Below are positions 1 to 64,000 of a stretch of 64,000 nt of DNA, piece after piece (within the stretch, counting starts at the first letter, position 1; the number at the start of each line of letters is the position of its first letter). The stretch spans positions 1 through 64,000 of the forward strand of contig JAHDOA010000018.1 of NCBI GenBank assembly GCA_018435055.1, written 5' to 3'. The DNA is from Pelotomaculum sp. GTDB lineage: Bacteria; Bacillota; Desulfotomaculia; Desulfotomaculales; Pelotomaculaceae. Under the pieces are notes generated by a model. The model did not search any database, was not told the origin of the DNA, and saw only the letters and a list, made by a program, of their open reading frames with translations. A program made the translations under genes and the position numbers.

Positions 1-526
1 CGACGTGGCGCCGCTGCTGAGAAGCGACCGGACCTTCCTGCCGGCCCGGTTTGTGGCCGAGGGCCTGGGCTATCAGGTGGACTGGGACGAAGCGACACAG
101 ACCGTGGTTTGCTGGCCGGCCGGGCAGGAGAAGCCGGACGTGAGCGCGGCGGTGGAGTACCTGACCAGCGGGCAGCTGCCTGTGCAGGGCAATACGGTGA
201 ACGGTTATGTCGTGCCGGCGAAAACGGAACTACGTCTTGCTGACCCTAATATGGTTAAAGGTGACAAACATATTGTTTTCAATATTGACATTAAAAAAGG
301 CAACCTGGAGCAGAAGTACGCGGACGCGGAAAGCATACTCCTGCAGACCCTTGACGCTGATACGACCGCCAAGGCTATAGAATTTGCAAAGGTAACGCAA
401 GAAGCTTTACTTTCTGGTAAACCGTGGGATATTAAAGATTTCAGATCCCCCAATGGAATGACTGTAAGAGTAGGTGCAGGATGGGGTGGAACATCAATAC
501 AATTCAGCGTCTGGCAAGCAAACTAA
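1..526 (+). CDS. Copper amine oxidase N-terminal-like domain protein, 3' part
   Basis: The reading frame is open at the window edge, so the true start lies upstream. The first visible residues (DVAPLL, then RTFLPARFVAEGLGY and VDWDEATQTVV) match the repeated stalk-like module called the copper amine oxidase N-terminal domain, common in exported proteins of Peptococcaceae. That domain name does not imply amine oxidase activity, and no catalytic domain is visible. The following ~110 residues resemble nothing I recognise. The stop at 524-526 lies 26 bases before the next probable start. A related domain recurs at 2436-2897. Function unknown; surface or cell-wall role inferred. Confidence 0.75.
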   Translation, partial: DVAPLLRSDRTFLPARFVAEGLGYQVDWDEATQTVVCWPAGQEKPDVSAAVEYLTSGQLPVQGNTVNGYVVPAKTELRLADPNMVKGDKHIVFNIDIKKGNLEQKYADAESILLQTLDADTTAKAIEFAKVTQEALLSGKPWDIKDFRSPNGMTVRVGAGWGGTSIQFSVWQAN

Positions 527-552
527 ACAACTTAAAAGGGAGAATGATATTT

Positions 553-2416
553 ATGCTTAAAAGATTGTCCGTAATAGCGGCGGTCTTTTTTCTTTTGACC
601 GTCGCTTTTTTAACACCGGCCTTAGCTGGTACACCTTATGACTCTGCAAAAGCTATAAATGATGCTAAGGAAAATTACGGTTATAGTGCTACTAATGAAA
701 GTGGCGATCCTATCAACTACGTCACCAGTACCGGCCTGAGCAACCTAACCGACGGAAAAGGCTACAGCTACGGATTTTTGACCTACGGCCAGCCCCACGG
801 AGATCAAAAAAGCGGCGAATCCCGCTATATCGGCTACACTTATTATGGCGAAGATTACACAAATATGGACTTTCCCGCAGACAAAAACGCCGGCGGCGCC
901 GACTTCACAAGCAGAAACTGGATAATAGAGCCGTGGAACGAACCCGGTCTTACAGATATTCAGGCAACTGACCCAATGTTTACCATGTTCAATCCCGACG
1001 GCCTTCCCGGTGACGGCGACCCCGCGTACCACACCGCGATACTTGCCGGAATTATGGCCTACGGCGCAACAAACGCCAACAACGGTTATACTATCACCGA
1101 GGCCAGTAACCCGGCATTTTGGAATGAAATCGAAAAATATGTTCATATACTATCCCCCGCTACAGCCTATAGCTTTGGGATAGGTAGAATGTGGCACAAA
1201 GACGCAAGCGGAGGACTCTGGTATGTAACCGTTCCGATCATGCCGAACGCCCTGCTGCCCGAACTCGGCAACCTCAAAGCCGTGTCCATCGACCTCGGCG
1301 TACCGCCTGGCCAACTAGCCGAACCCGATACTAAATACATGGCCACAGTGGTATTTAAAAACGAATTCGATAAAAAACTCACAGGCGTCCCGGTAGCCGT
1401 ACTACACGGCGAATATAAAGCTACTTTAAAAGACGAAAAAGGCCAGACGCTGCCCTGGGTATCAATTAACGGCAAAGAAGTACAAGTAGCCGATTTTGAG
1501 GCGGGAGAAAGCAGAAAATTCACTTGTTCTGGCACCCGTTCAACCAGGCCAAAGACGGTTTGACCGGTATAATCAACCGTGACGAAATCGGCAAAGTACA
1601 CCAGGAAACAACCTATGCGGATAACATTGTAAGCGCGGAAACCGTAGTAGAGTTGCAGGACCTGAGCGTGCAGATATTAGATTACCCTCAAGAAGCCTAC
1701 GCCGGCAATCCTGTAACGGTTAAAGCAAAAGTATTCAACAGCACCGGCAAGATGGTGGTTACCAAACTGGTCTGGAAGGTTAACGGCAGCGTAATCAAGG
1801 AAATACCCAACTTCGACATCATCTCCGAGTACGAATCCGCTGTGACCTTCAACATGCCCAACTCGACAGCGAATGTGACCGTTGAAGTAAACCCCGACCA
1901 TAACGCGCCGCCTGATGAGGCGAGCTGGGAAAACAATATTGACAGCTGCTCAATTAGCCGCCTGGCCGAACCCAACGCTCCCTTTGAAGACAGTTGTTTG
2001 GAAGTAGGTATTCAAGCGCCGGCCTCAGTGGATTACTGGAAAAACATCGACTTTACAGTAGTGGTAAAAACATTTGTACCACCGCCGCCGCCAGGTGGAT
2101 ATCACTACACCGTACCCGTTAGCCTCGATGTAAATACTTCAGGCGGTTATGTTACAACACTTTATAACACTGTAGACGGTTCCATGAATAATGTCGAAAA
2201 CACCATCAGCGAACACAGAAGCTATGCGGCTCCTTCGGTTGGATGGTCTACAGTGACTTTAAGTTTTACCCAGCCCGGTTTAGGGATAAAAGGCCAGGAA
2301 CACCATTTTACTATAGAAGCTATGGCAAGAATGGAAGATAAGACCGCAGGGACGTTAAAAAGGTTTTAGTCGCGGAAGTACCGTTAAGACCGGTCACGAC
2401 ACGATTGACTTACTAA
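553..2416 (+). pseudogene. Exported CARDB-like protein broken by two frameshifts
   Basis: AGGGAG at 537-542 precedes ATG 553 by ten bases. The product opens with a signal peptide (MLKRLSV, hydrophobic stretch, then ALAGT). The first frame stops at 1563, but homologous-looking sequence (HPFNQAKDGLTGIINRD) continues in another frame from about 1527 to 2369. From about 2346 a third frame reads DVKKVLVAEVPLRP and stops at 2414-2416. Both shifts are in the direction expected from loss of one base, and neither sits on an obvious slippery heptamer. The middle part (VELQDLSVQIL, VKAKVFNSTG, SWENNID) resembles CARDB adhesion-type domains. The N-terminal ~300 residues are not recognised. A pseudogene is likeliest; sequencing errors are the alternative. 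Confidence 0.65.
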
Positions 2417-2435
2417 AAAAGGGAGGAATATCAAA

Positions 2436-2897
2436 ATGAAAAAAATAATTGTTATATTTGCTTTGTTTGGGGCGTTTTTGATTTCATGTACAAATGCTAC
2501 CGCTAACAATAATGTTGCCGAGTTCGATGGTACCACATTAAATATAAGCGATAGAAATTTATCAGTGGAAGATATGTATCTCAGGGTGTTTTTCTCTGAT
2601 AGCAGCATCAGCGAATCTCTCATGTTGCCGGTTAGGGACGTCGCCGAGGGCCTGGGGTACCAGGTGGACTGGGACTCAATCAAAAGAGAAGCGACAATTC
2701 AAACACCCGATAAAACGATAATTATTCCCGTTGATGGAAGCAGCATAACAAGTAGTCCAGGGCAGATCGTTTATCACTTCAGGGACGGCGAGCCGCGTCC
2801 TGAAGTAAAAGCAGATAGACTCTATGCGCCGGTTAGGCTGGTGAAAGAATATCTAGATTTTACGATTTTGATCCGGGGTGATAATAATGGCATTTAA
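2436..2897 (+). CDS. Small exported protein with copper amine oxidase N-like domain
   Basis: GGGAGG precedes ATG 2436. The 153-residue product starts with MKKIIVIFALFGAFLISC, a signal sequence whose final LISC could be a lipobox, so it may be a lipoprotein. Residues ~65-90 (MLPVRDVAEGLGYQVDWDS) and ~127-145 (DRLYAPVRLVKEYLDF) are the two halves of a copper amine oxidase N-like domain. It ends at RGDNNGI, where family members usually continue with another short strand, so the C-terminus may be clipped. The last 11 bases overlap the next gene. It shares the domain with the partial gene at 1-526. Function unknown. Confidence 0.7.
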   Translation: MKKIIVIFALFGAFLISCTNATANNNVAEFDGTTLNISDRNLSVEDMYLRVFFSDSSISESLMLPVRDVAEGLGYQVDWDSIKREATIQTPDKTIIIPVDGSSITSSPGQIVYHFRDGEPRPEVKADRLYAPVRLVKEYLDFTILIRGDNNGI

Positions 2898-3096
2898 GCC
2901 TGGCGTAGAAGGGTTGCGCCTGTACACCGTGCCGGAAGTTGCCGGCATGCTTCGCGTGAAAAAGGGATATGTATACGAGCTCATTTACACCGGTCGCTTG
3001 CAAGCGATAAAGTTAAGTGAGCGGCGGATCAGAATAACTAACGATCAACTCATGCAATATTTGGAGCAGGAAACACAGGGGCGGGCAGAGAACTAA
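2887..3096 (+). CDS. Excisionase-family HTH DNA-binding protein
   Basis: A 69-residue protein starting at ATG 2887, six bases after GGGGTG; a GTG at 2878 is the alternative start. The core (LYTVPEVAGMLRVKKGYVYELI, then GRLQAIKLSERRIRI) is the helix-turn-helix plus wing of the MerR-like excisionase family (HTH_17), and the tail (QLMQYLEQ) is the usual ending. It sits 29 bases upstream of the tyrosine recombinase on the same strand, the classic xis-int arrangement. It probably acts as a directionality factor or a small repressor of the element. The family call is solid; the xis role is inferred from position. Confidence 0.8.
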   Translation: MAFKPGVEGLRLYTVPEVAGMLRVKKGYVYELIYTGRLQAIKLSERRIRITNDQLMQYLEQETQGRAEN

Positions 3097-3125
3097 CTCT
3101 CTGCCTGGCTTCCTTTTAGGGAGGC

Positions 3126-4214
3126 ATGATAGCAAAAATGGCGCAAGTAAGAAGGAGGGGACCGAACAATTATACTATCATAGTTTACCTGGGACGCAAA
3201 GAAAACGGTAAAAAAGATTGCTATAGCGAAACATTTTACGGCGAGCGCCGCGAAGCCAATATGAGGGCGGCAGAACTGGAGATCCAGTTTAAGAGGCGCA
3301 GAGGGCCAAAAAAGGCGGCAATGACGTTGGGAGACTACCTCGACAAATGGCTGGATGGAATACAGGACAATGTAACACCCCGCACCCACGAAAAATACTC
3401 CTGGCACGTCAAGCGGTTAAAGCCATTAGTTGGAGATTTGCAGCTGAGCAAACTAGATGTTTTAGATGTAAAAGAGCGTCTAAAACCTCTGAATAGTGAC
3501 GTGGCGCCGCGCACCAGGAAAGACCTATACTGCACACTAAGATCGGCAATGCGCCAGGCTGTGGATTGGGGCATCCTGTTAATCAATCCATTAGCCGGAT
3601 TAAAGACACCAAGAATGCAAAAAAAAGAAATGAATGTGCTCAACCTCGCTGAGGTCGAACAATTTTTGGAGGCCGCCAAAGCATATAAGCACTATCCCGT
3701 GATTAGGGTGTTGGCGGTAACCGGTCTGCGCCTGGGCGAGGTCCTTGGTCTGAAGTGGGGCGATATAAACTTTGATAAATGCACCTTAACTGTTAAGCGT
3801 GCCGCCGACTGCCGCCGCCGTATCCTGAAGGAAGAAACTAAAACGGAGAGCAGCAGAAGGACTATCGAATTAGACCAGGAGACGCTATCCGTCCTTGCCG
3901 CGCATAGGGAAACTCAAAAGAAAGAAAAAGCCGTGCCTTTTCGCAAACGTGACGGCCTGGTGTTCCATTCACAGGACGGTAGACCGCTGCGCGAAGGGGC
4001 CATACGTATTACAAAAAACAGGATTCTCAAAAAGTCGGGGCTTAGGCATATCAGACTGCACGATCTCAGGCATTCGGTTGCCACGATCAAGCTTAACGCC
4101 GGTGAATCTTTAATTTCTGTCGCCGGTCTGCTTGGCCACGCTAACCCTTCGACGACAGTTAAAACTTATGCCCATCCCGTCAGAGGGGGAAGGGGCCTGA
4201 CCCCGAAAACATAA
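3126..4214 (+). CDS. int: Tyrosine recombinase / phage-type integrase
   Basis: A 362-residue site-specific recombinase, SD TAGGGAGG before ATG 3126. Order: an N-terminal arm-binding AP2-like region (~1-60), a SAM-like core-binding domain (~65-165), and a catalytic domain (~172-350). Catalytic residues are visible as Arg202 (TGLRLGE), His312 and Arg315 (LHDLRHS), His338 (LLGHANP) and nucleophile Tyr348 (KTYAHP). The normal C-terminal tail is missing: after YAHP the frame runs into a GC-rich palindromic stretch giving VRGGRGLTPKT and a stop. The next 150 bases contain short direct repeats and a tRNA 3'-end copy, so the gene adjoins its attachment site. Activity is plausible, but the altered tail could affect it. 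Confidence 0.93.
   Translation: MIAKMAQVRRRGPNNYTIIVYLGRKENGKKDCYSETFYGERREANMRAAELEIQFKRRRGPKKAAMTLGDYLDKWLDGIQDNVTPRTHEKYSWHVKRLKPLVGDLQLSKLDVLDVKERLKPLNSDVAPRTRKDLYCTLRSAMRQAVDWGILLINPLAGLKTPRMQKKEMNVLNLAEVEQFLEAAKAYKHYPVIRVLAVTGLRLGEVLGLKWGDINFDKCTLTVKRAADCRRRILKEETKTESSRRTIELDQETLSVLAAHRETQKKEKAVPFRKRDGLVFHSQDGRPLREGAIRITKNRILKKSGLRHIRLHDLRHSVATIKLNAGESLISVAGLLGHANPSTTVKTYAHPVRGGRGLTPKT
4183..4204. repeat. GC-rich REP-like palindrome at integrase 3' end
   Basis: The stretch reads AGGGGGAAGGGGCCTGACCCC; GGGG and CCCC can pair around CCTGA. It coincides with the point where the integrase sequence stops resembling its family. Similar GGGGTCAGGCCCC motifs occur as dispersed palindromes in some bacterial genomes, but I cannot confirm the copy number here. 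Inference only. Confidence 0.35.
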
Positions 4215-4263
4215 GGCTTTTTGGATAGTTGTTTTTCTGCGGAAGGCACAGTATAATTACATT

Positions 4264-4283
4264 GTCGGACAAAAAGTCGGACA
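4264..4283. repeat. Short direct repeat between integrase and att site
   Basis: GTCGGACA occurs at 4264-4271 and again at 4276-4283, twelve bases apart. It lies between the integrase stop and the tRNA-like attachment site. Such repeats are typical of arm-type integrase binding sites; that role is inferred. Confidence 0.4.
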
Positions 4284-4332
4284 GAAATTAATAAATGCCG
4301 ATATATCAGGGTTAATTCAGGTGGTTGTTACG

Positions 4333-4355
4333 TTCGAGTCGTGTCGCTCCGACCA
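4333..4355 (+). other. Probable attachment site: copy of a tRNA 3' end
   Basis: The bases run TTCGAGTC, GTGTCGCTCCGACCA: a T-loop, the 3' half of the T-stem, an acceptor 3' strand (CGCTCCG), discriminator A and CCA. Sequence to the left does not fold into the rest of a tRNA, so this is a fragment, not a gene. The implied acceptor 5' strand CGGAGCG, starting with C, fits a tRNA-Pro, but it is not the tRNA-Pro at 59451-59528, whose acceptor differs. Integrases of this type often recombine into tRNA 3' ends and leave such a duplicate at one boundary. The element would then extend leftward past the window edge. Confidence 0.7.
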
Positions 4356-4357
4356 GA

Positions 4358-4388
4358 AATAACTCGGGTACCCGCTACCCGTGTTATT
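4358..4388 (+). terminator. Hairpin directly after tRNA 3'-end copy
   Basis: AATAAC-T-CGGGTA pairs with TACCCG-T-GTTATT around the loop CCCGC, about 12 base pairs with one T-T mismatch. It starts two bases after the CCA of the tRNA fragment, where the terminator of a tRNA gene would be. There is no long T-run. Confidence 0.6.
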
Positions 4389-4409
4389 AATTTATTGGGG
4401 ATTATTATA

Positions 4410-4913
4410 ATGGATAGTAAGTTGGAAAAGTTTATTGAAACAGCAAAAGAACTGGGCGCCCACGATGCGAAATTTATTCACCCGGGCACAATTAAAACAG
4501 CGCCCTGGATCGTCATGAAATGCAGATATGGCTGCGGCAGTTATAACACGCTCCTTTGCTGCCCGCCACATACGCCAACCTTCAAAGAGACGCAGGAGGT
4601 AATTGACTGTTATAAAACAGCTCTGCTGATTCATTGTAAATCATGGGATATTGTAACGCCGATTGTGGCCAAACTGGAAAAGGAAATCCTTCTGTCAGGC
4701 TATTACAAGGTCTTTGGTTTTGGTTGCGGGCCATGTAAATCATGTGAGCCGTGTAACATGGTAAAATGCGTTAAACCACAGGAAGCAAGGCCTTCCATGG
4801 AAGCCTGCGGCATTGAGGTATTTGAAACTGCAAGAATAAACGGGTTTCCAATTAGTTTTACCCCGGATTTAAATGCTGAACAAAATTGTTATGGTTTATT
4901 GTTAATAGAATAA
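4410..4913 (+). CDS. DUF2284 cysteine-rich predicted metal-binding protein
   Basis: A 167-residue protein; ATG 4410 follows a TTGGGGATT stretch. It matches DUF2284 in its conserved cysteines: CRYGCGSY and LCCPPHTPT at ~35-55, then a dense group (GCGPCKSCEPC, VKC) at ~106-122 and EACGIEVFET near 135. The family is predicted to bind metal, possibly Fe-S, from this pattern, and no reaction is established. It lies just outside the proposed attachment site, so it is probably resident chromosome. A hairpin follows at 4956. It stands about 200 bases before the small ferredoxin on the same strand; a shared redox role would be a guess. Confidence 0.85.
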   Translation: MDSKLEKFIETAKELGAHDAKFIHPGTIKTAPWIVMKCRYGCGSYNTLLCCPPHTPTFKETQEVIDCYKTALLIHCKSWDIVTPIVAKLEKEILLSGYYKVFGFGCGPCKSCEPCNMVKCVKPQEARPSMEACGIEVFETARINGFPISFTPDLNAEQNCYGLLLIE

Positions 4914-4955
4914 CAATATGGAAGGTTAACATTAATAAAATGAATTTTGAAAATT

Positions 4956-4985
4956 AAGCCACCTGATAGAGGGTGGTTTATATAA
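4956..4985 (+). terminator. Probable terminator after DUF2284 gene
   Basis: AAGCCACC pairs with GGTGGTTT (one G-T pair) around TGATAGAG, followed by the A/T stretch ATATAATTAAA. The tail is not a pure T-run, so confidence is moderate. Confidence 0.55.
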
Positions 4986-5120
4986 TTAAACGGCAAAAAT
5001 ATTGAAAGTCGAATAAATATTACTGGCGACCCCGGCTCTGTGATTTTTATTTGGCTTACATAATTTGTGCCTCTTTAGCCAAACTATAACTGCCTTAATA
5101 ATATAAAGGGGTGGTAGCTA

Positions 5121-5309
5121 TTGCGTGTAAAAGTTGATCAGGAATTGTGTATTAGCTGCGGCGCATGTATCGATACATGCCCGGAGGTCTTTGATTGGAA
5201 TGAAGACGATAAAGCGCACAGCATAGTCGATGAGGTGCCGGCGGAGATGGAGGATCAGGCCAACGAAGCGCTGGAAAGCTGTCCTACCGAAGCTATTAGC
5301 GAGGATTAA
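5121..5309 (+). CDS. Small [4Fe-4S] ferredoxin
   Basis: A 62-residue electron carrier; GGGGTGG lies seven bases before a TTG start at 5121. The cluster ligands are CISCGACIDTC near residues 10-20 and ESCPTEAI near 53-60, the CxxCxxC...CP arrangement of single-cluster monocluster ferredoxins. The acidic middle (WNEDDKAHSIVDEVPAEMED) is typical of the family. It acts in the cytoplasm as a low-potential one-electron carrier; partners are not shown by context. It is followed 24 bases later by a small unknown gene. Confidence 0.92.
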   Translation: MRVKVDQELCISCGACIDTCPEVFDWNEDDKAHSIVDEVPAEMEDQANEALESCPTEAISED

Positions 5310-5333
5310 AATCTAAATATGGGCGGTGATAGT

Positions 5334-5465
5334 TTGCCGGGGAAGGATAAAAGTAACATCAGCATTAACGCGAACCCTACGGGCACTCTGGAAATAGAGG
5401 AGTTTAAAAACAGAATGGCTCAGCATCGCAAGGATGTTGTTTTGAAGAACAAGAAAAAAAAATAA
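5334..5465 (+). CDS. Small hypothetical protein, 43 aa
   Basis: GGCGGTGA lies four bases before TTG 5334; ATG 5319 in the same frame (48 aa) lacks a ribosome site. The product is hydrophilic, with a centre ISINANPTGTLEIEEFKNRM and a lysine-rich end (KNKKKK). It contains no signal peptide or membrane segment. I do not recognise it. It follows the ferredoxin closely and precedes a hairpin, which supports a real short transcript. Confidence 0.5.
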   Translation: MPGKDKSNISINANPTGTLEIEEFKNRMAQHRKDVVLKNKKKK

Positions 5466-5482
5466 TGCGATGGAACCTGTTG

Positions 5483-5513
5483 CCCCTGTTTTTTCTGCCA
5501 GGGGTGTTTCTTT
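5483..5513 (+). terminator. Probable terminator
   Basis: CCCCTG (5483) pairs with CAGGGG (5499-5504) around a T-rich loop, and the tail is TGTTTCTTT. It closes the ferredoxin/small-protein unit. Apart from the speD promoter, the ~330 bases from here to speD hold nothing I can support. Confidence 0.55.
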
Positions 5514-5720
5514 GCCGTTGATTTATGGCGCCTTTAATCTGATAGGAGAGAAAAGGGAATGACACGTTTTTTATACTCCGCTCGTATATTGTAAGGGATT
5601 GAATATTACCTGTTAGCTTAAAAGGCGTTCAAGCCGAAAGGCGCAAACATGGCGTTATCAGGCAAATTTACATAATATGCTGGAAAATCGAAGATTAGGA
5701 CCTTAAGCCTCAAAATTTTG

Positions 5721-5748
5721 TTGACAAGATTGAATAATATGCTAAAAT
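5721..5748 (+). promoter_or_regulatory. Sigma-A-type promoter for speD
   Basis: TTGACA at 5721-5726 and TAAAAT at 5743-5748 with a 16-base spacer; speD starts 84 bases downstream. Confidence 0.65.
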
Positions 5749-5831
5749 TTAATTTGGTTGAAAATACATCAATATGGCAAATGTATTGGAGGTTTGCAGG
5801 GTTAAAATGTATTAATAAGGGAGGCAGATAA

Positions 5832-6212
5832 ATGAAACATTTGGGCCGCCATGTATTGGCTGAGGTTTGTGGTTGCGACTTTAACATTCTCAATGACATT
5901 AAAAAAGTAGAGGAGATTATGGTCAACGCCGCGCTCGAAGCCGGCGCTGAAGTTAGAGAATGTGTGTTCCACAAATTCAGTCCTCAAGGGGTGAGCGGTG
6001 TGGTTGTTATATCAGAATCGCACCTGGCTATCCATACTTGGCCGGAACTGGGCTATGCGGCAGTAGACGTTTTTACCTGCGGTGAGAAGGTTAATCCCTG
6101 GGACGCATGCAACTACCTTAATAATCGTTTTTGCGCGAAACACATGACAGCTAAAGAGCTGAAACGTGGCATGACGCCGGAGGCAATTTTGCAGGAAGCC
6201 GTTAATATTTAG
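5832..6212 (+). CDS. speD: S-adenosylmethionine decarboxylase proenzyme
   Basis: Makes decarboxylated SAM, the aminopropyl donor for spermidine. The 126-residue length is that of the small bacterial SpeH-type enzyme. The self-cleavage site is visible as [15 protein letters not shown]: chain cleavage before Ser63 would create the pyruvoyl cofactor. The His68 region and Cys83 (DVFTCGE) match the processing and catalytic residues of the family. GGGAGG precedes ATG 5832. It is a single-gene unit with its own promoter and a strong terminator 37 bases after the stop. No speE is present in the window. Confidence 0.96.
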
Positions 6213-6248
6213 GGGGGATATATATTAGTACCAAGCGAATACCAGGTT

Positions 6249-6292
6249 AGCGAGCCTTGCAACAAGATCGGTTGCAGGGCTCGCTAATTTTT
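6249..6292 (+). terminator. Strong intrinsic terminator after speD
   Basis: A 15-base-pair stem (AGCGAGCCTTGCAAC with GTTGCAGGGCTCGCT, one G-T pair) around AAGATCG, then AATTTTT. Confidence 0.9.
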
Positions 6293-6403
6293 AGGCGGCA
6301 GTTATATGTTGTAAAAATTAAAGAACGGGAGGATTTAAAAGTATTATACCGAATATTATCGCTATGATTTGTTATGTTTTTTTGGTGTGGAGGGGTGTAT
6401 TTT

Positions 6404-7180
6404 ATGCTGCGGGAAATCATAAAACCCATAGAAAAAGAACTGCAAGCTGTAAACAATATTGTAGAAAAGGAGATGTTTATCAGATCAGCCCATATCGGCA
6501 GATATGCTCACCTGAGATTTTCATATAATGACCAGGTGATCAGGCCGGCCCTGGTTATACTATCATCACGCATTTATGGCTATACTGGGGAAAAAGCCCT
6601 GTACCTGGCCTGCGTTTTTCAGTTCACGCATATGGCCTCCATGGTGCATAGATTTATACCGGAAAAAGATACTGATTACATTAAGGAGGATTCAGACCCT
6701 AGAGACGGTTCGCAATTCCCGATCCTGGTAGGCGACTATCTTTACGGTAAAAGTTTTTCATTTCTTTATAATGCCGGCATTAGCTATTTTATGGGGCCGA
6801 TAGCTGAAATTGTTTGCAAGATCCATGAAGGCGGTATTTTAAAAAACAGAATAAAGGGAAATAACCCTGCATCAGAAGTTTACCGCGAGGTTGTACGCAA
6901 GGAAACAGCGGAACTTTTCGCCGGGTGCGCCGTCATGGGCGCACGGCTTGCCGGCGCGTCTGCGGGGCAACAGGAAAACATGAGACGCTTGGGGATAAAT
7001 ATCGGCATGGCGTCCGGTATGATGGAAAAGGGCGCTACGGCAAAATTTGCGGTGGTTTATCTGGAGGAAGCCATGGCTGTCTTGCAGGATATTCCTAACT
7101 CAGAAGAGAGATACATACTGGAACAAATAATTAGAAATCTTATCAGCCATAATATTTTTAAACAGCGCATGGTTATTTAG
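6404..7180 (+). CDS. Catalytically degenerate polyprenyl synthetase homologue
   Basis: A 258-residue protein; GGAGGGGTG lies seven bases before ATG 6404. It aligns along its length with the active synthase at 34385: VIRPAL with LRPAL, FTHMASMVH with IHMASLVH, GDYLYGKSFSFL with GSFLFAKSL, ETAELFAG with KTALLIAA, and LGINIGMA with YGYNIGMA. The residues needed for chemistry are gone. The first DDxxD motif is replaced by HRFIPEKD, the second by SGMMEKGA, and the GGK before LRP by YND. It is therefore unlikely to make prenyl diphosphates. A non-catalytic partner or regulator of a synthase is one possibility. It stands alone between speD and a convergent gene. Confidence 0.75.
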   Translation: MLREIIKPIEKELQAVNNIVEKEMFIRSAHIGRYAHLRFSYNDQVIRPALVILSSRIYGYTGEKALYLACVFQFTHMASMVHRFIPEKDTDYIKEDSDPRDGSQFPILVGDYLYGKSFSFLYNAGISYFMGPIAEIVCKIHEGGILKNRIKGNNPASEVYREVVRKETAELFAGCAVMGARLAGASAGQQENMRRLGINIGMASGMMEKGATAKFAVVYLEEAMAVLQDIPNSEERYILEQIIRNLISHNIFKQRMVI

Positions 7181-7307
7181 ATACGCAGGTTCATTTGTAA
7201 TAAACAGTTTTCTGATCCTATTAATATCCAGGGACTTTACCGAAAATGCGAGCGGGTTTTCAAAAAAGCTAATCATGCGCTTATTTTGCATGCATAAACG
7301 GGGGTAT

Positions 7308-7973
7308 TTAAAACCCCAGTAATTTGTATGTTTGATCATCTACAATATTAGTTCCCGTGAGGCCGTTTTCCGCACGGAACTCTTTCACGGCTTTGTCAGT
7401 ACCCTGACCCCATAACCCGTCTGGTGTCCATTTAAGATAACCCAACCTTTTCAGGGCTCGCTGTACTTCCAGGATATCAGGTCCGGTATCTCCAAATTTT
7501 AACGGCGCCGGATTGGCGCCCGGCGCGCCGAAAGGAGTGCCAATTATTATGACAGGCGTACCGGCAGTTACTATATGGTAGATTTCTTCGGCGTCATTGT
7601 TAAACATCCTGATACAGCCATGGCTGGCAAAACTGCCGATGCTGTGCGGGTTGTTGGTGCCGTGAATGCCATATTGGCCGTAGGGTATATTCAGTCCCAT
7701 CCAGCGGGTGCCCATGACATCCGGCGGGTTGTTGCTCATCGATATAATTTTCCAGTTTCCTACCGGCGTTGGGGTTTCATATCTTCCCATGGCTACGGGG
7801 TATTTTTTGTAAAATTCCCCCTTGTTAAAGAGTGTCAGGGTGAGGTTGTCCATATCAATAATTATGCTTATGTTTTCAGGTATTATCTCAGCGGCGTCCC
7901 CTAATGGGGCGCATGATAAAGTATATAGCAAGGCAAAAGAAAGAACAGCGGCTGTTAAGGCAGGTATTCTCAA
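7308..7973 (-). CDS. L,D-transpeptidase (YkuD) with peptidoglycan-binding domain
   Basis: A 221-residue exported cell-wall enzyme. AGGAGG lies seven bases before a TTG start at 7973; longer readings into the upstream gap lack a ribosome site. Residues 1-28 form a signal peptide; SC at 20-21 could be a lipobox. The YkuD domain (~35-147) carries HGTNNPHSIGSFASHGCIRM with catalytic Cys120. The C-terminal ~160-221 is a PG_binding_1 repeat (GDTGPDILEVQRALKRLGYL). Such enzymes form 3-3 cross-links or attach proteins to peptidoglycan, and a spore-wall role is possible. It is monocistronic and convergent with the gene ending at 7180. Confidence 0.93.
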   Translation of the reverse strand: MRIPALTAAVLSFALLYTLSCAPLGDAAEIIPENISIIIDMDNLTLTLFNKGEFYKKYPVAMGRYETPTPVGNWKIISMSNNPPDVMGTRWMGLNIPYGQYGIHGTNNPHSIGSFASHGCIRMFNNDAEEIYHIVTAGTPVIIIGTPFGAPGANPAPLKFGDTGPDILEVQRALKRLGYLKWTPDGLWGQGTDKAVKEFRAENGLTGTNIVDDQTYKLLGF

Positions 7974-8100
7974 GTCGTTTCCTCCTAAATTATTTATGTC
8001 TATATTCTTTCTCAGGCAGTCGAATTTATGCTTTAGGTTGTAGAATGTGTTATCATTCCGCTGTCTGTTTATTGTTTTTGCACCATGCTTCTTAAATATC

Positions 8101-8133
8101 AGGAGACCTGTCAATTTCATTGACAGGTCTCCT
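8101..8133. repeat. Perfect 15-bp inverted repeat
   Basis: AGGAGACCTGTCAAT, loop TTC, ATTGACAGGTCTCCT. It sits 85 bases after the purQ stop and 128 bases before the L,D-transpeptidase start, both on the minus strand. It could terminate the pur transcript, but neither side has a T-run, so it may instead be a protein-binding site or RNA-stability hairpin. Confidence 0.7.
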
Positions 8134-8217
8134 GGCATGTCTTTAAAAACGACCTGATGTTTATTTAGTTCAGTTGCGGATCATTATACAGGACGGTCTT
8201 TAGCCCGCCAAAAATTG

Positions 8218-9000
8218 TTACATCTGGCGCGCATATTCCACAGCGTTGTTAAATATTTCCCGGCAACATAACGAAATATCGTCCGGCAACCTGCGCCAGT
8301 TAGGGTGCTGAGTTTTGCCCACACAGCGTTCGGGGTGGGGCATCATACCCATGATGCGGCCCGTGCTGTCACATATTCCCGCTATAGCGTTAAGAGAGCC
8401 GTTCGGGTTGGCGGGATATGATAGAGTGGGGCTGCCATCGTTTCCAGCATAGCGGAATACAACCAGGCCCTGGTCCTCAATATCCTGCAAAGTATCCGGG
8501 GTAGTGTAGAATTTACCCCCACCGTTGGCAACCTGCACGCTTATAACCCTTCCTGCCATACCGCGTGTAAAAACACAGCGGGTGCTTTCCACCAAAAGGT
8601 TAACCCAGCGGCATTCGAAATGGTTGCTGCTATTGACCATCAGAGTCGTTTTGATTTCACCAAGCCTGCGGTACGGCAGCAGTCCGGTCCTGGCCAACAC
8701 CTGAAAACCGTTGCAGATGCCGATAATCAGCTTGCCTTTGTTAACAAACTCCATTAACTGCTCTTTTAAAAAAGAAATCAGCTCCACGGCCAGGATTTTG
8801 CCTGAATGGACATCGTCACCATAGGAAAAACCGCCGGGCAGGGCAAGGATTTGGTAGCCGGAAAGCTTTTTTTCGCCGCGTCTCAGCTGGTTAATATGCA
8901 CCATGGCGCATTCGGCCCCGGCGTTTTCAAAGGCATGGTAGGTTTCCTCATCACAGTTAATACCGTCGGCCCTTAAAACACAAACGCCCGGTTTTTTCAT
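8218..9000 (-). CDS. purQ: Phosphoribosylformylglycinamidine synthase, glutaminase subunit
   Basis: Supplies ammonia from glutamine for step four of purine synthesis. A 260-residue class I amidotransferase: oxyanion region ALPGGFSYGDDV (~53-64), nucleophile Cys96 in GICNGFQVL, and His/Glu in MMPHPERCVG near residues 219-228. Its ATG overlaps the purL stop (TGATG), so the two are translationally coupled in the order purL-purQ. At 260 residues it is longer than B. subtilis PurQ (~227) and close to variants that pair with PurS-fused PurL. Confidence 0.95.
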   Translation of the reverse strand: MKKPGVCVLRADGINCDEETYHAFENAGAECAMVHINQLRRGEKKLSGYQILALPGGFSYGDDVHSGKILAVELISFLKEQLMEFVNKGKLIIGICNGFQVLARTGLLPYRRLGEIKTTLMVNSSNHFECRWVNLLVESTRCVFTRGMAGRVISVQVANGGGKFYTTPDTLQDIEDQGLVVFRYAGNDGSPTLSYPANPNGSLNAIAGICDSTGRIMGMMPHPERCVGKTQHPNWRRLPDDISLCCREIFNNAVEYARQM

Positions 9001-11834
9001 CAGCGGAAAACCTCCTTCATTGGCTGCTGCCAGGCTGTTTTTAATTCACCGAGTTCCAGAGTGAATAATTCCTCTTCCGATTGCTTTACTGTTATACTTT
9101 TATCTGTTGAGGTTACACCAATTATTCTACATGGAATATCGCCAAAAATTGCCGCCGGATTCAGGCCGGCAGAAACCTCAGCCAGGAAGCAGCCCGCGGT
9201 TTCGTTGAACAGGAAATTTACCGCGTCCTCATCTTCGGGGATATTTATAACCGCGCCTGTGTCGCCGCCAAAACACATTTCCGCCAGAGCGACAGCCAGG
9301 CCGCCTTCGCTGATATCATGGCAGGCCTGCAGTTTGCCGGAGCCGACAGCGCGATAAAGCGTTTTTAAAACTCGCATTAAGTTGTCTGGATTTATCCTGG
9401 GCAGGTTACTGCCCAGGGCGCCATGGATCTGGCAGTAGACTGAACCAGCCATTTCTTTTGTGTCGCGGTAGCCAAAAAGGACAATATGGCTGCCCGTTGC
9501 TTTAAAATCTGCCGAAACAGTTTTTGCGGCGTCTGGAATGCGGCCGAATGCAGAAACACAAAGGACGGGCGGGATTCTGATTACCGTACCGTCTTTGCCC
9601 CGGTATGTGCTGGAAAGACTGTCTTTACCGGATATGAAAGGCATACCGGTAGCCCTGACGAAATCAACACAGGCGTCAACGGCCATGTCCAGGGCGCCCA
9701 GTTGTTCTTCATCGGGGAAAGGCCAGATAAAGTTGTCGATTAACGTTATCTCAGCTGGATTGGCGCCGCAGGCTACTGCATTGGAGACCGCCTCCGCCGC
9801 CGCCCAGATACTGCCGTAATAAGGGTCAATCAGGTTTAAAACAGGGTTGAGTCCGTGTGCAATTACCATGCCATAAGGCATGCCAAGTATTGGCGTGATG
9901 ATTGCCGCATCGTTGGGCCCATCGCCGTGCACGCCGGTGAACGGCGGCAGGGCGCAGGTTCCCTGGACCCCATGGTCGTACATCCTGACAATGGGGTCTT
10001 TGGAGCATATATTTAAATGCCCCATGACCTTTTTATACAGGCCGGGCCAGTCAGCGGGCGTTTCTATTTGATGCGCGTCCAGAGAGGGTCTTTTCCAGGC
10101 GGCGTTCAGTACCCGCTGGGGCAGGCCGCCATGTAGAAAACTCATATCCAGATTCATTACTTCGCGTCCCTCGTAGGTGGCTGAGAAATGTCCGTCACTG
10201 GTAAATTCACCAAGCACAGTGATTTCAACATTATTATCGCGGCAGATTTCAAACAGGCGCTCAACGTGTTCAGGCGCTACGGACAGGACCATTCTTTCCT
10301 GGCTCTCGGAAAGCAGTATTTCCCAGGGTGAAAGTCCCGGGTATTTTAAAGGAGCCAGATCAAGAGCTATGCGCGCGCCGGTTTCCGCGCCCATTTCACC
10401 TACCGCTGAAGCAAATCCCCCTGCGCCGCAATCGGTAATAGCCCGTATCAAACCTTCGTCCCTGGCGGTTAATATGGCGTCAAACATGCGCTTTTCTTCA
10501 ATCGGGTGGCCAATCTGCACGGCGCTGGCATTAACGTCTATGGTACGGTCGGTCATTTCGCCGCTGGAAAAGGTGGCGCCGTGGATGCCGTCCCGGCCGG
10601 TCCGGCCGCCCATGGCTATAACCCGGTCTCCCGGCTTCGGTTGGCCTTTTTGGCAGGCGGCGGCCGGGAGAATACCGTACGATCCCGCGATAACTGTGGG
10701 TTTGGCGCGGAAATCACGGTGGAAATGCAGGGACCCGTTATTTGTGGGTATGCCGATGCGGTTCCCGTAATCTCTAATACCCGCTATTGCACGCCTTAAA
10801 AGATAGTGCGGGTGCAGACAGCCGGGCGGTATTTCTTCAGCGGGCAAGTCGGGGGGCGCAAAACAAAACATATCTGTTGAAGCGATAACTTTGGCGCCGA
10901 GTCCGGTACCCACAATATCGCGGAAAACGCCGCCGCTGCCAGTCATAGCCCCGCCGTACGGTTCAATCGCCGATGGGGAGTTATGGGTTTCAACCTTACC
11001 GCAAATAGCCATACCGTCATAAAAATCCATTACACCCGAGTTGTCAACGAAAGCTGATAGCACTAGCGGGTGCTTGCTTTCCTCTGTAGCGTCACGCAGC
11101 CTCTTCAGCAGGGGCTTTTTTTCTTTCCCGTCTACTATCAGTCTGGCTTTAAAAGTTTTGTGGCCACAGTGCTCGGACCAGGTTTGGGCGATAATTTCAA
11201 TTTCACAATCGGTGGGGTCCCTACCGAGAGAACTAAAATAATTCTGGATGACTTTCATTTCTTCTAAATTTAAGAAAAGCTTGTCCCGGCTTAACTCGAT
11301 AAGCTGTTGATCATTCATGCCGCGGATGGGCACAATCTCCGTTCGACCGGGGTTGCCCTGTATGACAAGTGTCTCAGGTTTTTCTTTTACCACATATTCC
11401 ACTGTAGCGTTAACCAGCAGGTTGTTAACGATGCGTTCGATATCAGCCCCGGTAATTTTTTCTCCGTAAAAACCATACTGCCAGGATGAGTCAGCCGCGA
11501 TTAAGCCGTCTACTCCCAGGTCAGAGGCTGATTTCATTAGTGAGGCCGCCTCGGGATTCATAACCCCGGGCCTGTAGGCCACCTCGATGACGAAAGCGGC
11601 GTCGTTAATTACTGCGCCGTTTACCCGGAAGGACTGAAATATTTCTTCAGCCAGCAATCTTACAGCAAGAAAATAGGCAGCGTCTTCATCAATGCCTTCA
11701 AAGCGAAAAACCTTTGCTGTCCTGACTTTTTCTACACTGTTGATACCCAGGGCTTGACGGATCTCGTACAGGACCTCGTCTCCTTTGTTGTCCGGTATGC
11801 CGTCTTTGGTCATCACCAGCACTTCCTGGATCAT
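9000..11834 (-). CDS. purL: FGAM synthase large subunit with fused PurS-like N-terminus
   Basis: Converts FGAR to FGAM with ATP and PurQ-derived ammonia. AAAGGAGG lies seven bases before ATG 11834, giving 944 residues. Residues ~1-75 (VLVMTKDGIPDNKGDEVL, VEKVRTAKVFRFEG) are PurS-like. Residues ~80-155 (FVIEVAYRPGVMNPEAASL) look like a second PurS-like copy, matching the PurS dimer that precedes the catalytic domains. The PurL core follows: EIIAQTWSEHCGHKTF near 220, the metal/ATP region KVETHNSPSAIEPYGGA near 295, and a second AIRS-type half to the end. This is longer than small PurL (~740) and shorter than the single-chain enzyme (~1300) because PurQ is separate. Confidence 0.94.
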   Translation of the reverse strand: MIQEVLVMTKDGIPDNKGDEVLYEIRQALGINSVEKVRTAKVFRFEGIDEDAAYFLAVRLLAEEIFQSFRVNGAVINDAAFVIEVAYRPGVMNPEAASLMKSASDLGVDGLIAADSSWQYGFYGEKITGADIERIVNNLLVNATVEYVVKEKPETLVIQGNPGRTEIVPIRGMNDQQLIELSRDKLFLNLEEMKVIQNYFSSLGRDPTDCEIEIIAQTWSEHCGHKTFKARLIVDGKEKKPLLKRLRDATEESKHPLVLSAFVDNSGVMDFYDGMAICGKVETHNSPSAIEPYGGAMTGSGGVFRDIVGTGLGAKVIASTDMFCFAPPDLPAEEIPPGCLHPHYLLRRAIAGIRDYGNRIGIPTNNGSLHFHRDFRAKPTVIAGSYGILPAAACQKGQPKPGDRVIAMGGRTGRDGIHGATFSSGEMTDRTIDVNASAVQIGHPIEEKRMFDAILTARDEGLIRAITDCGAGGFASAVGEMGAETGARIALDLAPLKYPGLSPWEILLSESQERMVLSVAPEHVERLFEICRDNNVEITVLGEFTSDGHFSATYEGREVMNLDMSFLHGGLPQRVLNAAWKRPSLDAHQIETPADWPGLYKKVMGHLNICSKDPIVRMYDHGVQGTCALPPFTGVHGDGPNDAAIITPILGMPYGMVIAHGLNPVLNLIDPYYGSIWAAAEAVSNAVACGANPAEITLIDNFIWPFPDEEQLGALDMAVDACVDFVRATGMPFISGKDSLSSTYRGKDGTVIRIPPVLCVSAFGRIPDAAKTVSADFKATGSHIVLFGYRDTKEMAGSVYCQIHGALGSNLPRINPDNLMRVLKTLYRAVGSGKLQACHDISEGGLAVALAEMCFGGDTGAVINIPEDEDAVNFLFNETAGCFLAEVSAGLNPAAIFGDIPCRIIGVTSTDKSITVKQSEEELFTLELGELKTAWQQPMKEVFR

Positions 11835-11904
11835 ATCTTTCCTCCTTTCCAATAGTTGCGGCAGGGTACACATTTACATCAGATCAAATAGATTAGACAG
11901 TGAT

Positions 11905-11932
11905 ATTATATTCCCTGCCTCAATAATGTCAA
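11905..11932 (-). promoter_or_regulatory. Promoter for purL-purQ
   Basis: On the minus strand TTGACA (11932-11927) and TATAAT (11910-11905) are separated by 16 bases, about 70 bases before purL. The remainder of the 320-base divergent gap to selA holds a weak hairpin (AACCGC/GCGGTT at 11946-11965) and the selA promoter. Confidence 0.8.
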
Positions 11933-12082
11933 TAAAATCAAAAGAAACCGCTTTTATTTGCGGTTATGCGTTTTAAGAAGATTTTTTCCGCCTTACCCTC
12001 TTCTATTATATATAGCGCGAGGACCTTTGCCTAGTTGTGTTTGTAAAAATAAAATGGCTAAAAGGCCAAATTCCTTAAATGC

Positions 12083-12111
12083 TTGCTTTTGCTGGTTTAC
12101 TGCCATATAAT
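12083..12111 (+). promoter_or_regulatory. Promoter for selA-selB
   Basis: TTGCTT (12083-12088), a 17-base spacer and TATAAT (12106-12111), 47 bases before the selA start. Confidence 0.7.
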
Positions 12112-12157
12112 TTAAAAAAGTTAAGGGAATAATACTATTTTGCTTACTGGAGGCTGT

Positions 12158-13585
12158 ATGAGCGAGAATTACATGAGAATTAGCCTCAGACTGCTGCCGT
12201 CTGTTGACGAGGTGCTAAGGGATGCCAGGGTAACAAAAATGCTGGAAGACCACCCGCGTATTGTAGTCCTTGAGGCTGCCCGGGCCGTATTGGCTGATGC
12301 GAGGAAGGGAATATTATCAGGCGCCGTAAAGACGCGGCAGGATATAAAAAAAGAAGAATATCTGGAAATGGTAGTTGAAAAAACAGCAGCAGCGGTAAAA
12401 TGCTCAATACGGCCATACCTGCGCCGGGTAATTAACGCTACCGGGGTGATACTGCACACAAACCTCGGACGCGCCATTCTTAGCGAACGGGCCAGAGAAG
12501 CCGTTAGCATTGTGGCCTCAAATTATTCCAATCTCGAACTCGACCTGAAAATAGGGCGCAGGGGATCAAGATACGCCGCGCTGGAAAACTTGCTTACCTC
12601 GCTGACCGGAGCGGAAGACGCCCTTGTTGTTAATAACAATGCGGCGGCGGTTTTGCTGGCATTGAGCACTGCCGCCAGGGGAAGGGAAGTTATCGTTTCG
12701 CGGGGACAACTGGTTGAAATCGGCGGTTCTTTCCGGATACCCGAAGTAATGGCCCAGAGCGGCGCCAAACTGGTCGAAGTAGGCGCTACCAACAAAACTC
12801 ACCCGGAGGATTACAGGAAGGCTATTGGCGGCGATACTGCCATGCTGCTCCATGTGCATACCAGCAATTACCGCATTATTGGTTTTACCAGGGAAACCAC
12901 TGTCAGTGAACTGGTTGAGATCGGCAGGGAATATAACTTGCCGGTAATGTCTGACCTGGGCAGCGGTTCTTTGCTTGATTTGAGCCGTTTCGGCCTGCCG
13001 CAGGAACCAACTGTGCAGGAAGTGCTGAAAGCCGGGCCGGACATAGTTACTTTCAGCGGTGATAAACTCCTGGGGGGCCCGCAGGCAGGAATTATCCTCG
13101 GCAGGCGCCTTTACATAGAAAAGATGAAAAAGAACCCTCTAACCAGGGCGGTGCGGATTGATAAGATGACTGTGGCAGCCCTGGAGGCGACCCTGAGGGA
13201 ATACCAGGATGAAGAGAAAGCAATCAGGGAAATCCCCACCCTGCAAATGCTCACCGTTAACCAGGAGATTCTTGAAAAAAGAGCCTATTGCCTGGAGAAC
13301 CTTTTGCAGAGTGTCTTAGATAAAACCCTAGCTCAGTTGACGGTTGAAAAGGGTGTGTCGGCGGTCGGCGGCGGGGCCATGCCGACCGCGGAACTGCTTA
13401 CGGCAGTGGTGGCTGTGAGCCCCCATAACATAAGCGCCGGTGAACTGCAGGCCGCGCTGCGGCGCGGGGAGCCCGCTGTTATGGGCAGGGTACAGGAAGA
13501 CAGGCTAATTCTGGATCTCAGAACCATCAACGATTCGGAGTTACAGCCTCTGGCGGAGGCTGTGGCGCAAGCTTTAAAACAATGA
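12158..13585 (+). CDS. selA: L-seryl-tRNA(Sec) selenium transferase
   Basis: A PLP enzyme that converts seryl-tRNA(Sec) to selenocysteyl-tRNA(Sec) using selenophosphate. 475 residues, as usual for SelA. N-terminal [11 protein letters not shown] is the family opening. [18 protein letters not shown] (~90-107) and the PLP lysine Lys303 in [13 protein letters not shown] are diagnostic. GGAGG sits four bases before ATG 12158; an in-frame TTG at 12140 lacks a site. selB follows 15 bases after the stop, so they form an operon. Its tRNA substrate is encoded at 34076-34173. selD is not in this window. Confidence 0.97.
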
Positions 13586-13600
13586 CTGGAAGTGGATAAT

Positions 13601-15526
13601 TTGAAGCACCTGATTATCGGCACCGCGGGACACGTGGACCATGGAAAAACCGCGCTGGTAAAGGTTATGACCGGGGTGGACACAGACCGCCTGAAGGAAG
13701 AAAAAGAACGCGGCATTTCTATTGAACTTGGCTTTACCTGCCTTAACCTTCCAGGCGGTCGCAGGGCCGGTATAGTCGATGTGCCGGGACACGAACGGTT
13801 TATCAAAAACATGCTGGCGGGAGCCGGCGGATTCGACCTGGTGCTGCTGGTGATAGCCGCTGATGAAGGTGTCATGCCCCAGACCAGGGAACATATGGAC
13901 ATTATTCAGCTCCTACAGGTCAAAAAAGGGATAGTGGTATTAACAAAGTGCGATCTGGTGGATGATGAATGGCTTGACCTGGTTAAAGAGGACGTGAAAG
14001 ATTTTTTGCAGGGGACTGTGCTGGAGGACGCTCCTGTGGCGCTGGTCTCAGCAGTTACTAAAAAAGGAATTCCTGAATTATTGAAATTGATCGGCCAGGC
14101 GGTGGAGAAAGTCGTTCCCAAGGCCGGTCAGGGCCAGCCCAGGCTGCCTGTGGACAGGGTTTTTACTATAACTGGTTTCGGTACTGTGGTTACGGGGACA
14201 CTGCTGTCCGGTGTTATAAAAGTTGGGGAGATGGTTGAAGTCCAACCCGAAGGTTTGTCCGCCAGGGTCCGCACAGTGCAGGTGCATGGTGAAAGGGTTG
14301 AAGCCGCAGAAGCAGGCCAGAGGGTGGCGGTCAACCTGGCAGGGCTTGAGGCCGAACAAATTGATCGTGGCAGCATTGTGGCCGGACCCGGGATGATCAA
14401 ACCGTCACATCGCCTGGATGTGCGCCTGCAATTGCTGAAAAGCGCAGTCAGGCCCCTGAAGAACAGGACAAGGGTGCGTTTTTATTTGGGTACCAGAGAG
14501 ACACTGGGGCGAGTAATACTGCTGGACAGGGAGGAATTGGCGCCCGGTTCCGTAGTTTACGCCCAGGTCGTGCTGGAGGATAGGACGGTACCGGTAAAGG
14601 GTGACCGCTTTGTAATCAGATCATATTCGCCGATGCGGACAATTGGCGGCGGCGTCGTCATAGACCCGGCGCCCAAACGCAAGCACAAGCGCTTTCGCGA
14701 GGAGGTGCTGGAGGCCCTGTCCACCAGGGAAAAAGGCAATCCTGAAGAAATAGTAAAACTGTATCTGGACGCTAACAGCAATGTGCATTTGCCGGCGGAG
14801 GTAGCAGCTGGTACAGGCCTGCAGGAAAAAGAGGTGATGGAAGCGGCCGCTGCTTTGGCTGAGAAAAAAGAGGTTAAGCTAATCAGCGGTGACGGCAAAC
14901 AATACCCTGTGTCGACAGCTGTTTACACCCGCTGGCTGGAGGACATAAAAACGCTGGCGATTTCTTACCACCGGGAGTTTCCGTTAAGGGACGGCTATCC
15001 GAAGGAAGAAATCCGCTCACGGAAATTTCCGCAACTTAGCGCAAAAGTTTTTCAACTGGTGTTATTGGAAATGGAAAAGGAAGGCGCTCTCGAGGTACTA
15101 CCGAAGGTAGTGGCGGTGAAAGGTTTTGCAACCGGCCCCGATCAGCGGCTAAAAGAGCAGATTCAGCAGATCAGCCGGATTATGGGTGAATCGGCTTTTC
15201 TGCCTCCATCATGGGCTGAAATCAGCAATACTATAGGCTTTAGTGAAACGATGGGAACAGAACTGCTGCAATATCTATTAAGGACGGGGGAAATGGTCAA
15301 AGTGGCCGAAGACCTTTACTTTCAAAGAGACGTTATGCGGGAAGCGATCAGTAAGGTCACCTCTTACCTCAGTAAGCACGGGGAAATTACAGTTGGTGAA
15401 CTAAGGGACCTGCTTAAAACCTCCCGCAAATATGCCCTGCCGCTGCTGGAGTATTTTGACCGGGAAAAGCTGACCAGGCGGATCGGCGACAAACGCCTGC
15501 CGGGCAAAGCATTGAATAACCAGTGA
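13601..15526 (+). CDS. selB: Selenocysteine-specific elongation factor
   Basis: A GTPase that carries selenocysteyl-tRNA to UGA codons marked by a SECIS hairpin. The G1 loop AGHVDHGKT is near residues 8-16, switch [14 protein letters not shown] near 60 and the TKCDL base-recognition motif near 115. EF-Tu-like beta-barrels follow to ~340, then the C-terminal winged helices that read SECIS (up to [20 protein letters not shown]). GGAAGTGG precedes TTG 13601 by about six bases; GTG 13592 (three residues longer) is the alternative. 641 residues, a normal length. A terminator closes the selAB operon. Confidence 0.97.
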
Positions 15527-15560
15527 CAAGCGCATAGTCTTCCTGCCAGAAGCTTCTGAT

Positions 15561-15594
15561 AAACCTTACCATTTATTACTGGTAAGGTTTTTTT
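15561..15594 (+). terminator. Terminator of selAB operon
   Basis: AAACCTTACC pairs with GGTAAGGTTT around ATTTATTACT, followed by a further run of Ts. Confidence 0.92.
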
Positions 15595-15654
15595 AACCCT
15601 ATCGATGCTGTTTGGGAAAGCGTACCCGTCAGGTTAAAAGGCAAGATCAGCAGA

Positions 15655-16602
15655 TTAAATACTAAAAGCCAGCAGTAGAGACAAAACTGATGCGTTACCT
15701 GTAGCAATCGCGAGCATTTTTATTTCTGCGCTGGTAATTGAACGAACATCGGATGGATCAGTTTTAACGGCAATGTATATACACAGGCAGGAAGGAATGA
15801 CAGACAGGGCTAACACCGGATTGACCAGGATGCAGCCTGCGAGGCCGGCGGTTACCGCGAAAAAAAAATATACTGCCGGGACAAACCTGGTGGCGCCCAA
15901 ACCCCACATTTTATAAACATAAGCGGGAGTTGTGGTTTTAACCGGGACAGCGTTCAAGTCTGATTTTATGTCGGTAAGGTGGTGTTGCATTATCCACCCC
16001 AGCGTGATTAGACCATGGATAATACCGGCGGTGATTACCTGCCGGCTGACACCCCCTGTCAAAATAAAATAGGAACCAGTTGTGAGAGTGATAAAAGCGG
16101 GAAACAAAGCAAGCCATTCACCAGCCAGCGGGCGGTAAGCCAGCCTGAAAGGCGGCAGGGAATAGGCCGCTCCCGCCCAGACCCCTGTCAAAAGAATATA
16201 TATAATACCTGCGCCCAGCAAACTGAAAAAGTACAGGCCTATTAATAACGGCAGCGCCATTCCGGCCAGGCCGATAATCAAAAGGCTGTATTCATGCAAT
16301 AAACCTTCCTCTATTACGCCGGAACCGCCTGATAGTATGCCGGGGCTGCGCCCGTCCGTACCTGAGCGCCAGTCGGCAAAATCATTGTAGGCATGGCCGG
16401 TGACGCAGTGCAATGTTGTTCCGGCAAAAACGATCAATAAAATGTGCCAGACAGTCAGGAAATTGATTCCGTTTGCTGCTATGGCGGGCAGAATGCCAAG
16501 AGCAAAGGCCCCAAAAGTTGAAGCCGCTACCGGCAGAAATCTTGTTATTCTAAAAAAACCTATTATCCCGGGCCGGAGTGTTGCCTCGTTAAAAATGGCC
16601 AT
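15655..16602 (-). CDS. UbiA-family membrane prenyltransferase
   Basis: A 315-residue polytopic membrane protein with about eight hydrophobic segments. The first aspartate-rich motif is NDFADWRSGTDGRS (~93-106) and the second region is HLTDIKSDLNAV (~205-216), which bind the prenyl diphosphate through Mg. The family attaches isoprenoid chains to aromatic or heme acceptors; menaquinone precursor prenylation (MenA/MqnP-like) is the simplest guess, but the acceptor is not readable. It lies 73 bases downstream of a complete polyprenyl diphosphate synthase on the same strand, which would supply the chain. Confidence 0.88.
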   Translation of the reverse strand: MAIFNEATLRPGIIGFFRITRFLPVAASTFGAFALGILPAIAANGINFLTVWHILLIVFAGTTLHCVTGHAYNDFADWRSGTDGRSPGILSGGSGVIEEGLLHEYSLLIIGLAGMALPLLIGLYFFSLLGAGIIYILLTGVWAGAAYSLPPFRLAYRPLAGEWLALFPAFITLTTGSYFILTGGVSRQVITAGIIHGLITLGWIMQHHLTDIKSDLNAVPVKTTTPAYVYKMWGLGATRFVPAVYFFFAVTAGLAGCILVNPVLALSVIPSCLCIYIAVKTDPSDVRSITSAEIKMLAIATGNASVLSLLLAFSI

Positions 16603-16675
16603 AAATATTTCCTTCCCTGGGTTTTATAGAATTATTAGAGTTTATAGGACTCAATTTAGACCTGTAATAGCAGTT

Positions 16676-17668
16676 TTAGAAATCCCTTTTCATTACAAAT
16701 TCAGCCAAATAGTAAAAACTATCCCTGGCAGGGTTTTCGGGCAGTGTGGACAGCGCGCGGTCCGCCAGCAGGGCATAGCGTTTTGCCACTCCCGCGGCGT
16801 AATCTAAGGAGCCGTTTTCACGCATATCATTGATGATATACTCAAGCGCTGTGAGCGGCAGCTTCCTTCTGCTGATTACGTCACGCAGGATATTTTTATT
16901 GGGGCTGTATTTTAGCGCATGTATTAAAGGAAGCGTGAATACACCCCGGTTTATATCGTTTGAAACCGGCTTGCCAGTGACAGCGGGGTTTCCCTGAAAG
17001 TCAAGCAGATCATCTTTAATCTGAAAAGATACTCCCAAAAAAAGACCGAATTTTTCTAAAGAAGATATTGTTTTAGGAGGGGCGCCGGCCAGCATAGCGC
17101 CTAATTTGCAGCAGCAGGAAAGAAATGTTCCCGCCTTTTGCGCTATTCTTTTTAAATATATTTTTTCATAAATCTCACAGTTAAAAAGCTCCCGCTGCTG
17201 ATCAAACTCTGCTCTGATCATATTTTTTAAAGTGGCGGAAAGAGAAGTCAGAACGTATTCACCGAGTCCTGCCGCTTGCTCTAAAAAAAGAAAGTAGAGA
17301 TAGTCACCAGCCAGGACGGCGCTTTTGTCCCCAAAGAGCTTGTTCATTGTAGGCTTGCCGCGGCGATTTAAGGAGCAATCGATTATATCATCGTGGACTA
17401 AAGAAGCCAGGTGCAGTATTTCTACTGCTGCGGCCAGTCTGGTTACATCAGGACAGGGGCCGCGTCCGTAGAGAGAGGAAAGTAAAACCAGCGCCGGGCG
17501 CAGCTTTTTTCCGCCCTTTAACAAGGTTTTCAGCGCAGGGAGACGACAGACCCGCCAAAGGATATCCTCAACATCATTTATTTCCTTTTGCACAGGCTTG
17601 TATAAGTGTTCCAGATGCGTACGGTTTCTATCAGATAGTTTGTTTGCAGATTCTATCTCCTTAATCAT
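16676..17668 (-). CDS. Polyprenyl (all-trans) diphosphate synthase
   Basis: A 330-residue isoprenoid chain-elongating enzyme with both aspartate motifs: HDDIIDCSLNRRGKP (~92-106) and QIKDDLLDF (~218-226). GGKKLRPALV near residue 55 binds isopentenyl diphosphate. Product length cannot be read from sequence. ATG 17668 has no clear ribosome site. It heads a two-gene unit with the UbiA gene, suggesting chain synthesis coupled to acceptor prenylation. It is the second of three family members in this window, and the 34385 gene is also active-looking. Confidence 0.92.
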   Translation of the reverse strand: MIKEIESANKLSDRNRTHLEHLYKPVQKEINDVEDILWRVCRLPALKTLLKGGKKLRPALVLLSSLYGRGPCPDVTRLAAAVEILHLASLVHDDIIDCSLNRRGKPTMNKLFGDKSAVLAGDYLYFLFLEQAAGLGEYVLTSLSATLKNMIRAEFDQQRELFNCEIYEKIYLKRIAQKAGTFLSCCCKLGAMLAGAPPKTISSLEKFGLFLGVSFQIKDDLLDFQGNPAVTGKPVSNDINRGVFTLPLIHALKYSPNKNILRDVISRRKLPLTALEYIINDMRENGSLDYAAGVAKRYALLADRALSTLPENPARDSFYYLAEFVMKRDF

Positions 17669-17830
17669 AGTATTTATATTGCGCCAAAAACTAATAACCT
17701 ATGCAAATGAACCTGTTTTTAGCCGGCAAACATATTTCAAAAAAAACCGGCATACCTTCTAGAATAGCGAATACACAGCCCGGGTTGGGAAAAGGTTTGT
17801 GCCGGATTATTAGAAGGGCAGGAATGGCAA

Positions 17831-18592
17831 TTGACTGTAATGCTGCGCGCAATCAAATTGAAAAAAAGCAGCGTTTTGATTTTAATGCTGCTTCTGATAA
17901 TTTTTCTTAGCTATTATAAGTCTGTCTCAAAAAGATATGAGGAACAATATATTTCAACGCTGTCCTGGGTAATGGCAAATAAACTGATCGTTATAGACCC
18001 GGGTCACGGGGGGGTGGATCCGGGCGCCCTGGGTAGCGGTGGCGTGCTCGAAAAGAATATTGTGCTTGAAGTTTCAATGAAACTGGCTGACATGATGCGC
18101 CAATCCGGCGCGCAAGTTCTAATGACAAGGGAAAGTGACCATGACCTGAGCGATCAGGAGCTGAGCAACCTTCATGAAATTAAGGTGCAGGATTTGACCA
18201 GGCGGGTAGAGCTGGCCAATCAAAATAATGCGGATATTTTTTTGAGTGTACATGTTAACAGTTTTCCAGACAGGCGGGAATGCGGGGCACAGACTTTTTC
18301 GCAGCCGGGGTCGGAAGAGAGTAAAAAACTGGCCGTGTCCATTCAGAAGGAATTTAACAATTTTTTGAAAAACCCCGGCCGTCAAGCCAAACAGGTAGAT
18401 TATTTCGCTAACAGGATGACTAAAATGCCCAGCGTTATTGTTGAAATAGGTTTTATTACAAACCCCGGTGAAGAAAAACTTATGCTGGATCCCGCCTACC
18501 AGAACAAAATAGCCTGGTCTATATACGCCGGTACAGCCCGCTACCTGGTTGACGCCAGGCCAGCGCTGAAACAGGCCATGACCGGACTCTGA
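17831..18592 (+). CDS. cwlD: N-acetylmuramoyl-L-alanine amidase, CwlD type
   Basis: Cleaves the peptide from muramic acid; in sporulating bacteria CwlD is needed to make muramic-delta-lactam in spore cortex. 253 residues: an N-terminal membrane anchor (~12-28), then an Amidase_3 domain with zinc ligands in DPGHGGVDPGALG, the glutamate in LEKNIVLEV, the His of LSVHVNSF, and catalytic Glu in PSVIVEIGFITNP. Start TTG 17831 follows GCAGGAA; ATG 17840 is equally open. It is transcribed away from the polyprenyl synthase and is followed by a small unknown gene. Confidence 0.92.
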   Translation: MTVMLRAIKLKKSSVLILMLLLIIFLSYYKSVSKRYEEQYISTLSWVMANKLIVIDPGHGGVDPGALGSGGVLEKNIVLEVSMKLADMMRQSGAQVLMTRESDHDLSDQELSNLHEIKVQDLTRRVELANQNNADIFLSVHVNSFPDRRECGAQTFSQPGSEESKKLAVSIQKEFNNFLKNPGRQAKQVDYFANRMTKMPSVIVEIGFITNPGEEKLMLDPAYQNKIAWSIYAGTARYLVDARPALKQAMTGL

Positions 18593-18755
18593 ATATAGGA
18601 CTTGCGATGAGTATGAGTATGAAGTCAATCTTGATTCAGTAAAAAATAAACAAATACTTTTTGCGTAAAGCGCCAGGTCTATGTTTGAATCGAAGTGAAT
18701 ACAAACACCGCTTCCGGTAATAATAGATACATCAAGCTTATAAGGGGGCGCCGTT

Positions 18756-18944
18756 ATGTTCTCGTATCGCACTCTAGCCAAAATTGGCGCGGCTGCGCTG
18801 GCGTTTGTTGCTCTTTCAAAAATCAGCAGGCATTGCAAAGGCAAATCTTCCGCTGAATGCGCCGATAAGGTAGCCGGCAGGGTGAAAGGCATTATACGGA
18901 GGCGGAAGATAATGGATAATGATTTAACCGGTGATGTAATATAG
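18756..18944 (+). CDS. Small hypothetical protein, 62 aa
   Basis: AGGGGGCG lies five bases before ATG 18756. The N-terminal half (TLAKIGAAALAFVALSKI) is a weak hydrophobic helix; the rest is basic and contains two cysteines (RHCKGKSSAEC) and a run of arginines (IIRRRK). No family recognised. A terminator 17 bases after its stop supports a real transcript. It could be membrane-associated. Confidence 0.6.
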   Translation: MFSYRTLAKIGAAALAFVALSKISRHCKGKSSAECADKVAGRVKGIIRRRKIMDNDLTGDVI

Positions 18945-18960
18945 TAAGATAAATATTAAA

Positions 18961-18986
18961 AAGGCCACTTTAAGTGGTCTTTTTTA
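18961..18986 (+). terminator. Intrinsic terminator
   Basis: AAGGCCACT pairs with AGTGGTCTT around TTA, ending in a T-run. Confidence 0.88.
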
Positions 18987-19026
18987 TCGTATAATATATT
19001 AGAATATTAGTGAGAGGTGTAAAAAC

Positions 19027-19506
19027 ATGTCCATTATTGGAATGATCATAGCGGTTTTGTTCTTTATCGCGGGTATAGCAGGCGCCGTGCTGCCGGTATT
19101 GCCGGGTGCGCCATTGATCTGGCTGGGCATGTTATTGTACGGTCTGATAGCGGGTTTCCATAATCTGTCCTGGACATTCTTTCTTGGACAGGGCCTGGCG
19201 GTAGCGTTAATATTTTTCGTTGATTATTTTGCCGGGGCATGGGGTGTCCGCCGTTACGGCGGTTCGAAAGAAGCTGTCTGGGGAAGCGTCATCGGCGCTT
19301 TGCTGGGATTAATTCTGATGGGACCATTTGGCCTTATATTCGGCCCTTTTCTGGGAGCTGTGGCCGGGGAACTGTATTTGAAAAATACTTTGGAAAAAGC
19401 TTTCAGGGTTGGTGTGGGCACGCTGATTGGTTTTTTTGGCGGATTAGTATTAAAGCTGGCGATAGAGATAGTGATGATCGTGTGGTTTTTTATGGCGGTA
19501 TTCTAA
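19027..19506 (+). CDS. DUF456 membrane protein
   Basis: A 159-residue integral membrane protein; GAGAGGTG precedes ATG 19027. It carries the family's marks: VLPVLPGAPLIWLGMLLYG near 20-40, DYFAGAWGVRRYGGSKEAVWG near 67-87 and the glycine-rich FGLIFGPFLGAVAGE near 100-115. Four to five hydrophobic helices with GxxxG-like repeats. Function of DUF456 is unknown. Monocistronic, ending at a terminator shared with the convergent aminotransferase. Confidence 0.88.
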   Translation: MSIIGMIIAVLFFIAGIAGAVLPVLPGAPLIWLGMLLYGLIAGFHNLSWTFFLGQGLAVALIFFVDYFAGAWGVRRYGGSKEAVWGSVIGALLGLILMGPFGLIFGPFLGAVAGELYLKNTLEKAFRVGVGTLIGFFGGLVLKLAIEIVMIVWFFMAVF

Positions 19507-19543
19507 AGGGTTCAATATAATAGGCGGAATAAAAGCACACAGA

Positions 19544-19574
19544 ACCCGGGCTTTAGCCCGGGTCTGTCAGTTTT
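19544..19574 (+). terminator. Terminator between convergent genes
   Basis: ACCCGGGC-TTTA-GCCCGGGT, then CTGTCAGTTTT. It lies between DUF456 (plus) and the aminotransferase (minus) and may serve both. Confidence 0.75.
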
Positions 19575-19598
19575 AGAACGTAAACTTTTTGTTTGATC

Positions 19599-20789
19599 TT
19601 ACCCGGTCATGCCCAGTTCAGCGGCCAGCGTTTTAAGAGCCGGCAGTGAATTAAGGATAACCTGCTTATCTATGCAGTAGGCGATGCGGAAATAGCCCGG
19701 CGCGCCAAAACCGCTGCCGGGTACAAGCAGGATGTTGTGTTTTTGCGCTGCCATGACAAATTCAACATCGTCCGGCAGGGGGGATTCAGGGAAAAGGTAA
19801 AAGGCGCCCTGGGGCTTAACCATTTTAAAACCAAGAGCTGTTAAGTAATTATATAATATGTCCCTCTTTTCCTGGTACTCTGCAATATCCACGCTTTCAT
19901 GCTGCAGGCCGGCCACGAGGCGCTGCATCAACGCCGGAGCATTGACAAAACCAAGGGTGCGGTTACAGAAGACCAGCGCTTCCATCAACAACCCGGCGTT
20001 CTCCATAAGCGGTGATAAAGCCGCATAACCGATACGCTCTCCCGGCAGCGCCAGGTCTTTGCTGTGTGAAGTAACAACTATGCTGTTTTTGACGCAGTTA
20101 AATATGCTGGGCAGGACCAGGCCGTCATATATGATTTTGGCGTATGGCTCATCAGATATGACAAATATCTGGCTGCCAAATTGGTTTTCCATATCTGCGA
20201 GCATCCGGCCCAGTTCCTTAAGGGATTCCTCGCTATAAACGACCCCGGTAGGGTTATTGGGCGAGTTAATAATAATCCCTTTGGTCCGGGAGGTTATGGC
20301 GCTGCGTATGGCGTCTATGTCAAGTGTGAAATCTTTCTTTGTGGACGCTACTTTAGATATGCCGCCGTGGTTGTCTATGTAGAATTTGTATTCGACAAAG
20401 AAGGGAGATAAAATAATTACCTCATCGCCGGGGTCAAGTATTGATTTTAAGACTACATTCAGCGCGGCGCCGGCGCCGCAGGTCATTATTATCTGGTTTG
20501 CTGTAAAAAGGAGACCGGTCCGATCCGCCAGCATATCCGCCACTGATTGGCGTGTTTCCTGGTAGCCGGCGTTGCTCATATAACGGTGCATTCCCGGTAC
20601 AGGCTTTAAGGCAATCTCTTTTAAAGCTTCCTTAAATGCCGCCGGTGGTTCAAGTTCAGGATTGCCAAGGGTAAAGTCGTAAACTTTCTCACTGCCATAA
20701 ATATTTCTGAGCCTTTCGCCTTCTTCGAACATTTTGCGAATCCAGGAGGCGCCGGTAATTGCTTTTTCTACTTTCTTGGATATGGCCAT
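19599..20789 (-). CDS. Class I/II PLP-dependent aminotransferase
   Basis: A 396-residue fold-type I aminotransferase. Visible: DFTLGNPELEPP (~38-49), the substrate/PLP region NSPNNPTGVVY near 174-184, SDEPYAKIIYDG near 210 and the PLP lysine in TSHSKDLALPGERIGY near 243. Arg in PGYFRIAYC binds the alpha-carboxylate. It belongs with aspartate/aromatic-type aminotransferases, but substrate cannot be assigned. It is alone on this strand with no pathway neighbours. Confidence 0.9.
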   Translation of the reverse strand: MAISKKVEKAITGASWIRKMFEEGERLRNIYGSEKVYDFTLGNPELEPPAAFKEALKEIALKPVPGMHRYMSNAGYQETRQSVADMLADRTGLLFTANQIIMTCGAGAALNVVLKSILDPGDEVIILSPFFVEYKFYIDNHGGISKVASTKKDFTLDIDAIRSAITSRTKGIIINSPNNPTGVVYSEESLKELGRMLADMENQFGSQIFVISDEPYAKIIYDGLVLPSIFNCVKNSIVVTSHSKDLALPGERIGYAALSPLMENAGLLMEALVFCNRTLGFVNAPALMQRLVAGLQHESVDIAEYQEKRDILYNYLTALGFKMVKPQGAFYLFPESPLPDDVEFVMAAQKHNILLVPGSGFGAPGYFRIAYCIDKQVILNSLPALKTLAAELGMTG

Positions 20790-20985
20790 TGGGATCCCCC
20801 TTTTGATTAAACCCCTTTTCTTGGTATCTTATACTATCTAAAAAAAATATCAAGTAAAAGTTATTATGTTATAAGGCGCGAGCAAAGGGCGACATATCTC
20901 GACATTAATACACTCTGGTTATAACCTGCAGGGTAAATTATAATAAAAAGGCCGGCGGTTATCATAGCTAAAAAGGAAGTGAAAA

Positions 20986-21171
20986 ATGACTAAGTTATCC
21001 CATTTGACTCCCGACGGTAAGATCACCATACCGCGTTCGATAATGAAATATCTTAATATCAAGGGAGGAAATGATATTATATTTGAAATTCAAGGCGGGA
21101 TGTTGATCATGAAAAAGACAGAAAAAATAGACCAGGTAACAGCAGAGAATTTGATCTATAAAGCTGTTTGA
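20986..21171 (+). CDS. AbrB/SpoVT-type DNA-binding protein
   Basis: A 61-residue swapped-hairpin transcription factor. GGAAGTG precedes ATG 20986. LTPDGKITIPRSIMKYLNI and GGNDIIFEIQGGMLIMKK give the two beta-hairpins of the AbrB fold that dimerises to bind DNA. Likely a transition-state or local regulator; targets unknown. It is monocistronic with a good terminator. A perfect palindrome GGTTATAACC at 20917-20926, in its probable promoter region, is a candidate operator. Confidence 0.85.
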   Translation: MTKLSHLTPDGKITIPRSIMKYLNIKGGNDIIFEIQGGMLIMKKTEKIDQVTAENLIYKAV

Positions 21172-21205
21172 TTTGGCAGATTAGTCCAGATATAAACCCT
21201 TCCTG

Positions 21206-21235
21206 CCGGTCCAAGGACCGGTTTTTTATTTTTTT
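21206..21235 (+). terminator. Intrinsic terminator after AbrB-like gene
   Basis: CCGGTCC-AA-GGACCGG followed by TTTTTTATTTTTTT. Confidence 0.92.
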
Positions 21236-21306
21236 AATAACAGAATTCAGGTCAATTTAAAATGTAGCGCATAGATTTAAATTAAAACTATAGAGGGATG
21301 GTTTGT

Positions 21307-22464
21307 GTGTCTATTATAAAAGCAAGTCAAATATGGTCCCGGACGGATCTTAATAATCCAGTAATGGTTGCCTGGGGAAATATCATCAGTAGCCGGCCTG
21401 ATCTTGTCGCAGCGGCGGGTAACGTGATTTATCTTTTTGTCCCTGCCGCAAGCACGGAATACATGCTTATTAGCGCTACAGATGTGGGCGCGCCGGTGTT
21501 AAGCATAGCGGTGGGACTGGCAATTACCCCGCCGCAGTATATAGTGGCTGGCCTGGCGGACAGGGTTGTTGTTTTCGGTATCCGGGATGGGACCCTGAGC
21601 AGGATATTTGAAACAGAACCCGAACCAGGCGCGATTTTTATCGATCTTACGATCGCCGACATTGACGGTGACGGCAGGGAAGAAGTTATCGCGGCGTCTG
21701 AAGGGAAGCAGGCGCTTTATATATACAGGCTGGCAGAAGAAACGGCAACAGAAATCAGGCTGGAATTACTGGCAATAAGGTTATTGCCGGGTCCGTCTCA
21801 AAAAGTAACGGTCCTCGACAGAGGGGCAGGAAACTTGCCGCTGATTGTGGCGGCTTATAAAAATAACAGCGCTTCAGGTCTTTTAACTTTGTTCTTTACC
21901 GAAAGAGGTTTTGCGGAAGGACCGGCGGAGCCAAATTTGCCGTCGTTGGTTACATCACTTGCGACAGGCGAATTAAGAGTACAGGGCGCCGAAGAGATTG
22001 CCTGGGGCGGTGGGGACGGCGCGCTAAGAATAGTTGGAGTTAACGATCAGCTGACCAACATTCTGACTTCAGACAACCTGGGCAGTCTTGTGCCTGCTTT
22101 GACTGCCGGGATGATTGCCGGAGAAAAAAGGGATACACTTATTGCCGGGACTCCAGAAGGTTTTCTTTTCGGTTTTACGGCGCCGGTAGCAAGCGCTGCG
22201 CCGGACTGGGCTGTAAGGACCGGCAGGCCGGTATATGACCTGGCTTTAAACAGTGAAGGGCTGCTGGGGCTGGGCACATCCGACGGCGCGGTCCAGGTAT
22301 GGCTGTTGACTCCCGCAGGCAGGACTATACATGTAGTAAGACCGGGTGAAACACTATACGGGCTGGCTTTGCAATACGGTACAACTGAGACAGCTATTGC
22401 TGAGTTAAACAGGATTCCTGTTGCCGGCCTAATCTACCCGGGTCAGACATTAATTATCCCATGA
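21307..22464 (+). CDS. Beta-propeller protein with C-terminal LysM domain
   Basis: AGAGGG at 21292-21297 fits GTG 21307; ATG 21298 directly abuts the site, so the later start is preferred. The ~385-residue product has no signal peptide. Residues 1-330 are repeats with an FG-GAP-like calcium loop (IADIDGDGREEVIAAS near 117-132) and recurring IVAGLADRVVVFG / LIAGTPEGFLFGF blades, a beta-propeller. The last ~45 residues (HVVRPGETLYGLALQYG, LIYPGQTLIIP) are a LysM domain that binds peptidoglycan or chitin-like sugars. A LysM without export signal in a spore former suggests a spore-coat or cortex-bound protein, an inference. hisG follows. Confidence 0.8.
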   Translation: MSIIKASQIWSRTDLNNPVMVAWGNIISSRPDLVAAAGNVIYLFVPAASTEYMLISATDVGAPVLSIAVGLAITPPQYIVAGLADRVVVFGIRDGTLSRIFETEPEPGAIFIDLTIADIDGDGREEVIAASEGKQALYIYRLAEETATEIRLELLAIRLLPGPSQKVTVLDRGAGNLPLIVAAYKNNSASGLLTLFFTERGFAEGPAEPNLPSLVTSLATGELRVQGAEEIAWGGGDGALRIVGVNDQLTNILTSDNLGSLVPALTAGMIAGEKRDTLIAGTPEGFLFGFTAPVASAAPDWAVRTGRPVYDLALNSEGLLGLGTSDGAVQVWLLTPAGRTIHVVRPGETLYGLALQYGTTETAIAELNRIPVAGLIYPGQTLIIP

Positions 22465-22560
22465 ATTTTTACTGTGGCGCCGCTCTTGACACCTTAATTT
22501 CCTAAAGGTATACTTTTACAATGTAATCAATAGCGGTAATTACGGAGGAGGAAAAGAAAG

Positions 22561-23430
22561 TTGAAATTGAGATTAGGCTTGCCCAAGGGGAGCCTGCAGG
22601 AAGCTACCTTTGATCTTTTTAAACAGGCCGGTTTCGCGATTAATGTGCGATCACGCTCCTATTTCCCCGTGGTAAATGACCCGGAGCTGGAGATAATTCT
22701 AATGAGGGCCCAGGAGATTCCCAGGTATGTGACTGAAGGTGTGCTTGATGCGGGTATAAGCGGGCTGGACTGGATCCTGGAAAATGAAGCTGACGTGGTT
22801 GAAGTAGCTGATCTGATTTATGCCAAGAGCACTCCAAACCCGATACGCCTTGTAATTGCAGTCGCTAAAGACAGCGACATAGTAAAAATATCTGATCTGA
22901 ACGGAAAGAGAATTGCCACCGAACTGGTTAGAGTCACCGAGAATTATTTGAGAGATAACGGAGTTAGCGCCTCCGTCGAGTTTTCTTATGGCGCGACGGA
23001 AGTGAAGGTGCCGCATTTAGTCGACGCTATTGCAGATATAACGGAAACAGGCAGTTCTATCAAAGCAAATAACCTGCGCATTTTAACAACCATTCTGGAA
23101 TCCACAACAAAACTGCATGCCAATACCGCCGCCTGGGAAGATCCCTGGAAGAAGGAAAAATTGCAGAGCCTGGCTGTCTTACTTCAGGGCGCGCTGCGGG
23201 CCAGGTCAAAAGTCGGCCTGAAAATGAACGTGCCCGGCGAAAAGCTGGATGCTATCCTGGATGTGCTGCCCGCAATGAAACAGCCCACTGTTTCACAACT
23301 GGTACACAGCAACTGGGTTGCGATCGAGGTTATACTTGAGGAAAAACAGGTTAGAGATTTGATACCTGCTTTGAAAAGGGCAGGAGCGCAAGATATCATC
23401 GAATACCCCCTGACGAAAGTAATACCATAG
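22561..23430 (+). CDS. hisG: ATP phosphoribosyltransferase, long form
   Basis: First step of histidine synthesis: ATP plus PRPP to phosphoribosyl-ATP. 289 residues. The catalytic part holds LRLGLPKGSLQE at the start, DAGISGLDW near 64 and the PRPP loop DAIADITETGSSIKANNL near 153. The C-terminal ~75 residues (SKVGLKMNVPGEKLDAIL...) are the ACT-like regulatory domain of long-form, hexameric HisG that is feedback-inhibited by histidine. TTG start after GGAGGAGG. No other his genes are nearby. A terminator follows immediately. Confidence 0.95.
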   Translation: MKLRLGLPKGSLQEATFDLFKQAGFAINVRSRSYFPVVNDPELEIILMRAQEIPRYVTEGVLDAGISGLDWILENEADVVEVADLIYAKSTPNPIRLVIAVAKDSDIVKISDLNGKRIATELVRVTENYLRDNGVSASVEFSYGATEVKVPHLVDAIADITETGSSIKANNLRILTTILESTTKLHANTAAWEDPWKKEKLQSLAVLLQGALRARSKVGLKMNVPGEKLDAILDVLPAMKQPTVSQLVHSNWVAIEVILEEKQVRDLIPALKRAGAQDIIEYPLTKVIP

Positions 23431-23439
23431 ACCAGTTGT

Positions 23440-23467
23440 AAGCGCTGTACCCGGTACAGCGCTTTTT
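23440..23467 (+). terminator. Terminator after hisG
   Basis: AAGCGCTGTACC pairs with GGTACAGCGCTT, a near-perfect palindrome, then TTT. Confidence 0.88.
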
Positions 23468-23718
23468 AAATTCTTCTTAGATACCGGTTCACTATCGCTA
23501 TGAAAAACCGCGTCATGTACAGCGCCCTGATCAGTTTTACCAGACGCGCTGTTTTCCACCTCATGGCAAGGGGATTAATTCTGAACCTCATTTTAAACGC
23601 CCGGGCCCCCCTTCGCTTTAGCATATTCCAGCAGATTAGCAGTGTGCAGAAAAAATATTTAATGCAAGACCTGTTTGTGTCATGGGCATAATGTTTGAAA
23701 AAGAAAAGAGGGACGCAA

Positions 23719-24594
23719 ATGGAAAAGGAGATTGCCGATATAGCCATTATCGGCTGCGGGCCGGCCGGTTTGTCCGCGGCAGTAAACGCCAGCATCAGGA
23801 GGAAAACTGTTGATTTGTTTGGCGGGGAGCTGTGTGTTCCAAAACTGCAAAAATCTTCAGTCGTCAACAACTATCTTGGTTCGCCGAACATATCCGGAGA
23901 AATATTAAGGGAGAAATTTTTGGAACATGCCAGAGAGATGAATATTTCCATCCGGCGGAACATAATTAATTCAGTCATGCCAAACAGCCACGGCGTCTTT
24001 ACGCTGAAAGCGGGGGATGCGGATTATAACGCGCGGGCAGTCATAATTGCCACCGGAGTCACTGTGGATAGATTAATCGAAGGAGAAAAGGAATTCACAG
24101 GAAAAGGTGTGGGATACTGCGCCACCTGCGATGGACCGTTATTCGCGGGGAAAGATGTGGCAGTAATCGCCTATACCGGCGAAGGTGTTGAGGATGCTAA
24201 TTTTCTAAAGGAATTTTGCCGCAGGGTGTATTTCATTGCCGGTGATAAAAAAGTGTTTAACGGTCTTAAAGATGGCATTGAAGTGATTGAAACTGATAAA
24301 ATACTGGCCATAACCGGCGGCGGCAGCGTCACCGGATTAAGAATTGACGGGCGCCAACTGGTTGTGCAGGGTGTGTTTATCTACAGGGAAACATATTTGC
24401 CGGATACCCTCCTGCCCGGTCTGGCTGTTCAGGAAAACCACATCCTGGTCGACCGTGAATATAGAACAAATATCGCAGGTGTTTTTGCGGCCGGTGACTG
24501 CACCGGAAAACCGTACCAGCTGGCTAAATCAGTTGGGGAGGGTCAGATAGCGGCACTCAGCTCGGTAAATTATTTGGACTCGGGGCAAGGTTAA
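23719..24594 (+). CDS. Thioredoxin-reductase-like flavoprotein lacking NADPH motif
   Basis: A 291-residue flavoprotein; GAGGGACG lies five bases before ATG 23719. FAD site IIGCGPAGLSAA (~10-21), redox pair Cys134/Cys137 in GYCATCDGP, and the FAD-end motif GVFAAGDCTGKPYQLAKSVGEGQIA are those of low-Mr thioredoxin reductase. The NADPH-binding GGGDSAxEEA is replaced by AYTGEGVEDAN, so NADPH use is doubtful. Clostridial flavin-type ferredoxin-thioredoxin reductases show the same loss, making ferredoxin a plausible donor. No thioredoxin gene is adjacent. Cytoplasmic disulfide reduction is inferred. Confidence 0.82.
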   Translation: MEKEIADIAIIGCGPAGLSAAVNASIRRKTVDLFGGELCVPKLQKSSVVNNYLGSPNISGEILREKFLEHAREMNISIRRNIINSVMPNSHGVFTLKAGDADYNARAVIIATGVTVDRLIEGEKEFTGKGVGYCATCDGPLFAGKDVAVIAYTGEGVEDANFLKEFCRRVYFIAGDKKVFNGLKDGIEVIETDKILAITGGGSVTGLRIDGRQLVVQGVFIYRETYLPDTLLPGLAVQENHILVDREYRTNIAGVFAAGDCTGKPYQLAKSVGEGQIAALSSVNYLDSGQG

Positions 24595-24684
24595 TGTCTT
24601 ATAAGAGCAATAACAATATCCATAACTGGAAGGATATTCTATGCCCTGTGTCCAAATGATCTAAAAAAAGGAAGGAGAGTATAG

Positions 24685-25089
24685 GTGAGAAATCAAGAAT
24701 TCAAAAAAGTCCTGCCGGAGGGGTACTTCGAGAACACACTTTTATTATTGATCCAGGGTCCCAGGATCCTGTATGCATACTGGGAGTTGTCACCAGGGTT
24801 AATAAGCGCGCTGAACGAAAAAGAGAGCGTACAGATCAGGTTGAACACAGGGGTAAGCAGTTTCTGTCAGGTATATGACTTTGACCAGAATGAAAAAAAT
24901 CATTACTTTGAAAATGTCCAGCCGGGTATGTCCTACAACTGCGAAATAGGGACATTAAACGAAGACAAAATATTTTTGCCATTACTGCGTTCAAATACAA
25001 TTCTTGCGCCGCCCGACCTGCCTTGCAATTCAACTAATAAAGTTAATTCTCCCTCATCGGCAATTTTTAGCTCCAAGACAAGCGCTTAG
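24685..25089 (+). CDS. DUF4912 domain protein
   Basis: A 134-residue protein starting at GTG 24685 behind GGAAGGAGAG. The segment ILYAYWELSPGLISAL and the later PGMSYNCEIGTLNED match DUF4912, a domain of unknown role in Firmicutes and some Deltaproteobacteria. The last ~25 residues are low-complexity, Ser/Thr/Asn-rich. No signal peptide or membrane segment. Next to it, on the opposite strand, is a tiny membrane protein gene. Confidence 0.8.
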   Translation: MRNQEFKKVLPEGYFENTLLLLIQGPRILYAYWELSPGLISALNEKESVQIRLNTGVSSFCQVYDFDQNEKNHYFENVQPGMSYNCEIGTLNEDKIFLPLLRSNTILAPPDLPCNSTNKVNSPSSAIFSSKTSA

Positions 25090-25122
25090 CGAGCAGTCAG
25101 TATTACCTGACAAAAGTACGAG

Positions 25123-25149
25123 GAGGACGGGTTTTAGATCCCCGTCCTC
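25123..25149. terminator. Hairpin between convergent genes
   Basis: GAGGACGGG pairs with CCCGTCCTC around TTTTAGATC. It lies between DUF4912 (plus) and the 37-aa gene (minus). No downstream T-run on either side, so the terminator role is tentative. Confidence 0.5.
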
Positions 25150-25163
25150 TGTGGGTTTGAAAC

Positions 25164-25277
25164 CTAGATAAAGAATAATAAGAAAAAAACTATTATTATA
25201 AAGAAAAAGAATGTAAAAAAGAAGGAAAAACTAAAGGATCCTGAAACAACTCCGCCACTGCCAGCGCCAAATGCCAT
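25164..25277 (-). CDS. Tiny Gly-then-hydrophobic membrane protein, 37 aa
   Basis: GAGGAGGT lies nine bases before ATG 25277. The product starts with a glycine-rich head (MAFGAGSGGVVSGS) and continues with one long Phe/Ile-rich hydrophobic segment to the end. This layout resembles YjcZ/SscA-type small sporulation proteins (glycine-rich head, single membrane helix). The likeness is of composition, not of a defined motif. Start, ribosome site and length make it a credible gene. Confidence 0.6.
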   Translation of the reverse strand: MAFGAGSGGVVSGSFSFSFFFTFFFFIIIVFFLLFFI

Positions 25278-25408
25278 AATATACGTACCTCCTCAATATA
25301 CTTTTTTTGTATAATATGAGGATTTCGTCAGTGGTGTTACACATATCAGTCTATTAATAACAACAATTGCTAATATTACCGGTAATGATCCGCTGATAGG
25401 TCTTCAAT

Positions 25409-26173
25409 TTATTTACAGTTTTTTCGGCTAAGTCTCATATAAAAATAAACCGCCAAGCCGATTAATAAAATGCTCATAACCTGGGCCAGCCTGAACGGGC
25501 CCAGCATTTCGCTGTCCATGCGCAGTGATTCGACAAAAAACCGGCCGACTGAATATAGCGCCAGATAAAGGAGCATAACCTGCCCGTCAAATTGTTTTCG
25601 TTTAAAAATATAGATAAGAAAAGCGAATACACCCAGGTCCCAGAGTGACTCGTACAGAAACGCCGGATGGTGATACTGGTTTTCTATATACATTTGCTTC
25701 TGGATAAAAGCAGGAAAATAGCTTATAAATTTACTGCTTACGGGATAGCCGTAGGCCTCCTGGTTTATAAAATTTCCCCACCTGCCAATAGCCTGGCCCA
25801 GGATAATACTTGGAGCAACAACATCGGCGTATCCCCAGAAATTTAATTTATGCTTTCTTATATAAAAGTAGCCAACGAGAACGCCTGCGATCAGCCCTCC
25901 GTGTATTGCCAGGCCGCCGTGCCAGATCGCCAGCGCTTCTAGCGGGTTATGGGCGTAGCTCTGCCAATTAAATATCACATAATAAAGCCTGGCCCCGATC
26001 ATGGCCGCAGGGATTATTAGGATAATTAGATTTAACAGATGCTCCGTACTTAATCCAGTTGTTTTCGCATGGCGATAGGCAAGCGCCGCGCCGAGAATAA
26101 AAGCGACATCGATGAGAATACCGTACCAGTGTATAGATACGGATCCGATCTGGATCGCCACCGGGTTTATCAT
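25409..26173 (-). CDS. lgt: Prolipoprotein diacylglyceryl transferase
   Basis: Adds diacylglycerol from phosphatidylglycerol to the lipobox cysteine of prolipoproteins, in the membrane. 254 residues, seven or so hydrophobic segments. Signature residues: HGGLAIHGGLIAG near 84-96 and GQAIGRWGNFINQEAYG near 131-147, the Lgt signature containing the essential Arg. GGAGG precedes ATG 26173 by seven bases. Lipoproteins encoded nearby include the YhcN-like protein. Monocistronic. Confidence 0.96.
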   Translation of the reverse strand: MINPVAIQIGSVSIHWYGILIDVAFILGAALAYRHAKTTGLSTEHLLNLIILIIPAAMIGARLYYVIFNWQSYAHNPLEALAIWHGGLAIHGGLIAGVLVGYFYIRKHKLNFWGYADVVAPSIILGQAIGRWGNFINQEAYGYPVSSKFISYFPAFIQKQMYIENQYHHPAFLYESLWDLGVFAFLIYIFKRKQFDGQVMLLYLALYSVGRFFVESLRMDSEMLGPFRLAQVMSILLIGLAVYFYMRLSRKNCK

Positions 26174-26221
26174 CACAGTTCCTCCATTAGTAAAACATTC
26201 CTTACAATCATATTAGATAAA

Positions 26222-26241
26222 GGCTGGTTTTTCAACCAGCC
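26222..26241 (-). terminator. Terminator after DUF1540 gene
   Basis: GGCTGGTT and AACCAGCC pair around four bases; on the minus strand TTTATCT follows. Confidence 0.6.
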
Positions 26242-26282
26242 CTTTCAGTTTTTCAACCTTCCCCGAATAAAAAACACACTTT

Positions 26283-26432
26283 TTATGATTTCATTTTAAA
26301 GGTTTCACATTTAGTCTGATCGGAAGTATTAGCTGTGCCGGTGTTGTTGTGATCCACCTGGATCATAGGCGCGTGACACTCAATAGCGTTATTCCACTGG
26401 CATTCAGTAACCGAACATTTAATATGGGGCAA
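26283..26432 (-). CDS. DUF1540 small cysteine protein, 49 aa
   Basis: GGGAGGTGAT precedes a TTG start at 26432; a nearby ATG in another frame stops after five codons. The product has the DUF1540 pattern of four spaced cysteines: IKCSVTECQWNN, AIECHAP and KCETFK. The domain is common in spore-forming Firmicutes and probably binds a metal ion; its function is unknown. The pattern is distinctive enough to be confident despite the size. Confidence 0.82.
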   Translation of the reverse strand: MPHIKCSVTECQWNNAIECHAPMIQVDHNNTGTANTSDQTKCETFKMKS

Positions 26433-26604
26433 ACATATCACCTCCCGCGATAGTTTTAATTATATTTTCCATATTTGATGGTTTTATACTTGCTGAGGGT
26501 AATGTTATAAGGTTAAGATATCTCTGATATAAAATATTAAGGGCAGGTGATTATATCTGGCAGGTTTAGGAAACGACGACAATAGAATTTCAGAACGTGA
26601 GGAA

Positions 26605-27222
26605 ATGGTAAAAGAACAGCTTGTTTTCAGGGGAATATGGAATGAAGCTGTGCGAAACAGCATGCTTGCCGTGCCGAGGCACCTGTTTGTGCCGGAAGCA
26701 TTGCGGGATTATGCATATTGTGATGGCCCTTTGTCCATTGGGGATGGACAAACTATCAGCCAGCCATATATTGTCGCCTATATGATTGAAGCACTGGCGC
26801 CCGGAAAGGACGATGTTGTCCTGGAAATCGGGACCGGCTCCGGATATGCGGCGGCTGTCCTATCCAGGCTGGTAGCCATGGTTTACACCATCGAACGCCT
26901 GTCGTCACAGGCAAAACGCGCCGATGACCTGTTAAAAAAACTGAATTACAAAAACATTGAGGTGATTACCGGAGACGGGACCAGAGGGTTGCCTGACAAA
27001 GCGCCTTTTGACGGGATCCTTGTTTCAGCCGGCGCTCCGGTTATGCCGAAATCTTTGCTGGAACAGCTCAAAATTGGAGGGAGGCTGGTCATTCCGGTGG
27101 GAACAAGGAATTCGCAAGAATTGCTGTTGATTAGCAAGGATAAGCATGGCGATATTAAGAAGCGAAATCTGGGGGCGGTCCGCTTTGTGCCTCTAATTGG
27201 CGATGAGGGCTGGGATAAATAA
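26605..27222 (+). CDS. pcm: Protein-L-isoaspartate O-methyltransferase
   Basis: Repairs isoaspartyl residues in aged proteins using SAM. From ATG 26605 it is 205 residues: VPRHLFVPEALRDYAY near 24, GQTISQPYIVAYM near 49 (substrate loop), SAM motif I VVLEIGTGSGYAAAVL near 72 and GDGTRGLPDKAPFDGILV near 116. ATG 26605 has no good ribosome site. The same frame is open upstream to 26557, where CTG sits behind GGCAGGTGAT; the extra 16 residues (..DDNRISEREE) look like the family's usual N-terminus. The true start may therefore be the CTG. Confidence 0.93.
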   Translation: MVKEQLVFRGIWNEAVRNSMLAVPRHLFVPEALRDYAYCDGPLSIGDGQTISQPYIVAYMIEALAPGKDDVVLEIGTGSGYAAAVLSRLVAMVYTIERLSSQAKRADDLLKKLNYKNIEVITGDGTRGLPDKAPFDGILVSAGAPVMPKSLLEQLKIGGRLVIPVGTRNSQELLLISKDKHGDIKKRNLGAVRFVPLIGDEGWDK

Positions 27223-27247
27223 TCTACCAAGACGCCGGCGTGCCAAG

Positions 27248-27276
27248 CGTGCCAAGGGGACGGTTCCGCTGACACG
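27248..27276. repeat. REP-like imperfect palindrome
   Basis: CGTGCCAAGGGGACGGTTCC, then GCTGACACG: the ends CGTGCCA/TGACACG pair imperfectly, and GGGGA/TTCC form an inner stem. Motifs of this kind (GGGGACGGTTC...) occur as dispersed repeats in Clostridia. Only one copy is seen in this window. Confidence 0.45.
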
Positions 27277-27457
27277 GTAACTCCCAATTTAATATGGGTG
27301 ATCGGTTATGTTCGCCTGATGTACTTCCTAAATAATGCGTTGGTGTTCGCCGCCTTGACATTTTATGTATGTCAGGGTGTGTAAAACAAAGGGATAAAGC
27401 TCCGTTCCCGGGGTACTATATACTTATGTTCATCATTATTAAGGAGGAACCCGGGAA

Positions 27458-27664
27458 ATGACAGTTTCGACTCAGTTAAAACAAACAGTAGCCAGCTTGA
27501 AAAGCGCCCAGGGAAATTTAGAGGCATTTGCTTTGCAGACACAAAACCAGCAGGCAAAACAACTTTTCACTAACTCGGCCCAGCAGGCTAAGGCAATTGT
27601 TGACTCTCTTGAACAAAGAGTCAGTCAGATTGAAGGTGAAGAGCCTCAGTATAAAGGTTTTTAA
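27458..27664 (+). CDS. DUF1657 protein, first copy
   Basis: AGGAGG precedes ATG 27458. A 68-residue, mostly helical protein: TVSTQLKQTVASLKSAQGNL, AKQLFTNSAQQAKAIVDSLE, ending in EEPQYKGF. DUF1657 proteins accompany SpoVA2-type operons in spore formers; biochemical role unknown. A terminator separates it from the second copy, so it may be expressed mainly as a short transcript. It shares the C-terminal EEPQYKGF exactly with that copy. Confidence 0.9.
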   Translation: MTVSTQLKQTVASLKSAQGNLEAFALQTQNQQAKQLFTNSAQQAKAIVDSLEQRVSQIEGEEPQYKGF

Positions 27665-27686
27665 TTTGCCGCGAGGCTCCGCCCGG

Positions 27687-27717
27687 AAACCGGATCACTA
27701 GATCCGGTTTTGGTTTT
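27687..27717 (+). terminator. Terminator between DUF1657 copies
   Basis: AAACCGGATC-ACTA-GATCCGGTTT, then TGGTTTTT. Confidence 0.85.
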
Positions 27718-27783
27718 TCCTGTATATAAATTCATTTAGATATAAAGAATATTGTAAGCGAGAACGTGAAAGGATTAGTGAAT

Positions 27784-27990
27784 ATGACAATCAGCGCGCA
27801 GGTCAAGCAGACTCTGGCCAGTCTAAAGGGCGTTCAGGCCACATTAGAGACCTATGCTGTGACCGAGGAAAACTCCGCAGGAAAAGAGATACTGAGCCGT
27901 AATGCGCAAAAGATTGCAGCCGTGATCAAGGACATGGAGAAGAGAATCGCAGTTTTAGAGTTTGAGGAGCCGCAGTACAAAGGTTTCTAG
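27784..27990 (+). CDS. DUF1657 protein, second copy
   Basis: A 68-residue paralogue of the preceding gene (TISAQVKQTLASLKGVQATL, end EEPQYKGF). ATG 27784 sits nine bases after AAAGGA; a GTG six codons upstream is less likely. It begins the closely spaced run that continues with the YetF-like, SpoVAC, SpoVAD and SpoVAE genes, with gaps of 1-20 bases. The domain also occurs at the C-terminus of the next gene product, which suggests these proteins assemble together. Confidence 0.9.
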   Translation: MTISAQVKQTLASLKGVQATLETYAVTEENSAGKEILSRNAQKIAAVIKDMEKRIAVLEFEEPQYKGF

Positions 27991-28009
27991 CAATATTTTG
28001 AAAGGGTAA

Positions 28010-28876
28010 ATGCCAATGCCTGAATGGTTAAATGTCTTAATGCGTTCTGCGGGTTTATTTGTACTCACCTTGCTTCTGGCGCGTCTCATAGGTATAAGGC
28101 AAACTTCCCGGTTGACCTTTTTCGACCTGGTTACCAGCATTGTAATCGGGGTAACAGCCGCCGCTATTTCTTTGAACCTTGTCGTCAGTCCGGCCAATGG
28201 CCTTATCGCCCTGGCGGTTTGGACCGCGTTCCCGGCTTTGATTTATCTTCTGGCTATAAAGTATAAGGCAGTCAGAGACATTGTCCAGGGTAAGGAAACG
28301 GTCCTGATCAACCACGGTAAGGTGCTGGAAGATAAATTAATGAAAGCCCGTCTCACGTCCGAAGATTTGTTAAGCCAGCTGCGCAAGAAAAATGTATTCA
28401 ATTTTGCTGATGTAGAATTTGCTGTGCTTGAACCTACTGGCGAGGTAAGCGCGCTGCTCAAGAAAAACAGGCAGGCTGTTACTCCCAGGACTCTTGGTCT
28501 TGATGCCGGACAAGAGAGCGTGCCCCAGACGGTTATGCTTGACGGGATAATCATGGATGAGCCCCTCACGGCTATGGGACTGAACAGAAAATGGCTGCAT
28601 ACCGAACTGGAAAAGGTAGGTGTGGCGCCTGAAAACGTTTTCATCGCCCAGGTGGATTCATTGGGGCAACTCTACCTGGATTTATTCGATGATTCTATCC
28701 AGGTACCTAAACCCAAGACAAAAGAACTTGTGTGCGCGACCTTGAAAAAATGCCAGGCGGACTGTGAACTGTACGCTTTGGGAACGAAAAGAGCGGATGT
28801 TAAAAAAATGTATGCGAACTCTTCTGTAAAGCTGTTGGAAGTAATTCAGGATTTGGAACCTTTGCTGAAAAAATAA
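28010..28876 (+). CDS. YetF-like DUF421 membrane protein with DUF1657-like tail
   Basis: A 288-residue protein; AAAGGG lies five bases before ATG 28010. Three N-terminal membrane helices (~7-90) contain LLLARLIGIRQTSRLTFFD, the DUF421 signature. A soluble DUF421 domain follows (~95-220, including FADVEFAVLEPTGEVSAL). The end (~228-288, TKELVCATLKKCQADCEL ... NSSVKLLEVIQDLEP) is a DUF1657-like domain. This fusion is the YetF-type component of mobile spoVA2 operons linked in bacilli to high spore heat resistance. Probably sits in the inner spore membrane; molecular role unknown. Confidence 0.9.
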   Translation: MPMPEWLNVLMRSAGLFVLTLLLARLIGIRQTSRLTFFDLVTSIVIGVTAAAISLNLVVSPANGLIALAVWTAFPALIYLLAIKYKAVRDIVQGKETVLINHGKVLEDKLMKARLTSEDLLSQLRKKNVFNFADVEFAVLEPTGEVSALLKKNRQAVTPRTLGLDAGQESVPQTVMLDGIIMDEPLTAMGLNRKWLHTELEKVGVAPENVFIAQVDSLGQLYLDLFDDSIQVPKPKTKELVCATLKKCQADCELYALGTKRADVKKMYANSSVKLLEVIQDLEPLLKK

Positions 28877-28879
28877 GGG

Positions 28880-29371
28880 GTGAAGCAGGAAGTGTCAAAT
28901 CAGAAAAAGAAAAAGATGACTCCCATACAACAGGAATACCACTCTTTTGCCAAAACGAGAGAACCCCGCAGGCCAGTGCTGCTAAATGTGATAAAGGCCT
29001 TTTTAGTAGGCGGCACAATATGCCTCATTGGCCAGTTCGTCCAGGAATTTTTTCTTTGGAATTTTAATTTTACAGAAAAAACTGCAGGAGAGCCTACTGT
29101 GGCGGTAATGATTTTTCTGGCAGTAACGCTCACAGCCCTGGGTGTATATGATCATATTGCCCAGTGGGCGGGGGCCGGCACCGCGGTGCCTGTGACCGGG
29201 TTTGCGAATTCCATTGCGGCGGCGGCCATCGAACACCGCAGTGAAGGACTTGTGCTCGGCGTAGGCGCCAATATGTTCAAGCTGGCCGGTTCGGTAATTG
29301 TTTTTGGTGTTTTTGCCGCTTTTGTGATTGCCCTGATTAAAACAACTTTGGCTCTGCCGGGGGGGCCTTAG
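28880..29371 (+). CDS. spoVAC: Stage V sporulation protein AC
   Basis: A membrane protein of the channel that moves dipicolinic acid into the forespore and out at germination. 163 residues, GTG 28880 (GTG 28892 is an alternative with better ribosome-site spacing). A charged N-terminus (KKKKMTPIQQEYHSF) precedes hydrophobic segments with AFLVGGTICLIGQFVQEFF near 45-63 and AGAGTAVPVTGFANSIAAAA near 97-116, the SpoVAC/AE signature. It is followed one base later by spoVAD, so the two are co-translated. Confidence 0.93.
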   Translation: MKQEVSNQKKKKMTPIQQEYHSFAKTREPRRPVLLNVIKAFLVGGTICLIGQFVQEFFLWNFNFTEKTAGEPTVAVMIFLAVTLTALGVYDHIAQWAGAGTAVPVTGFANSIAAAAIEHRSEGLVLGVGANMFKLAGSVIVFGVFAAFVIALIKTTLALPGGP

Positions 29372-29372
29372 T

Positions 29373-30383
29373 ATGCTGCAAGGACACCAGACCTGGGTTT
29401 TCCCCAATAAACCGGCGATTATCTCCACGGCGGCCGTCGGCGGGCCCTTTGAGGCAAAGGGCCCGCTGGCGGAAGATTTCGATCTTCTGCACGAAGACCT
29501 GTGGCTTGGTCAGGACAGCTACGAAAAAGCAGAAAAAAAGATGTTGGAAGAAGCTTGTGAAACAGCCGTCAAAAAGGCCGGCCTGCAAAAACAGGACGTC
29601 CAGTTTTTTCTGAGCGGCGACCTGTTGGACCAGATTATTACCAGCAGCTTTACCGCCAGGACTTTAAACGTGCCTTTTATAGGTTTATACGGCGCCTGTT
29701 CAAGTTCCATGGAGAGTCTTAGCCTGGGCAGTCTGATAGTAGACAGCGGATCCGGCAATTATGTCCTCTGCGGCGCCTCCAGCCACAATGCGACAGCTGA
29801 AAGGCAATACAGGTACCCGACCGAATATGGATCACAAAAACCCCCCACCGCCCAGTGGACGGTGACAGGCGCCGGTGTTGCCCTGCTAGGCGCAAAAGGA
29901 AGCGGCCCAAAGGTCACTTCCGCTACTATCGGCAGGGTGGTGGATATGGGGGTGACCGACCCTTTTAATATGGGGAGCGCCATGGCGCCGGCCGCTGTGG
30001 ATACTATTACTGCTCATTTCAGAGACTTGCGGATTTCACCCCGGGATTACGATCTTATTGCTACCGGGGACCTGGGGCGGGTAGGGCACAGAATTGCCTC
30101 CGATTTGTTAAAAAATTGCGGCCTGGGCATACCAGAGGGTATATTCACAGACTGCGGCGTGCTTATATACCATGAAAATCAACCTGCGGTACTGGCCGGA
30201 GGCAGCGGTTGCGGATGTTCGGCCACCGTTGCCTACGGGCATATATTGAACAGGATGAAAAAGGGAGAATTAAAGAAGGTTTTGCTGGTAGCTACCGGGG
30301 CGCTTCTTTCACCCTTATCGTACCAGCAGAAGGAAAGTATACCCGGCATAGCTCATGCGGTATCAATAGAGTACGACTGTTAG
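29373..30383 (+). CDS. spoVAD: Stage V sporulation protein AD
   Basis: A soluble, thiolase-fold SpoVA subunit that binds dipicolinic acid. 336 residues, the usual length. Family marks: [20 protein letters not shown] at the start, [17 protein letters not shown] near 105-122 (the former thiolase-cysteine region), [19 protein letters not shown] near 132-150 and [13 protein letters not shown] near 276. It is located between spoVAC and spoVAE as in known operons. Confidence 0.95.
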
Positions 30384-30397
30384 GAGTGATTTGGCAA

Positions 30398-30751
30398 GTG
30401 GAAGCATTTTTTTGGGCTTTTGTTGTCGGGGGGCTTATCTGTGTTATTGGACAGTTATTAATGGATGTGGGGAAATTTACCCCCGCTCATACCATGAGTA
30501 TCCTCGTCGTGAGCGGCGCCATTTTAGACGGCCTGGGTCTTTATGAACCCCTCATAGACTTCGCTGGCGCCGGCGCCACCGTCCCGATAACCAGTTTTGG
30601 CAACTCCCTGGTGCACGGCGCCCTGAAGGAGGCGGAAACAACAGGTATAATCGGCATATTGACGGGAATATTTGAGGTTACCAGCGCCGGTATATCTGCC
30701 GCTATTATTTTTGGATTTATCGCAGCGCTTCTGTTTAAGCCAAAAGGATAG
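30398..30751 (+). CDS. spoVAE: Stage V sporulation protein AE
   Basis: A small channel subunit of the SpoVA complex, 117 residues from GTG 30398; GTG 30386 in frame lies inside the ribosome site AGGAGTGAT, so the later start is preferred. Hydrophobic segments include [20 protein letters not shown] (~5-24) and the shared motif [20 protein letters not shown] (~52-71), homologous to the SpoVAC motif. The end [14 protein letters not shown] is typical. Belongs to the SpoVAEb type. Confidence 0.93.
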
Positions 30752-30762
30752 AAGGTGATTAA

Positions 30763-31203
30763 GTGAGATTCAAAGTGTCAGTTCTTGTCATGCTAATTTT
30801 CTTTTTGATGGCGGGCTGCGACGCGCAGTTCTCTCCTGTTAAAAAACAGTCGCAGCAGCAGGTAAGCCAGGAAGAAATAGTGATCAATCGTGAAATTGCA
30901 GAAACAGCAAAACAGAAGGCTGGAGCCGTAAAAGGCGTTAAAGGGGTGACAGCCGCAGCTATAAACAGGGATTTGTCTGTGGCGATAAAAGTGAGCGGCT
31001 TTGCCAGGCTGCGCTTGAAACCCATTAGAGAACAGGTCCATGATGCGGTAAAAGAAATTGACAGAGACTATAACGTCTATGTAACGTCCGACAAAAAACT
31101 CTTTATGCGGCTACAGCAGATTGAACAACAAACGGAACAAGTCCAGGGGGAACCCCTGGAGGATATTGGCAGTGAGTTTAAGGCGATTAATAAGGATATG
31201 TAA
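30763..31203 (+). CDS. YhcN/YlaJ-type sporulation lipoprotein
   Basis: A 146-residue lipoprotein, GTG 30763 after GAAGGTGAT. Signal peptide with lipobox LMAGC, predicting a lipid-anchored Cys23. The rest matches the YhcN/YlaJ family (INREIAETAKQKAGAVKGVKGVTAAA, then KPIREQVHDAVKEID, VYVTSDKKLFMRL), found in the spore inner membrane. Last gene of the spoVA-type operon, as expected for spoVA2mob-like clusters. Its stop is two bases from the stop of the convergent S-layer-homology gene, leaving no room for a terminator. Confidence 0.9.
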   Translation: MRFKVSVLVMLIFFLMAGCDAQFSPVKKQSQQQVSQEEIVINREIAETAKQKAGAVKGVKGVTAAAINRDLSVAIKVSGFARLRLKPIREQVHDAVKEIDRDYNVYVTSDKKLFMRLQQIEQQTEQVQGEPLEDIGSEFKAINKDM

Positions 31204-31205
31204 TA

Positions 31206-32681
31206 CTACTGGACTTTTATTTCCAGCGGTATTTCATCATCAATTTCCCCCGGATAAGGATCCAGATAGCTAATTTGCACTTTGTCGCCAGCCTGCGCGT
31301 CCCCTCTGCTAAAACCTTCTTTATCAACCACCCGGGCGCGGTCGTAATAGTTGAACCAGCCAGGCTTGTCACCGGAGGACTTGCCTTCCAAATACAGGCG
31401 CCTTTCGTCAAACCTTTCTATTTTCCCGGAAATGTTTTTCACCTCAAGCACAGTGGCTTTTATGATTTGACCGTTAGCTAGATGCACGTCCAAAAAAGCG
31501 CCGGGCTTGAGGGAGGTAAAACTCTGCAAAACATCATTTTTATACAAAACCGCCTCCCAGCTCAGGGGCAGGAGCCTGTCTTTGCAGTTCAAGTCGCTGA
31601 GCGCCAGTAAATTTTCTTTGCCCAAGGCCAGCGATTTCACCGAGCCCCTGATTGTTTCCGTAGCCAGAGCGGTTTCCTTGCGCTGAAGCAGGTTTACCCA
31701 GAGGACATGTTTGCTTTTGTCCAGAATAATTTCCGCACGCCAGCCCGCCGCCTGCTCAAGGGACCGCTCGCCGCCGCTTCCGCAACAATAAACATTTGGG
31801 GCCACCTTGAATTTCTGCGTCCCGGCCGGAGTAATTAATTCAAGTTCCCCGACCCCCTTTGAGGTGTTTATGCCGGAAATCAACCCTATATAACGTCGCC
31901 CTTCAGCCATCTTTATCCAGCCCCGGTCAGCCAGCCCGCTGATGATCACCGCCGCTTCGGCCCGGGTAAGGCAGTCCAGCGGGCGGAAAGAACCGTCCGG
32001 ATAGCCGGACATAACGCCGGCAGCGGCCAAAGCCCTGAGACATGCCCTGTCAGCCGGCGGCGCCTGGGCTTCATCAGTAAAAGCTTTATCAGCGGAGAAG
32101 CCGGCGGCGGTTTCCACATTTCTATCCGCCTCCCCTCCGGGCGCGGGCAACGGCGGCAGCAGATAAAGCACATGGGCCAGCAGCCTGGCCGCCTCAAGCC
32201 GGGTTGCGGGGGCGTCAAAATCATAAGTGTTCGCATTGTCAAACCGCAAAAACCCTTTATCCACAGCCAGGTCAAGATACTGCTGACCCCATGGCGCCCC
32301 GGGTGTGGCTGAGAGGTCCGCCCTGGCGCCGGTCGCCGGGCGGCCGGAAGAAGAACGCGCCTTGGCCAACTGTTCCGCCTCCGCCTCAAAACCGCCCGAC
32401 CTCATAAACAAAGCCAGGGTTTCCAGCCGGCTAATCTGTTGATCGGGCTTAAAAGTGTGGTCCGGGTGACCTTTAACCGCGTCCAGGGCAGCCAGCCTTA
32501 TAATGTGGCTGCGTGCCCAGTGTCCCTGCAGATCGTTAAAAAAAACCGTATTCGCGGACGGCGCCGCCGCCGCTACAAAAAAAGGACGCAAAAAAACAAT
32601 CGTCGGCAGCGCCAGTAAAAACAGCGCCGGAAGTAGCCGCGTTCTAAAAAATATTATTTGTCGCGCTGCTTTTTTATTCAT
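31206..32681 (-). CDS. Exported S-layer homology (SLH) domain protein
   Basis: A 491-residue surface protein. CAGGAGG precedes ATG 32681, and this site overlaps the stop of the upstream gene. The signal peptide ends near residue 42. Three SLH repeats occupy ~48-255: NDLQGHWARSHIIRLAALDAV, then a second with WGQQYLDLAVDKGFL, and a third with AFTDEAQAPPADRACLRAL and MSGYPDGSFRPLDCLTRAE. They bind pyruvylated cell-wall polymer. The C-terminal half (~275-491) is beta-rich with repeated VKSLALGKENLLAL / AVLYKNDVLQSFTSL units and is not recognised. Co-transcribed with the beta-propeller gene; probably displayed together on the cell surface. Confidence 0.88.
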   Translation of the reverse strand: MNKKAARQIIFFRTRLLPALFLLALPTIVFLRPFFVAAAAPSANTVFFNDLQGHWARSHIIRLAALDAVKGHPDHTFKPDQQISRLETLALFMRSGGFEAEAEQLAKARSSSGRPATGARADLSATPGAPWGQQYLDLAVDKGFLRFDNANTYDFDAPATRLEAARLLAHVLYLLPPLPAPGGEADRNVETAAGFSADKAFTDEAQAPPADRACLRALAAAGVMSGYPDGSFRPLDCLTRAEAAVIISGLADRGWIKMAEGRRYIGLISGINTSKGVGELELITPAGTQKFKVAPNVYCCGSGGERSLEQAAGWRAEIILDKSKHVLWVNLLQRKETALATETIRGSVKSLALGKENLLALSDLNCKDRLLPLSWEAVLYKNDVLQSFTSLKPGAFLDVHLANGQIIKATVLEVKNISGKIERFDERRLYLEGKSSGDKPGWFNYYDRARVVDKEGFSRGDAQAGDKVQISYLDPYPGEIDDEIPLEIKVQ

Positions 32682-32685
32682 TCTA

Positions 32686-33825
32686 TTATCCTCCTGAAGT
32701 AGCCCCTGTTTTAATCTTATACAAGCTTCCCTTATCTGTTGCCACATAGAGGACCCCGCCCGGTCCCGGCAGGGGCCGCCCCGTCACTTTACCGTCCAGG
32801 GGCAGGTCCCAATCCAGCCGCCCCTGGGGGGTCACCGCCAGCAAGCGACTGTCATCGGCGCCCAGGTAAACCCGCCGGCTGTTTTCATCGACAGCCGGAC
32901 ATGACACCGCTTTATAAAGCGGTGTACTCCATATCTTGGATCCGTTGGCCAAATCCAGCGCAAACAGCTCATTGCCGGCGCAAAAATAAAGCTGTCCGTG
33001 CCCGGAGAGCGTGGGCGCCGTCAGATCATTGCGATTGATAGAATAACTCCAGCGGGGGTTGCCGTCCCCCGTACTGTCAAAGGAGTAGACTATTCCCCGG
33101 GTTAAACGTTCAATTTTGCCGGGATTCACGGTGACATAAAGCCGCCCGTCAAGGCCGGTCGCCAGGTTTACTGTTTTTATATCCCCCAGCCAGTAGCGCC
33201 AGAGGATTTTCCCTTCCCCGCTTACCGCCAGGAGGCTATAGCCCTGGCCCTTTTTGCCGGTGACCACAAAGACAGCCTGGCTGTTGCCGGCGCAGGCCAG
33301 GATTTCCCGTTTATCCGCTATCTGGGTGCGGTTCGCGTCCTGGCTATCATACTGCTGCATCAGCCACTGGTAGCCACCTTCCGTGTCAAGGGCGTACAGG
33401 CCCGATGGCAAAGGCAGGTACAACAGGTTGCCGGGGCCGAAAGTAATCATGGCGCTATTGCTCTTATCCCCATACACAGCAAAATTCCAACCGCTGCTTC
33501 CGTTTAACTTGACCTCCTGGATAGACGAGCCGCCTGGAAAGAAAATGGACCCCCGCCCGTCAAAAACCGGCTGGCCCGTTTTACCGCCGGCCGGAATGGC
33601 AGCCTCCCATAATTTCCGGCCCTGGCCATCCAACGCTATCAGTTTGTTCCCCGACGGCAGGTAAAACAGCCCATTGGGTCCCAGAATAAGATCGGTCGCT
33701 TTGCCCAGGCGCGCAGTTTGCCAGACTACCACAGGGCGAGTTTCGCCGTACCCATCGGCGCGGCTCGCTGCGGCGGCCAGTAAAAAAAACACGGTCAAAA
33801 AAGATATAAATATTTTTCGGCACAT
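32686..33825 (-). CDS. Exported PQQ-like beta-propeller protein
   Basis: A 379-residue protein with signal peptide (MCRKIFISFLTVFFLLAAAA). The rest is a series of PQQ-like blades with the recurring pattern LIALDGQGRKLWEA, LYALDTEGGYQWLM, LLAVSGEGKILWRY, LFALDLANGSKIWS and LLAVTPQGRLDWDL, seven or so repeats. These fold as a propeller; without a dehydrogenase partner, a binding or structural role is more likely than PQQ chemistry. CAGGAGATG precedes ATG 33825. First gene of a two-gene unit; its stop overlaps the ribosome site of the SLH gene. Confidence 0.87.
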   Translation of the reverse strand: MCRKIFISFLTVFFLLAAAASRADGYGETRPVVVWQTARLGKATDLILGPNGLFYLPSGNKLIALDGQGRKLWEAAIPAGGKTGQPVFDGRGSIFFPGGSSIQEVKLNGSSGWNFAVYGDKSNSAMITFGPGNLLYLPLPSGLYALDTEGGYQWLMQQYDSQDANRTQIADKREILACAGNSQAVFVVTGKKGQGYSLLAVSGEGKILWRYWLGDIKTVNLATGLDGRLYVTVNPGKIERLTRGIVYSFDSTGDGNPRWSYSINRNDLTAPTLSGHGQLYFCAGNELFALDLANGSKIWSTPLYKAVSCPAVDENSRRVYLGADDSRLLAVTPQGRLDWDLPLDGKVTGRPLPGPGGVLYVATDKGSLYKIKTGATSGG

Positions 33826-34021
33826 TTATTTCATCTCCTGGCAGTATAGCCAACAAATATAATTTTTGGCGATTAAACTATCGCTCCCTTTATTTATATC
33901 GGTCTTCAAGGCGCATAGCTTAATGAAAATCTAAAAGATTTACAGTGATTTTAGATCCGAATCCGAAGCTGGCTTCCAGTATTCGTTCGGTTCTGGCACA
34001 AGGCGGCCTGTTTCCTAAAAG

Positions 34022-34050
34022 CAAAAAGGACAGGTTCCCAAAACCTGTCC
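34022..34050 (-). terminator. Terminator of tRNA-Sec
   Basis: Read on the minus strand: GGACAGGTT, loop, AACCTGTCC, then TTTTTGCTTTT. It begins 26 bases after the tRNA-Sec CCA. Confidence 0.9.
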
Positions 34051-34075
34051 GGAAGAATAAATCTGTCTAAACTAC

Positions 34076-34173
34076 TGGCGGGAGTGCGTGGGAATCGAAC
34101 CCACCCAGGACAGGAGCGCTGCCCCGCGACTGGTTTTGAAGACCAGGAGCGCCACCAGGCGCCATCCACCCCC
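34076..34173 (-). tRNA. selC: tRNA-Sec (anticodon TCA)
   Basis: A 98-base tRNA read 5' to 3' on the minus strand from 34173. Anticodon stem-loop CTGGT-CTTCAAA-ACCAG gives TCA, decoding UGA. The variable arm is long (CGCGGGGCAGCGCTCCTGTCCTGG region), the T-loop is GGGTTCGATTCCC and the 3' end CCCGCCA is encoded. An extended acceptor plus long variable arm and UCA anticodon identify selenocysteine tRNA. Pairing at the eighth acceptor position appears to be G-G, unusual. Works with selA and selB at 12.2-15.5 kb. Confidence 0.96.
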
Positions 34174-34252
34174 ATATTAATCCCTTAACGATATCATATT
34201 ATATTAGTATTCCGGCCAAAAATCAAGTTTTCAAGTAGCAACGGCTTCCTGT

Positions 34253-34281
34253 TTGATCAATAACATAAAAATATATAGTAT
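34253..34281 (+). promoter_or_regulatory. Candidate promoter and leader of the heme gene run
   Basis: TTGATC (34253-34258), a 17-base spacer, TAGTAT (34276-34281). The leader up to 34384 has an inverted repeat TCCCATAA (34296) / TTATGGGA (34353-34360) that could close a stem around AT-rich sequence. Moderate support only. Confidence 0.45.
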
Positions 34282-34384
34282 GTTAAAAAGGATTATCCCA
34301 TAAGTTTCGAGAAATTAATTAGTATTTCGTATTAATACAGCCTTGCCATAATTTATGGGAAAAATTAAATAAGCAGGTGGAAAA

Positions 34385-35350
34385 ATGCTGGAACTTTTCG
34401 TTGATATCAAAGATGAACTTCAAGCTGTTGAAAATGAATTAAGGCAAATAGTACAGGAAAGGTATCAAATATTGACGGAAACTTCCACACACCTCCTAAA
34501 TGCGGGCGGTAAGCGATTGCGGCCTGCGCTGACATTATACGGGGCAAAATTTTGTAACTTCGACATGGAAAAGGTTGTACCTCTGGCAGCCACCATGGAA
34601 CTCATTCATATGGCGTCCCTGGTGCACGATGATGTTGTCGACGCCTCCATGACCCGCAGGGGCAAGCCTACGGTAAAAGCCGTGTGGGGGAACAGTGTAT
34701 CGACTCATATCGGCTCATTTCTTTTCGCAAAATCACTGATTCTTTTATCCCGGTATGAAGACACTCCGCTAATATTCGATGTATTATCAAATACCAGCGT
34801 GCAGATGTCTCAGGGGGAAATTATTCAAATATCTTCTTCATTCGATATTAACCAGAGTATAAAGGACTATTTGTACCGCATCAAATGCAAAACTGCGCTG
34901 CTGATCGCCGCCAGCGCCCAACTGGGTGCGGTTGCCTGCGGCGCCGGCAGGGACATACATTTAGCGCTCAGGAGGTACGGGTACAATATCGGTATGGCCT
35001 TTCAGATTACCGACGACATTCTGGATATGATTGCGGAGCAGCGTCAATTGGGCAAGCCAATAGGCGGTGATTTAAGGCAGGGGATCATCACGCTGCCGGT
35101 AATATACGCTTTGCAATGCTGCAAGGATAAGAAACGTCTTATTGAATTGATAACCAAGGTGGAAAAAAACGACGATGAAGTTAATGAAGCATTAGAAATT
35201 GTCAAAAATTCCGGGGCTGTAGATTATTCTTTTGATATTGCGCAAAAATATGTCATGAAAGCAAAAATGGAATTAAAAAAACTGCCTGATATCCCAACCC
35301 GCATGACTCTGGGCATGGCAGCAGATTTTGTGTGCGCCAGGAAGTTTTGA
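34385..35350 (+). CDS. Heptaprenyl-type polyprenyl diphosphate synthase
   Basis: A 321-residue trans-prenyl diphosphate synthase; CAGGTGG precedes ATG 34385. GGKRLRPALTLYG near 41-53, HDDVVDASMTRRGKP near 79-93 and QITDDILDMI near 211-220 are all present, so it should be active. Best guess is the HepT-like catalytic subunit that makes a menaquinone side chain; chain length is not readable. It heads the run of heme genes, ending 37 bases before the precorrin-2 dehydrogenase start, which suggests co-expression of quinone-chain and heme synthesis for respiratory enzymes. Confidence 0.9.
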   Translation: MLELFVDIKDELQAVENELRQIVQERYQILTETSTHLLNAGGKRLRPALTLYGAKFCNFDMEKVVPLAATMELIHMASLVHDDVVDASMTRRGKPTVKAVWGNSVSTHIGSFLFAKSLILLSRYEDTPLIFDVLSNTSVQMSQGEIIQISSSFDINQSIKDYLYRIKCKTALLIAASAQLGAVACGAGRDIHLALRRYGYNIGMAFQITDDILDMIAEQRQLGKPIGGDLRQGIITLPVIYALQCCKDKKRLIELITKVEKNDDEVNEALEIVKNSGAVDYSFDIAQKYVMKAKMELKKLPDIPTRMTLGMAADFVCARKF

Positions 35351-35387
35351 TACAATAGTAATAGATTAAATCTTGCAGGCGGTGTAT

Positions 35388-36029
35388 ATGGCTGCGCGTT
35401 ACATGATATCCCTGGATTTGAAAAATAAAAAATGCCTGGTCGTAGGCGGTGGAAAAGTTGCGGAACGCAAGGCGCGCACCCTGTTGGAGTGCGGGGCGCT
35501 GGTTTACGTGGTCAGCCCCGAGGCAGTTCCCGCGCTGTCATCCATGGCTGCGGAAGGCTTGCTTATCCATAGGCGGGGATACTATAAATCCTCGGACCTG
35601 GAAGATGTGTTTCTGGTTATCGGCGCTACCGGCAGGGAAGAAGTAAACAGGCAAATTGCTGATGATTGCGCAGTCCGTAACCTGATAGTCAATATTGTAG
35701 ACGATCCGGCTAAATGTAATTTCTATGTCCCTGCCACTGTCAGGAGGGGCTCACTAGCCATAGCGGTATCAACTGGCGGGAAAAGCCCGCTGCTGGCCAG
35801 GAAGATCAGAGAAGAATTAGAACTGCTTTACGGGCCGCAGTATGAAGATTTCTTGGAAATGCTAGGAAGCCTGCGAGAAGAAATTATTAAAAATGTCCCT
35901 GATCCCGAAAAGAAAAAAAAGAAGCTGGAAAGCCTTGTAAGCGATGAAATTTTGAGCATATTGAAAAAAGGCCGGCTTGAACTGGCAAAGGAGATGTTAT
36001 TAAGTGCTTATCACGGTAGTGGGTCTTAA
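35388..36029 (+). CDS. Precorrin-2 dehydrogenase (siroheme synthase N-domain type)
   Basis: Oxidises precorrin-2 to sirohydrochlorin with NAD; related enzymes also insert iron. 213 residues from ATG 35388 behind GCAGGCGGTG. NAD-binding [20 protein letters not shown] (~12-31), Asp pair in [15 protein letters not shown] near 105 and [18 protein letters not shown] near 129 match Met8/CysG-N. The C-terminal ~60 residues are helical. It overlaps hemA by 26 bases. No separate sirohydrochlorin ferrochelatase is in the window, so this protein may do both steps or a chelatase lies elsewhere. Confidence 0.92.
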
Positions 36030-37332
36030 CCACAGGACCGCGCCCGTTGAAGTCAGGGAAAAACTGTCCTTCCCCGCTTATACGCTTAAAGATGCTCTGA
36101 GACGGTTGAAATCTTATCCTGTTATAGAAGGATGCGTTATTTTATCCACCTGTAACAGGACTGAAATATATGCCGCCACCCTTGAGATGGACGAAGGGAT
36201 CAATGCCATCTGGGATTTTCTGTCCCGCTGGTCGGGCGTTAACATATCTGAAATCAAGAATTTTACTTATTGTCATACCCTGTATGATATGATCCGCCAT
36301 ACTTTTCGCGTCGCGTCAGGCCTGGATTCGATGCTGCTGGGTGAAACCCAGATCCTCGGCCAGTTAAAGACCGCATACATGGATGCCGTTGAATATGAGG
36401 CGACCAACCGTGTGATCAATACCCTTTTCCAGCTGGCTCTAACCGTCGGTAAAAGGGTCCGTACAGAAACAGGCATTGACCGCAACGCTGTTTCCATAAG
36501 TTATGCCGCTGTGGAATTGGCCAAGCGGTATCTGGGCGATTTGAACAAACACCAGGTGCTGATCATCGGCGCAGGCAAAATGAGTGAGTTAACAGCCAGG
36601 CATCTTGTCGACAATGGTATTACCGGCGTGATAGTCTCAAACCGCTCCTTTGACCGCGCAGTAGCCCTTGCTGCCCGGTTTAACGGCAAAGCGGTCAATT
36701 TTAACGAACTGTATAAATACATGGAAGACACTGATATAGTAATCAGTTGTACCGCAGCGTCCCACACCGTTGTCAAAACTGAAGAGATGCGTCGCGTCAT
36801 GGAAAAAAGAAACGGAAAAAAAATATTTATGGTTGATATAGCAGTGCCCCGGGATATTGAAACTGAAGTCGGCAAACTGCAGGGGGTAACCCTTTATGAC
36901 ATAGATGACCTGAAAACCGTGGTTGACCATAACCTGACTGAGCGCAAAAACGCCGCCAACAAGGCCGAATCAATTATTGAAGAAGAGTTGGAAAAGTTCA
37001 TGAAGTGGCACAGCACGCAATTTGTCATCCCTACTATCGCTACCCTTAAAAACTGGGGAGAAGAAATAAAGCAAAAGGAACTGCAGCGCGCCTTAAACCG
37101 CCTTGGTGAATTATCGGAACATGATCGGAAAGTCGTCTCATCCCTGGCTAACTCAATTGTCAACCAGATGCTGCATGTTCCCATCACTCAACTAAAAAAA
37201 TATGCCCTGACTGTGGAGGGGCACCTTTACACAGAGATCATGCAAAATTTATTTGACCTGGACGTGCCGGGCCAAAAACCGAAAAAACAGCCGGAACATA
37301 GTGAAATCGAAAAACATCAGATGATTAAATAA
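36004..37332 (+). CDS. hemA: Glutamyl-tRNA reductase
   Basis: Reduces glutamyl-tRNA(Glu) to glutamate-1-semialdehyde with NADPH, the committed C5-pathway step. 442 residues. GTG 36004 follows AAAGGAG and lies within the upstream gene. [16 protein letters not shown] at the N-terminus, the nucleophile Cys50 in [22 protein letters not shown] near 108, the NADPH site [17 protein letters not shown] near 185 and a C-terminal dimerisation helix are all visible. The tRNA-Glu it uses is encoded at 59372-59447. Confidence 0.97.
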
Positions 37333-37366
37333 CATAAAAAAGCAAATCATATTAGGGGATTTTCTG

Positions 37367-38299
37367 TTGAGACGTGAAATTATTGTGGGGACAAGAGAAA
37401 GCAGGCTGGCCATGTGGCAAGCCCGCTGGGTTATCAAACAATTGAAAAAATTTAAACCTGAATACAACTACCGGATTAAAGGCATCCGCACCCAGGGGGA
37501 TAACATCCTGGATGTCGCTTTAGCCAAAATAGGCGATAAGGGTCTTTTCACCAAAGAACTGGACTATGCGATACTGCGCGGGAAAATTGATATGGCTGTG
37601 CACAGCATCAAAGATATGCCCACAGTACTACCGGACGGTCTTACTATTGGGGCTGTTTGTGAGAGGGAATATCCAGGTGACGTATTAATAGCGCACGGCG
37701 GCAGGTCTCTGGCAGAATTGCCGGCAGGCGCTGTGATCGGCACCAGCAGTCTCCGGCGCTCAGCCCAGATCCTCCGTTACCGTAAGGATTTAAAAATGGT
37801 AAACCTGCGGGGAAATGTGCAGACACGCATAAAAAAACTAGATCAAAAAAATTTTGACGCGACCATTCTGGCCTACGCCGGGGTACACCGCATGGGCCTT
37901 GACCACAGGATATCCCAGGTTTTACCTTTTGAGATACTACTGCCTGCGGCAGGTCAGGGATCGGTTGGGGTAGAAGCAGCCTCTGAAGATGATGAAATTC
38001 TCGCTCTGGTTAAAAATATTGATCACACTGATTCACGCCTGGCTGTGAGCGCTGAAAGGGCATTTTTAAAAAAACTTGAAGGCGGCTGTCAGGTGCCGAT
38101 CGGCGCCCATGCCGCTGTTGAAGGGGATTGTATGCGCCTGGAAGGCGCAGTTTTCAGCCTGGACGGCGCCGACATGGTCCGCGCTTCGATTATCGGGGAT
38201 ATCACGGAGGCAGAGCTGCTCGGGGTAAAGCTGGCAGAAAAGCTGTTGGCGTCGGGCGCGGGGGAATTATTAAGCAAAATGCGACAGGAGAACAGGTGA
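37367..38299 (+). CDS. hemC: Porphobilinogen deaminase
   Basis: Polymerises four porphobilinogens to hydroxymethylbilane. 310 residues from TTG 37367 (AGGGGATT upstream). IVGTRESRLAMWQA at the start, the catalytic Asp region GDNILDVALAKIGDKGLFTKE near 44-64, arginine-rich SSLRRSAQ and NLRGNVQTR near 128-155 that bind the polypyrrole, and the cofactor-binding Cys241 in EGGCQVPIGA. Follows hemA by 34 bases and abuts cobA-hemD. Confidence 0.97.
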   Translation: MRREIIVGTRESRLAMWQARWVIKQLKKFKPEYNYRIKGIRTQGDNILDVALAKIGDKGLFTKELDYAILRGKIDMAVHSIKDMPTVLPDGLTIGAVCEREYPGDVLIAHGGRSLAELPAGAVIGTSSLRRSAQILRYRKDLKMVNLRGNVQTRIKKLDQKNFDATILAYAGVHRMGLDHRISQVLPFEILLPAAGQGSVGVEAASEDDEILALVKNIDHTDSRLAVSAERAFLKKLEGGCQVPIGAHAAVEGDCMRLEGAVFSLDGADMVRASIIGDITEAELLGVKLAEKLLASGAGELLSKMRQENR

Positions 38300-38300
38300 G

Positions 38301-39821
38301 ATGGATAAAGGTATCGTATATCTTGTAGGCGCCGGGCCGGGTGATCCTAAACTGATTACGGTAAAAGGACTGGAGTGCATACAAAAATCAGACACAATCA
38401 TATACGACCGCCTGGTTGGTGACAGAATGCTCTCCTTTGCCAGGCCTGACGCAGAGCTTATTTATGCCGGTAAGTCGCCTGAGCGCCATACCCTTGGACA
38501 AGAGGGCATAAACAGGCTGCTGGTGGAAAAAGCTTCAAGCGGCAAGACGGTAACCAGGTTAAAAGGAGGGGACCCATTTGTCTTCGGCCGGGGTGGTGAA
38601 GAAGCCGAAGCGCTGGCGGAGGCAGGTGTGCCATTTGAAATTGTGCCGGGGGTTACTTCAGCCATTGCGGCGGCGGCATACGCGGGGATCCCGGTAACGC
38701 ACCGTGATTTTACCTCAACCTTCGCGGTTATTACAGGCAATGAAGATCCGTTGAAAAAGGATTCGAACATAGATTGGGCTAAAATATCTACAGGCGCCGG
38801 CACCCTGGTATTCCTGATGGGTATGGCGAATTTGCCGCACATCACAAGACTCTTGATCGAAAACGGCAGGTCCCCCCAAACTCCGGCGGCGCTAGTTAGG
38901 TGGGGTACCAGACCTGAACAGCGCACACTGGTGGGCACTCTGGCGGACATAAGCGCGAAGGCAGCAAATGAAGGCTTTAAAAATCCCGCACTGATCATTG
39001 TCGGCGAGGTTGTCTCGCTGCGGGAAAAACTGAACTGGTTTGAGAAGAGACCCCTTTTTGGCCAAAGGATATTAGTAACGCGCGCCCGGGAACAGGCCAG
39101 TGTTTTATCGGCGGCTCTGGAGGCGCTGGGCGCGGAACCCCTGGAGTTTCCGACTATCAGCGTGGCGGAACCAGAGGATTTTGCGCCTCTGGACCGGTCT
39201 GTGAAAAACCTCGGCAGGTACAAGTGGGTAATTTTCACAAGCGTCAACGGGGTATACTCATTTTTCCAAAGGCTGCGTTATCACCGCAAGGATCTGCGTG
39301 AACTATACGGCGCAAAAATATGCGCTATCGGGCCCAAAACAAAGGAAGCGCTGGAGGAATACGGCCTTATTGTTGACTATGTGCCCGAGGAATTCCGCGC
39401 CGAAGAAATAGTGAAAGTATTACAGTACAAAATTGCGGCAGAAGACAGGGTGCTGCTGCCGCGGGCGGACATAGCCAGAAAGGCGCTGCCGGAGGCCCTG
39501 GCGGGAATGGGCGCGGTGGTGGATGAAGTAACAGCGTACCGCACTGTAGCAGGGGAAGGACAGAGCGGCCGGGTTGTGGAAATGCTGAAAAACGGGGAAA
39601 TCGACGTTATAACTTTTACCAGTTCCTCCACCGTGCGGAATTTTGTCAATATGCTCGGCGTACCCGATATAAATAACCTGCTTGCGGATGTGGCCGTAGC
39701 GTGTATCGGGCCCGTCACGGCGGATACCGCCAGGGGATTGGGCATAGAGCCCGGCCTGGTGGCGGAAGAGTACACGATTGAAGGTCTGGTCAATGCCATA
39801 TTGAAATATTTTACGGAATAA
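38301..39821 (+). CDS. cobA-hemD: Uroporphyrinogen-III methyltransferase / synthase fusion
   Basis: A 506-residue bifunctional enzyme. Residues ~1-245 are the SAM-dependent methyltransferase (CobA): VGAGPGDPKLITVKGLE near 7-23, LKGGDPFVFGRGGEEAEAL near 88-106 and EIVPGVTSAIAAAAYAGIPVTHR near 114. Residues ~255-506 are uroporphyrinogen-III synthase (HemD): FGQRILVTRAREQASVL near 254, then FTSVNGVYSF and FTSSSTVRNF. It makes uro'gen III from hydroxymethylbilane and methylates it to precorrin-2. The fusion is common in Firmicutes. ATG 38301 starts one base after the hemC stop. Confidence 0.96.
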   Translation: MDKGIVYLVGAGPGDPKLITVKGLECIQKSDTIIYDRLVGDRMLSFARPDAELIYAGKSPERHTLGQEGINRLLVEKASSGKTVTRLKGGDPFVFGRGGEEAEALAEAGVPFEIVPGVTSAIAAAAYAGIPVTHRDFTSTFAVITGNEDPLKKDSNIDWAKISTGAGTLVFLMGMANLPHITRLLIENGRSPQTPAALVRWGTRPEQRTLVGTLADISAKAANEGFKNPALIIVGEVVSLREKLNWFEKRPLFGQRILVTRAREQASVLSAALEALGAEPLEFPTISVAEPEDFAPLDRSVKNLGRYKWVIFTSVNGVYSFFQRLRYHRKDLRELYGAKICAIGPKTKEALEEYGLIVDYVPEEFRAEEIVKVLQYKIAAEDRVLLPRADIARKALPEALAGMGAVVDEVTAYRTVAGEGQSGRVVEMLKNGEIDVITFTSSSTVRNFVNMLGVPDINNLLADVAVACIGPVTADTARGLGIEPGLVAEEYTIEGLVNAILKYFTE

Positions 39822-39850
39822 TAAATACTTAAGTGAAGGTGTGAGATGGA

Positions 39851-41035
39851 ATGATCAGCGTGACCAAGCTGTTATGTGACACAGAATATTTTGGCGATTC
39901 GCTGCGCTACAGCCAGGGATCAATGGGACAGGTCCACGGCGCGTCCGTGGGACATGGACCGGTGGTTGTCTGGAACAGCACCCGCACCTGCAACCTGAAC
40001 TGCATCCACTGTTATTCCAACTCCGAGTCAAAAAAATACGACGGTGAGCTTGACACCCGGGAAGCGCTGCGTTTTATCGACCACCTGGCTGAATTCAAGG
40101 CGCCGGTTATCCTTTTTTCCGGCGGGGAGCCGCTTTTGCGGAAAGACCTGATGACCCTGGCGGCTTACGCCAAAAGCAAGGGGATCAGGCCGACCATCTC
40201 CACCAATGGGACCTTGTTGAACCGTGAGCTGGCTGCTTCCCTGAAAAAATTGGGGGTAGGCTATATCGGCGTCAGCCTGGATGGAATTGCTGAAAACAAC
40301 GACCGCTTTCGCGGCCGGAAGGGGGCCTATACAGCTGCCCTTACCGGGATTAGAAGCTGCAAGGAAGTTGATCAGCGCGTCGGTCTGCGTTTTACCATAA
40401 ACAGGCATAATTATAGCGAATTGAATGCCATCTTCGATCTTATTGAGAAAGAGGATATTCCCCGGGTATGTTTTTATCACCTGGTTTATTCCGGCAGGGG
40501 CAGCAAGATGGTGGATGAGGATATTAGCAGGGAAGAGGCCCGCCAGGCTTTGGACCTGATTATGGAACGCACCCTGGATTTTCACAGGCGCGGCGTTACC
40601 AAAGAAATACTGACGGTCGATAACCATGCTGACGGGGTTTATATTTACCTGAAGCTAAAGGATAAAGACCCGGCAAGGGCACAGCAGGTTTTAGAGCTGC
40701 TGCGGCTGAACGGAGGCAACCGGACCGGCATAGCTATCGGCGCTGTAGACTGGCGCGGCAACGTGCACCCCGACCAGTTTACCCAAAACCACACCTTTGG
40801 CAATGTCCGGGAAAGGAAGTTCGGTGATATCTGGACAGATACCTCTCACCCGGTACTGGCCGGTCTGAAAAACCGCAAACCCCTGCTGAAAGGCCGTTGT
40901 GCCGCTTGCCGGTGGCTGGATGTCTGCAACGGCAATTTTAGAGCCCGAGCCGAGGCGGTAACTGGTGATTTCTGGGAATCGGACCCAGCCTGCTACCTGA
41001 CCGACGAAGAGATTGGTTTGGGCCAGGGATTTTAA
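39851..41035 (+). CDS. ahbC: Radical SAM didecarboxysiroheme deacetylase (AhbC-like)
   Basis: A 394-residue radical SAM protein. Cluster cysteines 47, 51 and 54 in RTCNLNCIHCYSN; SAM-binding SGGEPLLRKDL near 94; a C-terminal cysteine group (GRCAACRWLDVCNGNFRARAE near 350-370) suggesting an auxiliary cluster. In the alternative heme route AhbC removes two acetate chains from 12,18-didecarboxysiroheme to give Fe-coproporphyrin III. The assignment against AhbD rests on its longer N-terminus (~35 residues before the radical SAM core) and context. hemB follows. Confidence 0.87.
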   Translation: MISVTKLLCDTEYFGDSLRYSQGSMGQVHGASVGHGPVVVWNSTRTCNLNCIHCYSNSESKKYDGELDTREALRFIDHLAEFKAPVILFSGGEPLLRKDLMTLAAYAKSKGIRPTISTNGTLLNRELAASLKKLGVGYIGVSLDGIAENNDRFRGRKGAYTAALTGIRSCKEVDQRVGLRFTINRHNYSELNAIFDLIEKEDIPRVCFYHLVYSGRGSKMVDEDISREEARQALDLIMERTLDFHRRGVTKEILTVDNHADGVYIYLKLKDKDPARAQQVLELLRLNGGNRTGIAIGAVDWRGNVHPDQFTQNHTFGNVRERKFGDIWTDTSHPVLAGLKNRKPLLKGRCAACRWLDVCNGNFRARAEAVTGDFWESDPACYLTDEEIGLGQGF

Positions 41036-41109
41036 ACATAAATCGTTTAAATCCTTATTAATCATGTTAATCCTGTTAAAATTTATTAAAAAACTTGGGG
41101 GGTATGGAA

Positions 41110-42090
41110 ATGCCATTTCCGGAGCAAAGGCCGCGGCGGCTCAGGGTTAATGAAAATATCCGCCGTATGGTGCGTGAAAACAGCCTGTCTGTAAACGATC
41201 TTGTCTACCCGGTGTTTGTCTGCCATGGCAGTGGTCTGGCTACTCCTGTTGATTCAATGCCGGGTGTCTACCGCTATTCTATAGATATACTGCTTAAAAA
41301 TCTGGAAGAGATAGTAAAATTAAGGATACCAGCCATACTTACCTTTGGCCTGCCGGCTAAAAAAGACGCTGCCGGTTCCGGGGCTTACGCTGCGGACGGC
41401 GTTATCCAGCAAGCAGTGCGGGCGATAAAAAAAGAGTACCCTGAACTGATGGTGATCACGGATCTCTGCCTCTGCGAGTACACAGATCACGGCCACTGCG
41501 GCGTTATCCAGGATAATTATGTTGTGAACGATCCCAGCCTGGAGTTGCTGGCGAAGACGGCAGTGTCGCACGCGGCGGCAGGCGCCGATATGATCGCTCC
41601 TTCCGATATGATGGACGGCAGGGTGGGCGCTATCCGCTCGGCGCTTGATAAAAATGGCTATGTAAACACGCCGGTTATGGCTTATTCAGCCAAATACTGC
41701 TCGGCCTTTTACGGGCCATTTCGGGATGCGGCGGACTCCGCGCCCAAATTCGGCGACAGGAGATCGTACCAGATGGACCCGGCCAATGCAGATGAGGCGA
41801 TACGCGAAGTGCGGCTTGACTTGGAAGAAGGGGCCGACATTGTGATGGTCAAACCGGCCCTTGCCTATATGGATGTGATCAGGCGGGTCAAAGATGAATT
41901 CGGCTGCCCGGTGGCCGCTTATAATGTGAGCGGTGAATACAGCATGGTTAAGGCGGCTGCGCAAAACGGCTGGATTGATGAAAAACGTGTCGTGATGGAG
42001 ATCCTCACCGGTATCAAGCGCGCCGGCGCCGATGTTGTGATTACCTACCATGCCAGGGAAGCAGCCAGGTGGCTGCGGGATGGGATGTGA
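41110..42090 (+). CDS. hemB: Delta-aminolevulinic acid dehydratase (porphobilinogen synthase)
   Basis: Condenses two ALA to porphobilinogen. TTGGGGGG lies about seven bases before ATG 41110; ATG 41104 is possible. 326 residues. Zinc-ligand cysteines in [15 protein letters not shown] (~116-130), Schiff-base lysines in [16 protein letters not shown] near 192 and [10 protein letters not shown] near 245. A zinc-dependent enzyme by the CxC...C pattern. It interrupts the ahb genes, lying between ahbC and ahbD. Confidence 0.97.
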
Positions 42091-42182
42091 AACTTGAGAT
42101 ATGTCAGCAGACTTGTATCTTGCGCTAATGCAGCGTAATTGTTTGATGCAAAAGTGCAAGTCTGACCACAGGGGGGATAAGT

Positions 42183-43175
42183 TTGATTGTTTCCTGGAAT
42201 ACAACCAACGCTTGCAATATGTACTGCAAGCACTGCTATCGCGATGCGGGCGCCAGGGCAGAGGATGAACTGAACACTGCCGAAGGGAAAGCGCTGATCA
42301 ACCAGATTGCCGCAGCCGGCTTCAAGATAATGATTTTCAGCGGCGGTGAGCCGCTTATGCGTGACGACATCTTTACGCTGGTACGCCACGCCAGGGAAAG
42401 AGGGCTAAGGCCTGTATTCGGCACAAACGGCGTTCTGATTACTGACAAAGTTGCCGTCAAACTGAAGGAGTCAGGAGCGATGGCTATGGGTATCAGCCTG
42501 GACAGCATCGATCCGGAAAAACACGATCAGTTCAGGGCGACACCCGGCGCCTGGCAGGGAGCGATTGACGGCATGAGCGCGTGCCGGAAGGCTGGCCTGC
42601 CTTTTCAGGTCCATACAACAGTGATGGACTGGAACATGGACGAAGTGGAAAAACTGACCGACTTTGCTGTTGACATCGGCGCCATCGGTCATCATATTTT
42701 TTTTCTGGTACCCACGGGGCGCGCTGTGGATATCGAAGCGGAATCGCTCAGGGCTGAGCAGTACGAGGTATTGCTGCGCAGGATTATGAAAAAACAAGCG
42801 GATACTAAAATAGAATTAAAGCCCACCTGCGCGCCCCAATTTATGCGGATAGCGGCTCAAATGGGAATAAAAACCCGTTTCAGCAAGGGTTGCCTGGCCG
42901 GGGTATCTTACTGTATTATCAGCCCGAAAGGAATCGTCCAACCCTGCGCTTATTTGAACGTAATCGCTGGAAATGTACGCGAAACGTCTTTTGCAGATAT
43001 CTGGAGAGATTCTGAAATATTTATAAACCTGCGCACTGAGAAATACAGCGGCGGCTGCGGCACATGCAATTTTAAAAAAATCTGCGGCGGTTGCCGGGCC
43101 AGGGCGTATTTCTACCACAATGACTACATGGCGGAAGAGCCTTGGTGCCTGTACCATGGGCGAAAGGGTTATTGA
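42183..43175 (+). CDS. ahbD: Radical SAM heme synthase (AhbD-like)
   Basis: A 330-residue radical SAM enzyme; GGGGGGAT precedes TTG 42183. Cluster cysteines 11, 15 and 18 in NACNMYCKHCYRD almost at the N-terminus, SGGEPLMRDD near 55, and C-terminal cysteines (GGCGTCNFKKICGGCRARAYF near 291-311) for a second cluster. AhbD oxidatively decarboxylates two propionates of Fe-coproporphyrin III to the vinyl groups of heme b. Followed three bases later by ahbA. Confidence 0.9.
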   Translation: MIVSWNTTNACNMYCKHCYRDAGARAEDELNTAEGKALINQIAAAGFKIMIFSGGEPLMRDDIFTLVRHARERGLRPVFGTNGVLITDKVAVKLKESGAMAMGISLDSIDPEKHDQFRATPGAWQGAIDGMSACRKAGLPFQVHTTVMDWNMDEVEKLTDFAVDIGAIGHHIFFLVPTGRAVDIEAESLRAEQYEVLLRRIMKKQADTKIELKPTCAPQFMRIAAQMGIKTRFSKGCLAGVSYCIISPKGIVQPCAYLNVIAGNVRETSFADIWRDSEIFINLRTEKYSGGCGTCNFKKICGGCRARAYFYHNDYMAEEPWCLYHGRKGY

Positions 43176-43178
43176 GCA

Positions 43179-43631
43179 ATGAAAATAGACCAGATTGACA
43201 GAAAACTACTGAACCTGATTCAAGCAGATTTCCCTCTGTCGCCGGAACCATACCGGGAAATTGGCGAGACGCTCGGTATAAATGAGGAGGAAGTGCTGGC
43301 CAGGCTTAAAAATATGATAGACAGCGGGCTGATACGCCGCCTCGGCGGCATTTTCGATTCTAAGATGCTGGGTTACCACAGTACGCTCTGCGCTATGCGT
43401 GTTGATGAAAAACGGATAGATGAGGTAGCAGCTGTAGTTAACGCATATCCGGGTGTCACCCATAATTATCTAAGAGAACATGAATTCAACATGTGGTTTA
43501 CATTAACAGCCCCGTCCAAGGAAGAACTTGATCAATGCATAACCCGGATAAAAATAGATACCGGCATCAATGATGTTTTAATCCTTCCAGCGCAAAAGCT
43601 TTTTAAAATCAAGGTAAACTTTGATCTTTGA
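43179..43631 (+). CDS. ahbA: Siroheme decarboxylase subunit AhbA
   Basis: A 150-residue member of the Lrp/AsnC-like AhbA/B family that, as a heterodimer, removes two carboxyls from siroheme. N-terminal winged helix (QIDRKLLNLIQADFPLSPEP, GLIRRLGGIFDSKMLGYHS), then a RAM-like domain with AYPGVTHNYLREHEFNMWFTL near 87-107. The conserved PYREIG and THNYLRE sequences separate it from true Lrp regulators. Three bases after ahbD and 13 before ahbB. Confidence 0.93.
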   Translation: MKIDQIDRKLLNLIQADFPLSPEPYREIGETLGINEEEVLARLKNMIDSGLIRRLGGIFDSKMLGYHSTLCAMRVDEKRIDEVAAVVNAYPGVTHNYLREHEFNMWFTLTAPSKEELDQCITRIKIDTGINDVLILPAQKLFKIKVNFDL

Positions 43632-43644
43632 TTGAGGTGACTGT

Positions 43645-44112
43645 ATGCTTTCAGCTCAGGACAAACGGATCATTAAAGAACTGCAAAACGGGCTGCCCCT
43701 GGCCAGCCGTCCTTATCAGATAATGGCCGCCAGGTTGAAAATGCCGGAGGAAGAGTTAATAAACCGTATCAGGTATTTAAAAGAAAACGGTATTGTCAGG
43801 CGGTTAGGCGCCGCTGTTCGGCATCAGGACCTCGGTTTTAAGGCTAACGCCATGGTGGTCTGGGATGTTCCCGACGATAAGATATGCGCAGCCGGCAACC
43901 TTATGGCCGAATTTAAAGAGGTTACCCACTGCTACCAGCGCCCCCGGCAAACTGGCTGGCCATATAACCTTTTTACCATGGTACATAGCCATTCCAATGA
44001 GGAATGTGTTAAGATTGCCGAAAAGATTGCACGGGCTGTTGGAATAAATCAATACAATCTGCTGTTCAGCGCCGGCGAGTTGAAAAAAATCAGCATGCGG
44101 TATTTTGAATGA
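43645..44112 (+). CDS. ahbB: Siroheme decarboxylase subunit AhbB
   Basis: A 155-residue partner of AhbA. Winged-helix start (LSAQDKRIIKELQNGLPLASRP, GIVRRLGAAVRHQDLGFKANAM) and RAM-like core with VTHCYQRPRQTGWPYNLFTMVH near 95-116; the CYQRP/WPYNL pattern is typical of AhbB/NirD-NirL. ATG 43645 follows TGAGGTGA. Roughly a third identical in layout to AhbA, indicating an old duplication. Confidence 0.93.
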   Translation: MLSAQDKRIIKELQNGLPLASRPYQIMAARLKMPEEELINRIRYLKENGIVRRLGAAVRHQDLGFKANAMVVWDVPDDKICAAGNLMAEFKEVTHCYQRPRQTGWPYNLFTMVHSHSNEECVKIAEKIARAVGINQYNLLFSAGELKKISMRYFE

Positions 44113-44142
44113 AATACAGCCTAAATAGGGGGGAAGAGTTAG

Positions 44143-45444
44143 GTGCATAAGGGTTTTGCCAGGTCCATTTCTCTATATAATGAAGCGCTGAAATATATAC
44201 CGGGCGGTGTCAACAGCCCGGTGAGAGCTTTTAAATCTGTGGGGTTAAACCCCATTTTCATCAAAAAAGGTAAAGGGTCGAAAATATTTGATGAAGACGG
44301 CAATGAGTATATTGACTACGTAGGGTCCTGGGGTCCCCTGATTGCCGGACACCGCCACCCGCGTGTTATTGAAGCGCTGGAGTTGTGTTTAAAGGATATT
44401 GGCACCAGTTTCGGGGCGCCCACGGAACTGGAAACTATTTTAGCCTCTATGGTTGTCGAAGCTGTGCCGTCGGTGGAAATGCTCAGGCTGGTGAACTCCG
44501 GCACCGAGGCGACAATGAGCGCACTGCGGCTGGCCCGCGGTTACACCGGAAGAAATAAAATAGTCAAGTTTGCCGGCTGCTATCACGGTCATGCCGATTT
44601 TTTATTAATTAAAGCCGGCTCAGGCGCGCTTACGCTGGGAGTGCCCACCAGTCCGGGAGTGCCTGGGGAAACAGCCGTAAACACGCTCATAGCTGACTAT
44701 AACGACTTAGGAAAGCTAAAGGAGATATTTGAAAAGGCCGGAGAAGATATAGCGGCGGTTATTGTTGAACCTGTAGCCGGCAATATGGGCGTTGTACCTC
44801 CTGAGCCGGGTTTTCTGGCCGGTCTTAGAGATATTACTGATAGTTATGGCAGCCTGTTGATTTTCGACGAAGTCATGACCGGATTCCGGGTATCTTATGG
44901 CGGGGCGCAAGGGCTATATGGCGTCACCCCCGATCTAACATGCCTGGGCAAAGTGATTGGCGGTGGTCTGCCGGTAGGGGCTTACGGCGGCAAAAAAGAA
45001 ATAATGGCGCACATCTCTCCGGCAGGGCCTGTGTACCAGGCGGGGACTTTGTCGGGCAACCCCCTGGCGGTTACAGCCGGTATAGCCACGCTGGAAATTT
45101 TAAAACAACCGGGCATATACGATGATTTGGACAGGAAATCGGCGGCGCTGGCGGACGGGCTATTAGAATCCGCCCGGCAGGCGGGTGTCGAGTTAAGCGT
45201 AAACAGGGTGGGGTCCATGTTCAGCGCTTTCTTTACAAACGCGAAAGTTACAGACTACGCTACCGCATGCACGTCTAACACTAATGTGTTTAGTTCTTTT
45301 TTTCAGTCTATGCTGGAAAACGGTGTTTATATCGCTCCTTCTCAGTATGAGGCTGCTTTTGTTTCAACTGCCCATAGTGATAGTGATATTGCATACACAT
45401 TGGCATCAGCCAGGAAATCATTGCACTTAATCAAAAAGTATTAA
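44143..45444 (+). CDS. hemL: Glutamate-1-semialdehyde 2,1-aminomutase
   Basis: Isomerises GSA from HemA to 5-aminolevulinate using pyridoxamine/PLP. 433 residues from GTG 44143. [15 protein letters not shown] near 19-33, FVNSGTEAT-type [18 protein letters not shown] near 118, [13 protein letters not shown] near 240 and the PLP lysine in [18 protein letters not shown] near 268. Last gene of the heme run; a hairpin follows about 155 bases later. Confidence 0.97.
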
Positions 45445-45775
45445 TAAATAGATTTCCCAATTTTCTTTATCATTTAAAATATAAGAATGGACTAAATACT
45501 TGCAATTATTTGATAATTAACCGCTATAAAACAGCTTATTTAAAAACCTTAGTTTTATTAATTATTTTATTAATTATTTTTATTAATAAATACTATTTAC
45601 CAGAAGGAATATTGACATCGACACAGAATCCTTCTGGTTAATATTTTATATATAGATCATTTTATGACCCTGATTCTTAAATGTGCGGAGGTGAATTGTA
45701 ACAAGGTAAGAACTTATTGGAATGCGGCTTTAAGTTTATAAGTCTTTATGGAATTAACCAAGGGGGGTACAGTTT
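45445..45775 (+). other. AT-rich intergenic region before hydrogenase genes
   Basis: About 330 bases without a supported gene. Contents: an A/T-only tract at ~45535-45598 with the near-repeat TTATTAATTATT twice, a hairpin (see 45599-45648), and the ribosome site AAGGGGGG of the NuoE-like gene. I could not define a convincing promoter, although the A/T tract would suit one. Confidence 0.6.
45599..45648 (+). terminator. Probable terminator after hemL
   Basis: ACCAGAAGGA (45599) pairs with TCCTTCTGGT (45629-45638) across a 20-base loop, then TAATATTTTATA. Confidence 0.65.
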
Positions 45776-46264
45776 GTGGTAACGTGTGCTTGTAATGCCA
45801 GTAACGACGAATTAACCAAACAATTAGATAGGATTATCGATCCGTACAGAGGTAATCCCGGCGGATTAATCCAGGTTTTGACCAAAGCCCAGAATCTTGT
45901 TGGATATCTGCCCAGGCGGGTTCAGGTACAGATCGCGGAGGGGCTGGGAGTGTCTCTCCAGGAGGTTTACGGGGTTGTTACTTTCTATGCGTTCTTCTCC
46001 CTGATTCCCAGGGGCAGACATAAAATCAGCGTATGCGCCGGAACAGCCTGCTACGTCAAGGGAACAAAAATGGTTACTAAAACACTCAAGGACCTGCTTG
46101 ATCTTAAACCAGGCCAGACTACTCCCGACAGCCGGTTCACGCTGGAGATTGTGCGCTGTATTGGGGCATGCGGTCTCGCTCCGGCAATGATTATAGACGG
46201 CAAAGACGTCCACGGTCGTCTTGAGCCGGAACTTATCCCCGCAGTGCTTGAACAATACGCCTAG
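45776..46264 (+). CDS. hndA: NuoE-like [2Fe-2S] subunit of NAD-linked [FeFe] hydrogenase
   Basis: A 162-residue thioredoxin-like ferredoxin subunit (HndA/HydC type). GGGGGG precedes GTG 45776. The cluster ligands are SVCAGTACYVKG near 85 and VRCIGACGLAPA near 125, the C-x4-C...C-x3-C pattern. NPGGLIQVLTKAQNLVGYLP near 27 is the usual NuoE opening. It passes electrons within the hydrogenase complex formed with the two genes downstream. A cytoplasmic complex is inferred. Confidence 0.94.
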   Translation: MVTCACNASNDELTKQLDRIIDPYRGNPGGLIQVLTKAQNLVGYLPRRVQVQIAEGLGVSLQEVYGVVTFYAFFSLIPRGRHKISVCAGTACYVKGTKMVTKTLKDLLDLKPGQTTPDSRFTLEIVRCIGACGLAPAMIIDGKDVHGRLEPELIPAVLEQYA

Positions 46265-46383
46265 GATTATTTAAAACCAGATTCGTAATATATTGTTTGC
46301 ATACGGACAATTTCTTGTTTTGAAAAGCACTAAATAGGGATATCTTCAAAAATGGCTGGAGGATTAAACGGAGGTGTAATTAA

Positions 46384-48081
46384 GTGAAGTCTTTGGACGA
46401 ACTGGCAAAGATAAAGGAAAACAGGAGGGAAGCCCTTAAAATTCGCGAGGGTTTTCCGTCCGCGACTGAAAAGGCCCACGTAATGATGTGCGGCGGCGCT
46501 GGATGCATATCTTCCAAATGCCTGGAAGTTGTAGACGCCATGAAAGAAGCCCTTAGCAAAAACGGCATAGCGGATCAGGTGCAGATTATTCTCACCGGTT
46601 GTATGGGTCCCTGTGATATGGGACCTGTCGCAATCATCTATCCGGACGCGACCTTTTACCGCAGGTTAAAGCCAAAAGACGCCGGGGCGATTGTGGAAGA
46701 ACATATTATGAAGGGCAATAAAATCCCGCGTCTGATGTACAGGGCGCCCGGTGCGAAAGAACCCACACCCAATGTTAAGGATATTGATCTGTTCGCCAAG
46801 CAGAAAAAGATCGTGCTCCGCAATAACTTCTATATTGATCCGACATCGATTGAAGACTATATTGCCAACGATGGTTATGCCGCGCTGGGTAAAGCGCTGA
46901 CTAAAATGCAGCCTGAGGAAATCATCGAAGAAGTCAAAAAATCAGGCCTGCGCGGGCGTGGCGGCGCTGGTTTCTCCACGGGCATGAAATGGGCATTCAC
47001 AGCCGCGGCAAGCGGGGCGCCAAAATATGTGGTCTGTAACGGTGACGAAGGCGACCCGGGCGCATTCATGGACAGATCTGTCCTGGAAGGCGACCCCCAC
47101 AGCGTCATTGAGGGCATGGCCATCTGCGGCCGCGCTATCGGCGCTGAGCAGGGTTATGTATATGTTAGGGCGGAATACCCGCTGGCCATCGAGAGGTTGG
47201 ACCTTGCTCTCCAGAAGGCCCGCGAAAACGGCCTGCTGGGCAAAGATATTTTTGGCTCCGGCTTCAATTTTGACATCGAGATTAGAATTGGCGCCGGCGC
47301 ATTTGTGTGCGGCGAAGAAACCGCCCTGCTGACCTCTATTGAAGGCAGGCGCGGTGAGCCAAGACCGAGACCTCCATTCCCGGCCAACGCCGGTGTATGG
47401 GGCAAACCGACGGTCCTGAACAACGTTGAGACCTGGGCAAACATTCCCGAGATTATCCTAAAAGGCGCTGACGCCTATGCCTCCGTCGGTACGGAGAAGA
47501 GCAAAGGCACCAAGGTATTTGCCCTGGCCGGCAGAATTAACAACACCGGCATTATCGAAGTCCCGATGGGCACAACCTTGAGGGAAATCGTCTTTGAAAT
47601 TGGCGGCGGCATTCCTAGAAAGAAAGCCTTTAAGGCTGTACAAACCGGTGGTCCCTCGGGAGGTTGCATTCCCGCAGAGCACCTTGACACCCCGGTCGAT
47701 TATGACTCTCTCGGAGCTCTGGGCGCCATCATGGGCTCCGGTGGCATGATTGTCCTGGACGAGGATACCTGCATGGTGGATATCGCTAAATTTTTCCTTG
47801 ATTTTGTCGTTGACGAGTCCTGCGGCAAATGCTCCCCTTGCCGGATCGGCACTAAGCGGATGTATGAGATCCTCGATAACATCAGCAAAGGCAAAGGGAA
47901 AGAAGGCGACATCGAGCTCCTGGAAGAACTGGCCCTCATGATTAAAGCTACCGCGTTATGCGGGCTCGGCCAGACTGCTCCCAACCCCGTCCTGAGTACG
48001 ATCAGGTACTTCCGGAACGAATACGAGGAGCATATCAGGGATCAGAAGTGCTCATGCAACGTATGCGAGTTAAAGGAATAA
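46384..48081 (+). CDS. hndC: NuoF-like NADH/flavin subunit of [FeFe] hydrogenase
   Basis: A 565-residue HydB/HndC-type subunit that exchanges electrons with NAD. Residues ~30-115 are a thioredoxin-like [2Fe-2S] domain (MMCGGAGCISSKC, TGCMGPCDMGP). The NuoF core follows: SGLRGRGGAGFSTGMKW near 192 (NADH/FMN), GDEGDPGAFMDR near 220, an SLBB region, and the [4Fe-4S] ligands ESCGKCSPCRIGTKR near 478 with CGLGQTAPNP. The chain stops at CSCNVCELKE, so the C-terminal double [4Fe-4S] ferredoxin domain common in HydB is absent. GAGGTGT precedes GTG 46384. Confidence 0.94.
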   Translation: MKSLDELAKIKENRREALKIREGFPSATEKAHVMMCGGAGCISSKCLEVVDAMKEALSKNGIADQVQIILTGCMGPCDMGPVAIIYPDATFYRRLKPKDAGAIVEEHIMKGNKIPRLMYRAPGAKEPTPNVKDIDLFAKQKKIVLRNNFYIDPTSIEDYIANDGYAALGKALTKMQPEEIIEEVKKSGLRGRGGAGFSTGMKWAFTAAASGAPKYVVCNGDEGDPGAFMDRSVLEGDPHSVIEGMAICGRAIGAEQGYVYVRAEYPLAIERLDLALQKARENGLLGKDIFGSGFNFDIEIRIGAGAFVCGEETALLTSIEGRRGEPRPRPPFPANAGVWGKPTVLNNVETWANIPEIILKGADAYASVGTEKSKGTKVFALAGRINNTGIIEVPMGTTLREIVFEIGGGIPRKKAFKAVQTGGPSGGCIPAEHLDTPVDYDSLGALGAIMGSGGMIVLDEDTCMVDIAKFFLDFVVDESCGKCSPCRIGTKRMYEILDNISKGKGKEGDIELLEELALMIKATALCGLGQTAPNPVLSTIRYFRNEYEEHIRDQKCSCNVCELKE

Positions 48082-48103
48082 AAGCCGCTCCCGCAGCTTT
48101 TTT
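48079..48103 (+). terminator. Weak hairpin between hydrogenase genes
   Basis: AAAGC-C-GC-TCCC-GC-A-GCTTT followed by TTTT, just after the hndC stop. It could lower read-through into hndD; the internal C-A mismatch makes it weak. Confidence 0.45.
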
Positions 48104-48150
48104 ATATGAGAATATGGAATAATACGGGAGTTTGGAGGGAAAAAATAAAA

Positions 48151-49872
48151 ATGATAAATTTAACAATTGATAATCAGCAAGTAGCAGTTGAGCCGGGGAC
48201 CTCAATTCTTGAAGCCGCTCAAAAGGTTGGTGCGAGGATTCCTACACTTTGTTATTTAAAAGACATAAATGTCATCGGCGCCTGCCGTATCTGCCTGGTA
48301 GAGGTGCAGGGGGCGAAGACGTTTATACCATCGTGCGTGGCGCCGGTTGCTGAAGGTATGGTTGTCAGGACCAACACACCGGCGGTCCTCAAGGCCCGCA
48401 AATTGGTGCTTGAGTTGATTCTTTCTGATCATCCGATGGAATGCCTCACCTGTCTGCGGAACCAGAACTGCGAGCTGCAGGACCTGGCAAAAGAATTTGG
48501 TATCACTGAAGTGCGTTTCGACGGGGCAAAAACGGAATACCCTGCTGACGATTCCAGTCCGGCCATTGTCAGGGATCCACGCAAGTGCGTTCTTTGCCGC
48601 CGCTGTATATCGGTTTGCACCAACGTACAGACAGTACAGGCCCTTTGTGCGGTAAACAGGGGTTTTGACACCCTGATTTCGCCTGCCTTCAACGAAAAAC
48701 TGGCAGATATGGAATGTGTCCAGTGCGGACAGTGTTCGCTTGTGTGTCCGACCGGGGCCATTGTGGAAAGAGACGATACCGCTAAGGTTTGGGCTGCCCT
48801 GGCCGATCCCAAAAAACATGTCGTAGTACAAACGGCGCCCGCCACCAGGGTGCAGCTTGGTGAAGCATTGGGCGCGGAGCCCGGCAGCATCTTCACCGGT
48901 CAGATGGTAGCCGGGTTGCGCCGCCTGGGCTTTGACAAGGTATTTGACACCGACTTTACCGCCGACCTGACCATCCTGGAAGAGGGCAATGAGCTGCTGC
49001 AGCGGGTGACTAACGGCGGTACGCTGCCGATGATCACCTCTTGCAGCCCCGGCTGGATCAAGTTCTGTGAACATTTCTACCCGGATTTGCTGAATCACCT
49101 GTCCACCTGCAAGTCGCCGCAGCAGATGTTCGGGTCTCTGGTAAAGACTTATTACGCCGAAAAAGAGGGTATTGACCCGGAGGATATTTATTGTGTATCG
49201 ATTATGCCCTGCACTGCCAAGAAATACGAGTGCCAGCGGCCTGAAATGAACAGCAGCGGTTATCAGGATGTGGATGTGGTCCTTACTACCCGCGAACTGG
49301 GACGCATGTTCATACAAGCCGGCCTAGACGCCGCCAACCTGCCCGAAGAAGAATATGATGCGCCGCTGGGAATTTCCACCGGCGCCGGTGAAATCTTCGG
49401 CGCATCCGGCGGTGTAATGGAAGCGGCGCTGCGGACTGTTTATGAGGTTGTCACTGGAGAAACGCTCGAAAACATAGATTTCGAAGTATGCCGGGGTATT
49501 AGCGGTGTAAAAGAAGCCACCGTCCAGGTAGGAGACCTGCCGGTCAAGGTGGCCATAACCAACGGGCTGGGCAACGCTCGCAAGGTGCTGGACAAGATCC
49601 GCGCCGGCGAAGCCGACTACCACTTCATTGAAGTCATGTGCTGCCCCGGCGGCTGCATCGGCGGCGGTGGTTCACCCATCCCAACCGACATCGACATCCG
49701 CCTGAAGAGGATCGACGCCACCTATACCGAGGACGAGCGCATGGCCCTGCGCAAGTCTCACGAGAATCCGGCTGTCAAAGCGCTATACGAAGAGTTTCTT
49801 GAAAAGCCGCTGGGCCACAAGTCACACGAGTTGTTGCACACCAAGTATACACCGCGGGGTGTAAACAAATAA
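48151..49872 (+). CDS. hndD: [FeFe] hydrogenase catalytic subunit
   Basis: Makes or oxidises H2 at an H-cluster. TTGGAGGG leads to ATG 48151 (573 aa); ATG 48106 has no ribosome site. In order: [2Fe-2S] domain (Cys34, 45, 48, 62), His-ligated [4Fe-4S] (His94, Cys98, 101, 107), two [4Fe-4S] (Cys146/149/152/156 and 189/192/195/199), then the H domain with L1 TSCSPGW (Cys298), L2 MPCTAKKYECQRPE (Cys354), L3 EVMCCPGGCIGGGG, and a small C-terminal domain. The residue after the L1 cysteine is Ser, where many such enzymes have a proton-relay Cys. Together with NuoE- and NuoF-like subunits it forms an NAD-linked, probably electron-bifurcating, hydrogenase. Confidence 0.96.
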   Translation: MINLTIDNQQVAVEPGTSILEAAQKVGARIPTLCYLKDINVIGACRICLVEVQGAKTFIPSCVAPVAEGMVVRTNTPAVLKARKLVLELILSDHPMECLTCLRNQNCELQDLAKEFGITEVRFDGAKTEYPADDSSPAIVRDPRKCVLCRRCISVCTNVQTVQALCAVNRGFDTLISPAFNEKLADMECVQCGQCSLVCPTGAIVERDDTAKVWAALADPKKHVVVQTAPATRVQLGEALGAEPGSIFTGQMVAGLRRLGFDKVFDTDFTADLTILEEGNELLQRVTNGGTLPMITSCSPGWIKFCEHFYPDLLNHLSTCKSPQQMFGSLVKTYYAEKEGIDPEDIYCVSIMPCTAKKYECQRPEMNSSGYQDVDVVLTTRELGRMFIQAGLDAANLPEEEYDAPLGISTGAGEIFGASGGVMEAALRTVYEVVTGETLENIDFEVCRGISGVKEATVQVGDLPVKVAITNGLGNARKVLDKIRAGEADYHFIEVMCCPGGCIGGGGSPIPTDIDIRLKRIDATYTEDERMALRKSHENPAVKALYEEFLEKPLGHKSHELLHTKYTPRGVNK

Positions 49873-49880
49873 CCAGTCAA

Positions 49881-49926
49881 TTAAGGTCCCTTTTCACCTG
49901 TTGGCAAGGGACCTTAAATTTTATTT
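49881..49926 (+). terminator. Terminator of hydrogenase structural genes
   Basis: TTAAGGTCCCTT pairs with AAGGGACCTTAA, 12 base pairs, followed by ATTTTATTT. Confidence 0.92.
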
Positions 49927-49993
49927 ATGTCTTTATCAAAGCTAAATGGCGCCGGTCACTGGTTTTTTTTATAATTACCTCATTATTCCTATG

Positions 49994-50021
49994 TTGTAAT
50001 GTAAAAAATCTCTGGTATAAT
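49994..50021 (+). promoter_or_regulatory. Promoter for regulator-hydF region
   Basis: TTGTAA (49994-49999), 16 bases, TATAAT (50016-50021). Confidence 0.65.
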
Positions 50022-50029
50022 GTATCTAT

Positions 50030-50228
50030 AAATACCTGACAGCGGCGCCTGAAGCGCCCTGAAGGGTCAAGTTGATCCGTCTCTGCGAAAAAGGGGATTG
50101 CCCTGCCCTCAAGGATGAATGTGACACTGTTTTTTGTGCCTTTTTTCGCGTTGCGAAAAAAGGCTTATTTATTGTTAAGAGGGGCCAATCTTATGCAGCG
50201 TTGTAGGCCTTTTAAAGGGGGTATTCAG
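50030..50228 (+). promoter_or_regulatory. Structured 5' leader upstream of TM1266-type regulator
   Basis: About 200 bases between the promoter and the first gene. It contains GGCGC-CTGAA-GCGCC (~50045-50059), directly followed by CCC-TGAA-GGG, then AGGG/CCCT pairing near 50093-50106. A perfect 12-bp hairpin follows, GCCTTTTTTCGC-GTT-GCGAAAAAAGGC (50138-50164), and then a possible stem involving TTAAGAGGGGCC and GGCCTTTTAA next to the ribosome site. It matches no riboswitch class I recognise. A cis-acting control of the hydrogenase maturation genes is inferred. Confidence 0.5.
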
Positions 50229-50474
50229 ATGGAACATAGAGTCGGTGTGATCGGTATAGTCATCGAAGATAGAGTCATAGCGCCTAAAATCAACAGTATC
50301 CTCAGCGAATACAACGAGACCATTATCGGGCGTATGGGTGTGCCCTACCGTGAAAGGGGTATATCTGTTATATCGCTTATTGTTGACGGCTCCACAGACG
50401 ATATTGGCGCTATGACCGGCAAACTGGGCGGTATTAAAGGCGTTAAGGTAAGAGCGGCGCTGGTGACAAAGTAA
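50229..50474 (+). CDS. TM1266-type putative [FeFe]-hydrogenase regulator
   Basis: An 81-residue ACT/NikR-C-like protein; AAGGGGG precedes ATG 50229. HRVGVIGIVIEDR at the start, NETIIGRMGVPYRERGISVISLIVDG in the middle and GKLGGIKGVKVRAAL at the end match the family named for Thermotoga TM1266, regularly encoded beside hydEFG. A regulatory role is presumed from context and the ACT-like fold; the ligand is unknown. It stands between the hydrogenase and hydF. Confidence 0.9.
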   Translation: MEHRVGVIGIVIEDRVIAPKINSILSEYNETIIGRMGVPYRERGISVISLIVDGSTDDIGAMTGKLGGIKGVKVRAALVTK

Positions 50475-50560
50475 ACGGGACAATTTTTTATGCACCGGGA
50501 GAATTAACCAGGCCGGGTGTGGCCTGAGCTAAAATCATGAAGAAAAGCGGGGGGCGCCAA

Positions 50561-51805
50561 ATGAGCGCAAGTAGTTTGAATGAAACACCAAGGGGCAGCA
50601 GGCTGCATATCGCCATCTTCGGCCGGCGGAACGCGGGAAAATCCAGCCTGATCAACGCCCTCACCAACCAGGACATCGCTATTGTCTCAAGTGTTCCGGG
50701 CACAACCACCGACCCGGTATACAAGTCAATGGAAATACTGCCGGTGGGACCAGTGGTTATAATCGACACCGCCGGGATTGACGATGTGGGCGAACTTGGT
50801 GAATTGAGGATAAAAAAGACGATAGCAGTGCTGGATAAGTCAGATTTAATTGTTCTGGTGATTGACTCCGGCCAGGAAGTCGGCGATTACGAGTTAAACC
50901 TGATCAGCAAGGCTGCCGCCCAGGGCGTGCCCGTGGTAGGAGCGCTGAACAAGATCGACATCAACCCGGATCTAGAGCCGGCTGAGCTGGAAAGCAAGCT
51001 GGGCATAAAGATGGTTCCGGTAAGCGCAATCACCAGGCAGGGCATAGAGAGCCTGAAACTGGAGATGATCAAGTCCGCCCCCAAAGAGTGGACAGCGCCA
51101 ACCATCGTCGGCGACCTGATTAACCCGGGAGATATCGTGGTGCTCGTGGTCCCCATTGACCTGGCCGCGCCTAAAGGCAGGATTATCCTGCCCCAGGTAC
51201 AGACGATCAGGGACATCCTGGACCACGACGCCATTGCCCTGGTGTTAAAGGAAAGAGAGCTGAAGAAAGCTCTTGCCGGCCTGGCCCAAAAGCCAAAAAT
51301 CGTTATTACTGACTCCCAGGCTTTCCTGCAAGTTGATGCTGACACGCCCCCGGATATTTTGATGACCTCATTTTCAATACTTTTTGCCCGCTATAAAGGG
51401 AACCTGGAAACCCTGGTGGAGGGCGCTCTGGCAGTAGACGACCTGAAACCGGGGGACAAGGTGCTGATAGCCGAGGCCTGCACTCACCACCGGGTGGCTG
51501 ACGACATCGGGACCGTGAAGATACCGCGCCTGCTGCGCCAGAAAGCCGGAGGCGAACTTGATTTCAACTGGTCCAGCGGCATTCAGATGCCCGACAACCT
51601 GGGCCGCTATAAACTGATTGTACACTGCGGCGCGTGCATGATCAACCGCAAGGAGATGCTGCACCGGATTATGCAGGCTGCCGAAGCAGGCGTGCCGATA
51701 GTCAATTACGGAGTGCTGATTGCAAAAGTGACGGGTATATTGAGAAGGGCCTTAACGCCTTTCCCCGATCTACACAGGATGCTGGACAAAAGAGAGACAA
51801 TCTGA
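50561..51805 (+). CDS. hydF: [FeFe] hydrogenase maturation GTPase HydF
   Basis: Scaffold and GTPase that assembles and delivers the 2Fe subcluster to apo-hydrogenase. GCGGGGGGC leads to ATG 50561 (414 aa). N-terminal GTPase: FGRRNAGKSSLINALT (20-35), VPGTTTDPV near 48, DTAGIDDVGELG near 70, NKID near 137. C-terminal cluster-binding domain: EACTHHR near 306 and VHCGACMINRKEM near 358, the CxH...HCxxC iron ligands. Upstream of hydE and hydG on the same strand. Confidence 0.97.
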   Translation: MSASSLNETPRGSRLHIAIFGRRNAGKSSLINALTNQDIAIVSSVPGTTTDPVYKSMEILPVGPVVIIDTAGIDDVGELGELRIKKTIAVLDKSDLIVLVIDSGQEVGDYELNLISKAAAQGVPVVGALNKIDINPDLEPAELESKLGIKMVPVSAITRQGIESLKLEMIKSAPKEWTAPTIVGDLINPGDIVVLVVPIDLAAPKGRIILPQVQTIRDILDHDAIALVLKERELKKALAGLAQKPKIVITDSQAFLQVDADTPPDILMTSFSILFARYKGNLETLVEGALAVDDLKPGDKVLIAEACTHHRVADDIGTVKIPRLLRQKAGGELDFNWSSGIQMPDNLGRYKLIVHCGACMINRKEMLHRIMQAAEAGVPIVNYGVLIAKVTGILRRALTPFPDLHRMLDKRETI

Positions 51806-51852
51806 GAAGTGTGTTTAATATGCTTGCAACGAAATATTCAGGGGTGAGATAA

Positions 51853-52908
51853 TTGAGGCCTGAATTCGCAGATGCGCTTGAACGCGCCGGGCATGGGGAA
51901 CAATTAACCAAAAATGATTTGATTACTTTGTTAAACGCTGACAAAGATGAAAGCAGGACGCTGTTCGAAGCTGCCGACCAGGCGCGTGCAAATACACTGG
52001 GAGATGAAGTGCATTTCAGAGGGATCATAGAATTTTCCAATCACTGTATGAAAAACTGCCTGTACTGCGGTTTAAGAAGGGATAACCAAAAACTGGCCAG
52101 GTACAGGTTGAAGCCGGAGGAGATAATTGAGGGCGCCCGGGAAACCGCCCGGCTGGGATGCCGCACCCTGGTTCTCCAGTCCGGAGAAGACTGTTATTAT
52201 TCCGCAGATATGCTGGGTGAATTAATTGTAAAGATTAAAGAAGAGCTTGACCTGGCAATTACTCTTTCACTGGGCGACAGGACAAAAAAAGATTACGGGC
52301 TTTTAAAAAAAGCAGGAGCGGACCGTTACCTTTTAAAACATGAAACCTGCGACGCGGATTTGTTTTCATACCTGCGTCCGGGCACACGCCTTGAAGAAAG
52401 GCTGGAAAGACAGGTTTGGCTGCGTGAAACCGGTTACCAGGTGGGCTCGGGCAACATGGTCGGATTGCCCGGTCAGAGCCTTGAAACACTGGCCGGCGAT
52501 ATCATCTTGATGCGTGAAATGGGAATCGAAATGGCGGGTATAGGCCCTTTTATACCAGGCAAACAAACACCTCTGGCAAAGGCTTCCGGCGGCAGCCTGG
52601 AGTTGTCCATGAAAACCCTGGCTGCGACAAGGCTGGCGATGCCTGGCGCGCACCTGCCCACTACCACGTCGATCGCCTCGATACACCCGCAGGGCCGGGT
52701 GAAAGCCCTGCAGTGCGGCGCCAACGTGATTATGCCGAACATGACTCCCCGCCAGTACCGTGCCAGTTACATGATTTACCCCGGCAAATTAGGTTTGCAG
52801 GACACACCGGAAGATAGCTATAAAAGGGCTGTTAAGGCGGTTAATGACGCATGCAGGACGATCAGCAGGGGTCACGGGCACTCGCTCAAATATGAAAAGG
52901 CGGTTTGA
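51853..52908 (+). CDS. hydE: [FeFe] hydrogenase maturase HydE (radical SAM)
   Basis: A radical SAM enzyme acting with HydG and HydF to make the H-cluster 2Fe unit, contributing to the dithiomethylamine bridge. 351 residues from TTG 51853 (GGGGTGA). Cluster cysteines 65, 69 and 72 in FSNHCMKNCLYCGLRRDN; LQSGEDCYYSADM near 114; PGQSLETLAGDI near 206 and GIGPFIPGKQTPL near 226 are HydE-specific. Placed between hydF and hydG. Confidence 0.96.
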   Translation: MRPEFADALERAGHGEQLTKNDLITLLNADKDESRTLFEAADQARANTLGDEVHFRGIIEFSNHCMKNCLYCGLRRDNQKLARYRLKPEEIIEGARETARLGCRTLVLQSGEDCYYSADMLGELIVKIKEELDLAITLSLGDRTKKDYGLLKKAGADRYLLKHETCDADLFSYLRPGTRLEERLERQVWLRETGYQVGSGNMVGLPGQSLETLAGDIILMREMGIEMAGIGPFIPGKQTPLAKASGGSLELSMKTLAATRLAMPGAHLPTTTSIASIHPQGRVKALQCGANVIMPNMTPRQYRASYMIYPGKLGLQDTPEDSYKRAVKAVNDACRTISRGHGHSLKYEKAV

Positions 52909-53006
52909 GACATGTATAGTGAGACGTGAGAAAAAGAACTGAACAAAAAAGACATTTGGGAAAAACATAACATTAAATTTTTTAATATTTTTAGGAGTGA
53001 TTTACT

Positions 53007-54413
53007 GTGGCGACATCCAAGGCTGATTTTATCAATGATGAGTTAATATCCGGAATGTTGGACAGGGCTAAAGCGGCCTCAAGGGAAGACACGGAAAGAA
53101 TTATTGAGAAGGCCGCCCTCGCCGGCGGCTTGACCACGGAGGAAACAGCGGTGCTGCTGCAGGCTGAAGAACCTGTGCTTTTGGATAAAATTTACCGTAC
53201 AGCGAGCCGTATTAAGGAAAAAATCTACGGCAGGCGTCTGGTATTCTTTGCTCCCCTTTATATCAGTGACTACTGCATTAATAACTGTGTCTACTGCGGT
53301 TACAGGCGGGATAATAAATTCAGCCGCCGCCAGCTCACCATGGAGGAAATCAAGGAAGAGGTAACTATACTTGAAGACATGGGGCACAAGCGCCTGGCCC
53401 TGGAGTGCGGGGAAGACCCGAAAAACTGCCCGATCGAATACGTGCTTGACTCCCTGGAAGCCATTTACTCAGTTAAAGAAAAAAACGGCAGTATCAGGCG
53501 GGTAAACGTCAACATCGCCGCGACGACGGTGGAAAACTACAGGCGCCTGAAGGAAGCCGGCATCGGCACGTATATCCTATTCCAGGAAACCTACCACAGG
53601 CCAACGTACGCGAAAATGCACCCTTCAGGGCCGAAAAGGGATTATGATTGGCATACCCTGGCGCATGACCGGGCCATGGAAGGCGGCATTGACGACGTCG
53701 GGTTTGGCGTGCTTTACGGTCTTTATGACTATAAATATGAAGTCCTGGCCACGCTCCTGCACGCTCTCCATTTGGAAGAAGTCTACGGGGTGGGGCCGCA
53801 CACCATATCAGTGCCCAGGTTGCGCCCGGCCAACGGCGTATCCATGGAAAACTTCCCTTACCTGGTATCCGACGACAAATTTAAGAAATTAATCGCAATT
53901 TTGCGCCTGGCCGTACCATATACGGGCATGATCCTCTCCACCCGTGAAAGCGCGGAGTTCCGCGACGAACTGATTAATGTTGGCATTTCACAGCTGAGCG
54001 CCGGGTCCTGTACGGGCGTCGGCGGTTACAGCAGGGAAAAGAATGGTGACGCCAACAGGGAAGAGACTCCCCAGTTCGCGGTAGACGACCATCGCGATAT
54101 TAACGAAATCATCAGCAGCATCTGCCAGTCAGGCTATATCCCCAGTTTCTGCACGGCCTGTTACCGCAGCGGGCGGACCGGTGACCGCTTTATGAGCCTG
54201 GCCAAGAGCGGCCAGATCCATAACGTCTGCCAGCCTAACGCCATACTGACCTTCAAGGAATTCCTGATGGATTATGCCACACCTGAAACCAGGGCTATCG
54301 GAGAAGAGACTATCGCCAAACACTTGAAGCTGGTTGACAGCCCTGCCGTCCGCAAGAAGGTGGAATCAAGGCTGGAAATGATTGACCGGGGTTCAAGAGA
54401 TTTTTACTTCTAA
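53007..54413 (+). CDS. hydG: [FeFe] hydrogenase maturase HydG (tyrosine lyase)
   Basis: Cleaves tyrosine to p-cresol, CO and cyanide, building an Fe(CO)2CN synthon for the H-cluster. 468 residues, GTG 53007 after GGAGTGAT. Radical SAM cysteines 90, 94 and 97 in SDYCINNCVYCGYRRDNKF; FQETYHRPTYAKMHPSGPK near 192; C-terminal auxiliary-cluster cysteines in SFCTACYRSGRTGDRFM near 382-398 and HNVCQPN. Homologous to ThiH. Completes hydF-hydE-hydG. Confidence 0.97.
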   Translation: MATSKADFINDELISGMLDRAKAASREDTERIIEKAALAGGLTTEETAVLLQAEEPVLLDKIYRTASRIKEKIYGRRLVFFAPLYISDYCINNCVYCGYRRDNKFSRRQLTMEEIKEEVTILEDMGHKRLALECGEDPKNCPIEYVLDSLEAIYSVKEKNGSIRRVNVNIAATTVENYRRLKEAGIGTYILFQETYHRPTYAKMHPSGPKRDYDWHTLAHDRAMEGGIDDVGFGVLYGLYDYKYEVLATLLHALHLEEVYGVGPHTISVPRLRPANGVSMENFPYLVSDDKFKKLIAILRLAVPYTGMILSTRESAEFRDELINVGISQLSAGSCTGVGGYSREKNGDANREETPQFAVDDHRDINEIISSICQSGYIPSFCTACYRSGRTGDRFMSLAKSGQIHNVCQPNAILTFKEFLMDYATPETRAIGEETIAKHLKLVDSPAVRKKVESRLEMIDRGSRDFYF

Positions 54414-54482
54414 ATACATTTGACAGTTCACAGCACTGGTATTATAAACAATGTGGAATTTAGTATCGAGGAGATGACAGCC

Positions 54483-54890
54483 GTGAATGGAAAGATATTT
54501 ACCCTGGACATACAGACACGGCAGAGAATGCAGTTACTGGACATCACGTCCGAAGTGGCGCGCGCTGTCTCGCAAAGCGGCGTTAAGGAAGGCACGGCGC
54601 GGATCTTTACCCTGCATACCACTGCCGGGCTTACGATCAACGAGAATGCCGATCCAACCGTGGTTGAGGACATACTTATGGAACTGGACAAAATTGTGCC
54701 TTTAAACGACGGTTACAGGCATATGGAAGGGAACTCGTCGGCGCACATCAAGTCCTCGCTTTTTGGCGTTTCCCTTTCAGTATTCGTTACCGGCGGCAAA
54801 ATAATCTTGGGGACCTGGCAAAGCATATATTTTTGCGAATTTGACGGCCCCAGACAGAGGAAGGTCCTGGTTAAAGTTACTGAAGATTAG
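54483..54890 (+). CDS. YjbQ/UPF0047 family protein
   Basis: A 135-residue protein; GAGGAG lies nine bases before GTG 54483, and longer readings into 54420 are unsupported. FTLHTTAGLTINENADPTVVEDI near 41-63, HMEGNSSAHIKSSLFG near 81-96, GTWQSIYFCEFDGPRQRKV near 111-129: the conserved His/Glu residues of the YjbQ family. E. coli YjbQ has weak thiamin-phosphate synthase activity, but the physiological role is unsettled. It lies 70 bases after hydG, a ThiH homologue, on the same strand; a link to thiazole chemistry is tempting but unproven. Confidence 0.9.
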   Translation: MNGKIFTLDIQTRQRMQLLDITSEVARAVSQSGVKEGTARIFTLHTTAGLTINENADPTVVEDILMELDKIVPLNDGYRHMEGNSSAHIKSSLFGVSLSVFVTGGKIILGTWQSIYFCEFDGPRQRKVLVKVTED

Positions 54891-54997
54891 TAGAATAGAA
54901 AGGCGCCTGGTCCAAAAATTTCGATGAATATTTACAAATTGTCAATCCCCTTGTAGTATTAGAGTAATATTACGTATAGAGGGGAGGGATAGATGCC

Positions 54998-55336
54998 GTG
55001 TCGCGCTGGCTAATTAGATGGATCCTTAATGTAACGGGGATCATTATTACTGCTAATATAGTTAATGGGTTTAATGTGACAATATTAGCGGCGATAGTGG
55101 GTTCCGTTCTTCTTGGTTTTGTCAACGCTACGATTCGTCCGGTGATTCTTCTGGTTACCCTTCCTATCAACGTTCTGACGTTGGGTTTGTTTACGCTGGT
55201 TATTAACGGCTTGATGCTGTGGTTAGTCAGCGCTGTCGTTAAAGGATTTGATATCCAGAACTTTGGTGTTGCTTTTATTGCCGCTTTGCTGATTACGGTT
55301 TTCAGTTTTTTGATCAGCTATTTTGTCAAAGATTAA
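54998..55336 (+). CDS. Phage-holin-like (YvlD-type) membrane protein
   Basis: A 112-residue membrane protein of the PF04020-type phage holin superfamily IV / YvlD group, GTG 54998 after GGGGAGGG. Four hydrophobic segments; ILAAIVGSVLLGFVNATIRPVILLVTLPINVLTLGLF (~28-64, shown in parts) and LVINGLMLWLVS are characteristic. In Bacillus relatives it is a chromosomal cell-envelope protein, not a phage lysis gene. Monocistronic, with a terminator after it. Confidence 0.85.
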   Translation: MSRWLIRWILNVTGIIITANIVNGFNVTILAAIVGSVLLGFVNATIRPVILLVTLPINVLTLGLFTLVINGLMLWLVSAVVKGFDIQNFGVAFIAALLITVFSFLISYFVKD

Positions 55337-55367
55337 CCTGTTCGCCACAGAAGCAAAAAGTATAAAG

Positions 55368-55402
55368 AAAAACCTTTTCTGTCACAAATATGCAGGCAAA
55401 AA
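55368..55402 (+). terminator. Terminator between convergent genes
   Basis: AAAACCTTTT and AAAAAGGTTTT pair across CTGTCACAAATATGCAGGC, followed by TTTT; A/T flanks on both sides suit both directions. Confidence 0.8.
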
Positions 55403-55432
55403 AGGTTTTTTTACTTATGTTTTATAGCCTTA

Positions 55433-56791
55433 TTAGTTGGTTAAGCTGCTTATTGGCGCGGGGATACGGCCACCCCGGCGGATGAAGGCAGCGGATGAAA
55501 ACGGTTTTACCGGGATTACTGGCGCCCGCCCGAGCAGGCCGCCGTATTCCACATAATCGCCGATCTTTTTATTTATTGCCGGGATTATACGTACAGCGGT
55601 CGTTTTTTTGTTAATCATACCAATCGCAGCCTCGTCCGCAATTATTGCCGCAATGGTTTCGGCGGATGTATCACCGGGCACCGCGATCATATCCAGACCC
55701 ACAGAGCACACGCAGGTCATGGCCTCCAGTTTGTCAAGGGTTAATGCCCCGGCCTCTACCGCCTGGATCATGCCCGCGTCTTCGCTAACTGGTATAAAGG
55801 CGCCCGACAGCCCGCCCACATAAGATGAAGCCATAGCGCCGCCTTTTTTTACAGCGTCGTTCAGGAGCGCCAGGGCGGCCGTTGTTCCATGTGTTCCACA
55901 GCGTTCTAGTCCCATTGATTCCAGAATCTCAGCCACACTGTCCCCAATGGTTGGGGTTGGGGCGAGCGATAAATCGACAATGCCAAAAGGGACACCCAGC
56001 TTGCGGGCGGCGGTGCGCCCCACCAGTTCGCCCATCCGGGTTATCTTGAAGGCGGTTTTTTTGATTGTTTCGGCCAGTACGCCAAAATCCCCGTTGCCTG
56101 CTGTTTCAACAGCCCTCTTTACTACACCCGGCCCGCTTACGCCAACATTAATGACGCATTCAGGCTCACCTATGCCGTGAAAAGCTCCTGCCATGAAAGG
56201 GTTGTCTTCAGGCACATTGGCGAATACCACCAGTTTGGCGCAGCCCAGGCCGTCTTTGTCAGATGTGAGTTCCGCGGTCTTTTTTACAGCCTGTCCCATC
56301 TTGTAAACAGCGTCCATGTTTATACCGGATTTTGTTGTTGCCACGTTGACCGATGAGCAAACCCGCCCGGTCTCGGCCAGCGCCTCCGGGATGCTGTCGA
56401 TCAGCCTGTGGTCCGCGTTTGTAAAACCCTTGTGCACCAGGGCTGAAAAGCCGCCGATGAAATTCACCCCTACCGCGTCCGCAGCCTTGTCAAGGGTCAT
56501 GGCAAAGCCGGTATAGTTGTCAGTGAGGCTGCTTTCCGCCACAACAGCTATCGGCGTTACGGAGATCCTTTTGTTTACAATCGGCAGGCCGTATTCTCTT
56601 TCAATATTTTCTCCCGTTTTGACCAGGCTGCCCGCCAGCCGGCAGATCTTGTCGTAAATTTTTTGCCTGGCTGCGCGTGGGTCGGGATCGGAGCAATCAC
56701 GTAGACTAATGCCCATGGTAATGGTACGGATATCCAGGTTTTCCTCCTGGACCATATTAACTGTTTCCATAATTTCCTGTAAAGTAAGCAT
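55433..56791 (-). CDS. UPF0210 (PFL family) protein
   Basis: A 452-residue protein of the UPF0210/DUF711 family. Marks: [17 protein letters not shown] near 17-33, [14 protein letters not shown] near 109, [21 protein letters not shown] near 338 and [24 protein letters not shown] near 382. A crystal structure of a pneumococcal member exists, with a fold related to pyruvate formate-lyase, but no reaction has been established and the glycyl-radical motif is absent. It lies just downstream of the ACT-domain gene, a pairing conserved in Firmicutes. Confidence 0.9.
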
Positions 56792-56806
56792 GAAAAGCCT
56801 CCCTGG

Positions 56807-57112
56807 TTATATCCTGTGCATAAAATTAAATACATCCTCGTGCTGAGCGTCAATCCTGACGCCGATTTCCCGGCCCTTTTCGGCAAGTTTGTCTCTAAGG
56901 GCAATCATATCTTTAACGCTCTCACTCATATCGGCGACCATGACCATTACCAGATACTCCTGAAGGATGGTCTGACTGATGTCAAGTATGTTGATCTTAT
57001 TGGAAGCGAGCACCTGGGCTACGGCAGCGATAATGCCCACCTTGTCCGGACCGATTACAGTAACGATAATCCTGTTTCCTTCAGTGTCTTCTTTTATATT
57101 TTTTGAAATCAT
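56807..57112 (-). CDS. ACT domain protein, UPF0237
   Basis: A 101-residue protein, GGGGGAC nine bases before ATG 57112. Core RIIVTVIGPDKVGIIAAVAQVLASNKINILDIS (~13-45, split here for length) is a single ACT domain of the UPF0237 family, followed by LVMVMVADMSESVKDM. Likely a small-ligand sensor, probably for an amino acid or for the UPF0210 partner. The 15-base gap to the UPF0210 gene indicates one transcript. Confidence 0.9.
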   Translation of the reverse strand: MISKNIKEDTEGNRIIVTVIGPDKVGIIAAVAQVLASNKINILDISQTILQEYLVMVMVADMSESVKDMIALRDKLAEKGREIGVRIDAQHEDVFNFMHRI

Positions 57113-57270
57113 AGTGTTTGTCCCCCTGATAAAAAAATTAAAGCTGTCCGGCAGCTTCACTTTTGAAAAAGACCTTAAAGGGCTTTAATCATGAAATAAT
57201 ATTAACTTTGCGCAAGAGAAAAGTCAAACCTTTTTGCCGTTGTGGTTTTATTGCCTGGCTACAGGAGCGG

Positions 57271-58260
57271 TTATCTTTTCGGGACAGGAATTATTTCACC
57301 AGGGTTATAAAAATGCGCTTTGAAGGTATCAAAATCCCAGCCCTTAAAGAAGCTATCAGCCGCCTGTCTTCCGGACATAAACAGTTTTTCTTTATGTTCG
57401 CTAATAATGTCAAAATCAGTTGCCTTTATCCCCAGGGAGGGAATGGCTATTGTCCGCACAGCACTTTTGGGGTCTATTTCAAAAAGCCTGTCGTGCGCTT
57501 CCAGCATGGTCGTCAGCGTTGCTTTAAACAAGTCGAACGGGTTTGTAATTCGTAAAGGATTAATGCTGTCGGGCTCAATTATTTTAAAACCGAGGGTAGG
57601 CCAGTGGGGCGCCTTTTCCCGATCAAAAATCCATACCGGGAAATTGCTTAATACCCCGCCATCTATGATGTAACTGTAACGCTTTAGTTTTTTGGTGTCA
57701 AAATATGCCAGGGTGTAAGGCTCGAAAAAAAACGGCAGATTTGCGCTCATCCGCACTGCTGAAGCGACATCAAGGTCATCTGGATGGATATTATAGCCTT
57801 TAATATCGTGGGGCAGCCGTAAAAGCTTCCGCTGCGAAACATCGGTCGCTATTACAACCAGCTTGTAACGGCATTTGCTGTCGTTTTCGAAATCTTTCAA
57901 TACAAGGTCCTTAAAGGTGTGAATTCCCTTGTCGGCCAGTACCTGTCTTATCCAGTTTTCGAGAAAGACGCCCCGGTATAGACCATTTTTAAACCAGAGC
58001 CTAAAAGGGAGGCCCAGGTAAGGTATCTGTCCTAGCCAATCTTTATCCTTGAATTTTTTAAAATCGAGATCCCACACCAGCTCCTTGATTTCATCAGCTG
58101 TATAGCCTGCGGCGATGAATGAAGCAATGATGGCCCCCGCGGATGTGCCGGCGACATTTACCCAGGCATATCCTCTTTTCTCGGCCTCATGAAGGGCGCC
58201 AAGTATGGCAAAAGCTTTGACACCGCCGCCTTCAAATATACCGTTAGCCGGTATTGTCAA
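57271..58260 (-). CDS. Patatin-like phospholipase
   Basis: A 329-residue cytoplasmic serine lipase-like protein. GGGGGTGAT precedes TTG 58260; GTG 58269 adds three residues. Oxyanion loop FEGGGVKAFAILGALHEAE near 9-27, nucleophile serine in NVAGTSAGAIIASF near 35-48, catalytic Asp in IIDGGVLSNFPVWIFDR near 195. No signal peptide or membrane segment. Substrate unknown, probably membrane or storage lipid esters. Monocistronic. Confidence 0.93.
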   Translation of the reverse strand: MTIPANGIFEGGGVKAFAILGALHEAEKRGYAWVNVAGTSAGAIIASFIAAGYTADEIKELVWDLDFKKFKDKDWLGQIPYLGLPFRLWFKNGLYRGVFLENWIRQVLADKGIHTFKDLVLKDFENDSKCRYKLVVIATDVSQRKLLRLPHDIKGYNIHPDDLDVASAVRMSANLPFFFEPYTLAYFDTKKLKRYSYIIDGGVLSNFPVWIFDREKAPHWPTLGFKIIEPDSINPLRITNPFDLFKATLTTMLEAHDRLFEIDPKSAVRTIAIPSLGIKATDFDIISEHKEKLFMSGRQAADSFFKGWDFDTFKAHFYNPGEIIPVPKR

Positions 58261-58423
58261 TTTAATCACCCCCGAATATAAGTTATTTTGGGAGTGATTG
58301 AAAAGTTACAGTTAAAAAGAGCCAGTCGAATTTTATGGTTGCCCTCACACGTCATTTTTCTTGTAAGTCCGCATTTGTTTGATCGGATTTTGGGTGGAAT
58401 GGTTCAAATTGCTAAAAAAGCTA

Positions 58424-58452
58424 TTGACTGAACACCTGTTCGCTGCTAGTAT
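58424..58452 (+). promoter_or_regulatory. Promoter of small gene at 58488
   Basis: TTGACT (58424-58429), 17-base spacer, TAGTAT (58447-58452), with the start codon 35 bases further on. Confidence 0.65.
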
Positions 58453-58487
58453 ATAAGCAAACATATGTGCGGCCAGGGGGTATAGTT

Positions 58488-58661
58488 ATGGATAGAACAT
58501 TGAACAAAGATAACGGCTTCATGAAAACAGCCGGGTATTGCAGTTTTGCCGACAGGGTACTTGGTTGGCTGGAAAATGATGATACCGAGTTTGAAAAAAT
58601 CTTCGGATACAGTATCTGTTTGACTGCTGCAACATACATTATCGCGCGTCTCTTTATATAA
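58488..58661 (+). CDS. Small hypothetical protein, 57 aa
   Basis: AGGGGGT lies seven bases before ATG 58488. The N-terminus is polar (MDRTLNKDNGFMKTAGYC), the middle acidic (WLENDDTEFEKIFG) and the end hydrophobic (SICLTAATYIIARLFI), possibly one membrane helix. No family recognised. It has a good promoter and ribosome site, so expression is likely. Confidence 0.6.
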   Translation: MDRTLNKDNGFMKTAGYCSFADRVLGWLENDDTEFEKIFGYSICLTAATYIIARLFI

Positions 58662-58814
58662 TCCTCGCTGCTAATGCACAATATGGTTATGGACAGTGGG
58701 CCGATAGATATTTCTTGTTTTTACCCACATCCATGCCCCTGTGAATTATTATTTCGCCTTGCATATTTCGGGTAATGCAGGCAACAATAAATAGGAATTC
58801 TGGTAAAAGCAAAA

Positions 58815-58837
58815 GACCTCCGAAAACCCCGGAGGCC
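58815..58837 (-). terminator. Terminator of tRNA-Leu
   Basis: On the minus strand GGCCTCCG pairs with CGGAGGTC (one G-T pair) around GGGTTTT, then TTTTGCTTTT. Confidence 0.88.
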
Positions 58838-58847
58838 TTGATTTCAT

Positions 58848-58934
58848 TGGTGCGGCAGAAAGGACTTGAACCTTCACACCCTTGCGGGCACAAGAACCTG
58901 AATCTTGCGCGTCTGCCAATTCCGCCACTGCCGC
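58848..58934 (-). tRNA. tRNA-Leu (anticodon CAG)
   Basis: 87 bases on the minus strand, GCGGCAG...CTGCCGC-A-CCA. Anticodon stem CAAGA/TCTTG with loop TTCAGGT gives CAG. Long variable arm (TGCCCGCAAGGGTGTG) as in class II tRNA-Leu; CCA is encoded. Confidence 0.95.
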
Positions 58935-59140
58935 TTGACAAAATTACTTATATCCTGTCCGTAAACCGCATTAATAAATATAGCATAACGAAACACCCTC
59001 TGTCAATAATTCCGGCAGCCGAAAATATTTTTACATCAGGAAAATAAGGGATGTCTAAACGGCAGCATATCAAATTAAATAACCACAACAAAATAATTCA
59101 CTCTAACACGGGAGATATTATTGGGTGAAGGAGGATGAAT

Positions 59141-59287
59141 ATGGGCAGAAAAATAAAAGGGTTTGTTAAATCATGCGGAGGAAACGACACGTCAAAAACC
59201 GGATATCAGGAACTGTGGCACACCGGCCGGGCACACAATAAAAAAATGAAAGGCAAAATTAAGGGCATTAACAGGCCCAGCGTTTAG
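59141..59287 (+). CDS. Small basic hypothetical protein, 48 aa
   Basis: GAAGGAGG ends six bases before ATG 59141 (an ATG at 59135 abuts it). The product is strongly basic: GRKIKGFVKSCGGND at the start, YQELWHTGRAHNKKMKGKIKG in the middle (given here in part), ending NRPSV. No membrane segment. Not recognised; a nucleic-acid-binding or small spore protein is possible, but nothing shows it. Confidence 0.6.
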   Translation: MGRKIKGFVKSCGGNDTSKTGYQELWHTGRAHNKKMKGKIKGINRPSV

Positions 59288-59328
59288 AACAGACTTCCTC
59301 ATTACCGGTTATATAATCTAAAAACAAT

Positions 59329-59363
59329 AAACAGCATGATTTCATATCGAAACCATGCTGTTT
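59329..59363 (-). terminator. Terminator of tRNA-Pro/tRNA-Glu unit
   Basis: AAACAGCATG/CATGCTGTTT, 10 base pairs, 9 bases beyond the tRNA-Glu CCA. On the minus strand it is followed by ATTGTTTTT. Confidence 0.85.
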
Positions 59364-59371
59364 TATGCTGT

Positions 59372-59447
59372 TGGTGACCCCACCGGGATTCGAACCCGGG
59401 TTACCGCCGTGAAAGGGCGGTGTCTTAGACCACTTGACCATGGGGCC
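59372..59447 (-). tRNA. tRNA-Glu (anticodon TTC)
   Basis: 76 bases on the minus strand, GGCCCCA...TGGGGTC-A-CCA. Anticodon loop CTTTCAC gives TTC; T-loop GGGTTCGAATCCC. It serves translation and also HemA-dependent heme synthesis. Three bases separate it from tRNA-Pro, so both come from one transcript. Confidence 0.96.
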
Positions 59448-59450
59448 TGG

Positions 59451-59528
59451 TGGTCGGGATGGAGGGATTCGAACCCCCGGCCTCTTGCTCCCAAGGCAAG
59501 CGCGCTAGCCAAACTGCGCTACATCCCG
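59451..59528 (-). tRNA. tRNA-Pro (anticodon TGG)
   Basis: 78 bases on the minus strand, CGGGATG...CATCCCG-A-CCA. Anticodon stem CTTGC/GCAAG with loop CTTGGGA gives TGG. CCA encoded. Its acceptor and T-stem differ from the tRNA fragment at 4333-4355, so it is not that element's target. Confidence 0.95.
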
Positions 59529-59595
59529 CTAAATCATGCAAATAAAATTATAACTTACCGGGAAAAACGCGTCAAGTTATAACTTTGGGCGCTCT

Positions 59596-59624
59596 ATAAA
59601 AAAAATGTCCAGCTTGCGCTGGAC
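59596..59624 (-). terminator. Terminator of gap
   Basis: On the minus strand GTCCAGC-GCAA-GCTGGAC then ATTTTTTTTTATAG, about 150 bases after the gap stop. Confidence 0.9.
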
Positions 59625-59775
59625 GGGGAGAGATAGAACTCACCAAAGCGGAGTACCCATATTATGCGCCATTTAGAAACATATTATACGGTAAAAGACC
59701 GGTAAATTATCTCATTGTAATAAATGAATAAAATGAAAGAAAAAAATACTGCCCGTGCTCTTAAACCGGAATGAT

Positions 59776-61105
<1,330 letters not shown>

Positions 61106-62632
61106 ATGCATCCGTTTATTCAACCGATTCAAGCCTCAAAAATGTTTGTTAATCCAGGCTTAAAACAGTTGCGGGAAATGGCTGCCGCCGAAGAGAAAAC
61201 AACACGTTACGGCAGCGCCAGCTTCATTTCGAAAGTAAGGAGCCGGAGCGCAAAAAGCACATACATACTTGACGGCAGCTACCTGGGGGTAGACCAACAT
61301 GGTATACCCCTCTCAGAAGAAAAAGAAATAGCATCCAGGGTTTATGAGTATCTGAGAAAAAAAGAGGTAATCAGCCTAACCCGTCAACTGGGCAATAACC
61401 CCCAGTTTAACCTGAATTGCAGGTTATACATAACAAAGGAGTATGCCCGCATCCCGCTTATGTGGCACGACATGCTTTTCGATCCTGACCCATCTAAATC
61501 TGAGCCGGATCTGATCAGCGTACATGTGCCGGAATGGCCGGAGCGGGTTATTTTTGTGCACCCCGAAGCAGGCATAACCTTTATCCTTGGCACTGACTAT
61601 TTTGGCGAAGTAAAAAAATCATTTTTGAGAATGGCGTTATATGTGTGGAAAAAACGGGGCGGCCTGGGCTTTCACGCAGGCAGCAAAGTTTTAAGAGTTC
61701 GTACCGCTAAAGGCGCCCTTGAGGATATCGGCTTTATATTGTTTGGCCTGAGCGGAACAGGCAAAACTACCCTGACCATTCACGACCACGGGATGACCGG
61801 TGAGGAGAAGGTTTTTATCAGGCAGGATGATATGGTTATGATGGATGAAAGGGGATTCTGCTACGGCACGGAGAACGGCTTTTACATTAAAACTGAGGGA
61901 TTGGATCCAACCCAGAAGGTTTTATACGACGCCGCCATATCCCCCAACGCTATCCTGGAAAACATCAAAGTCCACGACGACGGTAGTGTGGACTTCACCA
62001 ACTCCGAGCTTACCACAAATGGGCGAACGGTGATTAAAAGGTCTGAAGTAGCCAACACGGACAACAGGATAGACCTTGACAAAGCAAACCGGATCGTATT
62101 TATTACCAGAAGGGACGATATTATTCCAACTGTAGCAAAATTAAACCCGGAACAAGCAGCGGCATATTTCATGCTGGGCGAGTCAATTGAGACTTCCGCC
62201 GGGGATCCGACACGCGCTGGAGAATCCAAGCGTGAGGTGGGGACAAATCCTTTCATGATTGGCAAGGAGTCAGATGAAGGGAACAGGCTATTGAGCATTC
62301 TCAGAAAAAACCCTGATATTGAATGCTACCTGTTGAACACTGGAAGCATAGGCAAAGGCGGTAAAAAACCGAGTGAAAAGATCTCTATCAAAATTTCGAC
62401 CACCTTGATGAAACACATCGCCAAAGGTGACATCAGGTGGGCTATTGATCCGGACTGGCACTATCAGGTACCTGTGGAGATGCCGGAAATTGACATAGCC
62501 GGATACAACCCGATAAATTATTTTGATAAAATAGATTATCAGAACCGCGTTGCAAAATTACGCGCGGAGCGGCTCTGCTGGCTGAATAAATATAAAGGAC
62601 TGAAAGAAGAGATAATCAATGCAATAAAATAA
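61106..62632 (+). CDS. pckA: Phosphoenolpyruvate carboxykinase (ATP type)
   Basis: Interconverts oxaloacetate and PEP with ATP, for gluconeogenesis or anaplerosis. TTGGGGGG leads to ATG 61106 (508 aa). HVPEWPERVIFVHPEAGITFILGTDYFGE near 131-159 (in parts) is the substrate region, GLSGTGKTTLT (214-224) the P-loop of ATP-dependent PEPCK, and FITRRDDIIPTVAKL near 331 the Arg-containing oxaloacetate loop. Transcribed away from gap, so the two directions of central carbon flow share a regulatory region. No terminator was identified downstream. Confidence 0.93.
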   Translation: MHPFIQPIQASKMFVNPGLKQLREMAAAEEKTTRYGSASFISKVRSRSAKSTYILDGSYLGVDQHGIPLSEEKEIASRVYEYLRKKEVISLTRQLGNNPQFNLNCRLYITKEYARIPLMWHDMLFDPDPSKSEPDLISVHVPEWPERVIFVHPEAGITFILGTDYFGEVKKSFLRMALYVWKKRGGLGFHAGSKVLRVRTAKGALEDIGFILFGLSGTGKTTLTIHDHGMTGEEKVFIRQDDMVMMDERGFCYGTENGFYIKTEGLDPTQKVLYDAAISPNAILENIKVHDDGSVDFTNSELTTNGRTVIKRSEVANTDNRIDLDKANRIVFITRRDDIIPTVAKLNPEQAAAYFMLGESIETSAGDPTRAGESKREVGTNPFMIGKESDEGNRLLSILRKNPDIECYLLNTGSIGKGGKKPSEKISIKISTTLMKHIAKGDIRWAIDPDWHYQVPVEMPEIDIAGYNPINYFDKIDYQNRVAKLRAERLCWLNKYKGLKEEIINAIK

Positions 62633-62868
62633 CGCCTGTGCTTCCTTAAACTTGGATCCGGTAAGTAACTCCCGTTTTTTTATTCGAGGTGAAGTAACCA
62701 CCCAATAAAAGGAATTAAGCTCACATTATACCTGGTAATTATTAAATCAAATAACATTGATTTTCCCTTAGCAAAGAGTTGAGCTTATAGTGCTGTTGAA
62801 AAGGGTGCCTCAAACAAGCCGGGGCCATTCCGGGAGTAAAATATCACTATTATTTAACTTATGTGCTA

Positions 62869-64000
62869 TCATCCAGATGGTGAGACAAGTAACCATGCTC
62901 TTTGACATGTGAATTCCTTCAGCCTGTATTTAATGTTATCCACAACCTGCTGCAACCACTGATTGGCTGCCAGCCTTACATGACGATAGCGGCCATTGCC
63001 AACCACATTGCCTGGGACATTGAGAATCAACCTTCTTATGGTTGGGATTTCATAGCTGGATGCGCCAGCCGGTAACAGCGCTAGCCTGAACCAGTTCAAG
63101 AGATTGTAAGATAATATCTTAATCCACATAAAGGCTATGTTTCTTACCATTTCGTTCTGACTGGTTTGCTCGATACCTACGCCTGTTTTCAGCTCATCGA
63201 TTTTGTTTTCCACATTACAGCGCTTATTGTACCAGTGCCAGATCTCTTCAGGTGAGAGATCTTCCATATTTGTCACAATGGCTTCGTAATCATATAAATC
63301 AGTGAATGCAAAAGCGTCTTGGTTACCTTTGGTGGTTGTTTTTACTTTCTCTCTAATGAAAACAAACCTTCTGGCCCGTTCCCAGCTTTGAAGCGGTACG
63401 GTGATTTCATTCACCGCATACGTGTTGTCAAGTTCCTGCCAGGAATTCTGGCTGTTAAGGTATTTGATTACTTTCCAGACGCTTGAATTTAGCGGGGCTT
63501 TGCAGACATATTCGAGGCTGTTGTCCTCTAAGTAGGTGAAATTCTTTTGGTCAAAAAAGCCTTTATCCATTCTGACACCTTTGACTACAGTATTGTGTCC
63601 AACTAATGACAGGGTTTCCTGGAAAAACTCAAGGAAATCGCCGTTGCTGGAGGTTTTACCACCATACAAACCGGCGTTTAGCAGTTCACAACTGCCGGAA
63701 ACAAAGGCGACTTTTGCTTTGTATGAGCTGCGGCCATGATAGCGTGGGTTATAGCCAACTTCACAACCCTGCTGTGCTCCAAAAACAGTAATTACGGTGT
63801 CGTCAGTGTCAATCCAAATTTCCCTGGGGGCATCTATTTTGGCTTTCATTGATAACATGGCCTGGTTAACTTTTTTGAGCTTTTCAATATCCTCAATGTT
63901 GAGTTTAGAGAGCAAGTACCGTAATGTTCGCTCATCGGGAACCCGGTCTATCCCTTTGATCTTCTGGTAACCGGGGTCGAATTTAAGCTGATTCATATGG
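62869..64000 (-). mobile_element. IS1380-family transposase, 5' end beyond window
   Basis: A DDE transposase gene cut by the window edge; at least 377 residues are visible, the family being ~430-470. WIDTDDTVITVFGAQQG (first Asp), GVRMDKGFFDQKNF (second Asp) and YNKRCNVENKIDELKTG (Glu) give the catalytic triad. GYNPRYHGRSSYKAKVAF is the IS1380 signature. The C-terminus LVSPSG is intact, so it may be active. The left inverted repeat should lie within 62700-62868; I could not fix it without the other end. The 236 bases between pckA and this stop hold no other gene. Confidence 0.9.

Follow-up and report, generated by a model that had tools for sequence, protein, structure and literature searches.

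An integrative element at the 3' end of a tRNA-Pro(GGG) gene of Pelotomaculum sp. and its sigK-splitting relative in the same genome

ICEs, IMEs and genomic islands of the ICEBs1 type, which integrate in tRNA genes, use a tyrosine integrase together with Xis. The element described here resembles them in carrying int and xis at one end, in an att core taken from a tRNA 3' end, in the tRNA rebuilt at attL and in its predicted arm-type repeats. It differs from them in its target, tRNA-Pro(GGG), in a conserved exported CuAO/Athe_2463 pair, and in having no relaxase or T4SS gene in its assembled part. Taken alone, it is an ordinary tRNA-integrated island. Skin elements of Bacillus and Clostridia carry a SpoIVCA-type recombinase, and a sister element in the present genome is like them in splitting sigK and in encoding a SpoIVCA-like large serine recombinase; its backbone, however, is of the T4CP/replication-initiator type and not that of a phage, and the first element is itself no skin element.

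Experiments have shown that SPbeta, skin and ICEBs1 can exchange their SSR units, and the same study reported that databases yielded no close ICE relatives differing in this unit (Suzuki et al., 2019; PMC6957869). The parallel with our data is that recombination modules swap between backbones, but the earlier swaps were constructed or occurred between prophages, whereas here they would have taken place between natural IME-like elements of one genome. A precedent for a non-phage element that splits a sporulation gene is gin, the gerE-intervening element of B. cereus (PMC5595907). It differs from the sigK element, which has a large serine recombinase, in its position in gerE and in its three serine recombinases.

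Integration module and attachment sites

The window, the whole stretch of 64,000 nucleotides that was analysed, is C49:1-64000 of a 70-contig assembly. Its start is a contig end, where the left side of the element is cut. The features are as follows.

2..526, + strand: exported Cu_amine_oxidN1-domain protein, cargo, 3' part only, truncated by the contig start (Pfam PF07833, E 3e-11)
481..2369, + strand: exported Athe_2463-domain protein, cargo, split into ORFs 481-1563 and 1524-2369 in the ORF list
2436..2897, + strand: small exported Cu_amine_oxidN1-domain protein, cargo (PF07833, E 3.1e-13; copy on C68)
2878..3096, + strand: xis, excisionase-like helix-turn-helix protein (PF12728, TIGR01764, PHROG 66/2907)
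3126..4214, + strand: int, tyrosine recombinase (PF00589 and PF14659; Phage_integrase E 1.5e-26)
4264..4283, + strand: predicted Int arm-type sites, GTCGGACA twice (4264 and 4276, period 12)
4330..4358, + strand: attR core, 29 bp copied from the 3' end of tRNA-Pro(GGG), with T arm, acceptor, CCA and three further bases, 100% match to C40:55798-55826
4358..4388, + strand: terminator-like hairpin native to the tRNA-Pro gene, stranded outside the element (fold -14 kcal/mol, z -4.3)
4410..4913, + strand: DUF2284 gene, chromosomal flank, the first gene outside the element (PF10050, E 2.8e-37)

An integration and excision module of the IME/ICE kind (int, xis and att) is thus present, and the parts predicted by the first-pass annotation were recovered. 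The excisionase-like gene matched HTH_17 (E 1.5e-12) and TIGR01764 'excise' (E 1.8e-11), and a related gene precedes a related int in six other loci (L103, L104, L106, L107, L108 and L113). Alignment of the recombinase, said to have all five catalytic residues, with six related proteins shows that R, K, HxxR, H and the nucleophilic Tyr are retained. The protein has only a short tail beyond the Tyr, preceded by a run of G, so that a frameshift may affect its last residues. A genome-contig search with Int found distant homologues alone (23-31% identity). The direct repeat was also present where it had been described, and its two copies are probably Int arm-type sites; the motif TCGGACA has no + strand copies in the 64-kb window other than those at 4265 and 4277.

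The tRNA 3' end of 23 bases noted by the first-pass annotation lies at 4333-4355, and its identity with an intact tRNA extends to 29 bp (E about 1e-6). One further copy of this sequence exists in the genome, on contig C40, where it forms the 3' end of an intact tRNA-Pro(GGG) at C40:55746-55823; beyond this tRNA, element DNA continues for 5.4 kb until the contig stops. The donor is indeed a different tRNA-Pro from that of the window, which is tRNA-Pro(TGG), but the acceptor strand implied by the first-pass annotation, CGGAGCG, was wrong: the actual 5' strand is CGGGGCG, which makes a G-U pair. Downstream of the intact tRNA, C40 carries a strong terminator (-22 kcal/mol), a TCGGACA pair with a period of 11 (the sole + strand copies in the C40 stretch), and the gene of a phage/plasmid-type replication initiator (HTH_36, PHROG 270); the contig terminates within a second tyrosine recombinase. 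Plasmid searches with the initiator gave weak matches alone. A tRNA-SeC gene (TCA) at 34076-34173 of the window points to selenoprotein synthesis in the organism.

Comparison with a congener, G004, revealed a locus that is empty at exactly this place (G004:C116): a methyltransferase gene, tRNA-Pro(GGG), a hairpin and the DUF2284 gene, 85% identical and directly after the tRNA, follow one another without interruption. To the left, G004 runs collinear with C40 for about 12 kb at 81-88% identity, as far as base 13827 of L008; to the right, it matches the window from base 4330 onwards for 0.7 kb at 84%. When attL, attR and the uninterrupted locus are aligned three ways, the break falls exactly at the 26-29 bp core. 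Since a single contiguous stretch of G004 aligns with both, C40 and the window border the same insertion from its two sides, C40 holding attL and the window attR. The hairpin, first described as resembling a tRNA terminator, is stable and has its counterpart in the empty site.

With a recombinase beside a direct repeat of a tRNA 3' end, an intact tRNA at the opposite end and an empty site in a relative, we conclude, with a probability of about 0.94, that positions 1-4358 of the window are the attR end of an integrative element of the IME/ICE/genomic-island type inserted in the 3' end of tRNA-Pro(GGG). The intact tRNA on C40 and the empty site in G004 bear out the tRNA-integrated boundary proposed by the first-pass annotation. 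In the mechanism that we envisage, the circular element carried a core of up to 29 bp derived from the tRNA, and Int recombined it with its identical counterpart in the tRNA gene. This left an intact tRNA with an element-supplied terminator at attL and a copy of the 3' end at attR, the native terminator being pushed outside the element and replaced by the one that the element brings. Excision would be the reverse reaction by Int and Xis, with the TCGGACA repeats on either side of the core acting as arm-type sites; the excised element would probably replicate and may be mobilised. The copy in the window may itself be immobile, given its frameshifted cargo and the short tail of Int.

Other accounts of this boundary carry little weight. 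It is improbable that the element is a prophage, integrated in the tRNA gene, that has become defective by loss of its structural genes: Int and the initiator do match the PHROG families phrog_1 and phrog_270, and integrases of the same broad type occur in 2820 phage records, but the best among the phage matches listed are at most about 32% identical to the window Int. Moreover, a PHROG scan of ten proteins from the assembled parts of the element returned integration and replication families only, with no structural gene among them, and the presence of T4CP genes in the sigK sister (described below) and in L104, and of T4SS genes beside the related int in L103 (genome G025), argues against a prophage. 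In the assembled 9.7 kb of the element, whose middle is unassembled, no relaxase, coupling protein or T4SS gene was seen, and a bona fide relaxase was not found among the T4CP and Replic_Relax genes of the sigK sister or in the T4SS loci of G025 either.

Slightly less improbable, though still unlikely, is the scar of an old element, in which int, xis and the core persist while C40 and C49 have ceased to be the ends of one insert. In its favour, contig breaks fall within repeats, the cargo has frameshifts, and this genome does contain att scars that lack an element, as at C64:7566-7592, where a tRNA-Arg core lies with a terminator and repeats. Against this, C40 bears a matching attL accompanied by a terminator, a pair of repeats and the initiator gene, and the empty locus of G004 joins precisely the flanks of C40 and the window. 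Genes for integrases can also coincide with tRNA-like words, so that the 23-mer and the repeats might owe their position to chance, or be a tRNA-terminator sequence unrelated to int; an exact match of 29 bp, the collinearity of the empty site and a layout that recurs in at least six related loci leave this reading virtually no room.

Cargo genes and relatives in other genomes

To the left of xis lie the cargo genes of the insertion in tRNA-Pro(GGG), described by the first-pass annotation as not usual phage genes. This description stands: no phage structural gene was found in the ~10 kb assembled, and the pair of exported Cu_amine_oxidN1- and Athe_2463-domain proteins recurs among the relatives of the element. 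The proteins look exported, as judged by their hydrophobic N-termini; a role in cell contact would be a guess. The Athe_2463 gene (NF047340 match at 757-1230) has two frameshifts relative to an intact copy of 457 amino acids on contig C68, one of them near 2355, and is decaying; its protein is 69% identical in amino acids to the copy in the sigK element. Among the 30 matches to Athe_2463, at least 13 have a related initiator, int or serine recombinase no more than ~15 kb away; the number was counted by hand from coordinates and is a minimum, as the contigs are broken. GC content was dropped as a marker of foreign DNA, the element and its flank being without contrast (48.5% and 48.5%).

Related integrases end at tRNA-Pro 3' ends in G025, G033 and G047, and at tRNA-Arg 3' ends in G025, G030 and G046, G025 carrying two elements with such integrases. 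One of the loci, L104 (G025, of another family), has beside it the ferredoxin and speD genes that also come after the site in the window, indicating that the site is reused across families; as the empty locus of G004 indicates, it can also be vacant. In G047 the core is flanked by two pairs of similar repeats, GCAGACAA, next to a broken int, an arrangement that corresponds to the layout predicted for attP. For the tRNA-Pro element the predicted attP runs from int through repeats, the 29-bp core, the terminator and a second set of repeats to the initiator gene. A small tRNA-Arg element of ~6.4 kb (L107, G030, 8965-15420) has, besides int and xis, genes for a Vsr-like endonuclease, for a cytosine methylase and for the reverse transcriptase of a group II intron.

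Sister elements and probable exchange of recombination modules

Several elements of the genome have a common backbone, in which a replication initiator lies by att and the exported CuAO/Athe_2463 pair lies ahead of the recombinase. The four initiators of the genome form one clade (support 100/100), within which the sigK copy pairs with the tRNA-Arg copy (89/93), and their elements use different recombinases. Contigs C40 and C28 end at the identical base inside the second tyrosine recombinase, and C49 and C42 begin in one and the same cargo gene, their first 166 bases being 98% identical. The repeats of the elements are thus collapsed in the assembly, which ruled out recovery of the middle of the element via related loci.

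One sister element splits sigK, with the C-terminal half of the gene on C38 (L101, 11514-11873) and the N-terminal half on C42 (L010, 4335-4751). When the flanks are joined at GAAAT, one intact sigK frame results. The attP predicted for this element is CTAGTCTTTGTTATTGA-CATTGAAATC-TCAATAACAAAGACTAG, with 17-bp perfect inverted repeats. On the C38 side it carries an initiator with 79% amino acid identity to that of the window element (on C40), a coupling protein with a modest TrwB/TraG match, an XerC-like recombinase and Replic_Relax proteins, and on the C42 side the exported CuAO/Athe_2463 pair and the large SpoIVCA-like serine recombinase. With its split sigK gene, intact on joining, and its serine recombinase, the copy on C38 and C42 is built as a skin element. 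The layout is not an artefact of assembly, since a comparable element, contiguous over ~14.8 kb, lies between the sigK halves in a genome from another family of the order (L160, G034:C13, 1394-16886); it encodes an initiator-like protein, a coupling protein, Replic_Relax, the CuAO/Athe_2463 pair, a Fic-like protein and a serine recombinase.

A second sister element (L102, C28, 9107-11577) adjoins a tRNA-Arg(CCG) gene (C28:31106-31180), which is followed by GGACAA repeats. Its initiator shows 77% amino acid identity, and it has the same second recombinase as C40. The right end was not found, and a 27-bp copy of the core on C64 has the layout of an attL or of a scar. At this place (L119, C64, 7420-7770) a C-terminal fragment of sigK runs straight into the tRNA-Arg 3' end, after which come a terminator-like stretch, several GGACAA/CCGACAA repeats and tRNA-Val. 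A degenerate copy on C68 contains cargo, xis and the first codons of int, followed by parts of the initiator and coupling-protein genes; this direct joining of xis and truncated int to Rep and T4CP is the order expected of the circular form, with internal deletions.

We consider it probable that the window element belongs to a family of mobilisable, IME-like backbones that naturally swaps its whole recombination module. The tRNA-Pro element and the broken copy on C68 carry tyrosine Int and Xis, and the sigK element carries a SpoIVCA-type serine recombinase and would be excised developmentally as a skin element. The grouping of the initiators in one clade despite differing recombinases, along with the near-identical cargo start of C49 and C42, fits exchange between co-resident elements. 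Either the recombination modules were swapped, or the cargo was transferred through homologous recombination, two orders of events that the data leave unseparated.

The window element would then be of interest as one half of a natural experiment, its backbone being common to an element that splits sigK by means of an unrelated recombinase. The genome would offer a concrete natural case of the module exchange that Suzuki et al. (2019) showed in the laboratory. If the reading of swapped modules is true, the skin element is a domesticated element of the IME type and not a phage remnant, which suggests a route from a conjugation-related element to a developmentally excised one. Titles and abstracts of the open-access papers listed gave no earlier description of sigK elements on a mobilisable backbone.

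Elements in G016 and G020 have the same backbone and a serine recombinase (82%), but were rejected as skin elements because the N-terminal part of sigK was not found beside them. A minimal sigK element of ~4 kb, consisting of a serine recombinase and two or three further genes, is present in G006 (L159, G006:C43, 6527-11304).
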